A DNA stretch of 64,000 bases, from NCBI GenBank assembly GCA_002721815.1, contig PBLQ01000011.1, forward strand, positions 62,001-126,000, given 5' to 3'. Source of the stretch: Myxococcales bacterium. Its GTDB lineage: Bacteria; Myxococcota; UBA727; GCA-2721815. The notes under the pieces are model-generated. The model made no database searches. It was not told the DNA's origin and saw only the letters and a program-made list of their open reading frames with translations. The position numbers and the translations under genes were made by a program. The first letter of the stretch is position 1, and the number at the start of each line of letters is the position of its first letter. Below are positions 1-64,000 of this stretch, one piece after another.

Positions 1-339
1 GGAAGTCTGGGCGCCATGCTCGCCCCTCAGGGCGCTTTGGTGGGGCTGCCATCCCTGGCTGACCGGCCCATCGATATGACCATCGGTGCCATGGTTCTGG
101 CTGGGACCACGGGAATGGTGGTTGGGCCCCTTTCCCAAGTCTATCTGCCAGAAAAATGGCAGAAAAAAATGACTCAAATGTTTTGGGGTGGGATGTTAGG
201 CTCGGCCACCGGCTGGGCCGTAGGTTTAGCCAGCCGTTCGTTATGGGGTGAAAATGACTTTGCCGGGGCAGCCTCGGTGGGATTGGTCGGACAACTGACC
301 GGCTTGTTGGCCGGCAGCTTTGTGGAGCGAGAAGAATGA
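1..339 (+). CDS. C-terminal part of an unknown glycine-rich membrane protein (5' end outside window)
   Basis: The frame is open from the left edge to the TGA at 337-339, so this is probably the end of a longer gene; an internal ATG at 16 would give 107 residues. The visible part is rich in Gly, Ala and Leu and has several hydrophobic stretches with regularly spaced small residues, suggesting closely packed membrane helices. It ends in a charged tail (ERE E). I do not recognise a family. Its stop overlaps the kdsA start in an ATGA, so it is probably co-transcribed with kdsA, but that gives no function. Confidence 0.6.
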   Translation, partial: GSLGAMLAPQGALVGLPSLADRPIDMTIGAMVLAGTTGMVVGPLSQVYLPEKWQKKMTQMFWGGMLGSATGWAVGLASRSLWGENDFAGAASVGLVGQLTGLLAGSFVEREE

Positions 340-1163
340 CAAAAAATCAATGTAAAATGGGAGATGTCACCATTGGCCAAGGGCAACCTCTGGCCTTCAT
401 TTGCGGTCCCTGCGTGGCTGAAGATGAAAATATGGCTCAGGACTATGCCGCTCGACTTAAAGCGCTCTCCGAAAAGCACCAAATTCCCATGGTTTTTAAG
501 GCCAGTTTTGACAAGGCGAACCGGACCTCTATCACCAGCTACAGGGGACCCGGTGCTCAGAAGGGCCTCCCCTTTCTCAAAGAAGCAGCAGAGACCAATG
601 GGCTGCCACTGTTGGTGGATGTACACCAGCCCGAACAGGCTGCATTGGCCGCCGAATTCGCAGATGTGCTCCAGATTCCAGCCTTCTTGTGCCGACAAAC
701 AGACCTTTTGGTGGCGTGCGCCGAAACTGGCAAACCTGTGAACGTGAAAAAGGGCCAATTCTTGGCACCTCAAGACATGGCCCACGTGGTGAAAAAACTT
801 GAAGCCAGCGGTGCGGGCAACATTAGCGTCACCGAACGCGGAACCGCCTTCGGTTACCACAACTTGGTTGTAGACATGCGATCCCTCATGATTATGGGTG
901 ATTTGGGGGTCCCGGTGGTGTTTGATGCGACCCATTCCGTCCAACTGCCTGGGGCTGGGGATGGCAAAAGTGGGGGCCAGCGTGAATTTGTGATGCCTCT
1001 GGCTCGGGCGGCTGTGGCCGTTGGCTGTGACGCCATTTATGCTGAAGTCCACCACAATCCGGAAATTGCTAAAAGCGATGGTCCCAACGCCCTTACCTTC
1101 GAAATGTTAGACGATCTGATGGGCGCCCTTTTACGCATTCGAAATGCGGCCGAAAATCCATAA
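336..1163 (+). CDS. kdsA: 3-deoxy-8-phosphooctulonate synthase (Kdo-8-P synthase)
   Basis: This cytoplasmic enzyme condenses phosphoenolpyruvate with arabinose 5-phosphate to Kdo 8-phosphate, for the lipopolysaccharide inner core. The 275 residues match the usual family length. Visible motifs are GPCVAED (residues 24-30), FKASFDKANR, KKGQFLAP and ATHSVQLPG. Cys26 in GPC is the position that binds metal in the metal-dependent class (as in Aquifex), where the E. coli type has Asn, so a metal-dependent enzyme is inferred. The ATG lies inside the ATGA overlap with the preceding gene. Recognition is firm. Confidence 0.96.
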   Translation: MTKNQCKMGDVTIGQGQPLAFICGPCVAEDENMAQDYAARLKALSEKHQIPMVFKASFDKANRTSITSYRGPGAQKGLPFLKEAAETNGLPLLVDVHQPEQAALAAEFADVLQIPAFLCRQTDLLVACAETGKPVNVKKGQFLAPQDMAHVVKKLEASGAGNISVTERGTAFGYHNLVVDMRSLMIMGDLGVPVVFDATHSVQLPGAGDGKSGGQREFVMPLARAAVAVGCDAIYAEVHHNPEIAKSDGPNALTFEMLDDLMGALLRIRNAAENP

Positions 1164-1198
1164 TTTTTGAGCCAAAACCCTTGAGAGCCGTTGCAATG

Positions 1199-1227
1199 AA
1201 GCCCAGAACGGTGTTGAATATGGGCTT
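1199..1227. repeat. Short inverted repeat between kdsA and the TPR lipoprotein gene
   Basis: Seven-base arms AAGCCCA (1199-1205) and TGGGCTT (1221-1227) are separated by 15 bases. No T-tract follows, so it does not look like a Rho-independent terminator. It could be an operator or a leader hairpin for the gene starting at 1263, or chance. Confidence 0.25.
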
Positions 1228-1262
1228 TAGCTGAAATGCAATAAGATCAAGGGGATGAAACC

Positions 1263-2801
1263 ATGCCGGGCCTTTTGCGACCCTTCCATTTAATAGCTCT
1301 CACAGGGGTTCTGCTCTGCACCACATTCACGGTTGGCTGCGTGACCGATGATGCCCCCAAGCGCACACGCGTGGCCCCATCTCCCATGTTCAACCAACCC
1401 AGGGATTACAAGCCTGCCCAGTTGGGCCCGGTGGACCCGGTGGCCATCTCATTCGCCCTGGCAGAAGCGGAAGATGCCATCGCACGTGGCGTACAAAAAA
1501 ACCTGCAGGCTCAAAAACAAACAGATATGGCCACCTCCAGCAAATCATTGTTTGCTTTCTACTGGGCCGAAGCTGACGAATACGAACGATGGAAATATTT
1601 TAACAAGTTTAAGAACGACCACCGCGCGCAAATCTTTGGTCCTCTTGGCATCTGCTTGATTTACACCGAGTGGCGTGTGACCGAACACGCCGAGAAGCCT
1701 TGTGCCCAGGTTCGAAAAAAGTTTGGTGACTTATCAGTCATGGAAGTCGCCCAAGGTCGCTACTGGGAAGGTAAAGGCAACACCGTTGAAGCCCTCAAGC
1801 ACTACAACAACGCTGTGGAAATTAACAGTGAGGACGTGTCTGCCCACCTGGCCATCGGCAACTTGAAGGCAGCCAACGGCGATGGCTCTAGTGCGCTTAA
1901 AGCATGGGACCGCTCCATTCGAGCCTGGCCAAAATGTTTTAGATGTTATCGGGCCAAAGCCCAATTTGTGGAGGCCAAATTCGGACTGTCAGACGCATTG
2001 CCCATCTGGGAAGAAGTTCTCAAGATTGCGCCCGAGGACACCGAAAGTCTGACCCGTTACGCTAAAGCCCAAGTGGGTCGCGATGATAACAAAGCTCTTT
2101 TTGCTTATGAAACCGCACTCAAAGGTGGCAAAAAAGACTTCATGACGTACATGGCTGCAGCGCAAATCGCCATCCGCTTGGCACAACTCGAAAAGTCCAT
2201 TGGCTACCTCGAAGAGGCGGTGGCCCTGGATAAAACCAATCGGGATGCATGGTGGACCCTCACACTTCAATACGAGAAGGCTGCACTCGAAGATAAATAC
2301 CTTGAAGCATTAAATAAAATGCTCGAGTTCGAACCCAAAAACGACGACATTCATCTGCGCTTGGCGCGCCTGTATCACAAAAAAGAGAGCATGGTCGACT
2401 GCCTGAAACATTATCGTATTTTGAAAGAACTGGTGAAAGAAGGACAAAGTCTTCTTTTGAGCAAAGCAGTGCACGCTGAAGCCGAAAAAGAACGGTTGAA
2501 ACTTCTGGATCAATTAAAAATAGCCAAAGGCTTTCACGGCAGTGCTGGTCAGGTGGTGGGTACGGTTCAATACCGCGCCAATAAAATGTTTCAACAACGC
2601 TTAAAGACCACCGAAGACTTGGGTGGTTCTATCCGTCTTCTGGTCACCACCAATGCAAAAAGCCGCGTGGAAAACGTTGAGATTACAGACGACCAAATCA
2701 ACGACCTTTGGATGGCGGCCAACGTGATTGGCAATCTTCGACGTGCCATCATCTGGGGCGGCGCCAAACGTTACAACATCGAGTTGGTATTCGAAAAATA
2801 A
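1263..2801 (+). CDS. TPR-repeat lipoprotein with a TonB-like C-terminal domain
   Basis: The 512-residue protein starts with a hydrophobic signal ending in TVGC (Cys26), read as a lipoprotein signal peptide, so it probably sits in the cell envelope. About residues 150-400 form tandem TPR-like helical pairs (WEGKGNTVEALKHYNNAVEI, AIGNLKAANGDGSSALKAW). The last 90 residues, with motifs such as SIRLLVTTNAKSRVENVEI and NLRRAIIW, resemble the TonB/AgmX-type C-terminal fold of myxobacterial envelope proteins; this is inference. The start is supported by GGGG at 1251-1254. Its partner is unknown; a scaffold role is likely. Confidence 0.72.
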   Translation: MPGLLRPFHLIALTGVLLCTTFTVGCVTDDAPKRTRVAPSPMFNQPRDYKPAQLGPVDPVAISFALAEAEDAIARGVQKNLQAQKQTDMATSSKSLFAFYWAEADEYERWKYFNKFKNDHRAQIFGPLGICLIYTEWRVTEHAEKPCAQVRKKFGDLSVMEVAQGRYWEGKGNTVEALKHYNNAVEINSEDVSAHLAIGNLKAANGDGSSALKAWDRSIRAWPKCFRCYRAKAQFVEAKFGLSDALPIWEEVLKIAPEDTESLTRYAKAQVGRDDNKALFAYETALKGGKKDFMTYMAAAQIAIRLAQLEKSIGYLEEAVALDKTNRDAWWTLTLQYEKAALEDKYLEALNKMLEFEPKNDDIHLRLARLYHKKESMVDCLKHYRILKELVKEGQSLLLSKAVHAEAEKERLKLLDQLKIAKGFHGSAGQVVGTVQYRANKMFQQRLKTTEDLGGSIRLLVTTNAKSRVENVEITDDQINDLWMAANVIGNLRRAIIWGGAKRYNIELVFEK

Positions 2802-2813
2802 GGCAATAAGAAC

Positions 2814-3917
2814 ATGACAGATCAAAAAGAATTGCTGGCAAAAACCATGCATGCGGCAAACCAAGCCGTTTTAAAACCCAAACTGACCAAACCAACGAAC
2901 GTTGCAATCATTGGTGCCACCGGAGTGGTCGGGAGAGAGACCTTGTCCATCCTGGAGGAGCGAAACTTCCCCGTGGGACAGCTTCGTCTGTTGGCATCCG
3001 AGCGCTCCGCAGGCGAAAAAATTGAATTTAACGGTGAAGACCACACCGTTGACATTCTAGATGAACAAGCGTTCCAAAATGTGGAAGTGGCGTTCTTTTG
3101 TGCGGGCGGCGGTATTTCTAAACAATTCGCACCCATTGCAGCCAAAGCGGGTGCCGTCTGTATCGACAAAAGTTCTTTTTTTAGAATGGATGAAGATGTC
3201 CCACTGGTGGTGCCAGAGGTAAACCCCCAAGACATCGCCGGATACACCCAAAAAGGTATCATCGCTTCTCCCAATTGTTCCACCATCCCACTCATGCAAG
3301 TGGTCAAACCGCTTCATGACGTTGTGGGCGTTAATCATGTGGTGGCAGCCACGTATCAGGCCGTTTCCGGGGCAGGTAAAAGCGGCATTGAAGAACTTGA
3401 AAAACAGGTCCGCGACCTTTTTAACATGCGTGAACTGGACACTTCAGTCTTTCAACAGCGCATTGCCTTTAATGCACTGCCCATGATTCCTGCCACCGAT
3501 GGGATGGAAGAAAACGGCAACACCAACGAAGAAAATAAAATGATTTCCGAGAGCCGGAAGATTCTTGGTCTGCCAGGGCTCAAGCTTTCCATAACGTGCG
3601 TCCGCATTCCTGTGTTCAACGGGCACAGCGAAGCCGTCCATTTGGGGCTCAATGAGTCCATCAGTGTTGATCGGGTTCGAGAACTTCTTTCTGCCGCTCC
3701 TGGCGTGGTGGTCATCGATAACCCAACAGAAGGTGGTTACCCTACCCCTGCCGATGCAGCAGGAGAGGACATGACCTTAGTGGGCCGTATTCGTTTAGAC
3801 ACCGGCTTCGATAATGGCATCGCATTGTGGTTCTCCAGTGACAATCTGCGTACGGGAGCAGCCTTGAATGCAGTGCGCATCGCTGAACTTCTTTGTTCGG
3901 AGCACCTTCACAAATGA
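2814..3917 (+). CDS. asd: Aspartate-semialdehyde dehydrogenase
   Basis: It makes aspartate semialdehyde from aspartyl phosphate with NADPH, feeding lysine/diaminopimelate, threonine and methionine synthesis. The dinucleotide-binding motif VAIIGATGVVG is near residues 30-40, the catalytic cysteine is in SPNCSTIP, and the substrate-binding segment includes RIPVFNGHS. The 367-residue reading has about 28 residues before the Rossmann strand, longer than many relatives. The ribosome binding site is weak and a later start (second Met, residue 12) is possible. It lies 12 bases after the lipoprotein gene, and its stop overlaps the next start (ATGA). Confidence 0.95.
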   Translation: MTDQKELLAKTMHAANQAVLKPKLTKPTNVAIIGATGVVGRETLSILEERNFPVGQLRLLASERSAGEKIEFNGEDHTVDILDEQAFQNVEVAFFCAGGGISKQFAPIAAKAGAVCIDKSSFFRMDEDVPLVVPEVNPQDIAGYTQKGIIASPNCSTIPLMQVVKPLHDVVGVNHVVAATYQAVSGAGKSGIEELEKQVRDLFNMRELDTSVFQQRIAFNALPMIPATDGMEENGNTNEENKMISESRKILGLPGLKLSITCVRIPVFNGHSEAVHLGLNESISVDRVRELLSAAPGVVVIDNPTEGGYPTPADAAGEDMTLVGRIRLDTGFDNGIALWFSSDNLRTGAALNAVRIAELLCSEHLHK

Positions 3918-5842
3918 AATTGATGACGTTTTTTATCCCAATGGCCTTGGTATGGGGTTTCTCCCAAACGGCCCAAGCTGAGTCCATCATCTCTCGTGAC
4001 CTCTCACAGTCATCCTTGAATCGGTCCAATTGCGAGGAGCCGGGCACCATCGTTGCCAACTGGTCCATCGCCACTTCCACCGCTTCTCTGTCCTACAACA
4101 TCCGTCTCGAAGCCAGGGACCACGCTAACGCAACCAACCCGTGTCCCATCGGCGCCGGCAGCTCAAACGTGGAGAACATTGACTCCGTGGACGTGACCAA
4201 TCTGTCATCTCAGGTCGATGTAACGTTCTCGATTTCCACCAATGATATTTTTGAAAGCGATGCCTGCGGTGACGTTGGTGCACGTGAAGCGCGGACCTTT
4301 TGTCTTTACGTCAGGGACCAAACCAATATTGATGTGGCCTCCGACGGGTTCAGCATTTCTTACGACACCGTTTTGCCCGAGGCACTCGAGGTAGGTGACA
4401 TTCAGCCTGGTGACGAAAAAATACAGTTCCAAGTGAGTGGCGGTGACCCCAACGGCAACAAGACACTTACCTATATCGTGGCCTACCGCTCCTGCGATAG
4501 CGAAGCGTCGGACGATACGGCCTCTACCCTCACCGATGCAGGTTTCACTTCAAGCGATGCGGGAATGATGCTCCTATCCGATGGCGGCCAAATTGCCATC
4601 GGTGGCGTTTTTTCGCCCGATGCGGGAGGTACTTTTGCGAACGCTGACGCGGGTGCCGTTAACTTTACGCCAGATGCAGGGAGCCACACCAGCGCAGGGT
4701 CTGATGCCGGTGCGACCGCCTCTGCAGGTTTCCCCATGACCGATGCGCGCGACGGCGGTACCGACCAGACAGCCAGCCTATGTGGTGCCGAGGGCGATTT
4801 CCTAACCATGTCCACCTTAAGCAGCACCATCACCATCTCCGACCTGAACAATGATGAACAGTACGAGTTCAAGGTCTACGCCGAAGATGACTTTGATAAT
4901 GTGGGCCCCTACTCCGACCTCTACACCAGTACCCCACTCAACGAAGTCTCGGTCATGGATATGTACGATGGTACGCCCAATCCGTGGGGATTCAATTGTC
5001 AACAAAGCCAACATTTGCCCCTTCCGTTGTTGGCCTTAGCGGCGTTTTTATCTCTTTTGAGGGTCAGAAAAAACAACCGTCTCCCCAAGGTACCTCTGTT
5101 GATTGTTTTAAGTATCTTTGTGGCCTTGCCCGTACAGGCTGATGTGGGGCAAACCAGTTTCTCTATGAGTGGGGGCCCCTACCTTCCAGCCATTGACAGT
5201 GAGACGGTAGACGGTGAAAGCATCTTTCCAATCTACGATTGTTTCTTCGACAACGAAACCCTCGGACTCATGCAACTGGACTTTGGTTACCGCGTCTTAG
5301 ATGGATTTGGAAACATTCAACTGGGTCTCGGTCTGGGCTACGCTCAAGCGCGGGGCACCGCTCAAACAGCCGATATTCTCACCACCGGCCAATGTGGAGA
5401 AAAGTCATCGGGCTCTGTGGCACTCCATTTGGTAGAGCTAAGGCCTTACGCCGCTTACTATTTGGACGCCATTTTACTGGAATGGGGCATCCCCATCGTC
5501 CCTTACGCCAAGCTAGGCGTTGCGTCCTTTTTGTACGGGTGGACCCACGACGGCGAACAAGACCGTTCGGGAGAGGCAGATGACAATTACGCCACTGGCG
5601 TCCGTCCAGCCATCGACTCTTCCGCTGGTTTTCTGTTGGCCCTTGATTGGCTTGAGCCCTCCGTGACTCGGCGTGCCCGTGCCAGTGGGACTTACGAGAA
5701 TGCGTATGCCCTTTTGGAAGTGGCCTATGTGTCCACCACCGAACCAGGCGTGCCTGGTCTCGTACTTTCTGCCACCGACCTGTATTTCGATACCCAACAG
5801 CCTTTAATGGTTCGGTTTGGGATTATGGTGGAGTATCCATGA
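3914..5842 (+). CDS. Fusion of a MYXO-CTERM-like surface protein and an outer-membrane beta-barrel protein
   Basis: The ATG at 3914 overlaps the asd stop (ATGA) and gives a normal signal peptide (MKLMTFFIPM, cut near AQA). The 642-residue product has two halves. The first carries a fibronectin-III-like region, split by a linker with six Asp-Ala-Gly and two Asp-Gly-Gly motifs (nt 4535-4760), and ends with Cys362, a hydrophobic helix (about 370-382) and a basic RVRKNNR tail, like a MYXO-CTERM sorting signal. The second begins with another signal-like stretch ending PVQA (about 391-407), followed by alternating glycine/aromatic strands typical of a small barrel. From memory the halves recall the neighbouring Myxococcus families MXAN_2561 and MXAN_2562. 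A TTG at 5057 could start the second half, but it has no ribosome site. Confidence 0.7.
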   Translation: MKLMTFFIPMALVWGFSQTAQAESIISRDLSQSSLNRSNCEEPGTIVANWSIATSTASLSYNIRLEARDHANATNPCPIGAGSSNVENIDSVDVTNLSSQVDVTFSISTNDIFESDACGDVGAREARTFCLYVRDQTNIDVASDGFSISYDTVLPEALEVGDIQPGDEKIQFQVSGGDPNGNKTLTYIVAYRSCDSEASDDTASTLTDAGFTSSDAGMMLLSDGGQIAIGGVFSPDAGGTFANADAGAVNFTPDAGSHTSAGSDAGATASAGFPMTDARDGGTDQTASLCGAEGDFLTMSTLSSTITISDLNNDEQYEFKVYAEDDFDNVGPYSDLYTSTPLNEVSVMDMYDGTPNPWGFNCQQSQHLPLPLLALAAFLSLLRVRKNNRLPKVPLLIVLSIFVALPVQADVGQTSFSMSGGPYLPAIDSETVDGESIFPIYDCFFDNETLGLMQLDFGYRVLDGFGNIQLGLGLGYAQARGTAQTADILTTGQCGEKSSGSVALHLVELRPYAAYYLDAILLEWGIPIVPYAKLGVASFLYGWTHDGEQDRSGEADDNYATGVRPAIDSSAGFLLALDWLEPSVTRRARASGTYENAYALLEVAYVSTTEPGVPGLVLSATDLYFDTQQPLMVRFGIMVEYP

Positions 5843-5924
5843 CCGCTGTTCTCTTCTTTTCCATCCGCCACACAGAAGAGTAGCACCAGACAACCAGCAC
5901 ACCATTTCGGAGGAACCGCCCAAA

Positions 5925-6875
5925 ATGCACACCCATGATACGGTACAGCCGACACCGGTGGTGCAACCCTCCAAGGGCTTGAGCCTTGCGTTGCTCTCGC
6001 TATTGATCGCGCTGGGCATTTACGCCGTGTTGGCCCAAACGATGGAACGCAACGATGTTCCCCAACAATCTTCTTATGTGGCGGCCAAAAGTAAAATACT
6101 CGAAATGGACTATACCCATGGACGAGATGCATTGGTGTTTTTGCCCGCTTGGACATTACGCCCTTTACAATCCATGGGCGACCTTGAACCCATTGGGAGT
6201 GACATGGTCACCCTACTGCCGCCGCTCCCTTACAAACGACTGTTTGTTGTGGAGGAGCCTGATGCGTCATCAGAAATGAAAAACCTGGAGACCATCTACG
6301 GACCACCCTCTCAAACGTGGTCCATTGATAATCTCAATCTTCACCTTTGGGACCTAGACCCACAAGGTAGCTTCGGGACCTTAGGGGCACACCTGGATGC
6401 TGCCCTCGTACAAATTAAAAGTCGTGCTGAAACGGTAGAGTGCCCATGGACCATCGACAAACATCAATGTGATGGTGAACCGAACTGGCAGCACGTCCAA
6501 CGAAAGTGGATGCGCACCACCCGCAACAGCACAGAAATGGTTTGGGCCCATCCTCCCGCTAAAAAAAGCGCTCTGCACATCCAGTTTCCACAACAACAAA
6601 AACGTGCCTTCCTGATCATTTATGGTGGCCACACCCGTTATGCGCTCAAACACCGTGCCGCGTCCGTCAAAATGGAAGTGAGGTTCAATAATAAAAAAAT
6701 CGCAGCTCTCACTTTTGGCAATGACTTTCCAATGGCCCTGCACAGCGTCGCCATCCCCGCTGAGTTGGCCCAGCAAGGCGACCTGACATTCAAAATTTCC
6801 AGCAAAAGTAACCGAAAGAACAATTTTGGATTTGACGCATTTTGGTCAGACCAAAATATGAGGGGCCTGCCATGA
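5925..6875 (+). CDS. Unknown protein with one N-terminal membrane anchor
   Basis: I choose the ATG at 5925 because CGGAGGA (5908-5913) lies upstream; an open frame back to 5817 lacks such a site. The 316 residues begin with a short polar segment, one membrane helix (about 18-35) and a long soluble domain, probably periplasmic. The C-terminal third has beta-strand-like alternation (ALHIQF, AFLIIYGG, VKMEVRFNNKKIAALTFG, LTFKISSK) that could be a carbohydrate-binding-like sandwich; this is weak inference. Its stop overlaps the glycosyltransferase start (ATGA), suggesting a shared job in glycan or surface assembly. No family is recognised. Confidence 0.65.
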   Translation: MHTHDTVQPTPVVQPSKGLSLALLSLLIALGIYAVLAQTMERNDVPQQSSYVAAKSKILEMDYTHGRDALVFLPAWTLRPLQSMGDLEPIGSDMVTLLPPLPYKRLFVVEEPDASSEMKNLETIYGPPSQTWSIDNLNLHLWDLDPQGSFGTLGAHLDAALVQIKSRAETVECPWTIDKHQCDGEPNWQHVQRKWMRTTRNSTEMVWAHPPAKKSALHIQFPQQQKRAFLIIYGGHTRYALKHRAASVKMEVRFNNKKIAALTFGNDFPMALHSVAIPAELAQQGDLTFKISSKSNRKNNFGFDAFWSDQNMRGLP

Positions 6876-8533
6876 CCGCCCCCGCTTCCACTTCGATCCT
6901 TCATCGCCCGTGGTTCTGCGCATTGTTACTTTTTTTGGGCACGGCCATCTTGGTCGGAATGACCAGTGGCGACATTGGCTTCACCCGCGATGAAGGCTAC
7001 TATTTCAAGGCGGGCCGGGACTACTTTGGTTGGTTTGCTGAACTTTGGCAGAACCTTCTCAACGGCAAATTCACACAATCATTCTCCAAGAGCGCTATCG
7101 ATCGTCATTGGTCCTATAACCACGAACATCCCGTTCTGGTGAAAACCATGTTTGCTTTGTCCTATGGAGTTTTAAAAGAATGGCTCGGAATTTTTAGCAC
7201 CGACAGCGAAGCCATGCGTTTTGTGGGTTGGATCTTTGGCGGTCTCACGGTGTCGATGACGTATCTGCTCGCACGAACCCTGGTGTCCAACGGGCTGGCC
7301 ATTTTGGCCGCACTTTTGTGGTTATTTATGCCTCGAACATTTTGGCACATGCATTTGGCCTGTTTTGACATTCCAATTATTTTTGGGCACGTCTGGCTCA
7401 TCTACGCCTATTTGCAAAGCCAACGGTCGCTCAAGCATGCCATTTGGGCGGGCGTGGTTTTTGGACTGGCCGCTGCAATCAAGCACAACGTCCTCTTCGT
7501 TCCATTCATCTTGGTGTTGCACTGGATGTTGGTCCAAGCCCGGTGGCCCAAATTTGAACAAGCCGGTCTTAAGTTGCCATCAATTCCGTTGGCGTTTTTC
7601 ACCATCGCCGTATTGGGCCCCATCGTCTTCGTTTTGCATTGGCCCTATTTGTGGCCAGACGTGATTAGCCGCATTGGCTGGTACTTCAACTTCCACCTGG
7701 ACCACGAGCATTACCCCATCCTCTATTTTGGAGAACTCCTGAGTGCACCACCTTTCCCGCGGCACTTCCCCTTTGTTATGTCAGCCGTGACCATTCCTTT
7801 GGTCACTTTGGGGCTGATTCTCCTATCGTTAGGAGCTGCAATCTATGCCCTCGTACGGCACTTTCCTCGTTTGCGACGAAACAATGACGTGCCGCTCCAA
7901 CATCCACACGCCGTTTTATTGTTGTTATTTCTGAATGCAGTCATGCCATTTTGGGTCATTGCCAATCCCGGCACGCCCATCTTCGGTGGCACCAAACATT
8001 GGATGAACGGCGTTCCATTTTTGTGCATCCTGGCCGTTTGGGTGCTGCAGGTCCTTTTCCATCAAATTCGAAATTCGAATCATTATAAAAAACTGCAAAC
8101 CGGGGTCATAGGTGCCTTGTTGGTTCCCGCTGCACTCTTAACTTTTCATTCCCATCCTTACGGTCTTTCTTCGTATAATGAGGTGATTGGCTTTGCCCGT
8201 GGCGCGGCCAACGCTGGATTCCAAAGAACTTTTTGGGGATATGAACCCCAAGAAAGCTGGGACATGATCAACCAGCGAACGCCCAAAAACAGCAAACTTC
8301 ATCTGGGGGATACCAATCAAGCATCGTACCGAACCTATAAGAAAGATAAAATCATCCGTAAGGATCTGCGCTACTCTGGTCGCGTGCAGAACTCTCATGC
8401 TGCTTCGGTACAACCACAGGGCGAGTTTAAAAAACAATGGGTGGATGTTTGGAACATGTGGAAGACCAGAAAACCTGCTGGCGTCGTCCATATTGATGGC
8501 GTGCCCTTATCAACCGTAAGCTTTAAACCATGA
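6872..8533 (+). CDS. GT39-like polytopic glycosyltransferase
   Basis: The 553-residue inner-membrane protein has about ten or more hydrophobic segments. The first external loop holds TRDEGYYF, matching the acidic catalytic-loop motif of the PMT/ArnT (GT39, GT-C fold) superfamily, and His-rich loops follow (YNHEHPVLVK, HLDHEHYP). Such enzymes move a sugar from a polyprenyl-phosphate donor to a protein or lipid; donor and acceptor here are unknown. The start at 6872 is set by the ATGA overlap with the upstream anchored protein, and its own stop overlaps the next start the same way. The soluble C-terminal 100 residues are unassigned. Confidence 0.8.
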   Translation: MTAPASTSILHRPWFCALLLFLGTAILVGMTSGDIGFTRDEGYYFKAGRDYFGWFAELWQNLLNGKFTQSFSKSAIDRHWSYNHEHPVLVKTMFALSYGVLKEWLGIFSTDSEAMRFVGWIFGGLTVSMTYLLARTLVSNGLAILAALLWLFMPRTFWHMHLACFDIPIIFGHVWLIYAYLQSQRSLKHAIWAGVVFGLAAAIKHNVLFVPFILVLHWMLVQARWPKFEQAGLKLPSIPLAFFTIAVLGPIVFVLHWPYLWPDVISRIGWYFNFHLDHEHYPILYFGELLSAPPFPRHFPFVMSAVTIPLVTLGLILLSLGAAIYALVRHFPRLRRNNDVPLQHPHAVLLLLFLNAVMPFWVIANPGTPIFGGTKHWMNGVPFLCILAVWVLQVLFHQIRNSNHYKKLQTGVIGALLVPAALLTFHSHPYGLSSYNEVIGFARGAANAGFQRTFWGYEPQESWDMINQRTPKNSKLHLGDTNQASYRTYKKDKIIRKDLRYSGRVQNSHAASVQPQGEFKKQWVDVWNMWKTRKPAGVVHIDGVPLSTVSFKP

Positions 8534-8946
8534 GCATCGATGAAAGAATAAAGAAGCTTAACCTTTTATCCAGCGGTGGGCATCCCTTGGAAAACCTTTT
8601 AAGCCAGGGTGATTACGCCTCGGTAGCGCAAACCTTACTCGAAGCCAACCACGTGGAATTAGCGGGCGATCTGTTTTTACACCTTTTTGATTTCGATAAA
8701 GCATATTCGGCTTATCTCGAAGCCAAGGCGTGGCAAAAACTAGCCAAGGTCACTCACCAATCCAAGAGTCAAGAACTCAAAAGTGCATTCTTACGATTTG
8801 TATCCCTCAACCATCACAGCGATGCAGCACTCAAATGGATTCCCTCAGGCGCCATGGATCTCAAAGCAGCATTGCTCGAGAACACAGGTCGTTTTGCTGA
8901 TGCTGCTGCTTGTTATGAAGAAATGTACGAACCGTTAAAAGCCTGA
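8530..8946 (+). pseudogene. N-terminal TPR part of a TPR/tandem-pseudokinase gene, ended by an in-frame UGA
   Basis: The ATG overlaps the glycosyltransferase stop (ATGA). The 138 residues are helical TPR-like pairs (LLEANHVELAGDLFLHLFDF, TGRFADAAACYEEMYEP). TGA at 8944-8946 ends the frame, but codons 8947-9057 continue in the same frame with TPR-like sequence (CYERSNAYHQAGQIYERAL) straight into the gene piece at 9058. Without that one codon the locus is a single 755-residue protein (8530-10797). A nonsense mutation (for example CGA to TGA), a sequencing error or UGA recoding would explain it. I call it broken, with moderate certainty. Confidence 0.75.
8944..8946 (+). other. In-frame UGA codon inside the TPR/pseudokinase reading frame
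   Basis: UGA is codon 139 of a frame otherwise open from 8530 to 10797, in the context Lys-Ala-UGA-Pro-Cys-Tyr. Many genes here end in UGA (all the ATGA overlaps), so the code is not generally reassigned. I see no strong hairpin just downstream with the G/U loop expected of a bacterial SECIS; the best is GCG-6-CGC with loop CUCCAA. Confidence 0.85.
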
Positions 8947-9057
8947 CCCTGTTACGAGCGCTCCAACGCGTACCATCAAGCAGGACAAATTTACGAGCGC
9001 GCACTTAAAGACAACCCTGGGGAGACTGATCTCACTTTCAGACTGACTCGAATTTTA

Positions 9058-10797
9058 ATGGAACTGGGCCAGTTTGCGCCAGCCATCGACAAGCTACAGC
9101 CGTTACTCAATCAGGCCGATGATGAATCCCAAGACAAAGCTTTTCCTCTCATCTGTACGTGCTTTTTAGCACAGGGATACCAAGCGGCGGCTGAGACAAC
9201 CTTGTTGCGTTGGCGCGAACAATCCACTCAGCCAGAAATCCCCGATTCCATTGACGCATTCATTCGTAGCCCTATAGCAAAATATTACCTCGACCAAGAA
9301 AACCGAATCCGGGATGCTGGCTCCGGCTTACTTTTGGCAGGACGCTATCTCCTGAGCGCCCCCATTGAGTCCAACCCGTTTGGCGAGATTTGGAGTGGTT
9401 TTGACCGACTCACTGCCAAACATGTTCACATTCAAATCTTTGACGAAACCGTCCTTCAATCCGACAGCTTTGAAAAACTCATTCAAGAGGTCCAAGCCGT
9501 CCAAATGCAAAGTCCCATTGGGGCCATGCAAATTCACGATTTGAAGGCTAGTAATGGTTTCCTCGTCCTTCTCCCACCCAAGGGGCTCCCTCTGAAAAAA
9601 ATCGTTCTTCAATTCACCATGCGGGAATTGCGGCGTTACTTTTATCGGCTGCTCGATGTGATTGAACGGTTTCACGAGGGGGGTTGGCATCACACACAAC
9701 TCTATCCCGGAAATATTTTTTTGGGTTCACGACAGGTCGAAGTGCTGGGTTGGGGGTATCGACACCTAAAAAGCCAATTGCGTACCATGACCACGGGCCC
9801 GGACAGTCCATGGCGGTTCTGCGCGCCAGAGGTACTCAAGGCACGACCAGCAGATGCCCGAGCTGATATTTATACTTTGGCCGCACTGCTGCAATGGATC
9901 TTTGAAATGCACCAACTGACGGAGACTCAAATGGCCGCAGATTGGAATGCTTTCTTCGAATCCGAGCTCGCCGCCCATCCCGAAGATCGCAGTCCCAATA
10001 TTGAAGCGTTTCGTCAATCGATGCCACTTTGGCCTTTGTACTCGGCCCCCGAAGTGCAAGATAAAAAAAGCCCTTCCACGCAAAGCATCAAAAATATTCC
10101 AGCCGGTGTGGTGAGAAGCCTAGAATCCAACGCTGAATACAAACTATTCTCCGTCCCTCACGCTGAGCTGAGCAGAGAGGAGTGGGTCGTTGAAACCACG
10201 CGTTCCGATATTCTGGAACGGCTTCTGCCATGGTCAACCATTCGCAGAGGGGCCCAAGAAGTATTCCGTTGGCAGACAGATGCGAATCAAGTTTACATTT
10301 CACCCAGCACTGACGCGCATTTAGACCTCTCATCTTTACGCCATTTTCCCTACAGCCTCACCCGAGACTTGGCAGCGGTGGCAGATGCACTGCAAACCCT
10401 ACACAGTGCAGGCTTGGGCATGGGATTTTTCGGCGTGGAGCGCGGCTTAGGAAACTATGGTCCCCAATTGCAACTGGTACCTGGGTCCCTACCCAGCAAT
10501 ATCACCCCCACCTTGCGCGCTGAGGACTTGGAGGCTTTTGTACAACTCGTTCAGTTTTGTTTTGACCTGAATACAGAAAGTCCAAACAACATCTGGGAGG
10601 AACTCTTACATCACCTGCGTCAGGATAAAGCACTGAGTCAGCAACAAACGGACACCTATCTACAACTGGCCCCTCATCAGCTTACCGAATGGCGTGACGC
10701 CCTCGATCAACTCTCTCATGGGCTGAAGCAAAAAAGGCCTCAACACGTGCTGGCACAGATCGCAGCCGATTTAAAAGCGGGGAATGCGTCGCCATGA
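9058..10797 (+). CDS. Tandem pseudokinase part of the same locus
   Basis: This is the downstream part of the 8530-10797 frame. The ATG at 9058 has no ribosome site, so independent translation is doubtful. The 579 residues start with a TPR segment, then a Ser/Thr-kinase-like fold (about 95-285). The usual VAIK Lys is Gln126, the HRD Asp is Gln214 (HTQLYPGN, with Asn219 kept), and DFG is GWG (231-233). APE (CAPEVL) and the following helix (ADIYTLAALLQW) remain. Catalysis is therefore unlikely. Residues 410-500 resemble a second, more decayed kinase C-lobe (VADALQTLHSAGLGMGF). It is probably a cytoplasmic scaffold; partner unknown. Its end overlaps thiL (ATGA). Confidence 0.75.
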   Translation: MELGQFAPAIDKLQPLLNQADDESQDKAFPLICTCFLAQGYQAAAETTLLRWREQSTQPEIPDSIDAFIRSPIAKYYLDQENRIRDAGSGLLLAGRYLLSAPIESNPFGEIWSGFDRLTAKHVHIQIFDETVLQSDSFEKLIQEVQAVQMQSPIGAMQIHDLKASNGFLVLLPPKGLPLKKIVLQFTMRELRRYFYRLLDVIERFHEGGWHHTQLYPGNIFLGSRQVEVLGWGYRHLKSQLRTMTTGPDSPWRFCAPEVLKARPADARADIYTLAALLQWIFEMHQLTETQMAADWNAFFESELAAHPEDRSPNIEAFRQSMPLWPLYSAPEVQDKKSPSTQSIKNIPAGVVRSLESNAEYKLFSVPHAELSREEWVVETTRSDILERLLPWSTIRRGAQEVFRWQTDANQVYISPSTDAHLDLSSLRHFPYSLTRDLAAVADALQTLHSAGLGMGFFGVERGLGNYGPQLQLVPGSLPSNITPTLRAEDLEAFVQLVQFCFDLNTESPNNIWEELLHHLRQDKALSQQQTDTYLQLAPHQLTEWRDALDQLSHGLKQKRPQHVLAQIAADLKAGNASP

Positions 10798-11819
10798 AAG
10801 AACAAGACGTTCTCGAACTCATTCACACCTCATTCACAGGCCTACTCCACGAAGGCGCCAAAGGCTTTTCAAATGACGGCGCTTTAGTACTGCCCAACTC
10901 GGGACAAAGATTGGCTGTTTCCACAGACGCCTTTGCTTCCGATGTGGATTTTCGGCCATTTTGGGGCACCGCCGCTCAAGCCGGCGGTCGGGCCATCAAA
11001 CAAAACCTGTCCGATTTAGCTGCCATGGGCGCGCAACCCTTAGGGTTTACCTGGTCTTTGAGTATTTCCCATGATTGGCTCAACAACTCTGAGGGCTTCC
11101 AGTCATTTGTGCACGGTGCCGCTCAAGTCTGTCGGGAACACCAACTGCTTTTGCTGGGCGGCGATTTGGGATGGCAAAAAGAAGGTTTTTCATGCCACAT
11201 TACAATTATAGGCGAGACCCATGGCGCTGGCCTGGGGCACCAATCGGCTCAACCAGAGGAATCACTTTGGCTTTCTGGGCCGTTGGGGGAAAGCCATTTG
11301 GGACTGTCTTTAATTCAGCAAGCACACCATGCACAACCGTTTTTGAGTGACCCTCAATTCCAAACTTGGGTTCAAAACCGCTCCAAGCAAGAACGCAAAT
11401 GGGTGGAACGTCATCTCAATGGCCACCACGAGCTGGGTTTGGGGCATCATTTAAATGGTTTGGCCAGCGCTTGCATTGATATCAGCGATGGCCTTTCCTC
11501 CGACCTCCACAAAATATGTCGGGCGTCAGGCGTCGGCGCCTCCCTTGAATTAGCGCCCCTTGTCCAACATCTGCCTCAAACTACGCCCAAACAGTCCCAA
11601 CAGGTTGAGCACGCGGTTTTACACGGAGGTGAAGACTTTGTGCTGCTCTTCTCAGTCCCAAAGGCCAAAGAAAACGAACTCAATTCGCTCATAGAAGCCG
11701 GGTTTTGCCTCCAAAAGATTGGTCAGACCAACACTGAAAAGAGCCAAATTACGCTCCACAGCGCAGGGTGTACCAAAATGTTACACCCTTTGGGCTGGGA
11801 CGCGATAAATCTGTACTAA
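10794..11819 (+). CDS. thiL: Thiamine-monophosphate kinase
   Basis: ThiL phosphorylates thiamine monophosphate to thiamine diphosphate with ATP, the last step of the cofactor's synthesis. The 341 residues carry the expected acidic motifs in order: STDAFASDVDF, NLSDLAAMGAQPLG, LLGGDL, CIDISDGLSSDL and LHGGEDFVLLF. The related SelD and PurM folds were considered; the SDGLSSDL and GGEDF spacing fits ThiL. The start is in the ATGA overlap with the pseudokinase gene. It is the last gene of the long plus-strand run and faces a GST gene 10 bases away. Confidence 0.92.
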   Translation: MKEQDVLELIHTSFTGLLHEGAKGFSNDGALVLPNSGQRLAVSTDAFASDVDFRPFWGTAAQAGGRAIKQNLSDLAAMGAQPLGFTWSLSISHDWLNNSEGFQSFVHGAAQVCREHQLLLLGGDLGWQKEGFSCHITIIGETHGAGLGHQSAQPEESLWLSGPLGESHLGLSLIQQAHHAQPFLSDPQFQTWVQNRSKQERKWVERHLNGHHELGLGHHLNGLASACIDISDGLSSDLHKICRASGVGASLELAPLVQHLPQTTPKQSQQVEHAVLHGGEDFVLLFSVPKAKENELNSLIEAGFCLQKIGQTNTEKSQITLHSAGCTKMLHPLGWDAINLY

Positions 11820-11829
11820 ACTGTTTTTT

Positions 11830-12480
11830 CTAGCTTTTCTTCTCTTGGGGCCAAGCATTCTTGTAACTGGCCCGCGTGCGGAGACGTTTGCGCCAATCCC
11901 GAACCCTTGGATAAGCATCCATATCGAGATTGTCCACGCGATCCAGCATGTCCAGCAACGGGGTCGCCAGGGTGTCTGCCACAGAGTAGTCACCCGCCAA
12001 AAACGCGCGGCGGGCCAAATGTTTGTCAAAAACATCTAATTGTCGTTCCAATTCGGCCCGAGACCGCTGAAGGCCAGACCCGCTTTTTTGGTCGTCTTCA
12101 TAAACGCTTTCTTCCAACACGGTGGCCCAAAGGACCTCGCTAAATGAATTGGCGATAAAGCTCAACCACGACGTAGCCTCTGCTTTCGAGCCCAAATCGT
12201 CGAAAGCCAACGAGGATTCTGGAAAGCGATCGGCCAAAAACAATAAAATCGCAGTGGATTCGAAAATGGCCAGCTCACCACCAGGGCGATGCTCCACCAG
12301 GGCCGGCAAACGCCCAAAGGGGGAGCGCTTCAGAAAAGCTGCGGTTCTGGGTTTATTGAGATCTACTTCCCGAGCCGTGAAGAGAACTTCACACTCCTCC
12401 AACGCCAAGCGAACGGCCACACAAAATGGCGACGGGCGGTATTCGTATAAAGTGAATGGAGGCGGTTTTGTTTGCGCCAT
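11830..12480 (-). CDS. Glutathione S-transferase family protein
   Basis: The start at 12480 follows a good ribosome site (AGGAAGG, about seven bases upstream); a longer frame to 12531 has none. The 216 residues show a thioredoxin-like N-terminal domain (YEYRPSPFCVAVRLALEE, KRSPFGRLPALV, then the glutathione gamma-glutamyl site FESTAILLFLADR) and an all-helical C-terminal domain (ADTLATPLLDMLDRV). The SPFC segment offers a Ser or Cys as the active residue. The substrate cannot be named; stress or detoxification roles are typical. It is divergent from the methyltransferase-GT2 fusion gene. Confidence 0.88.
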   Translation of the reverse strand: MAQTKPPPFTLYEYRPSPFCVAVRLALEECEVLFTAREVDLNKPRTAAFLKRSPFGRLPALVEHRPGGELAIFESTAILLFLADRFPESSLAFDDLGSKAEATSWLSFIANSFSEVLWATVLEESVYEDDQKSGSGLQRSRAELERQLDVFDKHLARRAFLAGDYSVADTLATPLLDMLDRVDNLDMDAYPRVRDWRKRLRTRASYKNAWPQEKKS

Positions 12481-12506
12481 AAAATTTCCTTCCTCGGGAC
12501 AAGACC

Positions 12507-12536
12507 TTGTTTCAGGGCCAAATCTTAACATATACT
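12507..12536 (+). promoter_or_regulatory. Candidate sigma70 promoter for the methyltransferase-GT2 gene
   Basis: TTGTTT (12507-12512) and TATACT (12531-12536) are separated by 18 bases. The -10 box matches consensus at five of six positions; the -35 box is weak. The predicted start of transcription would be about 40 bases before the gene at 12585. Confidence 0.4.
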
Positions 12537-12584
12537 ATGGGCACTTGGTCAACCGCTCATTTCCAGTAGCCGCAGGTATTTCTT

Positions 12585-14066
12585 ATGAATGTCGTCCCGT
12601 TTAAACTTCAAAAGACACCCAAGACCCAGCACATCAACCCCGAGGAAACCGCCAGTGAGCTGGAAGCTCATTTCGACCAAATGGCGCTCACACACGACCA
12701 ATGGCGCCAAAAAAATGCGCTTTACTACAAAGAACAAACCCAACTGCTCAAACACCTGATTCCTCCTGGACTCAAAGTCCTTGAACTGGGCTGCGCCACA
12801 GGCGATACGCTGGCGGCGCTCAACCCGTCCGTAGGGGTTGGCGTGGACTTTTCGGGCCAAATGCTCGAAAAAGCCCGTTTAAAGTACCCTCACCTACGTT
12901 TTGAAAAGATGAATGCCGAAACGCTCGATTTGGGGGAAGAGACCTTTGATGTTGTGGTTCTGGCCGATTTAGTGGGTGAACTCAGGGACTTATGGGCAGC
13001 CTTTAGAGCATTGCGCAAAATTTGTCACCCAGAGACTCGAATCGTCATAAGTTACTATAATTTCTTCTGGCAACCGGCCTTAGAGCTTGCTCAATCAATT
13101 GGCTTTAAACGACCGCAATATATACAAAATTGGTTCACCATTGGGGATATTACCAATTTACTCCGCCTCAATGGTTTTACCAAGGTATCTCATGGGGACA
13201 AATTGCTTTGCCCACTGGCCGTCCCGATGATTGGCAACTTGCTCAACCGGTATGCAGCGGGATTACCGGGCATCCACCATTTAAACCTTTTACAATATGT
13301 GGTGGCCCGGCCAGGGCCTGATTTCCACGTGCAGCCCGAGCCTTTGTCGACGACAGTTTTAATCCCTGCCAAAAATGAACGGGGCAATATCCGGCCCGCC
13401 ATTCGTCGCACCCCGAAAATGGGACCAAAAACGGAAATTATTTTTGTGGAGGGGGGAAGCGAAGACGGTACCCGAGAAGAAATCTTGAGGGCCATGGAAG
13501 AAGAGGACTCCCCCTGCGATATCCGTTTCGTTCCCCAAACGGGCAAAGGCAAAGGCGATGCGGTGATGAGTGGCTTCGCCCAAGCCACAGGTGATGTTCT
13601 GATGATTCTCGACGCAGACCTCACGGTGATGCCCGAAGATCTGCCCAGGTTCTATATGGCCTTGGCAGAAGGCCGTGGTGAATTCATCAACGGTTGTCGG
13701 CTCGTATACCCCATGGAAGACGAAGCCATGCGTCACCTTAATCTCATCGCAAACAAACTTTTTGGCATCGCTTTTTCTTACGTACTGTCCCAACCACTCA
13801 AGGATACGCTGTGTGGTACCAAGGTCTTAAGACGCTCGGATTATAACAAAATACATCGTCAAAGAGATATGTTTGGCGCCAAAGATCCATTCGGAGATTT
13901 TGATTTGCTCTTTGGAGCGTCACAACTGGGTCTTCAGATTGCAGAGATGCCAGTGCGGTATAAAGCCCGGCGATATGGCTCCACCCAGATTCATCGATTT
14001 CGGCATGGACTGATGCTGGGTAAAATGCTCTGGCGCGGATACAAACACTTCAAAATCGATATCTAG
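12585..14066 (+). CDS. Fused SAM-dependent methyltransferase and family 2 glycosyltransferase
   Basis: In the 493-residue protein, residues 20-240 form a class I methyltransferase with motif I VLELGCATGD (65-74), acidic motif VGVDFS and a FDVVVLADL strand. Residues 255-480 form a GT2 (DPM1-like) domain with VLIPAKNERGNI, EGGSEDGT and the metal-binding DADLT (343-347), plus KDTLCGTKVLRR and GDFDLLFGA. GT2 enzymes of this type move a sugar from a nucleotide to a polyprenyl phosphate or acceptor. No membrane helix is obvious. A two-step glycan modification is a reasonable guess; substrates are unknown. Confidence 0.85.
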   Translation: MNVVPFKLQKTPKTQHINPEETASELEAHFDQMALTHDQWRQKNALYYKEQTQLLKHLIPPGLKVLELGCATGDTLAALNPSVGVGVDFSGQMLEKARLKYPHLRFEKMNAETLDLGEETFDVVVLADLVGELRDLWAAFRALRKICHPETRIVISYYNFFWQPALELAQSIGFKRPQYIQNWFTIGDITNLLRLNGFTKVSHGDKLLCPLAVPMIGNLLNRYAAGLPGIHHLNLLQYVVARPGPDFHVQPEPLSTTVLIPAKNERGNIRPAIRRTPKMGPKTEIIFVEGGSEDGTREEILRAMEEEDSPCDIRFVPQTGKGKGDAVMSGFAQATGDVLMILDADLTVMPEDLPRFYMALAEGRGEFINGCRLVYPMEDEAMRHLNLIANKLFGIAFSYVLSQPLKDTLCGTKVLRRSDYNKIHRQRDMFGAKDPFGDFDLLFGASQLGLQIAEMPVRYKARRYGSTQIHRFRHGLMLGKMLWRGYKHFKIDI

Positions 14067-14391
14067 GCCTAACAAAGGGTTGCCGGCCATTATGGGCTTG
14101 ACAGAAGATCATCCCTTTAACTAAGTTGCGGCCGAATCATCCGGGGGAAAACTGACAATAAATGTCACCCCAAAAGAACGATTTGGCGTTATTTTGTCAC
14201 CCTCCAACGGGGGCCTCAGACTGGCAGCCAAGTAATGTTCTTTTTTTACAGGCATTTACAGAAAAAATGTTTGTAAGCCCCGGTCAAAAATTTTTGGCAC
14301 GGCATGTGCTTATGTTAAGGGTGAACTCGATATCACTTTTTGGGACAACCGCGGAGGGCGGGAGTTCTTATACAAAGGAAGGAAAACTAAC
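14067..14391 (+). promoter_or_regulatory. pilA upstream region with repeated TGTCACCC elements
   Basis: This 325-base gap has no convincing gene. TGTCACCC occurs at 14163-14170 and 14195-14202, 32 bases apart (about three helical turns). The first copy is half of an inverted repeat TGACA-N5-TGTCA (14153-14167). They lie about 95-140 bases above the sigma54-type promoter, where an enhancer-binding activator such as PilR would bind. Binding is inferred from position only. Confidence 0.45.
14295..14310 (+). promoter_or_regulatory. Sigma54-type promoter of the pilin gene
   Basis: TGGCAC-N5-GTGCT has GG and GC exactly 10 bases apart, as in -24/-12 promoters (consensus TGGCAC-N5-TTGC, one mismatch). 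Transcription would begin near 14322, giving a leader of about 70 bases before pilA. pilA in Myxococcus is known to depend on sigma54 and PilR. Confidence 0.72.
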
Positions 14392-14856
14392 ATGTTAAAA
14401 AAACTAGGCGCTAGCTTTGGTAAGGGCTTCACGTTGATCGAACTGATGATCGTTATTGCGATTATTGGTATTCTCGCTGCGATTGCGATTCCGAACTTCG
14501 TGAAATTTCAATGTCGTTCAAAACAGTCAGAGGCTCGTTCTTCTTTGAAGGCCATCTACACTGCAGAAGAAGCATATCGTGCAGAGTACGATACTTACAC
14601 GCACTTCTCTGGTGGTTGCGACCGCGATTGCAAAACCCAGCGTGAGCAATCTGACTTGAACACCATGCACTTCAACATTAAGGGCAACAAGTTCCGTTAC
14701 AACTACACTGTTCCTTACGACGGTGACGACGAAATGATCTACAAGTTCCTCGGAACCGCAGTAGGTGGTGTCAAAACCGATATGCAAGGTGATACATGGA
14801 CCATCAACCAAAACAACGCGTTGAAGTCTATGCCTGGTTCAAATGTTTGTGATTAG
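14392..14856 (+). CDS. pilA: Type IV major pilin
   Basis: The 154-residue prepilin has a 12-residue leader ending GKG, followed by FTLIELMIVIAIIGILAAIAIP. The mature chain thus starts with Phe and has Glu at position 5, the mark of type IV pilins cut and N-methylated by PilD. The long hydrophobic helix is followed by a globular domain with Cys pairs (GGCDRDC and a C-terminal Cys). A strong ribosome site (AAGGAAGG) precedes the ATG. It sits alone between a sigma54-type promoter and a terminator, so it is probably expressed as a highly abundant one-gene message. A minor pilin is less likely given this context. Confidence 0.93.
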   Translation: MLKKLGASFGKGFTLIELMIVIAIIGILAAIAIPNFVKFQCRSKQSEARSSLKAIYTAEEAYRAEYDTYTHFSGGCDRDCKTQREQSDLNTMHFNIKGNKFRYNYTVPYDGDDEMIYKFLGTAVGGVKTDMQGDTWTINQNNALKSMPGSNVCD

Positions 14857-14877
14857 ATTCACCGTCTGAACGCAACA

Positions 14878-14910
14878 AAAAAGCCTCCCCTCGGGAGGCT
14901 TTTTTTTTTC
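14878..14910 (+). terminator. Rho-independent terminator after pilA
   Basis: GCCTCCC (14883-14889), loop CTC and GGGAGGC (14893-14899) are followed by a run of ten T. This strong terminator lies 25 bases after the pilA stop. Confidence 0.95.
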
Positions 14911-15017
14911 CAATTTCGTTTGTCTTTTGTCACACCCATCCATTGATGCTCCATTTTGATTTCCACTTGTAGGCTTGTGGCTTTTTTTTCAAGGCACACA
15001 ATGCTACGAAACCGGTG

Positions 15018-15899
15018 ATGCCTAGCTCCAGAGATAGAAACATAAGTTATACCTTAGGAATAGCCCTGGTCGGTTCTGTGGTGGGCTGGCTCGGTTTTGC
15101 GCCCCCTAACCCTCCCACTCAACAGCACATCACAGAGCTTCAACCTCCCCCGCCCACAGAAATGCTGCACGTGGCTTCATTGGGGCGTCCTCAGGCGGCG
15201 GCCGACATTTTGTGGCTACAAGTGGTTTCTTTTGTCGGTTCTGGCTACAGCGAAGCCACGGGCTACCTGGGCATCGAACATTATCTCGACCGCATCACAG
15301 ATTTGGCTCCTAATTTCTCTTTACCCTATTGGATAGGTGGTATTTTGTTGGCCACCAGCCCTGAACGCACGACGGCTGCGGATAAAATTTTAGCGAAGGG
15401 AGAACAAAAGTTTCCCGATGATTGGGAGTTTTCTCAATGGCGTGGTTTTGTGGCCTACTTCGGTGAAATGAATATTCCAAAGGCGCTGGTCCATTACAAA
15501 AATGCAGTGAAAAAACCCGGCCATGCCCCCTATCTCAAATCGTTCATCCAACGCCTAGAAAGGGCCTCCACTGACTGCACCATGATGAGCGAGAACATGA
15601 GTCAATTGCTCTCAGCGGGCGGACCCACCAGCACTCAGGAGTTCCTTCAAGGACGCGCAGGTAAGATTATTAAGAACTGCGTGAAAATGAACCTCAAGCA
15701 AGCCGCAGCCAGTTTCCGTCTTCGACACGGAAGGATTGCAATGCGCGTTCAAGACCTCTTGGACTATGGTATTATCGACAAGATGCCACCCACCCCACCG
15801 GGATACTGCTGGTCCATTATCAAAAAAACCGACCTGCATCCCTGCGAGGAGGTTGAGGCTGAAATCAAAGAGGTACAGCAAAAAATGGAGGCGGAATGA
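15018..15899 (+). CDS. PilG-like envelope protein of the type IV pilus ABC system
   Basis: The 293-residue protein (ATG 15018; GTG 15015 is an alternative) has an N-terminal membrane helix (about 11-28) and a proline-rich linker. A helical, TPR-like domain follows (SLGRPQAAADILWLQ, FGEMNIPKALVHYKNAV). By position after pilA and before an ABC ATPase and permease it corresponds to PilG of Myxococcus xanthus, which is needed with PilH and PilI for pilus biogenesis. The assignment rests on order and general build, not a recognised motif. Its stop overlaps the ATPase start (ATGA). Confidence 0.6.
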   Translation: MPSSRDRNISYTLGIALVGSVVGWLGFAPPNPPTQQHITELQPPPPTEMLHVASLGRPQAAADILWLQVVSFVGSGYSEATGYLGIEHYLDRITDLAPNFSLPYWIGGILLATSPERTTAADKILAKGEQKFPDDWEFSQWRGFVAYFGEMNIPKALVHYKNAVKKPGHAPYLKSFIQRLERASTDCTMMSENMSQLLSAGGPTSTQEFLQGRAGKIIKNCVKMNLKQAAASFRLRHGRIAMRVQDLLDYGIIDKMPPTPPGYCWSIIKKTDLHPCEEVEAEIKEVQQKMEAE

Positions 15900-16840
15900 C
15901 ACACGTTATCGAAGCCCAAAACCTTCAAAAAGATTTGAAGGTTGGATTTTGGGGGCATAAGAAAGCCATCCTTCACGATGTTACCTTTAAGGTCCCACAA
16001 GGAGCCATCGTGGGTTTTGTGGGCCCCAATGGCGCGGGCAAAAGCACCACCATCAAATTGCTGCTGGGCGCGATGAAACCCACCCAAGGCCAAATCAGTG
16101 TTCTGGGACAACCTCCCTCCTCCACCCAAACCAAAGCCAAGGTGGGCTATTTGCCCGAAATTCAAAACCTGCCTCGAACCCTCAAACCCGTTGAACTCAT
16201 TCAGCTCCATCTCCATTTGAGCAACAGCTCCCATGTCAATAATACCAGCCACATCGATGGGCTACTGGAAAAAGTGGGGATGCGCTCTCTAAAAGACCAA
16301 CTTCTTAAAGGATTCTCGAAGGGCCAACAGCAACGGGTCGGTTTGGCATTGGCCCTGTGCCACACCCCCGACTTGCTCATTCTAGACGAGCCCATGAGCG
16401 GGCTCGACCCCATCGGGCGTAAAGTGGTGCGCGATATCATCACCGAGCAAAAAGCGCAGGGAAAAACCATTTTCTTTTCATCCCATGTTTTACCCGATGT
16501 TGAAGCCCTGTGTGATGAAATTATTCTTCTCAATGAAGGACGAACCTTATCTCAAGGCCCCATCAATCAAATCTTCGGCTCGCATCATTCAGGGTACGAA
16601 CTCACTTTGGGCCAAGCAGATAAAATACTCGAAACCATGGCCTTACCCTCGGGGACCACTGTCCAACGCCAAGGCCCCCATATTGTTGTCCAAGTAGACA
16701 GCCAAAAGGAATGTTTGCGACTCCTCCAACAACTCGAACCCACATCCGCAATCATTCATAAAGTGGAAGCGATGAAACCAACCTTGGAAGAAGAGGTTAT
16801 CGCTCTCATCGAACAAACTCAGCCACGGGAGGTCTCATGA
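15896..16840 (+). CDS. ABC transporter ATP-binding protein, PilH-like
   Basis: The 314-residue ATPase has Walker A GPNGAGKST, a Q-loop region, an ABC signature read as FSKGQQQR, Walker B LLILDEPMSGLDP and a switch His in FFSSHVL. The C-terminal 80 residues form a small regulatory domain common in ABC-2 exporters. ATGA overlaps tie it to the genes on both sides. In the Myxococcus pil cluster the equivalent gene, pilH, is required for pilus assembly; what the transporter moves is unknown. The general ABC-2 role is certain, the pilus role is inferred from location. Confidence 0.88.
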   Translation: MTHVIEAQNLQKDLKVGFWGHKKAILHDVTFKVPQGAIVGFVGPNGAGKSTTIKLLLGAMKPTQGQISVLGQPPSSTQTKAKVGYLPEIQNLPRTLKPVELIQLHLHLSNSSHVNNTSHIDGLLEKVGMRSLKDQLLKGFSKGQQQRVGLALALCHTPDLLILDEPMSGLDPIGRKVVRDIITEQKAQGKTIFFSSHVLPDVEALCDEIILLNEGRTLSQGPINQIFGSHHSGYELTLGQADKILETMALPSGTTVQRQGPHIVVQVDSQKECLRLLQQLEPTSAIIHKVEAMKPTLEEEVIALIEQTQPREVS

Positions 16841-17607
16841 TTCGACGCATCATCGCATTGGGACTCACCGGTTTTCGACAGCTGCTCAGAAGCCGGATTT
16901 ACATCAACCTCTTGGCCGCCAACATTTTCATGGTCATTGCTGCATTCGTCCTGGATCGACTTTCTTCGGGAGAAGGTGCGCGCATGCTGGTCGATTTGGG
17001 CATGGCTTTCGGGTCTATCGTTACCGCAGCCATGGCGGCCACCGTGGCCATCGTGAACCTCACCGCAGAAATTGAAAACAAGCAAATCCATTTACTCTTG
17101 TCCCGCCCCATCAGTCGATTTGAAATCATTATGGGGAAATTCTTCACCGTGGTTTTACTGGTGGTCATCAGTAATTTGGTGATCGGACTGGTTTTATGGG
17201 GCATGGGCGTGGGTATCCTGGCCAAAGAGCCCGAACGTATTTTTTGGGCACTCATGTTTTTGTCCTTAGAGGGTTTCACCATTGGGGCCGTTGCCATCAT
17301 GTTTGGCGTCGGCTCTTCAAGCACCATGAGTGCCACCTTCACCGCCCTCATATTTATTCTTGGCCGCCTGTCATTGATGCTCAAATGGCTTATCGACAGT
17401 GGTAAATTCGCCGACCTCTCAGCACTGCTCAACTTGGCCTACTATCTCGTCCCACACTTATACCTTTTCGATCTCACCGACTGGGCCCAAGGAGGAGAAC
17501 TCCCGGAATGGTCCTACCTTTTTCAAGGCACCCTGACCGGTCTGTGTTACATCGCTGCCATGTTGGTCATCGCCACCATTCGTCTGGAAAAAAGAGACAT
17601 TCCTTGA
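16837..17607 (+). CDS. ABC-2 type permease, PilI-like
   Basis: The 256-residue protein has about six membrane helices (for example INLLAANIFMVIAAFVL, VVLLVVISNLVIGLVLWGMG, LCYIAAMLVIATIRL) and the short coupling segment IENKQIHLLLSRPISR typical of ABC-2 permeases. The preceding ATPase is its partner, with an ATGA overlap. It corresponds in position to Myxococcus PilI. Its TGA stop is shared with a TTG start of the next gene (TTGA, 17604-17607). Confidence 0.82.
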   Translation: MIRRIIALGLTGFRQLLRSRIYINLLAANIFMVIAAFVLDRLSSGEGARMLVDLGMAFGSIVTAAMAATVAIVNLTAEIENKQIHLLLSRPISRFEIIMGKFFTVVLLVVISNLVIGLVLWGMGVGILAKEPERIFWALMFLSLEGFTIGAVAIMFGVGSSSTMSATFTALIFILGRLSLMLKWLIDSGKFADLSALLNLAYYLVPHLYLFDLTDWAQGGELPEWSYLFQGTLTGLCYIAAMLVIATIRLEKRDIP

Positions 17608-18677
17608 GTGACCGGGTTTCAAAAATCCCGGCATTTGGTGATGACAGGGCCGTGGTGCAAAGGTGGTTGGTCCCCCACCCACACGATGGCTCCAGGGCCG
17701 ATACTTATCTCAGTGAAAAAATCGGACGTATCTCTCGAGAAAAATGTAGGCTGCTCATCGCACGAGGCGATTTTCGAAGAAACAACCTGGCCATCAAACC
17801 TTCGACACGGTTGTACAGTGGCGATGCTGTCTCTTTTTGGCGCATTCCCCCGGACAAAAAGCCTGAAACCAACTGGCCCATTCGCATTCTTCATGAAGAC
17901 GCCAATCGGCTGGTAATCAACAAACCCCCCTATTTAGCGGTCCACCCCACTGCCCTCCATTATTACCGAACCATCACTTATTGGCTGCAAACGCGATTCC
18001 CCGAAAAACCGCCGCACATCTGTCACCGGCTGGACAAAGAAACCAGTGGCACCCTGGTTTGTTCCAAAACGGCTCAGGCCGAATCCGACATCAAAAAATC
18101 TTTTGAAAAAAATCGCCATCGCAAGTTGTATTTGGCCATCGTAAAGGGGAAGCCCACGACGACAAACTTCCCGGTGGATACCCCATTGGCCTTACAAGGC
18201 GACCGCGGACTGGTGCGCATCAAAATGATCGCCGACCCAAACGGGCTCATCAGTCATACTGACTTTGAACTTCTTCATCATGATGCGGAACGCAACCGCT
18301 CGTTACTCTTATGTAAACCGCTCACCGGTCGGCAACACCAAATCAGGGCACATGCGGCATTGGCGGGACATCCCATTGTTGGAGACAAACTCTACGATAT
18401 GGGCGAAATTTATTTTGATGCCTTAACCACCCAAAATGAAAATACGTCTGATGACCATCTTGAACATCCGCGGCACGCGCTACATGCCTTTGCCATTCAA
18501 CTCCACGGCGTTCAAGAAGAGACGGTCATCGCCCCCTTGCCATACGATCTTGTCACCTTGATGCCTTCTCTGTCTCAAAACGAGCACTATTCTGGGATTA
18601 TCGAAAAACTGGAAGCCCGGTTAGGCCACGCTTTGACTAGCCCTTGGATCGACCAAACCCCGGAAACACGAACTTGA
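17604..18677 (+). CDS. RluA-family pseudouridine synthase
   Basis: The enzyme converts uridines to pseudouridine in rRNA or tRNA. An N-terminal S4-like RNA-binding segment (RADTYLSEKIGRISREKCR) precedes the catalytic domain, with the active Asp in CHRLDKETSGTLV and the motifs YLAIVKGK and LTGRQHQIRAHAA. I choose TTG 17604: it overlaps the pilI-like stop as TTGA, like the neighbouring ATGA junctions, and gives 357 residues. An upstream ATG at 17508 would lie inside pilI and adds low-complexity sequence. Which site it modifies cannot be told. Its 3' end overlaps a small zinc-ribbon gene on the other strand. Confidence 0.88.
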   Translation: MSDRVSKIPAFGDDRAVVQRWLVPHPHDGSRADTYLSEKIGRISREKCRLLIARGDFRRNNLAIKPSTRLYSGDAVSFWRIPPDKKPETNWPIRILHEDANRLVINKPPYLAVHPTALHYYRTITYWLQTRFPEKPPHICHRLDKETSGTLVCSKTAQAESDIKKSFEKNRHRKLYLAIVKGKPTTTNFPVDTPLALQGDRGLVRIKMIADPNGLISHTDFELLHHDAERNRSLLLCKPLTGRQHQIRAHAALAGHPIVGDKLYDMGEIYFDALTTQNENTSDDHLEHPRHALHAFAIQLHGVQEETVIAPLPYDLVTLMPSLSQNEHYSGIIEKLEARLGHALTSPWIDQTPETRT

Positions 18678-18870
18678 TTTGATAGGCCGAAATATTTCCG
18701 CAGTGGATGCAAACAAAATGGTGAATGTCCACGCCTCCCAAACGCAAAAAAGGGTCGATATCACCCCAATGCCGCGCTCCCGTTCGCTCCTGAATGGCGG
18801 TTTTACGCTGCATGAACCCCTCACATCGCGGGCACACACTGGTGGGTCTGATACGTTTTTTTTGACTCAA
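18637..18870 (-). CDS. Small zinc-ribbon protein, unknown function
   Basis: With a TTG start at 18870, which has GGAG seven bases upstream, it encodes 77 residues; a longer frame from TTG 18918 is possible. Two pairs, CPRC near the start and CIHCG near the end, are spaced like a four-cysteine zinc site, with an Arg/Lys-rich middle (RKTAIQERTGARHWG). This looks like a real protein rather than chance, but I know no family. It overlaps the last 41 bases of the pseudouridine synthase gene tail to tail. A nested inverted repeat lies just upstream. Confidence 0.5.
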   Translation of the reverse strand: MSQKKRIRPTSVCPRCEGFMQRKTAIQERTGARHWGDIDPFLRLGGVDIHHFVCIHCGNISAYQIKFVFPGFGRSKG

Positions 18871-18906
18871 TTGGCTACTCCAGGCCTTTGAAACCCAAAA
18901 ACATGA

Positions 18907-18966
18907 CTTTTCGGGCAAAAAAAAGCTCTTTTTCCGGTTTTATATGAAAACCGGAAGCCCGAAAAG
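18907..18966. repeat. Nested inverted repeat upstream of the zinc-ribbon gene
   Basis: Inner arms TTCCGGTTTT (18932-18941) and AAAACCGGAA (18947-18956) are perfect with a five-base loop. Outer arms CTTTTCGGGC (18907-18916) and GCCCGAAAAG (18957-18966) are also perfect. The right arms abut and the left arms are 15 bases apart. It sits between two divergent starts (18870 minus, 19010 plus), so an operator or leader structure is possible. Confidence 0.7.
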
Positions 18967-19009
18967 CCCGATAATGCTATGAGCTAGAAATACCTGTTTG
19001 AGGAGCCCC

Positions 19010-20071
19010 ATGTCACAATTTCGTATCAATACCGGTAGCTTGAAACAAAGCTTGGTCCAACAAGCCAAACAAGAGGCCAAACAAGAAGCCAAAAAGAAAG
19101 AAAATGCGCAAACCAGCCAGGCGGCTGAGAATGCGGCCGAGAACGCCGAAGTGCCTGGGGATGCAGACGGGCCAGACGCGGCCATTCTCAAAAAAATGCG
19201 CAAGCAAAGACGCGCCAAAAAAGCCTCGGCCGAAGGCGCCAGTGAACTGGATGACTCCTTAAAGGATGGTGATTTAGACTCAGAAACCCTCACCGCCAAT
19301 GCCGTTTCTCGAAAAGGCGGCGGTGGCAGTGACTTGCTGGGCGGCGACTCATTTGGTGAAGGCAATCGTCGCGAAATGATCGAGCAATATTTGTTGGGCC
19401 ACATCAAAGAAGACAGCGACCATTTTTCAAAGCTTCGCGCAGAAGGTCAAAACGATTTTTTCGACCCCGAGCTGGACGCCAAAGCCATCGAAGATTTAGG
19501 CCTTAAAGCCCCGGGCCATATGGTTCGACTGTTCGATTACTGGCGCCACCAAGGCTTGGACCGTTTTGAAACCATAGAGAAATCCGCATCGCTTCTGAAT
19601 GGCTTTAGAAATGCTGGCAAAGTACGGCAACTTTTTAACGAACTCGAAACATCTCCCATTCGGGACATTTACCCCTTGGAAGTCATGATTTCTTTGCTGG
19701 AGCAGAACAATAACAAATTGCCAGGGGTCAATTTTGGGAATGTTTTACAAAACCTCGACCAACTTGCCAAAGAGCAAACGGCGGTCACGGGACATCCCAC
19801 CCTCTTAGAGCTACCCAAAGACTATCGCATCAAAGGCTTTGCCATCTTAGGGGGGCGTCGCCCTGGATATGCTTTTACCCCGTCGCCTAAAGAAGGATAC
19901 TATCAACTCAATGTTGAGACCGAAGGCCAGTGGGACTTTGCATTGTTGGCGGTTCCCACCAAGCAGGTGGGGCGGATCACGCGCGAGCTCCCAAGTGAAA
20001 GTATCCTCGAGAAATTCTCATTGAATGTCATCGAAGCGAGCGAAGCCCCTACCCTCGAAGAGAAAGCATGA
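19010..20071 (+). CDS. Unknown soluble protein with a charged, disordered N-terminus
   Basis: The ATG at 19010 follows GAGG and gives 353 residues. The first 105 are low-complexity, rich in Lys, Glu, Gln and Ala, with heptad-like KQEAKQEAKKKE suggesting coiled coil, then a Gly-rich hinge (KGGGGSDLLGGD). Residues 115-250 are helical, and the last 100 look like a compact alpha/beta domain (RIKGFAILGGRRPGYAF, WDFALLAVP). No signal peptide or family is recognised. Its stop overlaps the M50-like protease start (ATGA), so the two may work together. Confidence 0.7.
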   Translation: MSQFRINTGSLKQSLVQQAKQEAKQEAKKKENAQTSQAAENAAENAEVPGDADGPDAAILKKMRKQRRAKKASAEGASELDDSLKDGDLDSETLTANAVSRKGGGGSDLLGGDSFGEGNRREMIEQYLLGHIKEDSDHFSKLRAEGQNDFFDPELDAKAIEDLGLKAPGHMVRLFDYWRHQGLDRFETIEKSASLLNGFRNAGKVRQLFNELETSPIRDIYPLEVMISLLEQNNNKLPGVNFGNVLQNLDQLAKEQTAVTGHPTLLELPKDYRIKGFAILGGRRPGYAFTPSPKEGYYQLNVETEGQWDFALLAVPTKQVGRITRELPSESILEKFSLNVIEASEAPTLEEKA

Positions 20072-20784
20072 GCGCCCGTACCTCCAAAAGATTACGGTGG
20101 ATTTTGCTGATCAGTGTGGCCATTACGGTCACGCTTTACCATACCCCCCCTTGGGGCCCCCGTTTGGCTTACCCGCTGATGCTCCTTTCCACACTGGCGC
20201 ACGAGATGGGGCATGGACTCATGGGTATTTTGGTGGGCGGCGATTTTGAGAGTTTTAAAATGTGGTCCGATGGCTCCGGCGTGGCACGTGTGACCGGTTA
20301 CAATGGTCGCATCGCTGCCGCTTTGGTTTCCGCCGGTGGGCTTTGCGGTCCTGCTGTAGTGGCCGCCCTGTTTTTCGCACTGTGCAACAAAGACAAATGG
20401 GCGAAAGCATCACTGGCGGCAGTGGGCATCGCCCTGTTGGTGGCCGATTTACTGTTGGTCCGCTCCTTTTTTGGCATTTTCTTCGTGGGCGCATTGGGTG
20501 CACTTTTTTTATGGGTCCCCCTCAAAGGGCCTCAGTGGGCTTCCCAGTTCACCCTGGTCTTTGTGGCCGTACAGCTCGCCCTGAGCGTTTTTTCTCGAGC
20601 CGACTACCTGTTCACCCCGGTTGCCGAAACCGCGGGGGGCAGCATGCCCTCAGATGTCGCTCAAATGTCCAATGCACTGTTTTTGCCCTATTGGTTTTGG
20701 GGCGCTCTGTGCGGGGCATTCTCCATCGCCGTCTTGTTCTGGGGACTGCGTTTCTTCTTTAAATCCAGCAACAAAGCCGCTTAG
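20068..20784 (+). CDS. M50-like membrane metalloprotease
   Basis: The 238-residue protein has about six membrane helices. The zinc motif HEMGH lies in the second helix (LLSTLAHEMGHGLMGILVGG), followed by a soluble strand and a GLCGPAVVAALFF segment, as in small M50B-type intramembrane proteases. A second metal-ligand Asp may be in LLVADLLLVRSFFG, inferred by position. The substrate is unknown; the preceding charged protein is a candidate partner. It overlaps that gene by four bases and is followed 43 bases later by dusB. Confidence 0.8.
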   Translation: MSARTSKRLRWILLISVAITVTLYHTPPWGPRLAYPLMLLSTLAHEMGHGLMGILVGGDFESFKMWSDGSGVARVTGYNGRIAAALVSAGGLCGPAVVAALFFALCNKDKWAKASLAAVGIALLVADLLLVRSFFGIFFVGALGALFLWVPLKGPQWASQFTLVFVAVQLALSVFSRADYLFTPVAETAGGSMPSDVAQMSNALFLPYWFWGALCGAFSIAVLFWGLRFFFKSSNKAA

Positions 20785-20827
20785 AGACCCGATTGACCAG
20801 CTGGCCCGAAACCCTTACAAACGGCCC

Positions 20828-21931
20828 ATGGTATTCGCAATTGGACCCTACCAGCTGAAGAACCCCTTTATTCTCGCCCCCATGGCAGGGGTGAGTGAAA
20901 TGACGTTTAGGGTCATCGCCCTTCAAATGGGAGCCGCCTTGGCGCCCACTGAGCTTATTTCCTCCAAAGGCATCTTCTTCAAAAACAGAAGAACCCTCCA
21001 ATATCTCACCTACGATAAAGACATTGAGATCCCTTATTCGGTGCAGCTGTTTGGTGGTGATGTCGAAGTCATGGCCCATGCAGCTCACGCCGCTTGGCAA
21101 CACGGTGCGCACATGGTGGACATCAACATGGGTTGCCCGGTGAAAAAAGTGACCAAAACCGGCTCTGGCTCCGCCTTGATGATGGACCCCAAACGGGCGG
21201 CTGAAATGATTCGTGCCATGCGTGAAGCCACCGAGGACAAGGTGCCCATCACCGCAAAGATCAGAAGTGGCTGGGACCACGACAATGTCAATTTCGTAGA
21301 CATGGCGCAACATATGGAGCGGGCTGGGGTTGCAGCAGTGGCCATGCATGCCCGAACCAGGGCACAAGCCTACCGTGGTCAAGCGGATTGGTCACTCATC
21401 AAAGAGCTCAAGCAAGCTGTTGACATCCCAGTTATTGGGAACGGTGATGTCTTAACCCCTGGCGATGCCTATGCCATGCTTGAACAAACGGGATGTGATG
21501 GCGTGATGATAGGACGTGGTGCCTTGGGCAACCCCTGGATATTCAGGGCCCTCCACGAAGGCGCTAAAAATGTCGAAGTCACACCTCAAGAACGAATGCA
21601 GCTCATCCGGCACCACTTCAATGCTCACCTACGCTTCCATTTAGAACTGGATGCTCAAGTGGCCCAAGCAGGTCAATCCGCCACCAACCGAAAACGTCAT
21701 GGGAAAACCATCACGCCAGAATTGCATGCCATTCGCACCTTTCGCCAGCACCTAATATGGTATTCTCGAGGTTTTCGCGGGGGCTCAGCCTTCCGCCAAC
21801 AGGTACTTCAAATGGAAACCCACGCAGAAGTACTCGATGCCATCCAGTTGTTTTTTGCCGATGCTGCACCATCGCATTTGGTTCAAAACGAAGATGTGGA
21901 AGGCGTGAATTACAAGCAGGCTTTCGGTTAA
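20828..21931 (+). CDS. dusB: tRNA-dihydrouridine synthase, DusB-like
   Basis: This FMN enzyme reduces specific uridines in the tRNA D-loop with NADPH. The 367 residues show the TIM-barrel motifs APMAGVSEMTFR, NMGCPVKKVTKTGSGSA (with catalytic Cys), KIRSGWD, MHARTRAQAY and IPVIGNGDVLTP followed by MIGRGALGNPWIF. The ATG at 20828 puts the first strand at the usual place; a longer frame reaching 20621 overlaps the protease gene and is rejected. The subtype DusB is the usual one for this build but is not proven. Its TAA shares TTAA with the stop of the opposing sirtuin gene. Confidence 0.9.
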   Translation: MVFAIGPYQLKNPFILAPMAGVSEMTFRVIALQMGAALAPTELISSKGIFFKNRRTLQYLTYDKDIEIPYSVQLFGGDVEVMAHAAHAAWQHGAHMVDINMGCPVKKVTKTGSGSALMMDPKRAAEMIRAMREATEDKVPITAKIRSGWDHDNVNFVDMAQHMERAGVAAVAMHARTRAQAYRGQADWSLIKELKQAVDIPVIGNGDVLTPGDAYAMLEQTGCDGVMIGRGALGNPWIFRALHEGAKNVEVTPQERMQLIRHHFNAHLRFHLELDAQVAQAGQSATNRKRHGKTITPELHAIRTFRQHLIWYSRGFRGGSAFRQQVLQMETHAEVLDAIQLFFADAAPSHLVQNEDVEGVNYKQAFG

Positions 21932-22692
21932 TTCAACCCCTCAAAAATCTGGGGTAAAATCTCGTCGGCAGGACCGCGAATCGAGATATCACACAAATGA
22001 CTCAACCCAGACGTATTTGGATTGACCTCTATCAACCTAGCGCCTGCCGCAGCAGCCTGTTCGGGAATCATGGCCGCAGGGTAAACCACACCGGACGTCC
22101 CCACCAACACGCACACCTCGCAGGCCTGAGCCGCTGCGAAACTTTCTTGCAAAGGTTCGGGTGGCAACGCTTCACCAAACCAGACCACCCCAGGTCGCAA
22201 GGGACCATGACAAGCCTCACAAACAGGCAAGGTCCCTAAATCCAATGTCAAATCATTAAAAGCCAAGCCACAATCATGACAACGTACCTGGGCGAGTGCG
22301 CCGTGCACATGCCAAACAGGGCATGTCACCTGCATGTTTTGCTGTGCCCGCTCGAGCAAGTCGTCAACATTTTGCGTTGCCACCACCACATCGTGGGTTT
22401 TGGCAGCGGCAGCCAACGCCCGATGTCCTTCGTTCGGAGAAACATTCAACAACTGTTGTCGACGATGTTGATACCAAGACAACATAATCTCTCGTTGATG
22501 AAAAAAACTGTCCACGTGCGCCAATTCTTCAACGCGACGGTCTTGATACAGCCCATCTTCGTCTCGAAACGTTTTTATACCAGACGCTTTAGATAAACCG
22601 GCTCCCACGAAAAAAAGCAATTTGCGACTGTTTGCGATCCAGGCGCGCGCCTGAGCGATGGGACTTGGTTTTTGGGGGTTATCCGGTGACAT
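21928..22692 (-). CDS. NAD-dependent protein deacylase (sirtuin, CobB-like)
   Basis: The 254-residue sirtuin removes acyl groups from lysines using NAD. It shows GAGLSKASGIKTFRD, TQNVDDLLERA, the catalytic His in HVHGAL (His130) and a zinc site with Cys138, Cys141, Cys158 and Cys161. Tyr74 and Arg77 (WYQHR) match the Tyr-x-x-Arg of CobB/SIRT5-type enzymes that accept succinyl-lysine. The start at 22692 lies inside the end of the zinc-ribbon/DUF2007-like gene, a 14-base overlap that suggests coupled translation. Upstream in-frame sequence to 22854 is only the other gene's shadow. Confidence 0.92.
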   Translation of the reverse strand: MSPDNPQKPSPIAQARAWIANSRKLLFFVGAGLSKASGIKTFRDEDGLYQDRRVEELAHVDSFFHQREIMLSWYQHRRQQLLNVSPNEGHRALAAAAKTHDVVVATQNVDDLLERAQQNMQVTCPVWHVHGALAQVRCHDCGLAFNDLTLDLGTLPVCEACHGPLRPGVVWFGEALPPEPLQESFAAAQACEVCVLVGTSGVVYPAAMIPEQAAAAGARLIEVNPNTSGLSHLCDISIRGPADEILPQIFEGLN

Positions 22693-23035
22693 AACTCCCG
22701 TCCTGGGATAACACTTCATCGTTAATGGCCTGCTGTACAAGCTGGGCCGCAGAAGATCGGGCATTGGCCGGCACAAACACCAAAAAGCGCATGCCTGCCG
22801 CCCCGGGAAAAACCGTGTTGGTGGTTTCCCGAACCATTCCCTCAACATTTTCATCCGCTAGGATGGCTACAATTCGGCGTGCTTCTAACTCGTTGGTGGC
22901 CGCATAAAAGGCAACGAAAGATTCTTCGTCCAGAGGGTGCGCTGGTTTATCATTGGACAGTTTGGCATTGTCTTCCGCACAATTCGTTGTCGCATCCTGA
23001 TACTCCGTTTCACAAACAGGGCAATACTTCACCAT
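22679..23035 (-). CDS. Zinc-ribbon and DUF2007-like signalling protein
   Basis: The 118 residues begin with a ribbon (YCPVCETEYQDATTNC), where the expected fourth cysteine is replaced (CAED), so metal binding may be incomplete or use Asp. Residues 38-105 resemble DUF2007, a small domain related to PII-like folds (ATNELEARRIVAILADENV, FLVFVPANARSSAAQLVQQ). A good ribosome site precedes the start. It overlaps the sirtuin gene and is divergent from the kinase gene at 23132. Its role is unknown; a link to protein acylation state is a guess from the operon. Confidence 0.72.
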   Translation of the reverse strand: MVKYCPVCETEYQDATTNCAEDNAKLSNDKPAHPLDEESFVAFYAATNELEARRIVAILADENVEGMVRETTNTVFPGAAGMRFLVFVPANARSSAAQLVQQAINDEVLSQDGSYVTG

Positions 23036-23131
23036 CGCAAACCTCCCTTTTTCAGCAGTTTCACTTTAGCATGTACGATTATTTCCCTCGATCTCTTTTG
23101 GTATAAACCTGTTTCATCTAAGCTAACTGTT

Positions 23132-24721
23132 ATGGAACCCATTAAATTCGGCCGCTATATCCTTCTAGAACGACTCGCAATTGGCGGAATGGCAGAGGTT
23201 TTTTTAGCTTTTGATAAAAAAGGTAAACCGGGTCATGAGTTGGTCGCACTCAAACGTATCCTGCCCGTGATCGCCGAAGAGCATAATTTTATCGCCATGT
23301 TCATTGATGAAGGCCGCCTCCTGGGACAGTTGCAGCACAAAAATATTCTGAAAATCTTCGATATGGGGAACAAAGGGAGCATCTATTTTCAAAGCCTCGA
23401 ATTTGTCTTTGGGGTCAGTTTACGTAACCTCTGGGAAATAACATGGCACACCCAGAAATTCCCCTTGGATCTCGCCACCCTCATTATGCAACGCATTGCA
23501 ACGGCCCTAGATGTGGCTCACAAAAAAAGAGACCAAGCCGGCAAAAGCTTAAAAATCATCCACCGAGACGTGAGCCCCCAAAACATCTTGGTCTCCTTTG
23601 ATGGCGATCTCAAAATTATCGATTTCGGAATTGCAAAAGCAGAAGATCGAATTGCGAGCACCCGACAAGGCGTCATCAAAGGCAAAGTTACCTACATGGC
23701 TCCCGAACAAGCCAAGGGGCAACCTTTTGACCATCGAATTGATATTTACGCACTGGGTCTCATCTTCTATGAATTGGTGACAGGCAAACGGGCATTTAAA
23801 GCCGATAATGATTTTGATCTGCTCCAAAAAGTGCGAGAGGGCAACCTGAACGAAAGAGAAAAAGAACTCCAAGAATTCCCTTCTGGTTTAAGCGAAATTA
23901 TTTTAAAGGCGACCAATCCTGACCCAGATCGACGGTACAAATGGGCCAGCGAACTCAGCGCGGACCTTTCACGGCTCATGACAACGTCGAACTGGCTGCC
24001 CGACAAAGACGACTTGGCGAATTTAACTCGAAAAATTTTCCGCACCCATTATCGCGCTCAGAAAAAAAGACTCAAAGAATACATTGAGCTGGGACAAACC
24101 GGCTTTACCCCTGAGCAAACAAACACCACAGCGCAAGCCCTCGTTCCAGCTCAAGACCAATTCACCGAGATATCTTTAGATCCCGAGCCGTCTGACTCTC
24201 AAACAGAGTTAGTCCCGATAGGTGATGGACTGAATACCCATACCGATCCCTTTTCCCCTGCACCGCTTGACCTCACACAACCCGAAGCCCAGTTTGGCCA
24301 ACCTGGGCAATCCAGCGCCCTCCCCGACCCCTCCATGGCGTGGCCAATCAAGAAACCTGCCGTCGCCACTGCCCCTCAGTCACAACATCCAACGACAATA
24401 TCACCGCCACAAAGATCGCATTTGCCTCGTTGGTTTTTTCTACTGCTGCTTGTCTTGGGCCTTGGGTTTTATGTTGGTACCCTCTTCAATTTAAAACCGC
24501 CTCAGATGGCTGTAACCAGCTCTCCCAAGGGCGCCGCTGTTTTTTGTGAGAACAAACCTGTTTGTGCAAAAACGCCGTGCGTATTTCAGGCGAACTGCCC
24601 CTCCCAAAAATATATTATTCAGAAAAAAGGCTATCACTTTGAAGTGATTCATCCAGACCTCGAAGAAGAAGTGAGTCTTTACCATTTGGACTTACGACCA
24701 CAGCTTAATATTAAACCTTAA
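23132..24721 (+). CDS. Membrane-anchored Ser/Thr protein kinase with a Cys-rich C-terminal domain
   Basis: Residues 8-290 are a complete kinase: glycine loop IGGMAEVF, Lys41 in VALKR, catalytic Asp146 in IHRDVSPQN, and DFG at 164-166. A Pro/Gln-rich linker leads to one membrane helix (about 433-452) and a short outer domain like PEGA, with four closely spaced cysteines (CENKPVCAKTPC, then C). The ATG at 23132 is the natural start; sequence upstream in frame is noncoding. It probably senses an envelope signal and phosphorylates cytoplasmic targets. The last 11 bases overlap the GH2 gene on the other strand. Confidence 0.9.
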   Translation: MEPIKFGRYILLERLAIGGMAEVFLAFDKKGKPGHELVALKRILPVIAEEHNFIAMFIDEGRLLGQLQHKNILKIFDMGNKGSIYFQSLEFVFGVSLRNLWEITWHTQKFPLDLATLIMQRIATALDVAHKKRDQAGKSLKIIHRDVSPQNILVSFDGDLKIIDFGIAKAEDRIASTRQGVIKGKVTYMAPEQAKGQPFDHRIDIYALGLIFYELVTGKRAFKADNDFDLLQKVREGNLNEREKELQEFPSGLSEIILKATNPDPDRRYKWASELSADLSRLMTTSNWLPDKDDLANLTRKIFRTHYRAQKKRLKEYIELGQTGFTPEQTNTTAQALVPAQDQFTEISLDPEPSDSQTELVPIGDGLNTHTDPFSPAPLDLTQPEAQFGQPGQSSALPDPSMAWPIKKPAVATAPQSQHPTTISPPQRSHLPRWFFLLLLVLGLGFYVGTLFNLKPPQMAVTSSPKGAAVFCENKPVCAKTPCVFQANCPSQKYIIQKKGYHFEVIHPDLEEEVSLYHLDLRPQLNIKP

Positions 24722-26945
24722 AGAACTGTCGCAACCGATCAGGGATTAATTTGCCGACCTTTTTGCGTTGAGGTCCCAACACTTCTACCCGATACACGTG
24801 ACGCCAATGCTTGGCCTGATGTTCAGTTTCGTTGCGGGTAATGTCTATCGTGACATCAACAAAGCCCTCTTGCGCAGGCACAAAGCCCAATGAGGCGCAG
24901 CGCTTCGATTCACTGTCAGGCTCTAAGAACACCTCTCCCTCGTATTGCTCAAGAATTTCACCCGACTGATGCACCGCAGAGACACGCCAAGCCAGATGAA
25001 CAGGTATTTTTTCATCGTTCACCCCATAAAGCATGCCTGGATACATTTCTCCGACGTTTATTTTCTCTTCGCCCGGCAACAAGAATATGTTTGCCGGCAT
25101 AAGGCTATTTGACAGGGTCTTGAATGTATCTTTCGGAACACCGGTGGCATCGACGACGCTCCAGGTGACACCTAAAATCGTCTCGTTCAACAAAAAATGT
25201 GTAAAACCACCAGCGGGACTATACTTATAAAAACGGAGTCTATCGATGATATAACGAGACACCCGAAGTTGACATCGCTGGGTCACCTCCACGAGGTCCT
25301 CCAGAGTTTGGCATGCGTCCAAGTCGACCCAATGCTTCATGTTGGGTATTTGAGCCATTTTACTGGCCGCCACTTTTTTCCATGCGGCATCCGTGAGGTC
25401 CTCCGGCAGAAAAGCCCTTGCAGATTCAATATTAGGCAATGATTGGGCGCCAAACTCGGACACAAAGCGAATATTTTTCGGCATTTTCTCTGCAAACCAA
25501 TCAAAGCGCTCTACAGGACCGAAAGCCGGGTACCAGCCTGCGTATAAATGCGTATCACCGCCTTCAGCCAAAGGTGTGTCCAACTCACCGGACGATTGTA
25601 AATAGATCCGAGTGGTGTCTTTTTTCTTCAAATCGCGCCACACGCTTTTGGCGATCACGTCACGCATGTGACTCGGACCAAAGAAATTCCACAACGTCAA
25701 AATCGTCTGTTTCACTTTAACTTTACCGGTATCTTCCATGTAGATTGGCTCATTAGCGCAACAAAATAAAATGACCGACGGATGGTTATAGATGTACTTC
25801 GACAACCGTCGTCCTTGCCTGCGAATCTCAGGAAGGGTTTTCGGGTGGTACAACCACTGCAAGGGCATGTCCTGCCAAACCAGCATGCCTCGCCTGTCCG
25901 CCTCTCGGTAAAAGTGTTGGGGCAACACGTGACAATGCACCCTGAGCAAATTAACATTGAACGCTTCAGCATGGTCCAAAGCCGAGTCCAGTTTGTCGGA
26001 TGTCATATGAGACAAATAGGGTGCCACGGGCGCAAGATTGGTTCCCCTCAAAAATAGTTTCTCGCCATTAATACGAAATTGGTAATCCGACATTTCTACC
26101 GTTCGGAAACCCACCACATCTGCGAGGGTTTCTGTCTGCCCCTTGTCGGGCGTGACAGTGACCTCAATCCGATAAAGATTGGGGTCCCCCATACCTTTGG
26201 GCCACCATCGTCGCGGCTCTTCGAGCGATAAAGAAAACAAACGCGTATTTTTCCCAACTTTTAGCTGGTATGGGAGTTCGATTTGCGCCACCGGGGCATC
26301 GAATCCCAAAGGCCACACCCCGACTTTTAGCCACACAGAGGAAGCTGTATGCGCAAACAAATCCACTTCACCCACCACATGGGCTTCTTGTTCAGTGAGC
26401 TGCTCCGCGAAACAACGAATTTGCGTCGGTAAGACGGGACCATGAACCCATATTTCAGGAATGTCATGAATTCCTCCTGGATTGAGATCCGCAGGCAACA
26501 TGTCCCAATGAGAAAAAATCCCCAAAATCTGTTTTTTCTGGGTGAGGTCTTTCTCGCGCTCGCAGGTCACTTCAATATTGATGACATTCGATCCATCCTC
26601 CGCGTTGGGAAGGTGAATCCAACGGGTTTGAAAATAGCCCGCCTCCGGTTTACCAACCCAACGGTCATTGCAAAGGACTCGCGTTTGATAGCATGCACGA
26701 CTCAATTTCAGGGTGGCGTATTGCCCTTTTGGAATTTTGAGGTCCACCTCGTTTTGGTACACCACCATACCAAAATGGTTCTCCAACCCGGAGACCATTT
26801 GCCACGGACCTGGCAACGTGGCCGGTAACATACTGGTGCCAGATGCGGCCTGCATTCGCCAATTTGCCCGGCTTTTTGCGGGCAAGAGCCGCCAATTGTC
26901 TGCCAATTTGATTCGAGTCGCCAACTGCTGCCTCCGAGCCCCCAT
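24711..26945 (-). CDS. Glycoside hydrolase family 2 enzyme (beta-mannosidase/beta-glucuronidase type)
   Basis: The 744 residues follow the GH2 plan: jelly-roll domain (about 20-170), Ig-like domain (175-285), TIM barrel (290-600) and a C-terminal tail. The acid/base is Glu399 in CCANEP and the nucleophile Glu497 in SEFG, both standard. VRHCH-like VHCHVLP and WQDMPL also fit. No signal peptide is seen, so the enzyme is probably cytoplasmic and would act on imported or internal glycosides. Substrate is uncertain: the sequence looks closer to mannosidase-like members, but that is a judgement by eye. A GAGG site precedes the start. Confidence 0.88.
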   Translation of the reverse strand: MGARRQQLATRIKLADNWRLLPAKSRANWRMQAASGTSMLPATLPGPWQMVSGLENHFGMVVYQNEVDLKIPKGQYATLKLSRACYQTRVLCNDRWVGKPEAGYFQTRWIHLPNAEDGSNVINIEVTCEREKDLTQKKQILGIFSHWDMLPADLNPGGIHDIPEIWVHGPVLPTQIRCFAEQLTEQEAHVVGEVDLFAHTASSVWLKVGVWPLGFDAPVAQIELPYQLKVGKNTRLFSLSLEEPRRWWPKGMGDPNLYRIEVTVTPDKGQTETLADVVGFRTVEMSDYQFRINGEKLFLRGTNLAPVAPYLSHMTSDKLDSALDHAEAFNVNLLRVHCHVLPQHFYREADRRGMLVWQDMPLQWLYHPKTLPEIRRQGRRLSKYIYNHPSVILFCCANEPIYMEDTGKVKVKQTILTLWNFFGPSHMRDVIAKSVWRDLKKKDTTRIYLQSSGELDTPLAEGGDTHLYAGWYPAFGPVERFDWFAEKMPKNIRFVSEFGAQSLPNIESARAFLPEDLTDAAWKKVAASKMAQIPNMKHWVDLDACQTLEDLVEVTQRCQLRVSRYIIDRLRFYKYSPAGGFTHFLLNETILGVTWSVVDATGVPKDTFKTLSNSLMPANIFLLPGEEKINVGEMYPGMLYGVNDEKIPVHLAWRVSAVHQSGEILEQYEGEVFLEPDSESKRCASLGFVPAQEGFVDVTIDITRNETEHQAKHWRHVYRVEVLGPQRKKVGKLIPDRLRQFFKV

Positions 26946-26960
26946 TTTGCCTCAAACCAC

Positions 26961-26980
26961 CTAAAAAATCAGATTTTTAG
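26961..26980. promoter_or_regulatory. 20-base palindrome in the divergent GH2/lipoprotein promoter region
   Basis: Arms CTAAAAA (26961-26967) and TTTTTAG (26974-26980) flank ATCAGA. It lies 16 bases upstream of the GH2 start and 12 bases before the -35 box of the opposite gene, a typical place for an operator. AT-rich chance symmetry is possible. Confidence 0.35.
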
Positions 26981-26991
26981 CCGCACAAACC

Positions 26992-27020
26992 TTGTCAGAC
27001 CCGGCTGAAAGCATTTTGAT
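26992..27020 (+). promoter_or_regulatory. Candidate sigma70 promoter giving a leaderless message
   Basis: TTGTCA (26992-26997) and TTTGAT (27015-27020) are spaced by 17 bases. Transcription would start at about 27027, the A of the ATG of the next gene, which has no ribosome site. Confidence 0.42.
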
Positions 27021-27026
27021 AAAGCA

Positions 27027-28250
27027 ATGCATTGGCGTTTTCATACTTTGGGGCTCTTCATCGGCACCTTGGCTTTTCTCAGCTGCGATTCAGGTGTGGG
27101 TGTGGATGCACCCAATCGAATTCCCACTGCAGCTACGGATTGTACGACCGAACAGCCCCAGCTGAACTACATCAACGCAGTTTTGGAGACCAAAACCCTC
27201 AACCCATTGGCCCCCATGGTCGATGCCGTTCTTTTTGATGGGGGCGCATTTCGACCCATCGGACAACTTCTGATTGCGCTGGCCCGACAAGTCGACCCCA
27301 ACAACCTTCCCATGCTGGTGAAAAATTATGAACAAGGAGAAGGCTTGGCCCGTTTGAGCGAGCCGGGATTTGCCCTGCTACAATATTCGGATGCGGACAA
27401 CCAACAAACGCCTGCCGATAACCATGGCCTTTGGCATTTTGCCGGTACCTTAATTCAAACATGTCCTGCCCATGACATGATTGGCATGGCGCGTTCGGCC
27501 TTACAGCTTCCGTACGAAGCCGAAGGGACCACCGAAACCAAATGGTTTGAGGTTCTTTTGGATAAGCTGGGTGTCCTGTTAAGCGATCCGGAACTTTCCA
27601 CCTTACTGGCCAGATTCGAGTTAGATGAAAACACGCTAGACACCGAAAGTACGACCGAGACGGAAGAGGGACAAATTCTTTTAGGGCGGGACGCCTTTGT
27701 GGTGCTCTTGAATCTCATCGCGGGCAACCTCACCAGTCCCGACCTAGATACCGCCTATTTTCGGACCACCATCGACGAGCTTCTGCTGCCTCAACTAGAA
27801 GACACGCCAGACCTGCGCGACAAAATTGCTGATTTGATGGATGTGGGGTTTTACGGGCTCGAATCAGATGATGCTTTTTTGTCCTACCTCCAATCCACCG
27901 TCACCTGCCTTTTAAACGAAGACAATAATAATATTTTCGCACACTTTGTGTACGACTTGATTACTTTTTCCTTTATCGATTTTGGCGAGACTGTTGATTC
28001 TGCCGATACCATTACCGAAGATCTTGCTGGACCAGCCTTGCTCGACACGCTTGAAGTGACATTGGATATCCTTTTTGCAGACGACTACTTAGCGCGAGAC
28101 CTATTGGCGAGTGTCTCTGGTTTTCTGTCGCCCACACACACCCCGCTTTGGGTCCCCACCCTGATTCAACTTCAGGGCGATGGCATCATGGCCGACTTTT
28201 CAGGTATCGTTGCTTTCTTCTTTAATTCTTGCACCCCTGGAGCCCAATAA
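27027..28250 (+). CDS. Unknown predicted lipoprotein
   Basis: The 407 residues begin with a short signal (LGLFIGTLAFLSC, Cys20), read as a lipoprotein signal with an unusual Phe at -3. The mature part is acidic and mostly helical, with repeated features such as LLLPQLEDTPDLRDKIADL and LLDTLEVTLDILFADDYLARD, suggesting an all-alpha repeat fold. No family is recognised. Its TAA is directly followed by the ATG of an outer-membrane protein (no gap), so the two are surely co-transcribed and may form an envelope pair. Confidence 0.7.
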   Translation: MHWRFHTLGLFIGTLAFLSCDSGVGVDAPNRIPTAATDCTTEQPQLNYINAVLETKTLNPLAPMVDAVLFDGGAFRPIGQLLIALARQVDPNNLPMLVKNYEQGEGLARLSEPGFALLQYSDADNQQTPADNHGLWHFAGTLIQTCPAHDMIGMARSALQLPYEAEGTTETKWFEVLLDKLGVLLSDPELSTLLARFELDENTLDTESTTETEEGQILLGRDAFVVLLNLIAGNLTSPDLDTAYFRTTIDELLLPQLEDTPDLRDKIADLMDVGFYGLESDDAFLSYLQSTVTCLLNEDNNNIFAHFVYDLITFSFIDFGETVDSADTITEDLAGPALLDTLEVTLDILFADDYLARDLLASVSGFLSPTHTPLWVPTLIQLQGDGIMADFSGIVAFFFNSCTPGAQ

Positions 28251-29591
28251 ATGCGTACCGCAGCTTTATTCTCATGCCTGTGTTGCTTCATATTTCACGC
28301 GTCTGCGCAAGCCTGGAGTGTGACCGAAAATTGGGGCGCAGGTCCCACCAATTCGGGACGTGCCCAAATCCCCAACGGCCTGAGCAACAATCTGGACGAC
28401 ACCTATTTGCAGCCCGCACAACTCGCCACACTCGAAAACATTCAGGTGAACATGGGCCTGCTCTTGGAAACCCCGATGGTGGATTTCACCAGTCCCGACG
28501 GCGTGGATAAGAGTGATCAGTGGAATCCCCCTGACACTGAAGGAGGGATGGTTATGGGCATGGCCATCCCGCTGGGTGGGGTTTTGAAAAAAAGAGTGGT
28601 GTTTGGCATGCATCTCTATTTTCCCGCCCAGCAATTGCTATCCATCACCGGCTTTGACCCCTCTGAGGCTTTTATGTATCGCTATGAGAAAAGTCACCGG
28701 ATTCATAATGCATCAATGCTCGGCATCCAACTAACGGACTGGCTTTCGGTAGGTGCTGGTTTTCGTTTTGCCACCCATGCGTTCACAGATATGGTCCTTT
28801 TGGTAGACCCTTTCGATGCCACCATTAATCAACAGAGAATTACCATTGAGGTCCAGCCGGTCTTCGCACCCATGGCCGGCGTTCATTTGGGCGCCTTTAA
28901 TTTGGGTGTGGGTGATGTATCTTTTTCAGCTTTTTTCCATGAGAAAATGCAAGACAATATCGATGTTTTAAGCCGGAATAATATTGATAATCTTGACGTC
29001 ACCATCGATGTCTTGATGGATGTTCTGAGTAACTTTGGCCCAAGGCGAGCAGGAGGCGTGCTCTCCTTTAAATCCACCAATGCATTTGTTTTCACCGCCA
29101 GCGCTGATTGGGAACAATGGTCAGCGGCCATCGACCCAAGCATGATCATTGCGATGGATTTCTCTGGTGCCGATTTAGAGCAATTAGGTTTGGATGAAGG
29201 TTTGGATATGCCCGGTGCTGGCCTCACCCGAAATGGACCTGTGGGGTTCGTTGACACCTACAACTGGGGGTTCGGGTTCGAAACCCCGGTCTGGAACAAG
29301 CTTTGGAAAGTGCGTGGTGGATGGAAATACCGTCCAACGCCCATCCCCGATCAAACCAACCTCACCAACATGGTAGACAACAACACGCATATTGGTGCCA
29401 TGGGCATTACCTGGCATCTCAACGACCCCATGTCATGGTCTGAACACCCCATGGATGTTCACCTCACGTGGCAAGGTCACTTTTTTGAGGACCGCACCAC
29501 CACGAAAAAATACAGTGACGATGATATGGGCGACTGGAAATCAAAAGGCGCTATTCATGCCACGCGATTAGACGTCACTTATCGATTTTAA
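28251..29591 (+). CDS. Outer-membrane barrel protein, FadL/OmpP1-like
   Basis: The 446-residue protein has a signal peptide cut near ASA-QA, many amphipathic strands with aromatic belts (VVFGMHLYFPAQQ, LSVGAGFRFATHAF, WGFGFETPVW) and a final Phe (TYRF), the usual end of outer-membrane barrels recognised by BamA. The size and N-terminal NSGRAQIPNGL segment recall FadL-type channels for hydrophobic compounds, but this is inference. The lipoprotein encoded immediately upstream is its likely partner. Its stop and that of the PknK-like gene share the palindrome TTAA (29588-29591). Confidence 0.78.
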   Translation: MRTAALFSCLCCFIFHASAQAWSVTENWGAGPTNSGRAQIPNGLSNNLDDTYLQPAQLATLENIQVNMGLLLETPMVDFTSPDGVDKSDQWNPPDTEGGMVMGMAIPLGGVLKKRVVFGMHLYFPAQQLLSITGFDPSEAFMYRYEKSHRIHNASMLGIQLTDWLSVGAGFRFATHAFTDMVLLVDPFDATINQQRITIEVQPVFAPMAGVHLGAFNLGVGDVSFSAFFHEKMQDNIDVLSRNNIDNLDVTIDVLMDVLSNFGPRRAGGVLSFKSTNAFVFTASADWEQWSAAIDPSMIIAMDFSGADLEQLGLDEGLDMPGAGLTRNGPVGFVDTYNWGFGFETPVWNKLWKVRGGWKYRPTPIPDQTNLTNMVDNNTHIGAMGITWHLNDPMSWSEHPMDVHLTWQGHFFEDRTTTKKYSDDDMGDWKSKGAIHATRLDVTYRF

Positions 29592-32500
29592 TTGTTGCTC
29601 AAACCTTTGGCCGCGTTCAATAAAGGAAGCAAGCGCCTTTCCTCCCCTTTGGCATCAAGGTACAAAAATATCTTTTTTGCGTTCTTCACCACACGGTAAG
29701 CGCGTGCTGGAAGGTCGTTTCTTAACAACAGTTGACCGTAATCCACCATCACCCGTGCCATCTGAAAGCGTTCCTCAGTTTGGCGGTACCACAAAATCGC
29801 CAACAAAAATGCACGGCGCGATCGGGCGAAATTACCCTTCAACATGTAAGACCAACCTTTTCCCTTGTAGAGACGTGCCTGGAGATGCCCATGCTCTCTG
29901 CCGTTTTTTAATATGGTTGTGGCTTTTTTAAGCAGGCTATCGCTCTTCTTGAGGAGGTTTTGTGACATGGCTGCATCAGCTTTAATCAAGAAACTTAGGG
30001 CTACAGCGGGGTCTTCTGACTTGTCTCCAAAAGCTTTAATCCCTGCATCAATTTGTTCGTAAGCCTTGTCGTATTCGCCCAATGAAACGAGACATTCGCC
30101 AAGGAAGCAAAACATTTCCAGCTTTTCAATCCTCAATGATAACTCCGATGCAAGCGATAAAGCCTCATGGAGCCTGGCGATGGCATCAGAATAGGCCCCA
30201 GACACATACAACTCACGTGCCAGCTGAAACAAGACTTTGACCTCAAGCAAACGCGCGCCCCAACGATCGGCCTGGTCTAGGCTTTTCTTAAACAAGTCAC
30301 GTGCCTGTAACCGCTGCCCCGTAGCAGCCAAAGCGGACGCCAAAACAATTTGAGCATCGGCACTGTGAAAACGTGAATTGAATTTTTCAGCGACGGTCAA
30401 ACGCCTTTTGGCGTATACCACAGCTTGCCTAAAGCGACGGGCCCGAATGGCTGCATGGGTTAGTAATTCCCAACCGACCAGTTGATAATCTCGATCACTC
30501 ATGGCCCGCTCATTGGCCACGAGTCGTCGGGTCTCCCGCAAAACTTGTACGGGCCTTGAAATAAGGCCCAAATTTTGCTGAGCCAACAAAATCAATCGCT
30601 CCGCCACTGGGCCTCCCTCTTGACCCATTTCTTCAAGTTGCTGCCGAAAGGGTTCCACATCACTCACCGATAAACCCAACGTTGCAAACAGTTTGGAGCG
30701 AAAAAGTTGAATGCGTGCCGCCATGAGGTGGTCACCTTCTTCATCGGCCACCCAGTAAATGGATTGCAACAACGCAGAACATTCTTGCAACTCGCCAGCA
30801 ACGAACAACACCTTGGCCAAGCGGTATTGCGCGCCGAGGCTTTCTTTGACGGCAACAGCATTAGGGTTTTCTCTGAGTAAACGGCTGGCTTGTCTCGCGT
30901 GAATCAACGCGCGCGGGACATCGCACATGGCCATGCTGCTGTCCGTGGCCAAGGACAAATAATGAACCGCTTTTCCGGTGTCGGCTGCTTTTTCAAAATG
31001 ATAGGCCAAGGTTTCTGCAATTTTATCCGATTTTTCTTTCGCCCTTTCCTCTAGAACATTACCGCAGCGAAGGTGTAAACCAGGTAACGTACCCGCGGCT
31101 TCTTCTTGTCCAAGCAGCGCGTCTTTAAAACTAGGGTGTCGAAAAGCAAATCGTGGCGTGTCGCCCTGCAAACTGACCACCGTGAGAATGCCATGCGCTT
31201 CGGACCTGGTTAATGAGGTTTTGACCGCCGACCGATTCATGCCAGTGATGGCCGATAACATTTTTTCACTGGCCGGTTGGTTGAACACACCCAAAGCGGA
31301 CAAAACCGTCTTCTCAAGATTTGTCAAATGTCGCAATCGCTCTTGAACCACTTCATCACTTGAAAACACAGGCAAGTCGCGGTTCAAGACGCCCTCAAAG
31401 TTCCAGCCCTGTTCCCCACGATAAATTTCGCCTTTATCGAGCAGTGCAGCCAGATAATCTTCTACTTTCAGCGGAATGCCTTTGCTGTAGGCCCACAGCG
31501 TATCAAACAGCTGACCCGGTACGTTTTCAACCCCCAGCAATGCCTTCACCATCCCCTGCATTTCTTCTTTTTGTAGAGGAGTTAAACGAACGTGAAATTT
31601 GTCAGCGTCTCGGACATCTTGTAAGGCCGAGGGGAGTTGGGCATTTGGCTCTTTGGTGACGATGATCATCAAGTGGCGTGCTGTTTCTTTGGTCAAGATC
31701 TTCTGAAAGACCCTTAAACTTTGGGCATCGCAGGCTTCAATATCCTCCACAAATAGGACGCACAGCTGGACCCGGGCCATATCATGGAAGAAGGTTGCAA
31801 TGTCATCCTGTAAAGTCTCTTCTTCATGCACCGGCCTCAAAATGGCCATGGAAGCTTCGGTGCTTCCCAAATCTGGGTAAAAATACTCCATCACATTGCG
31901 GTAACCATCGTAGAGTTCTTCTTTGTTGTTTCCGGGCGCGAGCGTTCGCACCATTTCAGAGATTGGTCGGTACGCCCAATTCACATCGGTACCACATTGT
32001 CCGACGGCAGCTCGCCCACCATCTAACTGAACTTGCGCCTTCATCTCTTGAACCAAGCGCGACTTCCCCATACCGGGTTCGCCCTCAACCACGATCAATC
32101 TCGGTGCTGGCCTGCCTGCATTCACGTCTTTGATGGTGCCCCCAATCAAATCTTTTTCCGCCTGCCTGCCCACCAGGCGTGCTCGGCCCAGAGCCAAAGG
32201 CATGGCCAGTGCATACTTGGGCGCCACCGCAGACAAAGCCGCTCCCACTTCGGCTGCGGACTCGGGTCGTTCCTTAGCGTCTTCTTTGAGCAACCGTCCC
32301 ACGAGTGCAGCGAAATTCTGAGAACACCGGTGAGATAGATCGGGTGCGGGTTCTTTTTTGCGTGCGGAAAGCAATTCTTGAGGGGTGCCGCGTCCGTGCG
32401 GTAACTTTCTGGTAATGGATTGATAGAGGGTCACACCTACGGCGTACAAATCGGCCGATACTGAATGCCCGTAGCCTCGTAAAACCTCAGATGCCAAATA

Positions 32501-33025
32501 CAGCGGTGTGCCCGCCCAACGCGCCCCTTTTTTCGGCGTGTTGTCCAACTCCCGCCACAACCCGAAATCTAAAACACGAACTCTTTCGCCCATGGGGTTG
32601 TTCATGTTCACCATGATATTGGCTGGTTTTAAGTCGCGATGCAGCACGCCGTGCGCATGAATGAATTCAAGTGCGCGACAGATTTCAATGAACAAGCCCA
32701 CCACTTGATCCACCCGCATTCCCGCGACGGCATCCAACAATGGTTTGCCCACCACTAATTCTTGGGTGAAATAATAAGTGTCATCTTCAGGCGCAGGACC
32801 AAAGTCATAAACGCGAACCAGATTGGGGTGGTTGAGACCCGACAAGACTTCGAATTCACGCCGAAAAAAGTTTTCCCAACGGGCGTCTTTGGCGTGCAGC
32901 AACTTGAGCGCCACAATGGGTTTCCCCTGCCCCAAATCTTCCGCTCGATAAACCTTACCCGCCGCTCCCTCTCCGAGGAGTTCCAGTAACCGGTATCGTC
33001 CATCTACAATATCACCAATATCCAC
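29588..33025 (-). CDS. PknK-like Ser/Thr kinase fused to an AAA-type ATPase and TPR repeats
   Basis: The 1145-residue protein has three parts. Residues 10-265 are a complete kinase (GEGAAGKV, Lys41, HRDLKPAN with Asp131, DFG 153-155; APE is ASE). Residues 280-600 are an AAA/STAND-like ATPase with Walker A GEPGMGKS (315-322) and Walker B VLFVEDIEA. Residues 640-1140 are many TPR-like helices (VALSFLIKADAAM, ALASALAATGQRLQARDLF). This is the plan of bacterial PknK-type regulators that sense and integrate signals in the cytoplasm. It follows a membrane-protein gene after 96 bases that contain an inverted repeat. Confidence 0.92.
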   Translation of the reverse strand: MDIGDIVDGRYRLLELLGEGAAGKVYRAEDLGQGKPIVALKLLHAKDARWENFFRREFEVLSGLNHPNLVRVYDFGPAPEDDTYYFTQELVVGKPLLDAVAGMRVDQVVGLFIEICRALEFIHAHGVLHRDLKPANIMVNMNNPMGERVRVLDFGLWRELDNTPKKGARWAGTPLYLASEVLRGYGHSVSADLYAVGVTLYQSITRKLPHGRGTPQELLSARKKEPAPDLSHRCSQNFAALVGRLLKEDAKERPESAAEVGAALSAVAPKYALAMPLALGRARLVGRQAEKDLIGGTIKDVNAGRPAPRLIVVEGEPGMGKSRLVQEMKAQVQLDGGRAAVGQCGTDVNWAYRPISEMVRTLAPGNNKEELYDGYRNVMEYFYPDLGSTEASMAILRPVHEEETLQDDIATFFHDMARVQLCVLFVEDIEACDAQSLRVFQKILTKETARHLMIIVTKEPNAQLPSALQDVRDADKFHVRLTPLQKEEMQGMVKALLGVENVPGQLFDTLWAYSKGIPLKVEDYLAALLDKGEIYRGEQGWNFEGVLNRDLPVFSSDEVVQERLRHLTNLEKTVLSALGVFNQPASEKMLSAITGMNRSAVKTSLTRSEAHGILTVVSLQGDTPRFAFRHPSFKDALLGQEEAAGTLPGLHLRCGNVLEERAKEKSDKIAETLAYHFEKAADTGKAVHYLSLATDSSMAMCDVPRALIHARQASRLLRENPNAVAVKESLGAQYRLAKVLFVAGELQECSALLQSIYWVADEEGDHLMAARIQLFRSKLFATLGLSVSDVEPFRQQLEEMGQEGGPVAERLILLAQQNLGLISRPVQVLRETRRLVANERAMSDRDYQLVGWELLTHAAIRARRFRQAVVYAKRRLTVAEKFNSRFHSADAQIVLASALAATGQRLQARDLFKKSLDQADRWGARLLEVKVLFQLARELYVSGAYSDAIARLHEALSLASELSLRIEKLEMFCFLGECLVSLGEYDKAYEQIDAGIKAFGDKSEDPAVALSFLIKADAAMSQNLLKKSDSLLKKATTILKNGREHGHLQARLYKGKGWSYMLKGNFARSRRAFLLAILWYRQTEERFQMARVMVDYGQLLLRNDLPARAYRVVKNAKKIFLYLDAKGEERRLLPLLNAAKGLSNN

Positions 33026-33062
33026 GACTTAGCTGCCTTCGCCCCGGACCCTTTCGTGGATC

Positions 33063-33090
33063 CTGAACCTTTATTTAAGCGCAGGTTCAG
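33063..33090. repeat. Inverted repeat upstream of the PknK-like gene
   Basis: Perfect eight-base arms CTGAACCT (33063-33070) and AGGTTCAG (33083-33090) flank 12 bases. No T-tract follows on the coding (minus) strand, so it is not an obvious terminator; it lies 38 bases before the PknK-like start and could be an operator. Confidence 0.45.
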
Positions 33091-33121
33091 CAAAAAAACA
33101 ACAAAACCAGGGTCTTAAAGG

Positions 33122-34555
33122 CTAGAAGCGGTAGTCCACCATGGTGAGCCCCAAAACCCAGTCTGCGCCCCAAATTAAGGCTGAAATACACAGAAAAGCC
33201 AGGCCAGCCCAGAGATAGTGCCATGGAAAACGGTCTCGCCAGCCTCTGGGCAGTGCAATTTCCTCTTCATCATCAACCAACAAGCGCATTTCCTGCTTCC
33301 ACAGCAGATGGCTCCGGATTTCAAGTCGGAGCCACAACAAGATGAACAGGCTCAACAATAAAGCGCTGGCCCGATAAGGTTTGCGCCACTTTTCCAACGC
33401 CACAGCTTTTACGGCTTCAAAAGCGGCCGTTTGTTTCTTTGGGAGGGCGGCCACCAAAGGTGCCTGATGAAATGGAGGAGCGATTCGGCTGTTCAGTGCT
33501 TTTAAAATCTTTGCCCGCATGGGATGCCCCGTCTGTGAGGCCGCCCATTGCCGTAAGGGGTCATCTAAAAAGGAATGATTGGTGATGGCATCTATCCACG
33601 CCATATGTTCGTTCAACGTCGTTTTGGAGGATGGATGCACCACCCGTGCCACGTGGGCATTGCCCTGCGCTTTGATCCATGGGGAAGCGGTCACCGAAAC
33701 CCATAAAGCATCTTCGGCGTTGGCCTGTGAGGGGACCTTAACACTCCATGAGGTCATCTCCGAAGACAGTTCCACCTTCTCCATTTTTAAACAGTTTTCA
33801 TTCAACCAACCGTGGACATAATACATTTTCGTATCCGCCGCCCGAAGCTGAAAGGTGACCTTCTCACCGGGGCGAACTTGGGCTGGACCTGTCACCCCAT
33901 AGCCACTCCGATTCAAAACAAACTTTTTCCCCTCTGGATCAAATACCTCGGCTGGATGTGCCGCAATCGTTACCGCTTCAATAACCTGGTCGCCAAAATA
34001 CAAACCTGGGTTGCTTAATGACGATGATACCACTCCCCAAAGCGGATAAAAACGCTTGGCAGCCTTGGGTGGCTCGCTGGCGTAATCGGAGTCAATCTCT
34101 CGCCACTGAAAACCGTCAAAAGCACTTCGATGGCGAGATGTCTGTTGGCGGTCGATGAGTAAAGGAAGCAATAAATCCTCTTCTTCGCCTGCCATGCTGA
34201 CCGCGACCGATAGACGCTGACTCGCTTGAAGCTTGTCTTTAGGAATGACGCCATTTTCAGAATCAAAGGAAGCCAGTCTTTGATTTTTCTCGTTCAAAAC
34301 ATGGACCCGTTCGATGGTCAACTTTCGTTTGCGAACGGAATCCACTGCCATCAACCGGATATAAAAATCGTTGGGGTCTTCAAAGGGGTCGTTTCCAAAT
34401 GCCAGTAAGGCTGGGGGCGCTCCCATGGAGCCTGCAGCATAAGCCTTAGCCCATAAAAGAAAGGACGCGATCAGCAGTAGGCCAAAACCCACCCGCAGCA
34501 TCAAGATGCTTTTGTTTTGCTTCTTGGATTCTTCGTCCTCTAAGGTTTCAACCAT
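33122..34555 (-). CDS. Unknown membrane protein with three helices and a large extracytoplasmic domain
   Basis: The 477-residue protein (start 34555, overlapping the rhomboid-gene stop by 16 bases; ATG 34573 is an alternative) has one helix near residues 20-40. A long soluble domain of about 340 residues follows, with Ig-like strands (VRPGEKVTFQLRAAD, MTSWSVKVPSQA), then two closing helices near the C-terminus. The orientation places the middle domain outside the cytoplasm. Function is not recognised. Its position between a rhomboid protease and a PknK-like kinase makes it a candidate sensor or protease substrate; this is inference. Confidence 0.7.
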   Translation of the reverse strand: MVETLEDEESKKQNKSILMLRVGFGLLLIASFLLWAKAYAAGSMGAPPALLAFGNDPFEDPNDFYIRLMAVDSVRKRKLTIERVHVLNEKNQRLASFDSENGVIPKDKLQASQRLSVAVSMAGEEEDLLLPLLIDRQQTSRHRSAFDGFQWREIDSDYASEPPKAAKRFYPLWGVVSSSLSNPGLYFGDQVIEAVTIAAHPAEVFDPEGKKFVLNRSGYGVTGPAQVRPGEKVTFQLRAADTKMYYVHGWLNENCLKMEKVELSSEMTSWSVKVPSQANAEDALWVSVTASPWIKAQGNAHVARVVHPSSKTTLNEHMAWIDAITNHSFLDDPLRQWAASQTGHPMRAKILKALNSRIAPPFHQAPLVAALPKKQTAAFEAVKAVALEKWRKPYRASALLLSLFILLWLRLEIRSHLLWKQEMRLLVDDEEEIALPRGWRDRFPWHYLWAGLAFLCISALIWGADWVLGLTMVDYRF

Positions 34556-36057
34556 CGCGTCTTTTCCAACCAACTATCGAACTCTCCAGATAAGATATGA
34601 GCGTGCATCAGGATTTGCCTTGCTTGCATGACGTCCCCTGAGTGTAACAACAGTCCTGCCGCGAGCAAAACCACTTCTCGATCTTCTGGTGTTGCTTCGA
34701 GCGCCTTTAGTGCCCAAGCTTTAGCTTCGGTTTGGTCTTGTAACGTAATCAAGGCATGTTTGGCGCGTAAAAAATCATAGCCCTTTGGGGGCTCTGATGG
34801 ATGCTTTTCAATTTGTGTGAACAGCTGTTGCAAGGCGGCCTCTTCGCCCAGGGCAAAAGCCAACTGCGCCGCCCCCATGGCCAATGAACCGTCTGTGAGG
34901 TTTTGCTGGGCAGCATTTCGCTGCTCTCTCAATGCACGACTTTCGAGAAATTGTAGTCCTGCCCATATCCCTTGTAATTGTTTTTGAGATGTGACCGTTC
35001 CATAGCGCCACCGGGAAGAAACCAGGGAGCAACGGTACAAACCGAATACCCAAACCCGCAAATCCCCTTCGTAGCCCCCCTGGGTACCCACGAATGAAAA
35101 GGGGATGCGTACACCTTCGCGAAGGCCCTCAGACTTGGGCACAAAATTTGGCTGACCTATTTCAAACTTCACGTCACTCACATCGCCGAAGGTTTGCGGC
35201 CATAGCAATTGACCTGAAAGAAAATCGGCCACCACTGCATCCACTTCTTGCGGCTTACTCTCCTCTTCACAGAAAGCCCAAAAAACAGCGTCGGTACCAT
35301 TACTCGCCTCAAGACGCTCTCCCTCTCGCGAAAAGGACCAAAAAGATGGCAAACTGAGATGTAGCCCTGTTTGGTTAAAGGTGATCTCGCGTTCTTTAAG
35401 CGCTTGTTCACGAAGGGGCTCAACACAAAGAACCATCATCACCGCCAAGGCGGCGGACGCAACGTTGAGCCCGGAGAGCCAGCGCTGCGTGTGAAGGTTG
35501 AACATTTGATGCCCCGCCACAAACCCTAAGGCCAAAGCGATCACATGGGGACGATGAGCCACCGAGGACAGGTGAGCCCCTATCCATAACGTGGCACACA
35601 AATATACCATCAATGCCAACAAAAATGGCCACTGTTTGAGGAGGGTTTTATTTTTGAATCCAAATCCAAAAGCTGCGCCCGCCCATCCATAAACGATAAC
35701 ACTGCCGCCCACCATAATGCCTTCAGTCAAAAAAACAGCATCCCCCATAGGAACGATGGCAGACAAAAACGTCAGCGTCAAAAAAGAGATGCGATTCACC
35801 TGAGGCTCTAAAAAGAAGCCAATAATGAGCAAGCCCGCGACATTGCTCCAAAGATGAAAAACCGAATGATGCAACAGCGTGGAGGAAAGCAAGCGCCAAA
35901 CCTCGCCATTTTCTAGGATGGGTGCGCGAGCGTGCGCCCCTAACGCCATGAGCATTTGCCGTTTATCTTCTAAACCAAGTCCATCCAGCAAATAATAGTA
36001 GATGGATATCCAAGCGAAAATAAGCAAGGCAGTTAGCAGTGGCAAAGGTCTTTTCAA
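34540..36057 (-). CDS. Rhomboid-family intramembrane serine protease with TPR tail
   Basis: Residues 5-185 carry the rhomboid core: WRLLSSTLLHHSVFHLWSN with His68 and Asn72, catalytic Ser119 in GGSV (the usual GxSG has Val for the last Gly), and partner His168 in SVAHRP. Helices are well formed. After a linker, residues 380-505 are TPR-like (LAFALGEEAALQQLFTQIEK, ALEATPEDREVVLLAAGLLL). The gene starts with TTG (36057), one base after the stop of the FHA-sigma54 gene, with AGGCGG as ribosome site. It may cut an envelope or regulatory membrane protein; the next gene's product is the nearest candidate. Confidence 0.85.
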   Translation of the reverse strand: MKRPLPLLTALLIFAWISIYYYLLDGLGLEDKRQMLMALGAHARAPILENGEVWRLLSSTLLHHSVFHLWSNVAGLLIIGFFLEPQVNRISFLTLTFLSAIVPMGDAVFLTEGIMVGGSVIVYGWAGAAFGFGFKNKTLLKQWPFLLALMVYLCATLWIGAHLSSVAHRPHVIALALGFVAGHQMFNLHTQRWLSGLNVASAALAVMMVLCVEPLREQALKEREITFNQTGLHLSLPSFWSFSREGERLEASNGTDAVFWAFCEEESKPQEVDAVVADFLSGQLLWPQTFGDVSDVKFEIGQPNFVPKSEGLREGVRIPFSFVGTQGGYEGDLRVWVFGLYRCSLVSSRWRYGTVTSQKQLQGIWAGLQFLESRALREQRNAAQQNLTDGSLAMGAAQLAFALGEEAALQQLFTQIEKHPSEPPKGYDFLRAKHALITLQDQTEAKAWALKALEATPEDREVVLLAAGLLLHSGDVMQARQILMHAHILSGEFDSWLEKTRWLKP

Positions 36058-36058
36058 A

Positions 36059-37708
36059 TTAGCCGCCTGTCACATGCAGTTGTTTCGCCCGTCGCCAAAA
36101 AGTGGTTTTAGGTACCCCGAGCGCTTTGGCCGCAGCAGCCGCGTTTTTGTGAATCTTTAGGGCCCCCGCATAAGTCTGACGCTCGATCTCCTCCATGGTC
36201 ATTCCTGGAAGGTAGCCCCCCATAGCCTCAGGTTTGTTTTGCAATGTAGATGGCACAAATACAATATGATCGGTCTCAATCATGGGACCGTCAGCGAGCA
36301 TTATGGCCCGCTGGATTACATTACGGAGTTCTCTCACATTCCCAGAGTAGGCATGCTCCGTGAGCAATGCTTCTGCCTTTTCGGATAACTCGTATTTTAA
36401 TTCGGAAGGCGATAACTGCGTCAAAAAATGACGGGCCAAGAAATTAATATCTTTAAGCCGGTCGCGTAACGGTGGCAGTTCGAGCGGCAAGACATATAGG
36501 CGATGCAGTAAATCTTCGCGGAAATGTCCTTGTGCCACCGCCTGTGGCAAGTCGCGATGCGTTGCCACGACCAATCGAAAATTAAGGTTAATTTCCTTTT
36601 GGCCACCCAGACGCCGTACACGACCCGTCTCGAGGACGCGTAATAATTTGGCTTGCACAGCCAATGGTAACTCGCCAATTTCGTCGAGGAAAAGGGTTCC
36701 ATTTTGTGCCTGCTCAAAAGCGCCGATATGAACTTTGTCAGCACCGGTAAAGGCCCCTTTTTCATGTCCGAACAGTTGGCTTTCAATTAGGTTCGCTGGG
36801 ATGGCCGCACAGTTCATGGGAACCCAAGTTTTATTCTTACGAGGGCTCGAGTGATGAATGGCTTCTGCCACTAATTCTTTACCCGTCCCACTTTCGCCAA
36901 AAATACAAACGGTGGCATCAAAAGCAGCGATCTTTTCAATCATGCGAAACGTTTTGGCAAACGCAGCATCCTGTGTCACCAAACGGCCGAGCCGCCACGG
37001 ACCTTCCCCTTGCACTTCATTGGATTCTGTTTTTTCGGGGGTATCGCGAACCTCAAAAACCGTTTCACCCACCGTGACCTGAAAACCAGCCGCCAGTTCT
37101 GTCTCTTGGACTGCGACCCCGTTGACCCGAGTTCCGTTGGTGGAATCCAAATCTTTAAGTCGCAAAAGGCCTCTTTGCCAAAAGATCATACAATGATGAC
37201 CACTGGCAAAAGGATCCTCGACCACGATATCGTTATCCGCGCGCGCGCCTATTCTGACGCCATCAGGCCCAATGGCCCGTTCGTTTAGCTCCGGTTGTGA
37301 TACTGAAACCAAGTTGTAGCCTTGTGTGCCGAGGATTTGGTTGGGACCAATTTTGAGCGTCCCGGTTCGCCGGGCCACGGTGGCCTCTGGCTCCGGACTC
37401 GCCCAATCCGATGGATCTAAAGGCGCACGATGGTAAACTGCTTTAATTTCACCGAATTCTAACTCTTCGCCCCCATCTAACCGAATCTGTTTGACGGATC
37501 TACCATTCATGACCAAACCGGTCTCGATGAGGCTTTTTACCCGGTAATCTAGGAGCCCGACCGGTTCAAATTCACACAGACTGGCGGGCAGTTTGGCGTC
37601 TGGAAGGGAGAAATCCATGGCTGGAGAGGACCCCAGACGGATCGGGCGACCCAATAAAGGCAGACGGGCGATTTGTCTATCCCCCCGATAAAAAAGAACA
37701 AAAGACAT
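36059..37708 (-). CDS. Sigma54-dependent transcription activator with FHA domains
   Basis: The 549 residues have a degenerate FHA-like segment (1-90), a standard FHA domain (about 145-220: RIGARADNDIVVEDP, LKDLDSTNGTRVNG) and a sigma54 AAA+ domain. The latter shows Walker A GESGTGKE (271-278), GAFTGA (318-323) and Walker B LFLDEIGE, followed by a Fis-type DNA-binding end (AAAAAKALGVPKTTFWRRAKQL). FHA domains bind phosphothreonine, so Ser/Thr kinases, perhaps the PknK-like protein at the end of this cluster, should control it. A GAGG site precedes the ATG. It is the first gene of the cluster. Confidence 0.93.
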   Translation of the reverse strand: MSFVLFYRGDRQIARLPLLGRPIRLGSSPAMDFSLPDAKLPASLCEFEPVGLLDYRVKSLIETGLVMNGRSVKQIRLDGGEELEFGEIKAVYHRAPLDPSDWASPEPEATVARRTGTLKIGPNQILGTQGYNLVSVSQPELNERAIGPDGVRIGARADNDIVVEDPFASGHHCMIFWQRGLLRLKDLDSTNGTRVNGVAVQETELAAGFQVTVGETVFEVRDTPEKTESNEVQGEGPWRLGRLVTQDAAFAKTFRMIEKIAAFDATVCIFGESGTGKELVAEAIHHSSPRKNKTWVPMNCAAIPANLIESQLFGHEKGAFTGADKVHIGAFEQAQNGTLFLDEIGELPLAVQAKLLRVLETGRVRRLGGQKEINLNFRLVVATHRDLPQAVAQGHFREDLLHRLYVLPLELPPLRDRLKDINFLARHFLTQLSPSELKYELSEKAEALLTEHAYSGNVRELRNVIQRAIMLADGPMIETDHIVFVPSTLQNKPEAMGGYLPGMTMEEIERQTYAGALKIHKNAAAAAKALGVPKTTFWRRAKQLHVTGG

Positions 37709-38180
37709 TTTTTACCTCAAATTTTCTGCCGTCCACCAGACGACCCGAATCTTCGGTTAGAGCAATGCATATGTTGCGTTTTTTCACAAGCGGTGTGCCC
37801 AACCCATGCGATAACTGTTGAAATTCCAGGCCAAAAAGCCTAGTCTTCGCCCATGATTTTGATGCCGATGACAATCAAGACCCAGCGGCGGTCTCTCAAG
37901 GCGAAGCCTGAAACAGAAGGCTTTGGCAAAGGCATTTTACGATTTTTTTCTCAACTGTACGCAAGAGCGATCGATTCGAGGCGTTTGAAAACGCATTTAC
38001 GCTCTGACGGGACAACAAATTCACAGCCAACACCCATCTGGTTCGATGCCTTCGCATCAAGGTGCAGTGTGGCGCTTTTGAAAAACCCAAACATTGCTTG
38101 GGCCCAATCGTTCCTATTCAGAGCCTCATGTTTCGGCTGCAACAGCAGCATTGCGTACCCCAAACTGTGGGCACATTTTT
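37709..38180. other. 472-base gap between divergent FHA-sigma54 and RNase E/G genes
   Basis: No convincing gene is seen; the open frames here read as unstructured sequence and overlap the start of the RNase gene in another frame. A short inverted repeat GCGTTT-GA-AAACGC lies at 37981-37994. About 300 bases precede the RNase start without a ribosome site at the ATG, so a long regulated RNase leader is possible. Divergent promoters must lie inside. Confidence 0.5.
37786..37800 (-). promoter_or_regulatory. Weak sigma54-like promoter for the FHA-sigma54 activator gene
   Basis: On the minus strand GGGCAC-N5-TTGT fits TGGCAC-N5-TTGC except the first T and the final C, with correct spacing. The -12 GC is normally strongly conserved, so this is doubtful. 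It lies about 78 bases before the start codon and would imply autoregulation. Confidence 0.25.
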
Positions 38181-40316
38181 ATGACCAAAATTATGATAGT
38201 GAACGCCAAAATGGCGGAAGAAGTACGCGTAGCGATTCTCAAAGAGAATCGTTTGTTAGACTTGGATATCGAAACCCAAAGTCGAACTAAGCAAAAAGGC
38301 AACATTTACAAAGGTGTTGTTGCCAATATTGAAGACAGTCTCGAAGCAGCATTCATTGAGTATGGCGAAGGCCGACAAGGTTTCCTCCCCCTCTCCGAAC
38401 TGCGACCCTCGTTGTACCCCGGTGGTAAAAAACCTCGTGGACGAGGGAAAGACCGGCCCAAAATTTCTGATATTTTAGAGCGCGGTCAAGAAATCGTCAT
38501 TCAAATCACCAAAGACGAAATCGGAAATAAGGGCGCTGCAGTGACCACTTATCTTTCGGTACCGGGTCGTTATTTGGTCTTAATGCATTCTGATGACACG
38601 GGAGGCGGAATCTCTCGGAAGATTGATGACCACCGTGCACGAAAACGGGCCCGCGCGCTTTTGTCCGCCTTGGACGTCGCGCCTGGAATGGCAGTCATCA
38701 TTCGTACAGCTGGAATGAATCGTTCTCGTGAGGATTTGTTCCGCGACTTCAAGGCGTTGGCCAAAACCTGGGACCGAATCGACAATGGTGCACAGTTGGG
38801 CCGAGCCCCCACCCTGTTGTACCGCGAGCCCGAGTTGGTGGTTCGAACCATCCGCGATTATTTGGCGCCGGATATCGAAAAGATCGTGATCGATAATGAG
38901 GACGAGTTTGAAGATACCAAAGCGTACTTTGACGAGCGCATGCCCGACTTGGCCAAAATGCTCAACTTGTATCAAGGGGAGCAACCGGTATTCGAAAACT
39001 TTGGTATCGAAGCGGCCATCGATGAGTTGTACGACCGAAACGTTAAGTTGCCTTCTGGCGGTGAATTGGTCATCGACCAGGCCGAGGCACTGGTGGCAGT
39101 GGATGTGAACTCCAGTAAATCCACCAAGGAAGACGATCATGAATCCACAGTTTACAAGACCAACTTGGAAGCAGCCGATGAAATTGCGCGACAATTAAGG
39201 TTACGTGACTTGGGCGGTATTGTGGTCATCGACTTCATCGACATGGCCAGTCGCAAGCACATTCGGGATGTGGAGCGCCGGCTCAAAGAAGCCATGCGCA
39301 CCGATAAAGCGCGTGTAAAGATCGGTCGCATTAGCGAAAATGGCACCTTAGAGCTGACCCGACAAAGGTTGAGGCAAGCACACCGCCTGATTTCCCACGT
39401 GGAATGTTCCCACTGCCAAGGCACAGGACTGGTGAGAGACGCCGAAGGGCGCGCCATCTCAGCCCTGCGCAAAATTTACAATGTTTTGGCAAAATCCAGA
39501 AAGAAACTTGCTGGGCTGCACGTCACCCTACCGCTGGATGTGGCCAACATGCTGAACAATCGAAAACGCCAAGAGTTAATGGATATCTACGTAGACCAAG
39601 GCGTTATGGTTTACGTGGAAGGCTCCGTTGCCCTTCAAGGCGAAGACGTTCAATTCGAAAAAGAAGGCCGAGGACAGGCAGGTCTCAAAGCCGCACGAAC
39701 GCAAAAGACTTCGGACAACAGCCGCAAGCGCAAGGCACGTAATTCAAAATCGCAATCCATCACCCAAACCATTGGACCACCGGCCTCCATCGGTGCAGCA
39801 CCTGCATTCATCGAAGGTGAAGAAGGTGAACAAGCATGGCTCAACGAGCCCGATGAGCCCGAAGTGCTCGAAGAAGAAAAACAAAGCCAAGAGGCCAAAC
39901 ATTACGACGATCCTCTCATGGAAGCGCTATTTGGTTCGGCACCCGATATTCAAATTTCGGAAGCCCTTACCCGACCCGATCCCGCCAAACCTGAGCCCAA
40001 AGATGGCGATGAGAATGGTGATATACCGGCCAAGGGCGAATCAAAAGGACGTCAACGCAAAAAACGCAACCGTCGGAACAACGATCGTCGGCGTCGAAAA
40101 CGTTCTTCTGATGAAGTGAAAGCCAATGAGGATGCCGCACAAGAGCAAAGTGAAGAGGCCCCCAGCGAAGGACGCGAGCAAGACGACACGTCCGGCGAAA
40201 ACGCGCCCGTTGCATCCGAGGGCAAACCTGACAATAAACCCGAGATGGACCTCAAGCCATTACAAAATGAAGAGGCTGCTCCGCCGGCCCCGCAAGAGGC
40301 CCCCTCTGCGTCCTAA
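38181..40316 (+). CDS. Ribonuclease E/G family endoribonuclease
   Basis: It cuts single-stranded AU-rich RNA during mRNA decay and rRNA processing. From ATG 38181 the 711 residues hold an S1-like RNA-binding domain (about 38-130: GNIYKGVVANIEDSLEAAFI) and the DNase-I-like catalytic core with metal-binding Asp308 (VAVDVNS) and Asp351 (VIDFIDM). A zinc-link follows (Cys409 and Cys412 in CSHCQGTG), then a long acidic and Arg-rich disordered tail (RKKRNRRNNDRRRRKR) that may recruit RNA or degradosome partners. The core could be called RNase G; the tail is closer to RNase E. Upstream in-frame sequence to 38094 has no support. Confidence 0.93.
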   Translation: MTKIMIVNAKMAEEVRVAILKENRLLDLDIETQSRTKQKGNIYKGVVANIEDSLEAAFIEYGEGRQGFLPLSELRPSLYPGGKKPRGRGKDRPKISDILERGQEIVIQITKDEIGNKGAAVTTYLSVPGRYLVLMHSDDTGGGISRKIDDHRARKRARALLSALDVAPGMAVIIRTAGMNRSREDLFRDFKALAKTWDRIDNGAQLGRAPTLLYREPELVVRTIRDYLAPDIEKIVIDNEDEFEDTKAYFDERMPDLAKMLNLYQGEQPVFENFGIEAAIDELYDRNVKLPSGGELVIDQAEALVAVDVNSSKSTKEDDHESTVYKTNLEAADEIARQLRLRDLGGIVVIDFIDMASRKHIRDVERRLKEAMRTDKARVKIGRISENGTLELTRQRLRQAHRLISHVECSHCQGTGLVRDAEGRAISALRKIYNVLAKSRKKLAGLHVTLPLDVANMLNNRKRQELMDIYVDQGVMVYVEGSVALQGEDVQFEKEGRGQAGLKAARTQKTSDNSRKRKARNSKSQSITQTIGPPASIGAAPAFIEGEEGEQAWLNEPDEPEVLEEEKQSQEAKHYDDPLMEALFGSAPDIQISEALTRPDPAKPEPKDGDENGDIPAKGESKGRQRKKRNRRNNDRRRRKRSSDEVKANEDAAQEQSEEAPSEGREQDDTSGENAPVASEGKPDNKPEMDLKPLQNEEAAPPAPQEAPSAS

Positions 40317-40358
40317 CTTTTTTTCTTTTTGAACACCGACAACGAAGCGAGGATAATT

Positions 40359-41282
40359 ATGGATCCCATCACCGTTTTACTCACCATCACCACCGTAGGA
40401 TTTGGACTTTTTGCAGCTAACGAAGCCAAAAAGAAAAAAGAGGCTCGTGCCAGCAAACAATCCATGTACGCCGAAGTGGATGCACTCAAAGGCAAACTTG
40501 AGAAAAGCAGACAAGAGCTTGGTAAGACCAAAGAATCTCTCTCTCAAAAGACCAAAAACTTAGACGAGATGAGAAATCAAGCCCGCAAGAAAGAGCGCCG
40601 TGAGTCCAAAGCCCAACAGCGGCAGGAAAAAGAAGCCAAGCGCCAAAACAGCGGTGGCGATCACAGCCTCATGCAAGAAGAGATTAAAAACCTTAAGGGC
40701 TCGCTTTCAGCCATGGAACATCAAGTCTTGACCATGCAAAAAGAACTCGATGAAGCACGCAGTTCGGCCAACGAAGAAGCACAAGATAAATGGGGCGCCG
40801 AAGTCAGCGACCTCAAAGAAAGATTACAAGCCGCTGAAACTCAAACCCAAACCGCTACCGAGGCCTTAGAAAAATTTAAGCAAAAGGTACAAGCCGATAA
40901 AGAGCACAAAGCCAAATATCCAACGCCGCTCGACCTCGATAACCTGGACAAAGAGGTCGTTAACGAGTTGGCACGGTATTACCGCAAGTCCGAACATTAC
41001 CAGCGTTTGTACAACGTGGCCGAGGGCAACGTCCGTATGGCACAAGATCGAGCCGCTGACCTGCAAAGACGCTATCGAGAAGTGTGTCGTGAGTTGGCTT
41101 TGGTGGCTGGCGCGCAAAGCCAAGCAGGGGATGCAGTCGCCACTGCAGAAGCCATCGTCTCCGCCGTGGCAACTGATGCCAAACACGATGCCAGATTTGG
41201 TAGCAATACTTCGGAAAAGCCTAATGGTGTGGAAGTGAGTAACGAAAAGGAAACGCCAGAAGGCTTGCCTACGAACGCGTAG
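40359..41282 (+). CDS. Unknown coiled-coil protein with one membrane helix
   Basis: The ATG at 40359 follows GAGG and gives 307 residues. An N-terminal helix (DPITVLLTITTVGFGLFA) is followed by Lys/Glu-rich coiled coil over most of the chain (EVDALKGKLEKSRQELGKTK, LKERLQAAETQTQTATEALE). A more defined C-terminal helix region comes last (ELARYYRKSEHYQRLYNVAEG). It probably lies in the cytoplasm anchored to the inner membrane. No family is recognised. It follows the RNase gene by 42 bases on the same strand and may be co-transcribed, but a link is unproven. Confidence 0.72.
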   Translation: MDPITVLLTITTVGFGLFAANEAKKKKEARASKQSMYAEVDALKGKLEKSRQELGKTKESLSQKTKNLDEMRNQARKKERRESKAQQRQEKEAKRQNSGGDHSLMQEEIKNLKGSLSAMEHQVLTMQKELDEARSSANEEAQDKWGAEVSDLKERLQAAETQTQTATEALEKFKQKVQADKEHKAKYPTPLDLDNLDKEVVNELARYYRKSEHYQRLYNVAEGNVRMAQDRAADLQRRYREVCRELALVAGAQSQAGDAVATAEAIVSAVATDAKHDARFGSNTSEKPNGVEVSNEKETPEGLPTNA

Positions 41283-41300
41283 TCACAGACAAGGCCACGC

Positions 41301-42314
41301 TCATTCTGGGCACAGCCGCATAATGGTTTTCTCTAAATGGAGCCATGGATCTCCCCGCGTCGACTTGAGGGACTGATCTAACTCTGCCAAAAGGGTGAGT
41401 CGACGGTTATGGTGTCGAAGTGGCATCCGTTGGGCCGCTCGCATGACCGGCTGCAACCGATATCCAAAAAGCCTTAAACGTTTTCCGATTTCACCTGAGT
41501 GGCATCCTGTGTCCAACAAGGCCCTGGCTTGCGACACCTGTCGCAGTTGCCAAGCCAGCATACCAAGCAGCCTTAAAGGGACTTCCTTGTTCTCTTTGAG
41601 GCGGAACAAACTGCTCAAGGCCGGATGGCGCTCGCCATTGAGTACCGCCCTGCCCAAGGCAAAAGCATCCTCAATTCGTGTACTGGCCACATAGATAGAA
41701 ACATCTGCCACCGTTACCACCCCGGACTCACAAGCGAGGTGTAGCTTCTCAATGGCACGCCTCATCATGAGCGTATCCGCTCCCACAGAAAGCGTGAGCG
41801 CATCCACGGCCTCGTCTTGAACCTTCAACTCAAATTCTTCTGCCAATGCAAAGATGACTTCCGGCATATCGCCTTCTTTGGGGCTTTTGAATTGTCCCAA
41901 CAAGACGACTTTGCCTAAGGCCTTAAGCCACTTGCGACGCATGTCCATTTTATTAAATATAAGCAAGATGACCGCGTCTTGAGGTGGGGTTTTACAAAAC
42001 TCTAGAAAGTCATCCAATGCTTTGGCTTCTGTTCCGGTATCTTTACCGCCCCATTGCTCTGCATCACTGACTTCGATGAGGCGTTGTGGTGCCATCATGG
42101 GCAAAGTTTGAGCAATGGTGAGGACATCATGTGGCCCTTTTTCTTTGGCCGAGAGGCGATCGTGGTTTAAATCCCCCATTGGGCCCGTCACAACCTGATC
42201 TCTGATCATGGCCTTCAACTGTTCCACTTGACCCGCATCGTCCCCGCCAATTGCGATAACACCTTGAAAACCTTTAGAAAGTTCTTTTTTCATCTGGAAA
42301 AAGGACAGAGCCAT
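41301..42314 (-). CDS. holA: DNA polymerase III delta subunit
   Basis: The delta subunit opens the beta sliding clamp within the clamp loader. The 337 residues have the family pattern: an N-terminal AAA-like domain with a degenerate nucleotide site (QGVIAIGGDDAGQVEQLKAM), clamp-contact region LPMMAPQRLIEV, the segment DAVILLIFNKMDMRRKWLKAL, and C-terminal collar helices (LLGMLAWQLRQVSQARALLD, PLRHHNRRLTLLAELDQSLK). AAGGAG lies about eight bases before the ATG. It is divergent from tatD and converges on the coiled-coil gene 18 bases away. Confidence 0.9.
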   Translation of the reverse strand: MALSFFQMKKELSKGFQGVIAIGGDDAGQVEQLKAMIRDQVVTGPMGDLNHDRLSAKEKGPHDVLTIAQTLPMMAPQRLIEVSDAEQWGGKDTGTEAKALDDFLEFCKTPPQDAVILLIFNKMDMRRKWLKALGKVVLLGQFKSPKEGDMPEVIFALAEEFELKVQDEAVDALTLSVGADTLMMRRAIEKLHLACESGVVTVADVSIYVASTRIEDAFALGRAVLNGERHPALSSLFRLKENKEVPLRLLGMLAWQLRQVSQARALLDTGCHSGEIGKRLRLFGYRLQPVMRAAQRMPLRHHNRRLTLLAELDQSLKSTRGDPWLHLEKTIMRLCPE

Positions 42315-42385
42315 CGCTATAACTCCTTATAAAATCGCTGATCGCCCTTATTGTCTAACAGGACCGCCTGTGCTTTGGAATCCTT

Positions 42386-43150
42386 ATGTTAATCGACACC
42401 CACTGCCATCTAGACCATCCTCGCTTCGATAACGACCGTGCAGACGTCATCGCACGCGCTCGTGGCGCTGGCCTTCATCACATGATCACCATAGGCTGCG
42501 ACCTTAAAAGCTCCCGACGCGCTTTGGATTTGGCGAAAACCCACACGGCCCTCTATGCCACAGTGGGGATTCACCCCCATGACGCTCAAGAAGCAATGCC
42601 GGACCATGATGAAGCACTCAAAGCCCTGTCCGCTCATCCAAAATGTGTGGCCATTGGCGAATGCGGTCTCGACTTCTATTACGACAACTCCCCACGAACA
42701 GAACAAGAAGATGTGTTCAGAAGACAAATTCGTCTGGCTCATGATGTCGCACTGCCTTTGGTCATCCACGTGAGAGATGCATGGGAACGGTTCTTTGCCA
42801 TCTTAGATGAAGAAGGTGTGCCTGAGCGTGGGGGTGTGGTTCATTGTTTCACCGGTACCCAAGATAACGCCGACGAAAGCCTAAAACGCGGTCTTCATTT
42901 GTCCATACCTGGCGTGCTCACATTTAAAAACCCGGGTGACCTTCCAGAAGTGGTCAAAACCATGCCCGCAGACCGGTTTTTCGTAGAAACGGATTCGCCT
43001 TTTCTTGCACCCATTCCCCATCGAGGCAAAAGAAACGAGCCCTCGTTCGTGGTAGCGGTGGCCCAAAAAGTTGCCGAACTCAGAGACACCACGTACGACG
43101 CTGTTGCTGCGCAAACCACTGCGAACGCCAACGCATTTTTCCGGTTGTAG
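42386..43150 (+). CDS. tatD: TatD-family metal-dependent deoxyribonuclease
   Basis: The 254-residue TIM-barrel enzyme has the metal motif DTHCHLDHPRF, then VGIHPHDA, the Glu of IGECGLDFYY, HVRDAW, VVHCFTG and the final ETDSPFLAP. All metal ligands expected of the TatD 3'-5' nuclease family are present. It acts in the cytoplasm in DNA quality control; the exact paralogue (TatD or YcfH-like) is not certain. It is divergent from holA with 71 bases between, and 11 bases from the convergent large lipoprotein gene. Confidence 0.92.
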   Translation: MLIDTHCHLDHPRFDNDRADVIARARGAGLHHMITIGCDLKSSRRALDLAKTHTALYATVGIHPHDAQEAMPDHDEALKALSAHPKCVAIGECGLDFYYDNSPRTEQEDVFRRQIRLAHDVALPLVIHVRDAWERFFAILDEEGVPERGGVVHCFTGTQDNADESLKRGLHLSIPGVLTFKNPGDLPEVVKTMPADRFFVETDSPFLAPIPHRGKRNEPSFVVAVAQKVAELRDTTYDAVAAQTTANANAFFRL

Positions 43151-43161
43151 ACAATCGTGGT

Positions 43162-46100
43162 TTATTCGCCGTCAGACGCACTTTCGATGGCCACGCAAGT
43201 GGATTTCTGACCGGGGATACTGCATCCGGGCCCCGTCCATTCGGTGTAAGTGCAATCATAACCAGGCTCTTGTTGTTGACTGGAAGAGCATCCGTCACCA
43301 TCGATCACATTGCCATCGTCACAAGACTCATAGCCTGCGGTGATGTAATCGGTGCCACTGGCCACGGAACAAATCTGAGCCCCGCCTGGATTTAACACAT
43401 CGTTTTCACAACGCCAGCCACACTCGATAACGCATTCAGAGTTACAGCCGTCACCATTGTCGTCGTTCCCATCGTCACAGTCTTCACCATCTGCAACTTT
43501 ACCATCGCCACAGTAGGGGCAATAAACATAGCCGTATTCTTTTACCGACTCGGAGCCTAAAGCTGTGCTGGCGGCAGCTTCAATGGCGAAGTAAGTTCGC
43601 CCCTCATCACCTTCTTGGCAATCCAAAACGAAGTTATGAACAATATTCCTGGCACCAATATCTGTGGTGTATTCACACCAAGGTCGATGTCGGTTACGCC
43701 AGTGCCCGATTGAGCCGTAAAATCCGCAATAGTTGTCATCTAACGTGGTGGTTTCAGTCCCCGTTAGTTCGCCATTAATGGTGATGGGCCCCTCAGTGGT
43801 GACGGTCAGTGCGGAACTAAAACCGGGACTAAAACAGTTACCGTTAAAATCTTGAAGGTTAAAGGACAGTTGGAACTCACTCCCGTTGTCCAATCCTTCT
43901 TCTGACTCAGGAATGGTACAATCGTCCGCAATACCGTCGTAAAAAAGGTCTGTACGCTGATAAAGAGGCTCTGTTTCTCGGCAATAACTTTCGCGATCGT
44001 CTCCCAATGCACAATTCACCATTTTGCCAACATTGGACGCACCACAAGGCTCTCCGATGATGATTTCATATCCTGAGGTAAGCTCCAGCAGGTAGGTTTG
44101 CATAAAAATTTCTTTGTCACGGTCATATTGGCCGTTACCTTGCGAGCGAATGGTTTCGGACTCGTCAAAACTATAGCCGTAATCACCAGAGCCATCTTCG
44201 TCGAGAAATTGGTCACTGTGTCGAACCAAATCGTAAGGCGCCATTCGCTCAGCAGTTTGGAAACCACCGCTTTGTCCACTGAAAACATCGAAGCCACAGT
44301 TGTTATTTTTATCCAAGAAAGGCTCGGGCATATCAATGAAGGGTTCGTGGTCATCTTCATACTGGTCGTGCTTTTGGTTGTCATTTTCATCCACGAAGTC
44401 GAAAAGGCCGTTACCGTTAAGGTCAACAAAAGCCTCTTCGCCGCGAAAACTTGCCAACAGGGTGATCAAACCATCTTGGGGGCACGGAGTGGCTGCTGTA
44501 AAATCGAAACAACCGTAGGCCAGATTGCATTCATCACCATCGATAAAATCGATATCCTGTAAACCCGTCAAACACGCAATGGGCGCACCGCACGTCCGAT
44601 AGACTTCAAGGTAACTGTCCACCGCTTGTTTCACGATGTTATGACGTCCACACAATGGATTGTAGTAGGCCTCGCCAGAAATGTATTTGCCCGGGCAGTA
44701 GGGGTCTTGCTGTGGGGCGATGGTATTGATGGTAGGGTCATCCGACGCCAAAATAAGCGCTGATAAAGCCCCATGCGCGAATAAGGTTTCACCCCCCTGA
44801 ATGTGGTCCCATGTTTCGAGCAAAAGTTCCCAACACCCCTGTGAAGGGTCGACCACGTCGGGAGCGAGGGGGCAATAGTACTGATTCTGGTCGGTGGCAC
44901 ACAAACTAATGAGGTCGCACGGGGTGTAAGATGAGCCGTCAAAGCAATATTCAAAAAAGTTAAGAGCCTGACCGTTCTCACCCCCTGTGAGGGTGCCATT
45001 GTCGTATAATCTTGGGGTGGCGTCTTCTACTACTTCTCGAGAAGGAATGAGCGCCCCGTAACTCCAAGAATCCCCCTCGAAGGAATAAATACTGGCCACC
45101 GATGGGCCTGGTTCGCCAGTGGTAAAGGCGGCTGAAGCGGAGGACGTACCCGTGGCAGCCGGGGTGATGTTACCGCCCTCTGCACGGAACTGGACCAGGT
45201 TTGTGCCCGTTGAAATATCCGTGAAGCGGTCAGCCAAAGTGACCGTACAAGCTACGCTGTGGGAGCCCTCGTAGATTGAAGAGGCCGCATCGCAGAGAAA
45301 GTAAGAGTTGGCGAAGTTCGGAATGCCACCCGTGATGGCAATGGGCGCCGACTCCACTGTCACCGGACCGCCGTACAAGCCGTCTGGATCTGCCGTGGCC
45401 ACCACCGTGACGGGGCCTGATTGCGTTCCGGCAGAAAGAACCGCATTCACGATACCGCCAGAGTCAGAGAGAGAACGACTGGTCACAGACACGCCTGCGC
45501 CTGCGGTATCATTCACCCGAAAGTCCACTGGAACATCCGCCATGGAAGCCGAGAGGTCATCAAGGAGCATAAACGAGACCACGGAGGAAGTCGGCCGCGA
45601 TGAACCGCTGATCCCTAAGTTGGTGGGACTGGCAGATTGAAAAACGATGGACTGTAGAAAAGGTGCCCGTTGCACATCGATACGGATGGTTTCTTTCAAT
45701 TCTTGACCATCTAGAGTGGTTTCAACATACACCGTGGTCAGGGCTCGAATATCTGTGGCAGCCGCTGAAATGTTCACTGATGCCACCCCGTTTTCATTGG
45801 TATAAATCAGGGTCTCGGCGGCTTCAGCATCGGGACTGTTGGGTGTTCCAAAAAAGATTTTGCTTTGGTCTGAAATAGGAATGGAAAAATTCACCGGATG
45901 ACTCACCTGTGGAGAGGATCCAATGGAGACCTCCGCGGCGAGCACCACACTGGTTTGCTCATCGGCCTGAATGACATCAGGAGTGGTGGTCACGTTCATG
46001 ATCAACGAGCCAGGGGGACTAATGGTGACCGAGATGGTTTGCTGCAAAACCTCAAACCCTTGGCCTGGATCAAAAGAAGCCGCCAAGATCACTTCTTCAC

Positions 46101-47292
46101 TTATCACCTCACCCGCCTCCATGATTCCACCGGTGAGAATTAGCACCGCTTCTCCATTGTCATCTAAAATAAGTCGTTTGGAGTCCGTCTCACCCGTCAA
46201 AGATGCCGCGGAGTCTTCCCGCACCACGAGCGTAAAATCACTGGTACTGCTGGTGATGGTGAGGTTGATGGTCGCAAGTTCGGCGGCCTCACCATATAGG
46301 TCTCTGGCGCTAAAGTTGATGGAGGCGTTGGATTCACCGTCGCCAATAATGTGCGTGCGCGTGGTGTCCACATCTAGAGACGACTTCGGTGTAAAAGGTT
46401 TGATCATGACGTCCAGGTCTGCTCTTAAGCTTGCGCCGTACGCGTCCGTGCCACTCACCTGAATGGTTACTGTTTGCTCCAAACCTAACTGCGGGGAAAA
46501 GATAAAAAACTCAGCACGCCCCTCTTCACTCGTCACCGTTAAATCCAACGCTTCGGCCAACTCGGACCCATCTGCGGTGGCAGCGAGCACGGATGGGTCA
46601 TCGCCCGTGATTACGCTTCCCAAAGCCACTTCGCGAACGGTCGAGGTGGCATTCAAAGCGATGCTGCTTTGGCTAAAACGGAGTTGTTCTTCGGTAAAGT
46701 CACCATTTTCGAGAGAGAAGCCGAGTTCGTTCAGTGCCGCTTCGTCCAGATCATAAAACAAATCAACGGTGACCAAACACGATGAAATGCCATCGGCCAC
46801 CAAATCAGACTCACAAGCGCTTTTATCAAAAACGACCTTGCTCGAACCCGCCGGCTGAACACAAGTCACTGGAAAAATAGCGGTGGCCCCGTTTTTATTT
46901 TCAATTTGAATCATGACCTCTTCGGCCGAGCCGATTTTACATTGGAAATTAACCTTCATTTCCCCTGCCTGAGGCACGCCTACCAAAGTGGTAAATGTTT
47001 CGTCAGGTTGGGTGTTTTCATTGCCGGTGAGTTTTCCTTCGTTGATGCGGACAGTCACCGCACCAGAATCGTTCGACGTGGTACCGCTGGCTGGGTCTAA
47101 AATTTTACCCTTAATCACCAAAGTGGCAGTGCTCAAACCGTTGGATGGGATCTGAGTCAAAGACCCTTCATCGAGCGTGACTTCGATGGAATATTGTAAC
47201 GGTTGTTCTACTTCGGGTTCTTCACATTGGGCACCTAAAAGCATGCAAATCAGAACGCTGTAGATGGCCAGTGCCAAGGATTTTTTCTTCAT
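43162..47292 (-). CDS. Large secreted protein with Ig-like repeats, acidic calcium-type loops and DUF4215-like Cys-rich end
   Basis: From ATG 47292 (GGGAG six bases upstream) the 1376-residue protein starts with a signal (SVLICMLLGAQC; Cys23, with an unusual Gln at -1 for a lipobox). Several bacterial Ig-like domains follow over about residues 30-680 (VTLDEGSLTQIPSNGLSTAT, DVIQADEQTSVVLAAEV). A middle Cys-rich region has acidic EF-hand-like loops (DLNGNGLFDFVDENDN, DEDGSGDYG), and the C-terminus holds CDDGNDDNGDGCNSEC and CDDGNVIDGDGC, repeats of the DUF4215 type known in myxobacteria. It is likely surface-exposed and perhaps adhesive or structural. Ligand unknown. Confidence 0.85.
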   Translation of the reverse strand: MKKKSLALAIYSVLICMLLGAQCEEPEVEQPLQYSIEVTLDEGSLTQIPSNGLSTATLVIKGKILDPASGTTSNDSGAVTVRINEGKLTGNENTQPDETFTTLVGVPQAGEMKVNFQCKIGSAEEVMIQIENKNGATAIFPVTCVQPAGSSKVVFDKSACESDLVADGISSCLVTVDLFYDLDEAALNELGFSLENGDFTEEQLRFSQSSIALNATSTVREVALGSVITGDDPSVLAATADGSELAEALDLTVTSEEGRAEFFIFSPQLGLEQTVTIQVSGTDAYGASLRADLDVMIKPFTPKSSLDVDTTRTHIIGDGESNASINFSARDLYGEAAELATINLTITSSTSDFTLVVREDSAASLTGETDSKRLILDDNGEAVLILTGGIMEAGEVISEEVILAASFDPGQGFEVLQQTISVTISPPGSLIMNVTTTPDVIQADEQTSVVLAAEVSIGSSPQVSHPVNFSIPISDQSKIFFGTPNSPDAEAAETLIYTNENGVASVNISAAATDIRALTTVYVETTLDGQELKETIRIDVQRAPFLQSIVFQSASPTNLGISGSSRPTSSVVSFMLLDDLSASMADVPVDFRVNDTAGAGVSVTSRSLSDSGGIVNAVLSAGTQSGPVTVVATADPDGLYGGPVTVESAPIAITGGIPNFANSYFLCDAASSIYEGSHSVACTVTLADRFTDISTGTNLVQFRAEGGNITPAATGTSSASAAFTTGEPGPSVASIYSFEGDSWSYGALIPSREVVEDATPRLYDNGTLTGGENGQALNFFEYCFDGSSYTPCDLISLCATDQNQYYCPLAPDVVDPSQGCWELLLETWDHIQGGETLFAHGALSALILASDDPTINTIAPQQDPYCPGKYISGEAYYNPLCGRHNIVKQAVDSYLEVYRTCGAPIACLTGLQDIDFIDGDECNLAYGCFDFTAATPCPQDGLITLLASFRGEEAFVDLNGNGLFDFVDENDNQKHDQYEDDHEPFIDMPEPFLDKNNNCGFDVFSGQSGGFQTAERMAPYDLVRHSDQFLDEDGSGDYGYSFDESETIRSQGNGQYDRDKEIFMQTYLLELTSGYEIIIGEPCGASNVGKMVNCALGDDRESYCRETEPLYQRTDLFYDGIADDCTIPESEEGLDNGSEFQLSFNLQDFNGNCFSPGFSSALTVTTEGPITINGELTGTETTTLDDNYCGFYGSIGHWRNRHRPWCEYTTDIGARNIVHNFVLDCQEGDEGRTYFAIEAAASTALGSESVKEYGYVYCPYCGDGKVADGEDCDDGNDDNGDGCNSECVIECGWRCENDVLNPGGAQICSVASGTDYITAGYESCDDGNVIDGDGCSSSQQQEPGYDCTYTEWTGPGCSIPGQKSTCVAIESASDGE

Positions 47293-47696
47293 ACCAACTC
47301 CCAGGGGCATCACACCCCTCCCCTCAATCACTATCTGTTGGCCCTAAGGGCCCGTATATAAGATATGCCACAGATCCATCGGACCTGGCGGTGAAAGCGT
47401 TAAATAGAGAACTTTTCGGGGTTATAATATTTGCAACCCCCTGATTTCTCAACTTTTTGGCCATCTCTCTCCCGATGCCTCCGCCGGTTGACGGCCGACT
47501 TTGCCGCCCCCGAGCAGGGTCTGTTTTCTTCTTTAGGTTCATCGAACGACAAACAGAGAAACTAAAGGCCTCTTTTGCAGGTTGATTTTCTTAAATTATG
47601 CCCATTTTTTAGTGAGATGGGCGCTTTTGACCCCACTTGCATCACCGAAAAAGACTGCACATAGTTCCCCATCACTGTGAGGGATAGGTGAAACAA
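47293..47696. other. 404-base divergent gap between the large secreted protein and OPT genes
   Basis: No gene is supported. It contains the minus-strand promoter at 47424-47452 with a leader of about 125 bases. A GCCCAT/ATGGGC inverted repeat at 47600-47622 (11-base loop) lies about 75 bases above the OPT gene. No clear promoter for the OPT gene was found. Confidence 0.55.
47424..47452 (-). promoter_or_regulatory. Sigma70 promoter of the large secreted protein gene
   Basis: On the minus strand TTGAGA (47452-47447) and TATTAT (47429-47424) are exactly 17 bases apart; each matches the consensus at five of six positions. Transcription should start near 47417. Confidence 0.7.
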
Positions 47697-49490
47697 ATGG
47701 GTCAAGTTCAACCAAAGAAAGTGGCGGATGCCTTTACCGAGGAGTATCGGGAACTCACATTCGCAGCCGTGTTTTTGGGTATCCTCCAAGGGATCGTACT
47801 CAATCTGGCTTTTGTCTATGCGGCACTCAAACTCGGATTTTCCATCGGGGGCTCCACCGTGGCCTCCATCATGGGATACGCCCTGCTCAAAGGTGTTCTG
47901 AAAAAAGGCACCAGCATTGAGAACAATATCAATCAAACCATCGCATCAGGGATAAATACGGCCGGAACAGGCATTGTGTTCACCCTGCCCGCTTTATTCA
48001 TGCTCGATGCCAAATGGCGTGCGGAAGGTTTGCCCGGAATTGAATTCTCACCTTGGCCTTTGCTTGTTGGGGGTTTAGCCGGCGCCATTTTGGGGGTCGT
48101 CTTGATCATTCCCTTACGCAAACAAATGATCGACTTAGATCGTTTGCGTTTTCCCTCAGGCGTGGCAGTGACAACGATTATTCGTTCGGGTTCATCCGGA
48201 ATTGGTAAAGCAAAGTTGTTGGGCATTGGCTTTTTGATCAGTGCCATTTGGAAGCTCATCATGGTCTCGGGCGTTTTAGATAGGCCGGGCCTGTTAGAAC
48301 ACGAAGAACTCAATATTAGTTTCGGTATCATTCCCGATTATTTGTCTCCCGTACTCTACCTGTCATTGATGAACTTGGCAGCGGGACTTTTAGCAGGACG
48401 AGGCGGACTGCCCTTTTTTGCGGGTGGCGTCATTGCTTGGTGGGTGATTTCCCCCACTGCCGTCATGTCTGGCTGGATTCCCACAGATGTAGACACCGCT
48501 TCCATGTCGCAGTTCATCTACGGCAAAATGTTACGGCCATTAGGAATCGGCGCCCTGATTGGGGGTGCGCTCATGGGCGTGGTGGTGAGTTTTCCCGCTA
48601 TCAAAAGTGCGATTCGCTCTCTCGCGAATGCAGCCAAAACGGCCCAAGCGGGTGGCTCAAAAGTGGGCAGCGATGAAATGCCCTTATGGGTCCTGATTGC
48701 GGGAAGTGTCGCAGCCGTGGTTCTCTTTTTCGTGGCTTCATTGCTCACCCCAGGCGTGAGTGTGTTCCAAGCCGGTCTGTCGGCAGTGGTGGGCACCATT
48801 TGGCTGGGTTTGGCCGGGCTCATCGTTGCCCAAGCAACCGGTATGACAGACATTTCCCCCATGTCGGGCATGGCCCTCATCTCCGTTACCCTAATGATGT
48901 TTCTGTTGAACGGGAATATTGCCGGCGCCATGGTGGTGGGTATCGCCGTGTGTGTGGCCATTGGCCAGGGCGCAGACATGATGCAAGATTTGAAAACAGG
49001 CTTTATGCTCGGTGGTCGCCCCGTGAAACAACAGCTGGTCCAGTTTTGTGTCACTTGGATTGGCGCCGTTTTGGCCATGGTGGCCATCTACGTCCTTTGG
49101 AAAAACGGTCCTGGCGGACAAGGTGGCTTTGGTGAAGGATCTGCGCTGCCCGCACCTCAAGCAGGGGCGCTCATGGGCATTATCGATGCCGTCAAAAGTG
49201 GGAACGTCCCCATCGATAAATATGTGATGGGTGGTGCAGTGGGCGCGGTTTTGGGTGCTGCACCTATGGCTGGCCTGGGTGTCCTCATTGGACTGGCCAT
49301 GTATCTGCCCTTCTCCATCACATTGGGTTACGGGATTGGTTGTCTCACCCAAATGGGCCTACAAAAAAAATATGGCCATGCCTTTTGTGAACACAAACTG
49401 GTGCCGCTCGCTGCGGGGTTGATCGTGGGCGAAGCCCTCACGGGTATGGGTCATGCCGCTTTCGAAATTTTTCTATCTATGGGAGGCTAA
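47697..49490 (+). CDS. OPT-family oligopeptide/metal-chelate transporter
   Basis: The 597-residue inner-membrane protein has about 14-16 helices and the OPT-type signatures KLGFSIGGSTVASIMGYALL near the N-terminus, LRFPSGVAVTTIIRSG, and MTDISPMSGMALISV. OPT proteins import small peptides or metal chelates by proton symport; the substrate here is unknown. ATG 47697 is chosen; GTG 47688, three codons upstream, is equally possible because GAGGG lies before it. The small two-helix protein that follows after four bases may be an accessory subunit. Confidence 0.88.
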   Translation: MGQVQPKKVADAFTEEYRELTFAAVFLGILQGIVLNLAFVYAALKLGFSIGGSTVASIMGYALLKGVLKKGTSIENNINQTIASGINTAGTGIVFTLPALFMLDAKWRAEGLPGIEFSPWPLLVGGLAGAILGVVLIIPLRKQMIDLDRLRFPSGVAVTTIIRSGSSGIGKAKLLGIGFLISAIWKLIMVSGVLDRPGLLEHEELNISFGIIPDYLSPVLYLSLMNLAAGLLAGRGGLPFFAGGVIAWWVISPTAVMSGWIPTDVDTASMSQFIYGKMLRPLGIGALIGGALMGVVVSFPAIKSAIRSLANAAKTAQAGGSKVGSDEMPLWVLIAGSVAAVVLFFVASLLTPGVSVFQAGLSAVVGTIWLGLAGLIVAQATGMTDISPMSGMALISVTLMMFLLNGNIAGAMVVGIAVCVAIGQGADMMQDLKTGFMLGGRPVKQQLVQFCVTWIGAVLAMVAIYVLWKNGPGGQGGFGEGSALPAPQAGALMGIIDAVKSGNVPIDKYVMGGAVGAVLGAAPMAGLGVLIGLAMYLPFSITLGYGIGCLTQMGLQKKYGHAFCEHKLVPLAAGLIVGEALTGMGHAAFEIFLSMGG

Positions 49491-49494
49491 CTCG

Positions 49495-50046
49495 ATGAAT
49501 GTTTTAGGTCCTTTATTCTTTTTCGTCGGTGTTCTCATTGCCATCAGTGGCAGCGCCAAAATGCCAGCTGAGGGTGCCACCTACCCGGACACCACCGGCA
49601 TCTTCATCGCCGGTATGATTTTAGCCATCATCGGCACTGTTTTATGGCGCAAGACTGTGGCCATCAAAGCAAGCGCGGATTTGGACACCAGCAATGAAAC
49701 GGATGCCTTACAACTGCTCCGCGATCTCATCGCTCCCGCTCAGCATTTGAGGGCGGGCATTGGAGAACTGACACCAGAGGCCATCTGCGAGCAAGTCGAT
49801 CATTTGTTGGAAACTTACGTGTTACCTTTCGCTGATAACCGCCAACAGGTATTAAACCGAATGGGCATGAATGCCGGTGCAGAACTATTGGTCACTATGG
49901 CTTACGCCGAACGGATGCTCAATCGCACATGGTCCGCAGCTTCCGATGGCTATCCGCACGAAGCATTGGCGGTCTATCCTGATGCAGTCGATGCTTTTCA
50001 AGAAGCTGCAACCATGCTTCGTAAACACGACGGAGCTTCAATTTGA
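49495..50046 (+). CDS. Unknown small membrane protein encoded after the OPT transporter
   Basis: The ATG at 49495 follows GGGAGG by eight bases. The 183 residues have two N-terminal helices (VLGPLFFFVGVLIAISGSAKM and FIAGMILAIIGTVLWRK) and a soluble helical domain of about 120 residues (LLRDLIAPAQHLRAGIGEL, TMAYAERMLNRTWSAA). No family is recognised. Four bases separate it from the transporter gene, and its stop overlaps the TTG start of manA (TTGA), so it is part of the same message. An accessory role in transport is inferred. Confidence 0.7.
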   Translation: MNVLGPLFFFVGVLIAISGSAKMPAEGATYPDTTGIFIAGMILAIIGTVLWRKTVAIKASADLDTSNETDALQLLRDLIAPAQHLRAGIGELTPEAICEQVDHLLETYVLPFADNRQQVLNRMGMNAGAELLVTMAYAERMLNRTWSAASDGYPHEALAVYPDAVDAFQEAATMLRKHDGASI

Positions 50047-51053
50047 GTTTCGACTTTTCACAACTGCCAGACTTCTTAATGTGTCGTCCCAAAATGGTAG
50101 AAAAAGTTTGGGGCGGGCAAGCGCTCTTCGAACTCTATCAAAAAGGAGATGCTCACCAAAAATGGGGTGAATCGTGGGAAGTGGCTGACCTGCCTGAAGG
50201 CCAAAGCGAATTGGGCAGAGACCAACATTTCGCGCCCTTGCATGAATGGATTGAACATTTCGGTAAGGACTTGCTCGGCAATCAGCACCCTGGTTTCCCC
50301 CTTTTGCTCAAAATTATTCATGCCGCTGACGACCTAAGTATCCAAGTCCATCCCGGCCCTGATGATATTTCAGAAATTGAAAACGCCCACAGCAAAGATG
50401 AGTGCTGGTACATTTTACATGCCCATGACGATGCTTTCATATGGCACGGCCTCAAAGAAGCAGGTACCTCGCGTGATGTCCTTCAAAACGCCATTTCAGA
50501 TGGTAGCATTACCGACTATTTACGTCGCGTACCGGTATCTACAGGAGATGTGATTTCCATTCCGCCTGGAACCCCACACGCCATCTGTAAAAACATCGTT
50601 CTGCTAGAGGTTCAAGAGCCCTCAGACACCACCTTTCGGTTATGGGATTACAACCGACCGGGCTTAGATGGTAAACCCAGAGAACTCCACCAAGGTGCGG
50701 GCATTCAGGTAATGCAATGCCAAGCGCAACCGCCCACTATCGTCCAACCCGTGCAGCTCTCAGGCAAGAACCACAGCTTATTGTTACAGCGGCCCAGTTT
50801 CCGTCTAGAGAAAGTGGTATTTTCGGATTTGGCTCAAAAAGAAGTGCTTCACTTTCCAGCCAACCAATTCGTTCTCCTCACCTGTGCCTGCGGTGAGACT
50901 GAAGTCACGGCCGACAATACCGTAGAACCCCTCCGAGCCGGACAAACACTGCTCGTTCCAGCCGCCACCTCCTCCCTTTCGCTTCAAGCGAAAGAGCGCA
51001 CAGAACTTATTTTGAGCGGCTTAGGCCCAACCGAACTGGTTAAGCTGGGATAA
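50043..51053 (+). CDS. manA: Mannose-6-phosphate isomerase
   Basis: This zinc enzyme interconverts mannose 6-phosphate and fructose 6-phosphate, feeding GDP-mannose and surface glycans or mannose use. The 336 residues hold WGESWEVAD, the metal segment LSIQVHPG, KDECWYIL, and the cupin strand DVISIPPGTPHAI. The start is TTG at 50043, which shares TTGA with the stop of the upstream gene; the product then begins MSFDF. Size and motifs fit the shorter type I class found in many bacteria. Link with the GH2 enzyme elsewhere in the window is speculative. Confidence 0.92.
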   Translation: MSFDFSQLPDFLMCRPKMVEKVWGGQALFELYQKGDAHQKWGESWEVADLPEGQSELGRDQHFAPLHEWIEHFGKDLLGNQHPGFPLLLKIIHAADDLSIQVHPGPDDISEIENAHSKDECWYILHAHDDAFIWHGLKEAGTSRDVLQNAISDGSITDYLRRVPVSTGDVISIPPGTPHAICKNIVLLEVQEPSDTTFRLWDYNRPGLDGKPRELHQGAGIQVMQCQAQPPTIVQPVQLSGKNHSLLLQRPSFRLEKVVFSDLAQKEVLHFPANQFVLLTCACGETEVTADNTVEPLRAGQTLLVPAATSSLSLQAKERTELILSGLGPTELVKLG

Positions 51054-51062
51054 ATCAACCTC

Positions 51063-51788
51063 ATGACCGTCCCTTGGCTCTTCGACAACCAACCGCTCCC
51101 CCCGCCCAATACTGCAAACGAAGATGGGATTGTGGCTGTTGGCGGTGCACTCTCAGTGCCCCGACTTCGAGAAGCGTATGGCCAAGGGATTTTTCCTTGG
51201 CCACATGAAGATCTGCCCATGCTGTGGTTTTCCCCCGACCCGCGTTTTGTCATTCATTTAGACAGCCCAACGGCCCCAAAATCGCTACTCAAAAAACTAA
51301 AATCCACGACCCTGCACATTACCATGGACACCCAATTTGAGCGGGTGGTGAGACACTGTGCCAACGTTCCCCGGCCCGACCAGAACGGGACTTGGATTAC
51401 CCAGGATATTTTGGATGCCTATTTGGAACTTCACCAGGAGGGTATTGCCCACAGCGTAGAGGCCTGGGATGGCAACACGTTGGTAGGCGGTTTGTACGGT
51501 GTATCCTTAGGCGGGTGCTTTTTTGGAGAATCCATGTTTGCACTTCAGCCCGAAGCCTCCAAGATTGCCTTTGCCACCTTTATCTCTCAGTTGGGGGATT
51601 GGCAGTTTGATCTCATTGACTGCCAAATCCATACCGATCATTTAGCGAGGTTTGGTGGCGTGTTTATGCCCCGCTCCGATTATTGTGGCGCCATCAAAGA
51701 ATCACAAATTCACAACAGTACCCGAAAGGGCAAATGGGAAATGACCCTCACGCCCTTGGATGCTCACCGTTTCTTTAAAACACGATAA
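51063..51788 (+). CDS. aat: Leucyl/phenylalanyl-tRNA-protein transferase
   Basis: Aat adds Leu or Phe from charged tRNA to proteins with N-terminal Lys or Arg, turning them into substrates of ClpS-ClpAP. The 241 residues show GIVAVGGALSVPRLREAYGQGIFPW, LWFSPDPR, GTWITQDILDAYLELHQEG, GGLYGVSLGGCFFGESMF and the final FGGVFMPRSDY motif, all typical. It lies nine bases after manA and ends eight bases from the convergent clpA, bringing the N-degron factors side by side. Confidence 0.95.
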   Translation: MTVPWLFDNQPLPPPNTANEDGIVAVGGALSVPRLREAYGQGIFPWPHEDLPMLWFSPDPRFVIHLDSPTAPKSLLKKLKSTTLHITMDTQFERVVRHCANVPRPDQNGTWITQDILDAYLELHQEGIAHSVEAWDGNTLVGGLYGVSLGGCFFGESMFALQPEASKIAFATFISQLGDWQFDLIDCQIHTDHLARFGGVFMPRSDYCGAIKESQIHNSTRKGKWEMTLTPLDAHRFFKTR

Positions 51789-51796
51789 AGGATGAT

Positions 51797-54076
51797 TTAA
51801 GTTTCGGACGAAGTATCTTGTGTACACTGAAAATGAAGAGATTCCTCGCCGTCTTCACCTTTGGTGACCGACACAATGACGTCGCCACCATCAGACAAAC
51901 CGCCAAAAAGAAGTTCGTTGGTTAACGGTTTTTTCAACTCGTCTTCCATCAAACGCGCCAGCGGGCGCGCACCCATTTCTGGGCTGTAGCCTTTGTCTGC
52001 CAGATAAGATTTTGCGTCGAGATTGAGCGTGATTTGTACATCCCTCTCACCCAGTTGAGACTCAATGTCCTTCATGAACTTTTCAACGATGCATTCCATG
52101 GCTTCGGGTTGCAGGGGCTGAAAAGGGATACGTGCATCGAGCCGGTTACGAAACTCCGGAGAAAAATGCTTTTTATAGGCCGTTTCGTCTGCGCCCACGT
52201 TCGTTGCGTCGCCAAATCCGATTTTCCTTGCAGCCAAATCTCGGGCGCCCACATTACTGGTCATGATCAACACGGCATTCCTAAAATCTGCCACCCGGCC
52301 GTTGTTATCCGTCAGTCGTCCATAATCCATCACCTGTAAAAGGGTGTTGAACACATCGGGGTGTGCCTTTTCAATCTCGTCGAGGAGAATCACAGCGTGG
52401 GGCGTCTTGGTCACCGCATCGGTCAGCAGACCGCCTTGGTCGTACCCCACATAGCCTGGAGGCGCCCCGATCAAGCGAGCCACGGAGTGCCGTTCCATAT
52501 ACTCACTCATATCGAACCGTTTAAATTCAATTCCCAAGGTTTTTGCAAGCTGCTTTGCCACCTCGGTTTTACCCACACCGGTGGGACCCGTGAACAAGAA
52601 ACTACCAATGGGTTTTTCGCTATCTCGCAGCCCTGCCCGCGCCATGCGAATGGCTTCAGTAAGGCGTTGTACCGCTGGCTCTTGCCCGAAAACAACTTTC
52701 ATCAAATCAGCGTCGAGATTCTTCAATGCCGTTTTATCGTCCACCGAGACCTGCTTGGGCGGGATTTGGGCCATTCGAGAAACAGTCTCTTCGATGTGTG
52801 TCTCATTCACTTCTTTGACCTCATCGTCGTTGGCCGGCGTCAACTTTACACCAGCCGCAGCCTCGTCGATCAAATCGATGGCCTTATCAGGAAGCTTTCG
52901 GTCGTGCAGATGTTTCGCACTCAACTTTACTGCGGCCACGATGGCCTCCTCAGTAAACCGCACCTCGTGAAAATCTTCATATTCAGTTTTAAGCCCTTGC
53001 AATATCTCCATGCACTCATCTTCAGAGGGCTCCACTATGTCTACTTTTTGAAAACGACGAACCAAAGCGCGGTCTTTTTCGAAATGGTTTCTAAATTCTT
53101 TATATGTGGTCGAACCAATACATCGCAGTTTTCCACTGCCCAATGCGGGCTTCAATAAGTTAGAAGCGTCCATGGCCCCGCCGGAGGTGGCACCCGCCCC
53201 AATGAGCGTATGTATCTCATCGATGACCAAGACAGCTTTACCATGTTCCTTCAATGCTTTGATTACTGCCTTGAGCCGGTTCTCGAAGTCACCACGATAC
53301 CGCGTTCCTGCCAACAGAGAACCCATATCTAAGGAAAAAAGGTCCGTATCCAGTAACGGTTTAGGCACGTCACCGGCCACAATTTTTTGTGCCAGCCCTT
53401 CGGCCATTGCCGTTTTCCCCACGCCGGCCTCTCCCACATACAACGGGTTGTTCTTACGTCGACGACACAATATGTGAATGGTGCGTTGGATTTCCTTCTC
53501 ACGCCCGACCAGTTTGTCGAGGTCTCCCTCTCGTGCCCTTTGGGTCAAATTTTCGGTAAATGCATCTAGGGGGTTGCCACCAGCCTCAAGGTCTTCCTCC
53601 TCGTCGTCATCCCCTACTGGAACGATGGACTGACGTTGGCCTTCGCCCAGTTTGGAAACGCCGTGTGACACAAAGCTCACCACGTCCAGGCGTTCTACGC
53701 CTTCGTTTTTTAGGAGATAAGCGGCAAAAGAGTCAGATTCGCCGAAGATGGAGACCAACACATTGTAACCCTTGACCTCTTGCTTGCCCGCACTCATCAC
53801 GTGCATGGCCGCGCGCTGAATCACCCGTTGAAACCCCACGGAAGGTCGTGTTTCGAGTTCTTCCTCTTCCAGCTCTTCTAACTCGTCTTCAAAGAAATCG
53901 TGAAAGTGAGACTTCAGGCTGTCCAGATTCGCCCCACAGTGCCGCAAGACCTCCACCGTGTCATCATCGTGCAAAAGCGCGAACAATAAATGCTCTACCG
54001 TGGCAAACTCATGCCCTCTTTCATGGGCATCACTTAAAGCCAATCGAACGGCCAGTTCAACTTCTTTACTCAGCAT
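51797..54076 (-). CDS. clpA: ATP-dependent Clp protease ATP-binding subunit
   Basis: ClpA unfolds proteins and feeds them to ClpP. The 759 residues match E. coli ClpA: an N-domain with two Clp repeats (1-145), an acidic linker, AAA1 with Walker A GEAGVGKT, and AAA2 with GPTGVGKTE. The IGF tripeptide (ARKIGFGDATN) is the loop that docks on ClpP. The lack of a ClpB-type middle coiled coil supports ClpA over ClpB or ClpC. clpP is not in the window. The gene follows clpS by 54 bases on the same strand. Confidence 0.96.
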   Translation of the reverse strand: MLSKEVELAVRLALSDAHERGHEFATVEHLLFALLHDDDTVEVLRHCGANLDSLKSHFHDFFEDELEELEEEELETRPSVGFQRVIQRAAMHVMSAGKQEVKGYNVLVSIFGESDSFAAYLLKNEGVERLDVVSFVSHGVSKLGEGQRQSIVPVGDDDEEEDLEAGGNPLDAFTENLTQRAREGDLDKLVGREKEIQRTIHILCRRRKNNPLYVGEAGVGKTAMAEGLAQKIVAGDVPKPLLDTDLFSLDMGSLLAGTRYRGDFENRLKAVIKALKEHGKAVLVIDEIHTLIGAGATSGGAMDASNLLKPALGSGKLRCIGSTTYKEFRNHFEKDRALVRRFQKVDIVEPSEDECMEILQGLKTEYEDFHEVRFTEEAIVAAVKLSAKHLHDRKLPDKAIDLIDEAAAGVKLTPANDDEVKEVNETHIEETVSRMAQIPPKQVSVDDKTALKNLDADLMKVVFGQEPAVQRLTEAIRMARAGLRDSEKPIGSFLFTGPTGVGKTEVAKQLAKTLGIEFKRFDMSEYMERHSVARLIGAPPGYVGYDQGGLLTDAVTKTPHAVILLDEIEKAHPDVFNTLLQVMDYGRLTDNNGRVADFRNAVLIMTSNVGARDLAARKIGFGDATNVGADETAYKKHFSPEFRNRLDARIPFQPLQPEAMECIVEKFMKDIESQLGERDVQITLNLDAKSYLADKGYSPEMGARPLARLMEDELKKPLTNELLFGGLSDGGDVIVSVTKGEDGEESLHFQCTQDTSSET

Positions 54077-54130
54077 CGCGCTCTTTGCCTCCTGGCTTTA
54101 GTTTGAACCAATCCTGTAGATCTTTCCAGT

Positions 54131-54460
54131 TTATGGCTCCGGTTCTGCCGTAATCATAAGCGGCATGCCGTTTTCACGGGCGTATCCTGTGACCACCTCC
54201 ACCTTGGATTCGGCCACATCCCGAGTGTAAGCACCCACAATGGCCTGACCAGAGGTATGTACCTTGAGCATGAGGTGGGCCGCTTCAGTGGGATCTTTTC
54301 GGAAATACTTTTGCAGGATATGCACCACGAACTCCTGTGTGGTGTAATCGTCGTTGTGCATAATTACCTGAAATTTACGCGGTTTTTTAGTGGAGATCCG
54401 CTCTAACGTCTCGATTCCGGTTTCGTGGCGGGGCGCTTTTTTTGGGGGTTTCTTGCTCAC
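54131..54460 (-). CDS. clpS: Clp protease adaptor
   Basis: ClpS recognises N-terminal Leu, Phe, Trp and Tyr residues and hands the proteins to ClpA. The start is GTG at 54460, preceded by GAGAGG at seven bases; an ATG far upstream (54634) would add unrelated residues, including the terminator region. The 109-residue product has a basic flexible N-tail, then the core VIMHNDDYTTQEFVVHIL with the Asp residues that bind the free amino group, and HTSGQAIVGAYTRDVAE with the His. The usual length is about 100-110 residues. It is co-transcribed with clpA. Confidence 0.94.
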   Translation of the reverse strand: MSKKPPKKAPRHETGIETLERISTKKPRKFQVIMHNDDYTTQEFVVHILQKYFRKDPTEAAHLMLKVHTSGQAIVGAYTRDVAESKVEVVTGYARENGMPLMITAEPEP

Positions 54461-54595
54461 CGAACTACCTCTCAACGGTTCGAGTTTATTATACAAACTA
54501 CCCCCGGGTCGGTGCAAATCTATAGGTGTTCTCTGGATCCAGTTCGGTCCTTTTCTAAGGATTGATGAGCAAACCCAGCGATTCCCCAAAACAGA

Positions 54596-54623
54596 CAAAA
54601 AAAAAGCAGGCCACCAGCCTGCT
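54596..54623 (-). terminator. Rho-independent terminator of the ACIII-cytochrome oxidase operon
   Basis: On the minus strand AGCAGGC (54623-54617), loop of five, GCCTGCT (54611-54605) are followed by about ten U (forward A run 54596-54605). It lies 22 bases after the coxD stop. Confidence 0.92.
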
Positions 54624-54645
54624 CTTTTGTCCAAGTTCGGAACGT

Positions 54646-55137
54646 TTAGTGATGCGGTTTGGCGAAATTAAGTTTTTCTTTCACCGGCGCCTCAAGCTTC
54701 GGTCGAAGCTGCAAACTCACATCATCGTTTGCACCTGGATTGTCGATACTGTGCTGAATCACGGCTTCGTCTCGCGGCAAAAAGTTACGCCGTTGGACGT
54801 CCACCATTGTTCGCCCTTCCATGTCGAACCACGGAAAGATGAAGAATAATCCTAAAAAGAGGAAAGACGACATGATGATCACAAAGTTCAACTTGTTGTC
54901 CCATGCAATGTGCATGAAGATAAACAGCACGATGAAGGCTTTAATCGACGCAATCAACAGGGCCAGAGGAAGGTTAAACACGCCAATATCAATCTGGGCG
55001 GCAGCCCATGTCACGAAGGTCAAAAACATCAGAACACTAATCGTTCCGATATAGACCGACATGGGCAAGACGTGCGGCGCGTCGCCTTTCACGTATGTGA
55101 CGGGTACGAGTCCCTTACTTTCGTTATGGTCAGACAT
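54646..55137 (-). CDS. coxD: Cytochrome c oxidase subunit IV
   Basis: The 163-residue protein has three membrane helices (YIGTISVLMFLTFVTWAAAQ, LALLIASIKAFIVLFIFMHI, VIIMSSFLFLGLFFIFPWFD), the pattern of the small subunit IV of caa3-type oxidases; the KAFIVLFIFMH helix is the common signature. A soluble tail of about 65 residues is longer than in many relatives. It is the last gene of the oxidase operon, 12 bases after coxC, and precedes the terminator. Confidence 0.88.
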   Translation of the reverse strand: MSDHNESKGLVPVTYVKGDAPHVLPMSVYIGTISVLMFLTFVTWAAAQIDIGVFNLPLALLIASIKAFIVLFIFMHIAWDNKLNFVIIMSSFLFLGLFFIFPWFDMEGRTMVDVQRRNFLPRDEAVIQHSIDNPGANDDVSLQLRPKLEAPVKEKLNFAKPHH

Positions 55138-55149
55138 GGTCGCTGCTCC

Positions 55150-55809
55150 TTAACCTACGAGATAGAGAAGAGGAAATAAGAAAATCCAAATGACATCGAC
55201 CAAGTGCCAATAAAGGCCGCCGATTTCCAATGGGACGTAATACTCAGAACAGAAATGGCCCTTAATATTCTTTATCAACAACCAGAATAGAACTGCCATA
55301 CCAATCAGAACGTGAACACCGTGCAAGCCCGTCATCAGGAAGTAGATTCCAAAGAAGATGTGAGCTTGGTCGGGGTTGGGCACCGTGGCGTTCGTGAAGT
55401 AAACACCTGGCAGAAGGCCTGCGTGAAACTTGTGAGAGTACTCAAAGTATTTCACCACCATAAACGTGGCCGCACAGACCAACGTAATGATGAGATGAAT
55501 GGTCACTTGCCCCGGATTATCCGTCTGCGCGGCTCTAATAGCCAAAGCAACCGTGAGGGATGAGACCAGGAGTACCACCGTGTTCACAGTCCCCATGGTC
55601 ACGTCCAGGTGGCCGTGCGCATCGATATAGGCTTGGGGATGCAGATAACGGTAAATACCGTAGGCAACAAAAAGCCCGCCGAAGAGGAGGACTTCAGTGA
55701 CCAGAAATCCCCACATGCCCATTTTCCCAGCATCGATCTGCTGCGCGGGCGTGGAGAAGTGACCCGCTAAGGGGAATCTTCCTGGTTCGAGATTGGTATT
55801 CGCTGACAT
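55150..55809 (-). CDS. coxC: Cytochrome c oxidase subunit III
   Basis: Subunit III has no redox centres but stabilises the proton-pumping core. The 219 residues show about five to seven helices, with the conserved GMWGFLVTEVLLFGGLFVAY, FFGIYFLMTGLHGVHVLIGM and GLYWHLVDVIWIFLFPLLYL segments. The short form (about 200-220 residues) is usual in caa3 oxidases. It lies 27 bases after coxA and 12 before coxD. Confidence 0.93.
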   Translation of the reverse strand: MSANTNLEPGRFPLAGHFSTPAQQIDAGKMGMWGFLVTEVLLFGGLFVAYGIYRYLHPQAYIDAHGHLDVTMGTVNTVVLLVSSLTVALAIRAAQTDNPGQVTIHLIITLVCAATFMVVKYFEYSHKFHAGLLPGVYFTNATVPNPDQAHIFFGIYFLMTGLHGVHVLIGMAVLFWLLIKNIKGHFCSEYYVPLEIGGLYWHLVDVIWIFLFPLLYLVG

Positions 55810-55836
55810 AGTTCTTCGCCTCGCTAAAGTGAAAAT

Positions 55837-57444
55837 TTAATCACTGTAACCTTCTTCAATACCGAAGTCGTATGGACCGGTGGTTACGTGTGGGGTTTCG
55901 TGGAAGTTGTGCTCAATAGGTGGCGTGGTGCAAACAGTCCATTCCAGGGTACTCGCGTTCCATGGATTCTGTGGGGCTTTTTCACCGTTGCGCAAAGAAT
56001 CGATCAAACTCCATAATGCAACGAACAAACCGAGAGCAAGAATATAAGAACCAATGGTTGAAATCTGATGATAGAATTCAAACTGCTCGAGGTAGTTGTA
56101 ATAGCGTCGCGGCATCCCCTGGGAGCCCATAAAGAACTGCGTGAAGAATGTCACATTAAAGCCGATGAACACCAGAATAGCACCGGTTGCTCCTAAAGAT
56201 TCTTTGTACATCTTGCCGGTCATCTTTGGCCACCAGTAATAAATGCCACCGATAAAAGCCATGATTGTAGAACCCATCATTACGTAATGAAAGTGAGCGA
56301 CAACAAAATAGGTATCGTGCAAGTGAATGTCCACAGACAAAACGCCCAAGAACAATCCTGTAAGTCCACCGATGGTGAACAAGAAAATGAACATCAAAGC
56401 GTACAACATTGGCGTCGCGAGGTTAATGGCGCCTTTGTACAAGGTTGCGACCCAGTTAAAGATCTTCACACCTGAAGGAATCGCCACGAGCATGGTGAGA
56501 AAGGAGAAGATTGCACCGGCCAAGGCACTCTGCCCTGATACGAAAAGATGGTGCCCCCAAACCAAGAAGCTGATGAGTGCGATGGACAATGATGAGAACG
56601 CTACAAAGGAATACCCAAAAACGCGTTTTTGGGAAAATGCAGCAATCAAATCAGACATGATGGCCATGCCGGGCAAAATCATGATGTACACAGCAGGGTG
56701 AGAATAGAACCAAAAGAAGTGCTGAAAGAGCACCGGGTCACCGCCCAAAGTTGGATCAAAGATGCCAACCCCGAGAGTGCGCTCCACGATGATCAACAGA
56801 AGGGTGATGGCCAAAACGGGCGTTGCCAAAATTTGGATCAGCGCTGTGGCATAGATTCCCCAGATGAAGAGCGGCATGTTAAACCAGGTCATCCCAGGGG
56901 CTCGCATTTTATGCACCGTGGTCATAAAGTTCATACCGGTCAGAATTGATGAGAAACCCAGAATGAAGGCAGCGAGCGTCATACTGACGACGGCCTGCGA
57001 ACTTTGTGAGGAGTAAGGCGTATAAAATGTCCAACCGGTATCGACCGCTCCTGAGACCATCGAATAGACGGCGAACAGAGACCCGGTAACATAAATGTAG
57101 TAAGACAGGAGATTCAGCTTAGGGAAAGCCACGTCTTTTGCCCCGAGCTGAAGTGGCAACACAAAATTCCCTAATGCCGCAGGGATGGAAGGGATGATCA
57201 CCAGAAACACCATGATAACACCGTGCATGGTGAATGCTTGGTTGTATTGCTGAGCGCTCATGATGGTTTCGGTGTGCGTGAAAAGCTCAGTACGCACCAA
57301 AATGGCGAAAATGCCACCGATCAGGAAGAAAAAGAGCACCGATGCCAAGTACATTAGTCCCAGGCGTTTGTGGTCAATGGTCAACAGCCAGGATTTAATC
57401 CCAGTGCTGGCGCGAAGATAATCTACGTCGTGATTGTCAGACAT
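55837..57444 (-). CDS. coxA: Cytochrome c oxidase subunit I
   Basis: The catalytic subunit reduces oxygen to water at the haem a3-CuB site and pumps protons. The 535 residues hold the haem a ligand His in [11 protein letters not shown], the CuB segment [15 protein letters not shown] with the His-Tyr cross-link pattern, HHLFVSG, and the haem ligands in [13 protein letters not shown]. Twelve helices are expected and visible. The long hydrophilic end is normal for the A-type. Genes for haem a synthesis and insertion (ctaA, ctaB) are not in the window. Confidence 0.97.
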
Positions 57445-57468
57445 TTCTGCCTCCTAAAAACTTTGCGC

Positions 57469-58452
57469 TTATTTCAGCGTCTTGATGTATTCGATCAAAC
57501 CCACAATTTCGCGTTCTTTAAGCTTGCCTTGATAAGGCGTCATCAGATTTTGATAACTCTCAACGATCTTGGCAGCTGGATTCAAAATCGATTCACGCAT
57601 GTATGCATCATCGACTTTGACGGTGGACCCGTCAGCGAGTTTTTCGTCTCTCCCGTAAAGTCCCTTGAAACTTGGCCCGACCAATCTAGACCCATCAATG
57701 GAGTGACAAGCATTACAGCCTTTTGAACCGTATAGTTTTTCTCCAAGCGCTACGGGTGGCAAGCTGTTACTGGCCGCCTGTGTCTTTTCTATCCAAGCAC
57801 GGAATTCTTCCTGTTTGACCACCCGAACTTTCGCCAACATGTTGGAGTGGTCTTTACCACAGTATTCTGTACACAGAACCGGATAGAGGCCTTCTTTGTT
57901 GGCATTAAACCAAAGTGTCGTGTATCGACCGGGAACCGCATCCATCTTCACGCGAAAGTTCGGAATGAAGAAGGAGTGCAAAACATCTTCAGCAATAATG
58001 ATGAGTTTGATGTTGGTATCCACAGGCACCACAAACTCTACACCCTGCCCACTTACAGCCACATCATCCTCTGGGTAGGAAATTTCCCAGAACCATTTTT
58101 GGCCTGTGATGCGCATTTCCATGGCGTCAGGTGGTGCAATATACAAATTCAAGAAGCCGCGAAGGCCCCAAACGAAAAGAACCACCAAGTAGAAGAACGG
58201 CAGAACGGACCATAAGGTCTCAATCAGGACACCGTGGTCGCGTTGAGAGTAGGCCTTCCGTGAGAAATTTTTGACCCTGTATTTGACCAAAAACCACAGC
58301 ATCGGGGCCACGACAAGTATGCCCAGAAAAATGCAAGACCAATAAATGAAGTAGAACAGACCGTCCACATCAGCCGCTTGGGTTGAAGCAACTGCAGGTG
58401 TCCAAACACTGTCCACCAAGACTTCCATGGATTGTAATGCTTTAATATCCAT
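57469..58452 (-). CDS. coxB: Cytochrome c oxidase subunit II with a fused cytochrome c domain
   Basis: The 327 residues contain two N-terminal helices and a cupredoxin domain with the CuA site (CTEYCGKDHSNM, ligands Cys, Cys, His, Met plus VLHSFFIP). A C-terminal cytochrome c domain follows with one haem site, CNACHS, and a late Met (NLMTPYQG). The fused haem domain marks a caa3-type oxidase, able to take electrons directly from alternative complex III or a small carrier. It lies 24 bases before coxA and 35 after sco. Confidence 0.96.
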   Translation of the reverse strand: MDIKALQSMEVLVDSVWTPAVASTQAADVDGLFYFIYWSCIFLGILVVAPMLWFLVKYRVKNFSRKAYSQRDHGVLIETLWSVLPFFYLVVLFVWGLRGFLNLYIAPPDAMEMRITGQKWFWEISYPEDDVAVSGQGVEFVVPVDTNIKLIIIAEDVLHSFFIPNFRVKMDAVPGRYTTLWFNANKEGLYPVLCTEYCGKDHSNMLAKVRVVKQEEFRAWIEKTQAASNSLPPVALGEKLYGSKGCNACHSIDGSRLVGPSFKGLYGRDEKLADGSTVKVDDAYMRESILNPAAKIVESYQNLMTPYQGKLKEREIVGLIEYIKTLK

Positions 58453-58487
58453 CGGCTTTTAAGCCTCCAAGTAATTGCAATACAACA

Positions 58488-59390
58488 CTAGGTTGCATTA
58501 GCAGGTTTTCTCTCGTTTTTCTTCATCACGAAAAATGTCAACATCAATAATAGCACCGTTAAAATGGCAGCCAACCGCATCAGCCCCCACACATAGACCG
58601 TGTAGGTACCAACTTCAGCATTATACTGAAAACAACTCAAAACGATACGGTCGAGCAATTGCCCGATCTTACCTTTGCCCGCTTCGAGCAGGGCGAACCG
58701 TAAGTCTTTTGCCTCGTACATTAGTCCGAAGAGCACATTGTTCAAAATGCCGTCAGGCGTGGCAATATAAATACCAGCTGCGTGTGCATACTCCCCCGAT
58801 TCCGCGTCTTTATTGAACCCGAAACCCAATGATTTCGTTACTGTATCAATAGATTCCTGCGTCCCGGTGTGGAATGCCCAGCCTTGGCTCTTCTCCGTAT
58901 ATCCTAAGGACCGAAGATAACTACCACGTTTTTTCGCCGCCAATTCAGTCCCCTCTTCGGGACTGATGGACATGGTGACGATTTGAAAATCTTTGCCAAG
59001 ATCCAGTCCGACACCCTTCAGGCCATCAACCAGAGCATTAAGCACCAAATCGCACAGCATCGGGCATTTGTAATACCCTAAGGTGACAATGGTGGGGATT
59101 TCATTCTTGAAGTAATCGCCCAGCGTCACCTGTTTCCCGGTGTGGTCTGTCCATTCCGTACCCAACGGTAGTTTCTTACCCAGTTCGGGTTGAATCTCGG
59201 CGTCCTTGAGCATTTTGGGCTCATGGGTAGCTGGCAAAATATTGTCCGAAGCTTGATTGCTACCGAGTATTCCAAGACCTTTGACCACTGCAGAATCAGC
59301 AAGCGAGGACTTGCCGTCGGCTGCGATGGCGGCCGTACTTGCAAAGGCTAAACAGACTACAAAAGTCTTATGGAATAACGAACGAATCAT
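58488..59390 (-). CDS. SCO1/SenC-family copper chaperone
   Basis: Sco proteins deliver copper to CuA of subunit II and keep its cysteines reduced. The 300 residues begin with a signal peptide (cut near AIA-AD). The thioredoxin-like domain has the copper motif YYKCPMLC (C-x3-C) and the distant His in YAHAAGIYI, and a C-terminal membrane helix anchors the protein (LAAILTVLLLMLTFFVM). The place directly before coxB fits this job. Its ATG overlaps the stop of the small one-helix protein (ATGA). Confidence 0.93.
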   Translation of the reverse strand: MIRSLFHKTFVVCLAFASTAAIAADGKSSLADSAVVKGLGILGSNQASDNILPATHEPKMLKDAEIQPELGKKLPLGTEWTDHTGKQVTLGDYFKNEIPTIVTLGYYKCPMLCDLVLNALVDGLKGVGLDLGKDFQIVTMSISPEEGTELAAKKRGSYLRSLGYTEKSQGWAFHTGTQESIDTVTKSLGFGFNKDAESGEYAHAAGIYIATPDGILNNVLFGLMYEAKDLRFALLEAGKGKIGQLLDRIVLSCFQYNAEVGTYTVYVWGLMRLAAILTVLLLMLTFFVMKKNERKPANAT

Positions 59391-59686
59391 TTACTTTTAT
59401 ATTTATCAACAATCAGCTTTTTGGCAGCATCGATCGACTTACCTTTTTCACCTTTTAACAAAGGCGCCGCGGCCTCTTCATGCTCAGCATATTCGGTCAG
59501 AGGGTAAGTACGCTGATTCACCTCTTTGATGCGATCCACTTCCCAAAGGAAATAGGCATAAAGAACTACAAAGTTTGCGATGACGAAAATAACGAACAGG
59601 AAGAGAAACACTACTAAGGTAGCTTGCCCTTTTGTTCCCAAATCCGGTTCTGCGTCTAGTTGTGCGTCAGAGTTCGAGTGTCCCAT
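59387..59686 (-). CDS. Unknown small one-helix membrane protein between actF and sco
   Basis: The 99 residues have a polar N-terminus, one membrane helix (ATLVVFLFLFVIFVIANFVV) and a charged C-terminal half (EVDRIKEVNQRTYPLTEY, GKSIDAAKKLIVDKYKSK). No known family is recognised. It starts 16 bases after actF and overlaps sco (ATGA). Its position suggests an accessory part of either alternative complex III (a small ActG-like subunit) or of oxidase assembly; both are inferences from order only. Confidence 0.7.
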   Translation of the reverse strand: MGHSNSDAQLDAEPDLGTKGQATLVVFLFLFVIFVIANFVVLYAYFLWEVDRIKEVNQRTYPLTEYAEHEEAAAPLLKGEKGKSIDAAKKLIVDKYKSK

Positions 59687-59702
59687 CGGTCACATCTCCT
59701 TC

Positions 59703-60926
59703 TTAATAATTCTCGTGGCCCAGGCTTTCTTCGAAGCGCGGGTCACCGGAAGCAGCCAAAAGATTCTTGTTCAATAAGAAACCAAAAACCGTCAAAAATA
59801 CGCCAAAAACACCAATCAGTGCGGCAAAGTCGCCCATGTTGACGTGCATGTGAGGTGCATGCTCACCGAACTTGAGGCCGTGGGCCGCAAAGTTAGGCAA
59901 CACCAACCAGTAGATATCGACAATGTGCATGACGATGATCCATACGGCCCCTACGGCCAGCCCAAGTCGATTACGTTTCACGTGGCGGGACAGCAGGAAT
60001 AGAAATGGAACGAAAAAGTGCGTGATCGGCATGGCCCAAGAAATGAATTCCCAACCATGCGCCAATCGATGGTAGTAGAACTCCACTTCTTCAGGGATGT
60101 TCGCGTACCAAATCAGCATGAACTGACTAAAGCCGATATAAGCCCAGAAAACAGTGAAGCCGAACATGAACTTTCCGATGTCGTGGTAGTGCTCGGTGGT
60201 CACCACATTGGTAAGCGCCCCGGCTCTTTGCAAGCCCATCAATACCAGCGCCATAAAGGAAAAGGTAAAAAGCATGCTACCGGCGAAAAAATAAACGCCA
60301 AAAATGGTGGAATACCAATGCGGCTGTAAAGACATCAACCAATCGAATGCGGCGAAGGATTGAGACAAAGCGTAAATGGCAATACCGGCCGGAGATAAAA
60401 CCACCAGCAATTTGGTCAGTTCTTTCTTGTCCCCGGCATCTTGGGCCACCGAACGTCGATAATAGACGGCGGCCAGCAAGGACCACAGCACAAAATAGGC
60501 AATAGCTCTGACGTAGAAGAAACCCTCATTTAGGTAGGGAGCCTTTGCTTTCAAAAATTTATCGTGGGACTCAACATGCGTCCAATGAAAGAGGTCGTGG
60601 GCCCCTAAGACCACCGGGATGAACAACAGTGCAAAAACCGGCAAGGTCATCATCCCATTTTCAGCAATACGACGTATGCCCATGGACCAGCCTGCGCGGA
60701 CCAAATACTGAATGAGTACGAATGCCATGCAGCCCAGTGCCAGGGATAACGTGGTAATGAAGCCGAAGTGGTAGGAGTAGTAGCCTCGGGCCGGGTCGTC
60801 CCCGAATCCGGCGTACCAAGCCCCTAGACCGATGACGGCTAAAGCCAACCCGATAAGGTGAAGTTTGCCCCAAATGCTTCCTTCTGGAACAACGAGCTCT
60901 GATTTATCTACAGTTTTTGCTTCCAC
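59703..60926 (-). CDS. actF: Alternative complex III subunit ActF
   Basis: ActF is one of the two large membrane subunits (NrfD-like fold) of the quinol:electron acceptor oxidoreductase. I choose the GTG at 60926: it is one base after the actE stop, has AGAGGA upstream and gives 407 residues. A longer frame to 61010 would add 28 Gln/Lys-rich residues that are only the shadow of actE. About ten helices are visible (LIGLALAVIGLGAWY, LALGCMAFVLIQYLVR, ALLFIPVVLGAHDLFHWTH). The order actBCDEF supports the name. Confidence 0.9.
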   Translation of the reverse strand: MEAKTVDKSELVVPEGSIWGKLHLIGLALAVIGLGAWYAGFGDDPARGYYSYHFGFITTLSLALGCMAFVLIQYLVRAGWSMGIRRIAENGMMTLPVFALLFIPVVLGAHDLFHWTHVESHDKFLKAKAPYLNEGFFYVRAIAYFVLWSLLAAVYYRRSVAQDAGDKKELTKLLVVLSPAGIAIYALSQSFAAFDWLMSLQPHWYSTIFGVYFFAGSMLFTFSFMALVLMGLQRAGALTNVVTTEHYHDIGKFMFGFTVFWAYIGFSQFMLIWYANIPEEVEFYYHRLAHGWEFISWAMPITHFFVPFLFLLSRHVKRNRLGLAVGAVWIIVMHIVDIYWLVLPNFAAHGLKFGEHAPHMHVNMGDFAALIGVFGVFLTVFGFLLNKNLLAASGDPRFEESLGHENY

Positions 60927-60927
60927 G

Positions 60928-61587
60928 TTAGTCCTCTTTTGCTGGCGCTTCTGGTTCTGCGGTTGCTTCTGATTCTTCTGTTGCTTGTGGCTCTGCCGCT
61001 GCTTTCGCAAAAGCGTTGGGGTTCTGGCTCAGCTGTAAGGCCCGAACATAAGACACAATGGCCCACCGATCAGCCTCGGTGATTTGGTGCGAGTAGGCTG
61101 GCATCGAACGAATCCCGTTCGTGATCACATCGTAGAAATGTCCCAGCTTTTGACCGTAAAGGTAGTCGCTATGAAAAGAAGGTGCTTGCACAGGAAGTCT
61201 TTTGGAAACCAAACCCTTCCCATCCCCAGCCTTGCCATGGCATGGGGTACAGTAAATCTCGTACCTGTTTTCACCACGGTTCACCAAAGATTCGGTCATG
61301 GGGAGCGCTGCAGGGAAAGCATCAACCAGTTCACCGTTGGCTTTGCCACGATAGAAGTGATCGTCTTCCTTTAGTTTACCTTGGGCCACGGTGCCCTCAG
61401 GCGGTGTTCTCATGGCCCGGCCATCTGCGAAAAACTCGCTGTTGCGATAAGGCTTAAGCTTGGCTTGCGTATCCATGTTTTGATTGAGGTGGACGGGAGG
61501 TTCGGCACTTTCCCAGCCACGACAGCCACTAAACAGAACCAACGCACCGAGCGCTGAAATGCATATTTGAGTTGCTAAAGGTTTCAT
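60928..61587 (-). CDS. actE: Alternative complex III monohaem cytochrome c subunit ActE
   Basis: The 219-residue protein has a lipoprotein-type signal (LFSGC, Cys22) and one haem-binding site, CTPCH (113-117), with a likely axial Met in SMPAYSHQ. The segment HLNQNMDTQAKLKPYRNS is common in ActE. A Glu/Ala/Pro-rich tail follows. It should pass electrons from the complex towards the oxidase in the periplasm. It overlaps actD by four bases. Confidence 0.92.
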   Translation of the reverse strand: MKPLATQICISALGALVLFSGCRGWESAEPPVHLNQNMDTQAKLKPYRNSEFFADGRAMRTPPEGTVAQGKLKEDDHFYRGKANGELVDAFPAALPMTESLVNRGENRYEIYCTPCHGKAGDGKGLVSKRLPVQAPSFHSDYLYGQKLGHFYDVITNGIRSMPAYSHQITEADRWAIVSYVRALQLSQNPNAFAKAAAEPQATEESEATAEPEAPAKED

Positions 61588-62138
61588 AGTTCGCCTTCTA
61601 CCTCTTCCACGTGAGCCGCGCCGGAACCTTCCAACAGTGCTCTTGTGCTCGCTAAATCAAAGTTATCGTCTGCGGCCTCAATGATGATGAAGAACTTGTC
61701 ATCGGTCACCTTTTTAAACCGCTCGCTCTCGAAGAGTGGGTGGTTCAGTGTTGGGAGACGGCAGATGGCGAACATCCCAAAGGCTGCGGTGAGGCATGAA
61801 AACAATACCGTCACCTCGAAAGTGATGGGAATGTAGGCCGGAACAGACCAGAGTGGTTTGCCACCAATATTGAGTGGATAGTCTGCAACAGAAGTCCACA
61901 ACATGAAGCAAAGCGCTGAAACGCCACCGGTAATTCCCATGCCCAAAACGAGCCAAGGCAAAAAGCTGGGCTTCACCCCCATGGCCTTGTCGAGATTGTG
62001 TACACAGAACGGCGTGCAAGAGTCCCATTTTTTGAAACCTGCATCACGCACTTTTTCGCAAGCCGTATAGATCGCCGAAGCGGAATCGTACTCAGCTAAC
62101 AAACCGTATAACTTTTTATTATCACTCATCGTCATCAC
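61584..62138 (-). CDS. actD: Alternative complex III subunit ActD (DUF3341)
   Basis: The 184-residue protein has a soluble start (KKLYGLLAEYDSASAIYTAC, GFKKWDSCTPFCVHNLDKAMG) and two helices (LGMGITGGVSALCFMLW and ITFEVTVLFSCLTAAFGMFAI), exactly the ActD plan; the CTPFCVH motif is conserved but is not a haem site. It helps anchor the complex. It lies one base after actC and overlaps actE by four bases. Confidence 0.93.
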   Translation of the reverse strand: MMTMSDNKKLYGLLAEYDSASAIYTACEKVRDAGFKKWDSCTPFCVHNLDKAMGVKPSFLPWLVLGMGITGGVSALCFMLWTSVADYPLNIGGKPLWSVPAYIPITFEVTVLFSCLTAAFGMFAICRLPTLNHPLFESERFKKVTDDKFFIIIEAADDNFDLASTRALLEGSGAAHVEEVEGEL

Positions 62139-62139
62139 C

Positions 62140-63573
62140 TCAGTGCGCGTGGGGATCCGCTTGGGGCATCACAGACTTGACTTCAGCCATGGCGATTGCC
62201 GGTAAAAAGCGAATAAAGAGTAAGAACAGCGTAAAGAATAGTCCGAATGAACCAATAAACATGAAAATGTCATGGCCGGTGGGAACGAAGTAGTCCCAGC
62301 TTGAGGGCAAGAAATCACGATGCAAAGAAGTCACTGCAATCACAAAGCGCTCAAACCACATTCCGATATTTACGAAAATCGAGATAATGAAAGTCACCGT
62401 AATGTTGGTCCGCATTTTTCGAATCCAGAAAATCTGCGGAATAATCACGTTACAACTAATCATGGACCAATACGCCCACCAATACGGGCCAAAAGCGCGA
62501 TTAATAAACGCGAACCCTTCGTATTCGTTCCCACTGTACCAAGCGATAAAGAATTCCATCCCATAAGCGTAACCCACCAAGGAGCCCGTTAAGAGAATGA
62601 TTTTATTCATATTCTCGATGTGCTTCATGGTTACGATGTCTTTGAGGCCTAAAATTTTCCGAGCAGGTAAAATCAGAGTCTGCACCATGGCAAAGCCCGA
62701 GAAGATGGCCCCCGCGACAAAGTAAGGTGGAAAAATCGTGGTGTGCCAACCAGGTAACTGTGCCACTGCGAAGTCAAAACTCACCACACTGTGTACGGAA
62801 AGCACCAGAGGTGCGGAGAAGCATGCCAATATCTGGTAAGCTTTTTCATAATGTACCCAGTGACGGGTGGAGCCGCGCCAACCCAAAGACAAAATACCGT
62901 AAATGATTTTGGCAGTTTTGCTCTTCACACGATCGCGCAGGGTTGCGATGTCGGGCACGAGACCCGTGAACCAAAAGATGGAAGACACTGTAAAATAGGT
63001 GCCCACCGCGAAAACGTCCCACAACAAAGGAGACCGAAAGTTGGGCCACATGCCCATCTGATTTGGCAAGGGAAACAACCAGTAAACCGCCCAGATACGA
63101 CCAACGTGAATACCGGGAAAGACCAACGCGCAGATAACCGCAAAAATGGTCATCGCTTCGGCGTATCGGTTGATGGAGGTTCTCCACTTTTGTCTGAACA
63201 AGTAAAGAATCGCGGAAATCAAAGTCCCTGCGTGCCCAATACCTACCCAGAAAACGAAGTTAACAATGGGCCAACCCCAGCCTGCTGGGTTGTTGTTCCC
63301 CCAAATCCCAACCCCTTCCCAAAAGAGGTAAAAGATGTCGGCAACAAAGCAGCCCAACAACGTGGCCGAGACAGCCCAAGCAGCCAGGAGCATCTTGTTC
63401 GTCTCTTTAAGAGGTGATTCAGGAACTTTACAGACGACCTCAGTAATAAATGCGAAATCGTGCGAACCCCGAACCAGGGGTTCACGGCCTTCCAAGGGGT
63501 CGGCCAAAACCGCATCACCACGAATGACACCGTCAATATAATCTTCCATATGTTCTTGTGTTACCGTGCTCAT
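62140..63573 (-). CDS. actC: Alternative complex III subunit ActC (NrfD-like)
   Basis: The 477 residues form about ten helices of the NrfD/PsrC type ([58 protein letters not shown]). This subunit holds the probable quinol site of the complex in the inner membrane. A soluble N-terminus of about 50 residues precedes the first helix. The start overlaps the end of actB (ATGA), and the family order is as in Rhodothermus and Flavobacterium. Confidence 0.94.
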
Positions 63574-64000
63574 GAGGCCAGCTCCGGGTTCAGGTTACGT
63601 ACCTTGGCCAAATAACTGGTCCGAGGTCGAATGTTGAGTTCTTTTAAGAGCTCGTAGTTTCGATCAACTTTTTTCATCTTGGCTACTTGGCTCTTTTTGT
63701 TGTTAATGTTTCCGAAAGACACCGCACCGGTCGCACAGGTTTGTGCGCACGCAGGCGTCACAGCACCATCGGGAAGATTACGTGGGTCTTCTCCCTTGCG
63801 CTTGGCCACCATTTTGGCTTCCTGAATCCGTTGCGTACAATAGGTACACTTTTCCATCACACCACGGTAGCGCACTGTAACGTCAGGATTGTGCTGCATG
63901 CTCTTTATGATGAGTCGGTTCGACTTGTCTTCAGGGACATAAACGTTGCCAGTGTCACTGTAGTCAAAATAGTTGAATCGACGGGTTTTAACCGGGCAGT
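63570..64000 (-). CDS. actB: Alternative complex III iron-sulfur subunit ActB, C-terminal part
   Basis: The frame is open to the right edge, so only the last 142 residues are seen; an internal ATG at 63899 is not the start. The visible part carries iron-sulfur motifs: a [13 protein letters not shown] segment at the edge, [12 protein letters not shown] and [13 protein letters not shown], as in the ferredoxin-like domain of ActB/HybA proteins. Full-length ActB also has a molybdopterin-enzyme-like domain without the cofactor, which would lie outside the window. actA should lie further right. Confidence 0.92.

Follow-up and report, generated by a model that had tools for sequence, protein, structure and literature searches.

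Layout of the fused gene and its product

Does a reading frame that joins a predicted surface protein to an outer-membrane barrel represent a genuine fusion of two genes and, if so, does its product remain one chain or mature into two proteins? The question is raised by a gene on the forward strand (3914..5842) of the window, i.e. the whole 64,000-nucleotide stretch of DNA that was analyzed (contig PBLQ01000011.1, positions 62,001 to 126,000). The first-pass annotation had described this gene as a single frame holding a signal peptide, an FN3-like domain, a Cys362-helix-basic end, a second signal and a barrel, and this description held, with the frame open over 642 residues. The families MXAN_2561 and MXAN_2562, which the annotation had named, were recovered by a profile search conducted half by half, the barrel half scoring above the family cut-off and the N half below it. 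MXAN_2562_fam (NF040596) matched residues 415-621 with 102.5 bits in the whole protein and 105.4 bits when the half was searched alone (cut-off 100), and MXAN_2561_fam (NF045522, an equivalog model) matched the N half with 39.9-41.5 bits, below the cut-off of 150; the N half is thus homologous to this family without being a filed member. Among the 39 fused proteins considered below, 37 match MXAN_2561_fam at E <= 0.01; ten were also scanned singly, and all of these stay below 150 bits.

The fused gene follows asd (2814..3917, forward strand), which encodes aspartate-semialdehyde dehydrogenase and is the first gene of the conserved order asd-2561-2562; the two genes overlap by 4 nt, the ATGA at 3914..3917 containing both the start of the fused gene and the stop of asd. 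All features of the product are likewise encoded on the forward strand. The first signal peptide comprises residues 1-22 (3914..3979; MKLMTFFIPMALVWGFSQTAQA, with the predicted cut before E). It is followed by beta-sandwich region 1 (residues 26-151, 3989..4366), delineated from AlphaFold2 strands and Foldseek matches to FN3/Ig tandems, and by FN3-like domain 2 (residues 159-193 and 297-339, 4388..4930), which is supported by Pfam, NCBIfam and AlphaFold2, the Pfam fn3 match being weak (residues 298-325, 20.9 bits against a cut-off of 25). This domain is interrupted by a low-complexity insert rich in Asp, Ala and Gly (residues ~195-296, 4496-4801). In two relatives of family f4 (L070 and L071), the site of the insert is filled by Glu-Gly repeats (EGEGEG); the insert seems to be a tolerated spacer of varying composition. 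Next come the MYXO-CTERM-like sorting signal (residues 359-392, 4988..5089), consisting of Cys362, a hydrophobic helix (363-382) and the basic tail RVRKNNRLPK (383-392), and the predicted second signal peptide (residues 383-409, 5060..5140), in which the same basic tail forms the n-region, residues 393-405 form the h-region and the cleavage motif reads V-Q-A409 before D410. The remainder of the protein (residues 410-642, 5141..5839) is an eight-stranded outer-membrane beta-barrel of the MXAN_2562 family, assigned from NCBIfam, AlphaFold2 and Foldseek.

The AlphaFold2 model of the full protein, built from the 39 aligned fused sequences (pLDDT 79.6, pTM 0.70), contains two successive helices at residues 370-386 and 393-403 and places all eight barrel strands within residues 414-641; a Foldseek search with this model retrieved FN3 and Ig tandems. 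When modelled alone, the barrel reached a pLDDT of 94.7 and a pTM of 0.88 and resembled the barrels of OmpA, OmpX, OmpW, NspA and Ail in Foldseek. A sequence search of the PDB with the barrel yielded no convincing relative, and Pfam detected no OmpA domain in the window protein. Rfam had no match in the window, and sites resembling promoters or terminators did not stand out clearly from shuffled sequences. Elsewhere in the window, a frame with a Pkinase match (9058-10797; Pfam, 38 bits) has a mannosyltransferase-like membrane protein (6872-8533) encoded upstream of it.

Fused and split loci in Myxococcota

Of 195 genomes from the phylum, 180 had a match to the MXAN_2562 family, which exceeded the cut-off in 170; 14 control genomes yielded no match. 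We classified 85 loci, namely the window and 84 relatives, by the DNA surrounding the barrel; most of these loci come from draft assemblies. The call of fused or split was made from the frame upstream of the barrel and not from the length of the open frame. Open-frame length was rejected as a criterion for fusion because long frames arise by chance in GC-rich DNA, as exemplified by the stop-to-stop frames of 949-977 aa in family f18.

By this classification, the genes are fused in frame in 39 of the 85 loci and split in 46. Comparison of the junction in related genomes shows that the fused loci include all 12 sampled from the order to which the window belongs and extend to many other families. 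The split loci agree with the first-pass annotation, which had described the two families as separate neighbours in Myxococcus: a MXAN_2561-like gene lies directly upstream of the barrel gene in nearly all 46. This upstream gene ends in MYXO-CTERM or, in some loci (e.g. L084), in a CFI-box-type end. Directly ahead of the pair, most loci of either state have asd or an asd-like gene, which indicates that the genes and their location correspond between the two states. The order asd, 2561, 2562 is present in the window; it was observed here and lies outside the curated MXAN_2561 definition. In the split pairs, the upstream stop overlaps the barrel start by 4 nt (33/46) or by 1 nt (6/46). Because of these overlaps, comparable to the 4-base overlap of traA and traB, coupled production of the two proteins appears to predate or parallel the fusion.

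In a maximum-likelihood tree of the 85 barrels, the order of the window forms one wholly fused clade (support 100/97), and at least five changes between the fused and split states are found (starred branches), with nine counted by parsimony; the tree is unrooted, so that these changes can be read as fusions or as fissions alike. The window protein used alone as a query against genome contigs found nothing, and a query built from three close members matched three metagenome assemblies of the same order.

The refuting case contemplated in the first-pass annotation was a stop between the halves in relatives combined with a read error here, that is, a stop between two genes that was lost through sequencing or assembly. 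The window does come from a draft assembly of 74 contigs, and one fused locus, L130, could be such a case, its congener L129 being split. The same fusion, however, recurs in 39 loci from many families, the start and the SD sequence have been lost, and the joint is under purifying selection (see below), so that an error has a negligible probability as an account of the window gene and was rejected for the class. Thus, the fusion is genuine, conserved and old.

Several individual loci merit comment. In genus g86, which contains L129 and L130, the joint of the latter carries AGGAGG followed by an ATG out of the barrel frame; L130 may have fused recently or may owe its joint to a frameshift in the assembly. 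L074 (genome G050) is the sole split locus among the eight sampled from family f8; its upstream frame extends 47 nt beyond the apparent barrel start, which has just one start codon, a GTG lacking an SD, and its split may reflect an assembly error instead of a true split. Among the asd and asd-like genes of loci L061-L144, the copies in family f13 are ~23-35% identical to that of the window, and those in most other families roughly 40-60%; judging by this divergence, the f13 copies may be diverged or non-catalytic paralogues.

Conservation of the joint

The second signal peptide carries a signal peptidase motif [AVSGTL]xA in 38 of 39 fused proteins and 44 of 46 split ones. The stricter AxA is present in 31 of 39 fused proteins, compared with a mean of 12.2 and a maximum of 20 in 1000 shuffles, and in 3 of 39 at the sorting helix, which served as a control. 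Aligning the 39 fused proteins gives eight invariant columns, among them the −1 alanine (A409) and Cys362. Because the motif has been kept instead of decaying, the joint does not appear to be a mere linker or membrane anchor. Across six species of one genus, dN/dS between the Cys and the AxA was ~0.40, lower than in the N half (0.56) and higher than in the barrel (0.29), indicating that the joint is translated and constrained.

These observations bear on whether the product is a single uncut chain that acts as a tethered surface protein and barrel at once. The frame is indeed open, and conserved so across an order. Such a chain, however, is at odds with a motif that is kept far above both the shuffle and the control-helix levels, and its geometry is awkward: in the AlphaFold2 model, the second helix ends at residue 403 and strand 1 starts at 414, leaving ~10 residues between them. 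Judging from the known width of the periplasm, ~10 residues are too few to span it, so that, as modelled, an uncut chain could not place its helices in the inner membrane and its barrel in the outer membrane, and the surface half would have to cross the outer membrane while still tethered. We therefore regard an uncut chain as highly improbable.

A different possibility is that ribosomes also start within the gene, shortly ahead of the second signal peptide, making the barrel a separate translation product. The barrel of the split relatives has its own start, in most cases with an SD-like sequence, and the window itself has in-frame TTG codons at the joint, ahead of the second signal peptide, as well as one TTG inside it that is accompanied by an SD-like sequence, so that weak initiation could occur here. 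Against this, an ATG or GTG with an SD-like sequence before the barrel is found in only 3 of 39 fused genes vs. 40 of 46 split ones, and in seven of the 39 fused genes the 45 codons upstream of the hydrophobic core contain neither ATG nor GTG nor TTG. The loss of the separate start and SD from most fused genes argues that the barrel is not still started on its own, and internal initiation accordingly seems improbable, if somewhat less so than an uncut chain.

The first-pass annotation had left the choice between a product cut in two and one made as a single chain; with the cleavage motif kept and the start and ribosome-binding site mostly gone, synthesis as one chain followed by predicted cutting is favoured. 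The second hydrophobic core comes straight after the basic tail of the sorting tag, as read from the sequences, so that the tail could provide the second signal peptide with its n-region.

The sorting tag and myxosortase

The tag of the window protein has the Cys-helix-basic pattern and lacks the GC signature, and it was not matched by the MYXO-CTERM model TIGR03901 at E <= 10; a scan of its own genome likewise gave no match to it. The annotation of this end as MYXO-CTERM-like thus stands as regards the Cys362-helix-basic pattern; the tag is divergent and is not recognised by the model. Its basic tail would lie on the cytoplasmic side. The genome that contains the window encodes 19 MYXO-CTERM tags over the cut-off, and in the readable ones only a few residues separate the tag from the stop; the window tag is not C-terminal, being followed by 250 more residues, and an internal tag is therefore unusual in this genome.

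The contig of the window also carries, upstream of it, a myxosortase-family gene (Mrt_core, 101.8-104.8 bits, cut-off 100; 131.4 bits against the MrtC model, below its cut-off of 195). A myxosortase-core match was detected in 54 of 58 relatives, including every fusion-bearing member of the order, with a weak match in G005. Two very small genomes of this order, G009 and G012 (0.5 and 0.3 Mb), are without the barrel and without a myxosortase match.

Given that the window tag lacks the GC signature and has no TIGR03901 match, myxosortase may not act on the window protein. Signal peptidase I alone might then cut the chain, with the N half persisting as a periplasmic inner-membrane protein that is anchored by a hairpin and not sorted to the surface. 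The divergence of the tag is compatible with such an outcome; the invariance of Cys362, which extends to the alignment of 13 fused proteins from the order of the window, the clear GC-helix-RRR tags in many fused relatives (in families f24, f26 and f31) and the presence of a myxosortase-family protease in the genome speak against it. We consider a periplasmic N half unlikely, while giving it appreciable weight.

The surface half does not end in the same way in all fused proteins, and 15 of the 39 have a CFI-box match. In several families (L072-L080, L083, L085-L088 and L135-L137), it closes with a domain of the CFI-box type plus one more helix, without MYXO-CTERM, and the second signal peptide and barrel still come next. 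Genome G047, which carries a fused locus of the CFI-box type, had no myxosortase-core match. No account of the CFI-box was found in the literature searched.

Proposed maturation of the precursor

Taken together, we consider it likely that the gene encodes one precursor from which signal peptidase I and myxosortase release two partner proteins; its topology, each of the two cuts and the pairing of the products are what we infer from the features described above. The first signal peptide would route the FN3-like half via Sec until the Cys362 helix halted in the inner membrane, leaving the basic tail in the cytoplasm. Doubling as an n-region, this tail would allow the second signal peptide to re-enter the membrane as a hairpin and export the barrel. 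Signal peptidase I would then cleave after Ala409, releasing the barrel, which BAM would insert into the outer membrane, and the remaining N half would end in a membrane-anchored sorting tag plus the leftover hairpin. Myxosortase would process this half at Cys362, leading to a lipid anchor and transfer to the surface; in the CFI-box forms, the surface half would be matured by another enzyme. A covalent precursor of this kind would supply both partners at a 1:1 ratio.

That the two genes have been joined again and again argues strongly, by association, for a joint action of the MXAN_2561 and MXAN_2562 products. On balance, and with greater reserve than for the window protein itself, we lean towards a polyprotein system spread throughout the phylum, in which a coupled pair has been repeatedly fused, a mid-chain tag shares its tail with a second signal peptide, and two proteases deliver the products 1:1. 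If this reading is true, these genes offer a natural, conserved case of a bacterial precursor whose cutting yields both a surface protein and an outer-membrane barrel, and C-terminal sorting tags can work mid-chain. The pairing also makes the function of the uncharacterised products testable in Myxococcus xanthus, where they are encoded by two genes.

Comparison with known systems

Both families, the tag, the protease and one protein with an internal tag are already known. In the literature searched, we found no paper naming the MXAN_2561 or MXAN_2562 loci and no published account of this pair as a fusion or of its joint. The NCBI barrel model is typed as a domain, and its curators may have met longer proteins that contain the barrel. 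The closest counterpart is the split MXAN_2561/MXAN_2562 pair itself (NF045522/NF040596), in which both halves are homologous to those of the window protein and share their arrangement, mostly with asd or an asd-like gene ahead of them; the difference is that the pair consists of two overlapping genes and the window of one frame.

Precursors that yield two cooperating membrane proteins through a signal peptidase cut in one chain have a precedent in the cytochrome b/c1 precursor FbcH of Bradyrhizobium. Unlike the window protein, FbcH gives rise to respiratory proteins and has neither a sorting tag nor an outer-membrane barrel. A weak match to midcut-by-XrtH (NF033207; 16.6 bits, cut-off 45) spans exactly the joint of L082, one of the fused relatives (residues 324-367). 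Judged by the family name, the likeness lies in a sorting cut in mid-protein and the difference in the protease, an exosortase, hinting at exosortase systems with an equivalent mid-protein arrangement.

The tag-cleaving protease MrtX provides the enzymatic background, as it cleaves MYXO-CTERM tags (Guo, Haft and Wall 2025, PMC11980579). The same study describes internal MYXO-CTERM tags as rare and reports one in Myxococcus xanthus MXAN_5598, where the tag precedes an outer-membrane barrel and an OmpA domain; the authors propose gene fusion and processing, and liken the protein to a combined TraA/TraB architecture (PMC11980579). Like the window protein, MXAN_5598 combines an adhesin-like part, an internal MYXO-CTERM and a barrel in one chain. 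It is, however, one isolated case and has an OmpA domain in addition, whereas the fusion analyzed here belongs to a different family, occurs in many lineages and has a conserved second signal peptide at the joint. The traA and traB genes overlap by 4 bases (PMC3325183), and they resemble the split 2561/2562 pairs both in this overlap and in placing a MYXO-CTERM surface protein upstream of an envelope partner. The domains of this kin-recognition receptor and its partner (PA14, Cys-rich repeats, OmpA-like) are unrelated to those of the window protein; by analogy with TraA and TraB, the two products of the fused gene probably act as a pair at the cell surface.

Follow-up and report, generated by a model that had tools for sequence, protein, structure and literature searches.

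A single in-frame UGA in a TPR-kinase-like gene of a Myxococcales bacterium: a likely nonsense mutation in a genome that very probably decodes selenocysteine elsewhere

Background

Bacterial genes inactivated by a single nonsense mutation form a well-known class of pseudogenes, recognized by one in-frame stop in an otherwise open frame, by intact relatives and by fast change along the affected lineage. An in-frame UGA is also the hallmark of bacterial selenoproteins, such as the peroxiredoxins with a PxxxTxxU motif and the UGC-containing TlpA family treated in the available part of PMC13188914, whose genomes carry the selenocysteine (Sec) machinery. The bSECIS model given there describes a hairpin with a loop of 3-9 nt, a stem of 4-16 bp, a G in the first two loop bases, a spacing of 16-37 nt and an MFE of at most -7.5; according to the same portion of that source, some putative bacterial SECIS elements fall outside the model. 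Finally, the tRNA-Trp variants described in the accessible part of PMC13092985 would read UGA in frame. The features associated there with readthrough are a 4-bp anticodon stem, A9C and G24A, and in the E. coli reporter used in that work the tRNA-Trp of the host gave background readthrough of UGA.

Here we report on a UGA-interrupted gene in a 64,000-nucleotide stretch of a Myxococcales genome (hereafter the window). The gene resembles single-nonsense pseudogenes in all the respects just listed, but no close relative was found by which to date the break. With bacterial selenoproteins it shares the in-frame UGA and the machinery in the genome; unlike them, it has no Cys homologs at the column of the UGA, no hairpin of the SECIS model and no redox fold. 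Likewise, the tRNA-Trp of this genome, read by eye, has none of the features given for the variants in the accessible part of PMC13092985. The reading we consider likeliest, with moderate confidence, is that a gene already weakly constrained in its lineage recently acquired a nonsense mutation.

Results and Discussion

The interrupted frame and its neighbors

The initial annotation described one 755-codon gene split by a single in-frame UGA, and this description was borne out. TGA 8944-8946 (G000:C10:70944-70946 in contig coordinates) is codon 139 of the frame 8530-10797 on the + strand and its sole internal stop; it is followed by a C, and the 616 codons downstream are open. The frame starts with the ATG at 8530, which shares ATGA with the stop of the upstream gene, and terminates with TGA 10795-10797, which overlaps the next ATG at 10794. 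Given these ATGA overlaps with its neighbors at both ends, the gene is probably part of an operon, in which the four genes between 5817 and 11819 probably sit together, as judged from their arrangement. The features of the locus are:

5817 to 6875, + strand: upstream gene of no known family, 26-28% identical to its counterparts in three relatives, where the gene order is the same
6842 to 8533, + strand: upstream gene, PMT_2-type glycosyltransferase (PF13231, 37.3 bits; 48-53% identity to three relatives)
8530 to 8943, + strand: first 138 codons, a helical-repeat (TPR-like) start that ends inside a predicted helix (frame, weak TPR_2 match, predicted helix)
8944 to 8946, + strand: in-frame TGA, codon 139, opposite Ala in 5/5 relatives
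8947 to 10797, + strand: 616 codons of the same protein, comprising the remaining TPR array, a degenerate protein-kinase-like domain, a C-terminal part and the terminal TGA (Pfam, alignments)
9058 to 9060, + strand: earliest in-frame start past the TGA, an ATG at codon 177 (+38 from the stop; scan for ATG, GTG and TTG)
10794 to 11819, + strand: downstream gene thiL, thiamine-phosphate kinase (TIGR01379, 213 bits, cut-off 184)

The continuity of the frame across TGA 8944 exceeds chance. The in-phase codon score is 0.148 upstream of the stop and 0.107 downstream of it, where the five other frames all have negative scores. The two in-phase values correspond to the 57th and 31st percentiles among 364 long frames with positive score, a ranking that is slightly circular since these sampled frames also served to train the codon model. 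As originally proposed, TPR-like sequence continues beyond the stop: a weak TPR_2 match at residues 111-131 (E 0.008, under the Pfam cut-off) is followed by a TPR_19 match at residues 146-200 (30.8 bits, cut-off 25) and by a Pkinase match (PF00069) at residues 284-465 (37.3 bits, cut-off 31.7). In a predicted model of modest quality (mean pLDDT 63.8, pTM 0.33; block 131-140 at 86), built with Cys standing in for the UGA residue and used solely to place that residue, position 139 lies inside helix 135-144 of a helical array. A search for a second copy of the gene in the genome returned only the gene itself, Pfam gave no match for the protein of 5817-6875, and the two Rfam matches in 8400-9400, with E 0.77 and 0.86, both lay far under the respective gathering scores.

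Active protein kinases are marked by a catalytic Lys (VAIK), an HRD Asp and a DFG Asp. None of the three was found in the window protein, in which Gln replaces the VAIK Lys, HTQLYPGN stands for HRDLKPxN and GWG for D-x-G. The five relatives introduced below all keep the Lys and the D-x-G Asp that the window protein has lost, with the HRD Asp replaced by G or A, and the family as a whole, the window protein included, looks pseudokinase-like from these motifs.

Relatives and the column of the UGA

Homologs were searched for in 58 genomes, 52 of which gave some match. Many of the matches listed cover the kinase domain only; among those listed, five with both halves of the protein were used (G002, G003, G006, G008 and G010), all from the order of the window and representing three genera, with three of them in one genus. 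A scan of the species genomes yielded 205 stretches fitting the pattern, of which 6 encode a relative: the same five contigs and L055, which was left out as only its kinase part matched. The closest relative found is about 30% identical over the protein, and the search for a nearer intact copy to compare gave none.

All five relatives carry the gene as one unbroken open frame; none has a stop in frame, at this codon or any other, and there is no UGA-containing homolog among the five. Homologs encoded as separate genes ending at the stop, which the initial annotation had named as evidence against its reading, were thus not encountered. The two upstream genes are present in the same order in the three relatives whose flanks were read (G006, G002 and G008). 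Since the relatives are unsplit and share these neighbors, the window gene is very probably, on sequence and gene order, the ortholog of theirs and was formerly one gene. Downstream, G002 has a beta-propeller protein and then a thiL-like frame (the latter recognized by eye), and no thiL was seen in G008 within the available stretch.

At the column of the UGA, which the initial annotation had proposed to check for Cys, Trp or Arg, all five relatives have Ala. This result was reproduced when the alignment was repeated with loci from another search of the same five genomes, and a third alignment with three of the five relatives again set the UGA opposite Ala. Some 13 residues are missing from the window protein just upstream of the UGA, so that gap placement decides the column, and all three alignments put this gap of about 13 residues before the repeat. 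Cys141, two residues past the UGA, is invariant (6/6) and lies within a repeat pattern with sequences such as ECLEE and RCYEE. Codon 139 is a structural helical-repeat position and no redox site; the redox-like UGA-Pro-Cys context suggested earlier is rejected, its cysteine being an invariant residue of the helical repeat.

Rarity of such interruptions

The scan for interruptions covered in-frame stops in the window and in 40 further stretches from its genome, together 856,780 bases including 74,528 N, hence 782,252 non-N bases. Here 2,653 stops were flanked by 40 or more open codons both before and after. TGA 8944 alone passed a strict filter, under which each side had to show 100 or more open codons and a 40-codon score above 0.05, and the 15 codons after the stop had to be free of starts; the thresholds of this filter were set after a first scan had brought up this very stop. 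Looser settings let through 6, 8, 7 and 26 stops: six when no start was allowed in the next 10 codons (the other five all TAA), eight at 60 open codons, and seven at a score threshold of 0 with 100 open codons, including the peroxiredoxin described below. The strict filter therefore misses a probable true case of recoding.

Rate of change and constraint

Changes were counted against positions where G006, G002 and G008 agree. The window protein differs at 144/270 shared positions and the glycosyltransferase at 49/235 (Fisher p 5e-14), with the excess in both parts (TPR half 39/77, kinase half 105/193). With G002 as the odd one out, the corresponding counts are 31/157 and 35/221 (p 0.34), hence no excess. 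The first gene of the putative operon differs at 25/65 positions (p 0.005 against the glycosyltransferase, p 0.04 against the TPR-kinase-like gene), and the excess over it is modest; part of it may be general divergence. In LG+G4 trees the branch leading to the window measures 2.33 with the TPR-kinase-like gene; the first gene gives 1.78 and the glycosyltransferase 0.70. Branches this long are near saturation. From this lineage-specific excess we infer that constraint on the TPR-kinase-like gene was probably already loose when it broke, or became so in the course of the break, although its fast change may reflect a new function and not decay.

Nonsense mutation or consensus error

The initial annotation offered a nonsense mutation, a consensus error or readthrough; the intact frame in 5/5 relatives agrees with the first two, and for readthrough as an intended event no support was found (see below). 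No second stop occurs in the frame, so the break is either recent or not real. Intact orthologs, a mark of pseudogenes when found in the same place, are present in 5/5 relatives, with the place checked in 3/5. A real premature UGA would halt ribosomes at codon 139 and release a fragment of 138 residues ending mid-helix in the TPR-like array, and the kinase-like part would be left without a useful amount of product. What speaks against a nonsense mutation is that the downstream 616 codons look coding and are free of stops, which functional recoding would explain too.

The open frame is explained equally well by a consensus or assembly error, in which case the organism's gene would be intact and the UGA would exist in the assembly only. 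Such errors typically look like this, with just one codon out of place while the rest of the frame is open; the draft assembly consists of 74 contigs and offers no second gene copy as a check, and the five relatives are MAGs by title. Against this stands the otherwise clean sampled sequence, with 1 interruption under the strict filter beside 364 long frames, and the location of the UGA in a fast-evolving gene fits a real mutation somewhat better. We therefore regard an error as possible yet doubtful, and the mutation as rather likely to be real.

Readthrough and the possibility of two proteins

In this genome UGA is an ordinary terminator: it ends 81/364 long frames in the sampled sequence, and also the upstream glycosyltransferase gene and the TPR-kinase-like frame itself. 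A UGA followed by C is a leaky stop context, and together with the open downstream frame this would suit near-cognate readthrough yielding enough full-length protein. The background readthrough in E. coli (PMC13092985, available part) points the same way. Such readthrough is nevertheless very unlikely here, given the normal use of UGA as a terminator, the lack of any stop at this codon in the relatives and a tRNA-Trp that looks canonical by eye, with A9, G24 and an anticodon stem of 5 bp. Among the tRNA matches listed, 31/32 were typed with ARAGORN in addition to tRNA-Sec, the remaining one being an 84-nt match on C61; none of the 31 typed tRNAs has a UCA anticodon, in a list that may be incomplete, as 150 of 191 first candidates from a draft assembly were scored. 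Within this list, both a UGA-reading tRNA besides tRNA-Sec and an unusual tRNA-Trp are rejected.

A true split, in which re-initiation from 9058 onward would yield a second protein, merits even less credence. There is an in-frame ATG at 9058, but 111 bases of continuing coding sequence precede it, and no Shine-Dalgarno-like stretch was seen by eye close before it, in agreement with the ribosome site reported as missing. A start at codon 177 would moreover cut the TPR_19 match, the break lies inside a predicted helix and the relatives' genes are unsplit; we reject this reading.

Selenocysteine

The genes selA, selB, selC and selD had been proposed as a check, and all four are present in the genome: selC at 71.7 bits (cut-off 47), selB at 270 (cut-off 242), selA at 426 (cut-off 268) and selD at 419 (cut-off 125). 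On C51, selC adjoins selA, followed by selB on the opposite strand; selD is on C14. The anticodon of the tRNA-Sec is TCA (UCA). A PF00578 search of the genome gave 21 matches, three of them with a single internal TGA. When the UGA is translated as an amino acid, their scores are 77, 57.9 and 30.3 bits (cut-off 26); one of the three is a peroxiredoxin with PLANTSGU, an instance of the PxxxTxxU motif named in the available part of PMC13188914, and the others are TlpA-type proteins with FWUGSC and AWUQGC. These three genes are probable selenoproteins on their sequences, and the genome very probably decodes selenocysteine in genes other than the one studied here. No formate dehydrogenase match exceeded the TIGR01553 cut-off (6 matches, none with an internal stop), so that the genome combines three probable selenoproteins with this negative; a search with the SelW-like family PF10262 gave no match.

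Selenocysteine had been put forward as worth checking. The machinery justified this; the site itself failed. Within the limits given in the available part of PMC13188914, all three selenoprotein candidates, serving as positive controls, have a bSECIS-model hairpin and UGA 8944 has none (0 candidates), consistent with the earlier remark that no SECIS-like hairpin is seen. The best local folds of the three reach -13.3, -11.8 and -13.8 kcal/mol, energies that include other base pairs of the same stretch, with loops at +17, +17 and +21; in the UGSC protein the fitting hairpin differs from the lowest-energy fold. For the 42 bases past the window UGA the fold energy is -11.2 kcal/mol, a stability matched by 15% of 5,000 random codons, against 5-7% for the three candidates by the same measure, and the 67-base fold there has a z of 0.02. 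The bSECIS test is weak alone: of 2,000 random in-frame codons, 680 pass and 757 lack any hairpin. The relatives' column is therefore the stronger argument, and there Cys, the residue expected of a selenoprotein family, occurs in 0/5. Decoding of UGA 139 by SelB and tRNA-Sec is thus highly improbable, in spite of the complete machinery, the three positive controls and the subset of putative bacterial SECIS elements that misfit the model (PMC13188914, available part), and we reject a selenoprotein identity for the window gene. Least probable of all would be a newly gained, non-redox Sec at a structural helical-repeat site of a signaling-type protein, without Cys relatives and served by a SECIS outside the known model.

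Conclusions

An interruption by a single nonsense codon is of an ordinary kind, and the TPR-pseudokinase-like gene is probably dispensable. Selenoproteome surveys of this group may value the three probable selenoproteins and the formate dehydrogenase negative above the stop itself. The locus further serves as a clean negative case, with UGA splitting a gene whose genome very probably decodes selenocysteine. Gene continuity and Sec machinery together make a tempting argument for a new selenoprotein, and that argument is wrong here; the relatives' column tells against it, with some help from the SECIS model.

Selenocysteine machinery and candidate selenoproteins

In this genome (G000) selC adjoins selA, with selB behind both on the other strand, and a genome-wide search for formate dehydrogenase (TIGR01553) gave zero matches above cut-off. 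Three loci matched by PF00578, each containing one TGA, are probable selenoproteins.

C51:44825-48068, selC, selA and selB cluster (selB on the strand opposite selC/selA)
C45:83853-84200, candidate selenoprotein L136
C58:7310-7621, candidate selenoprotein L142
C21:54500-57500 (match 55830-56012), candidate selenoprotein L143

One is a peroxiredoxin (motif PxxxTxxU) and the other two are TlpA-like (UGSC and WUQGC); all three have a hairpin compatible with the bSECIS model, which 680 of 2,000 random in-frame codons also pass. A TSP3 repeat matched above the Pfam cut-off in L143 and below it in L142.

Genes of the window

By eye, the single 649-codon frame at 3893-5842, stop-free across an apparent junction, seems to join a protein ending in a C-terminal sorting-tail-like stretch (about 5010-5080) to a part whose start resembles a signal peptide.

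The family comprising the TPR-containing gene at 8530-10797 and its relatives (L002-L006, L050-L054) looks pseudokinase-like: the relatives carry G or A at the HRD Asp position, and the window copy has lost additional motif residues.
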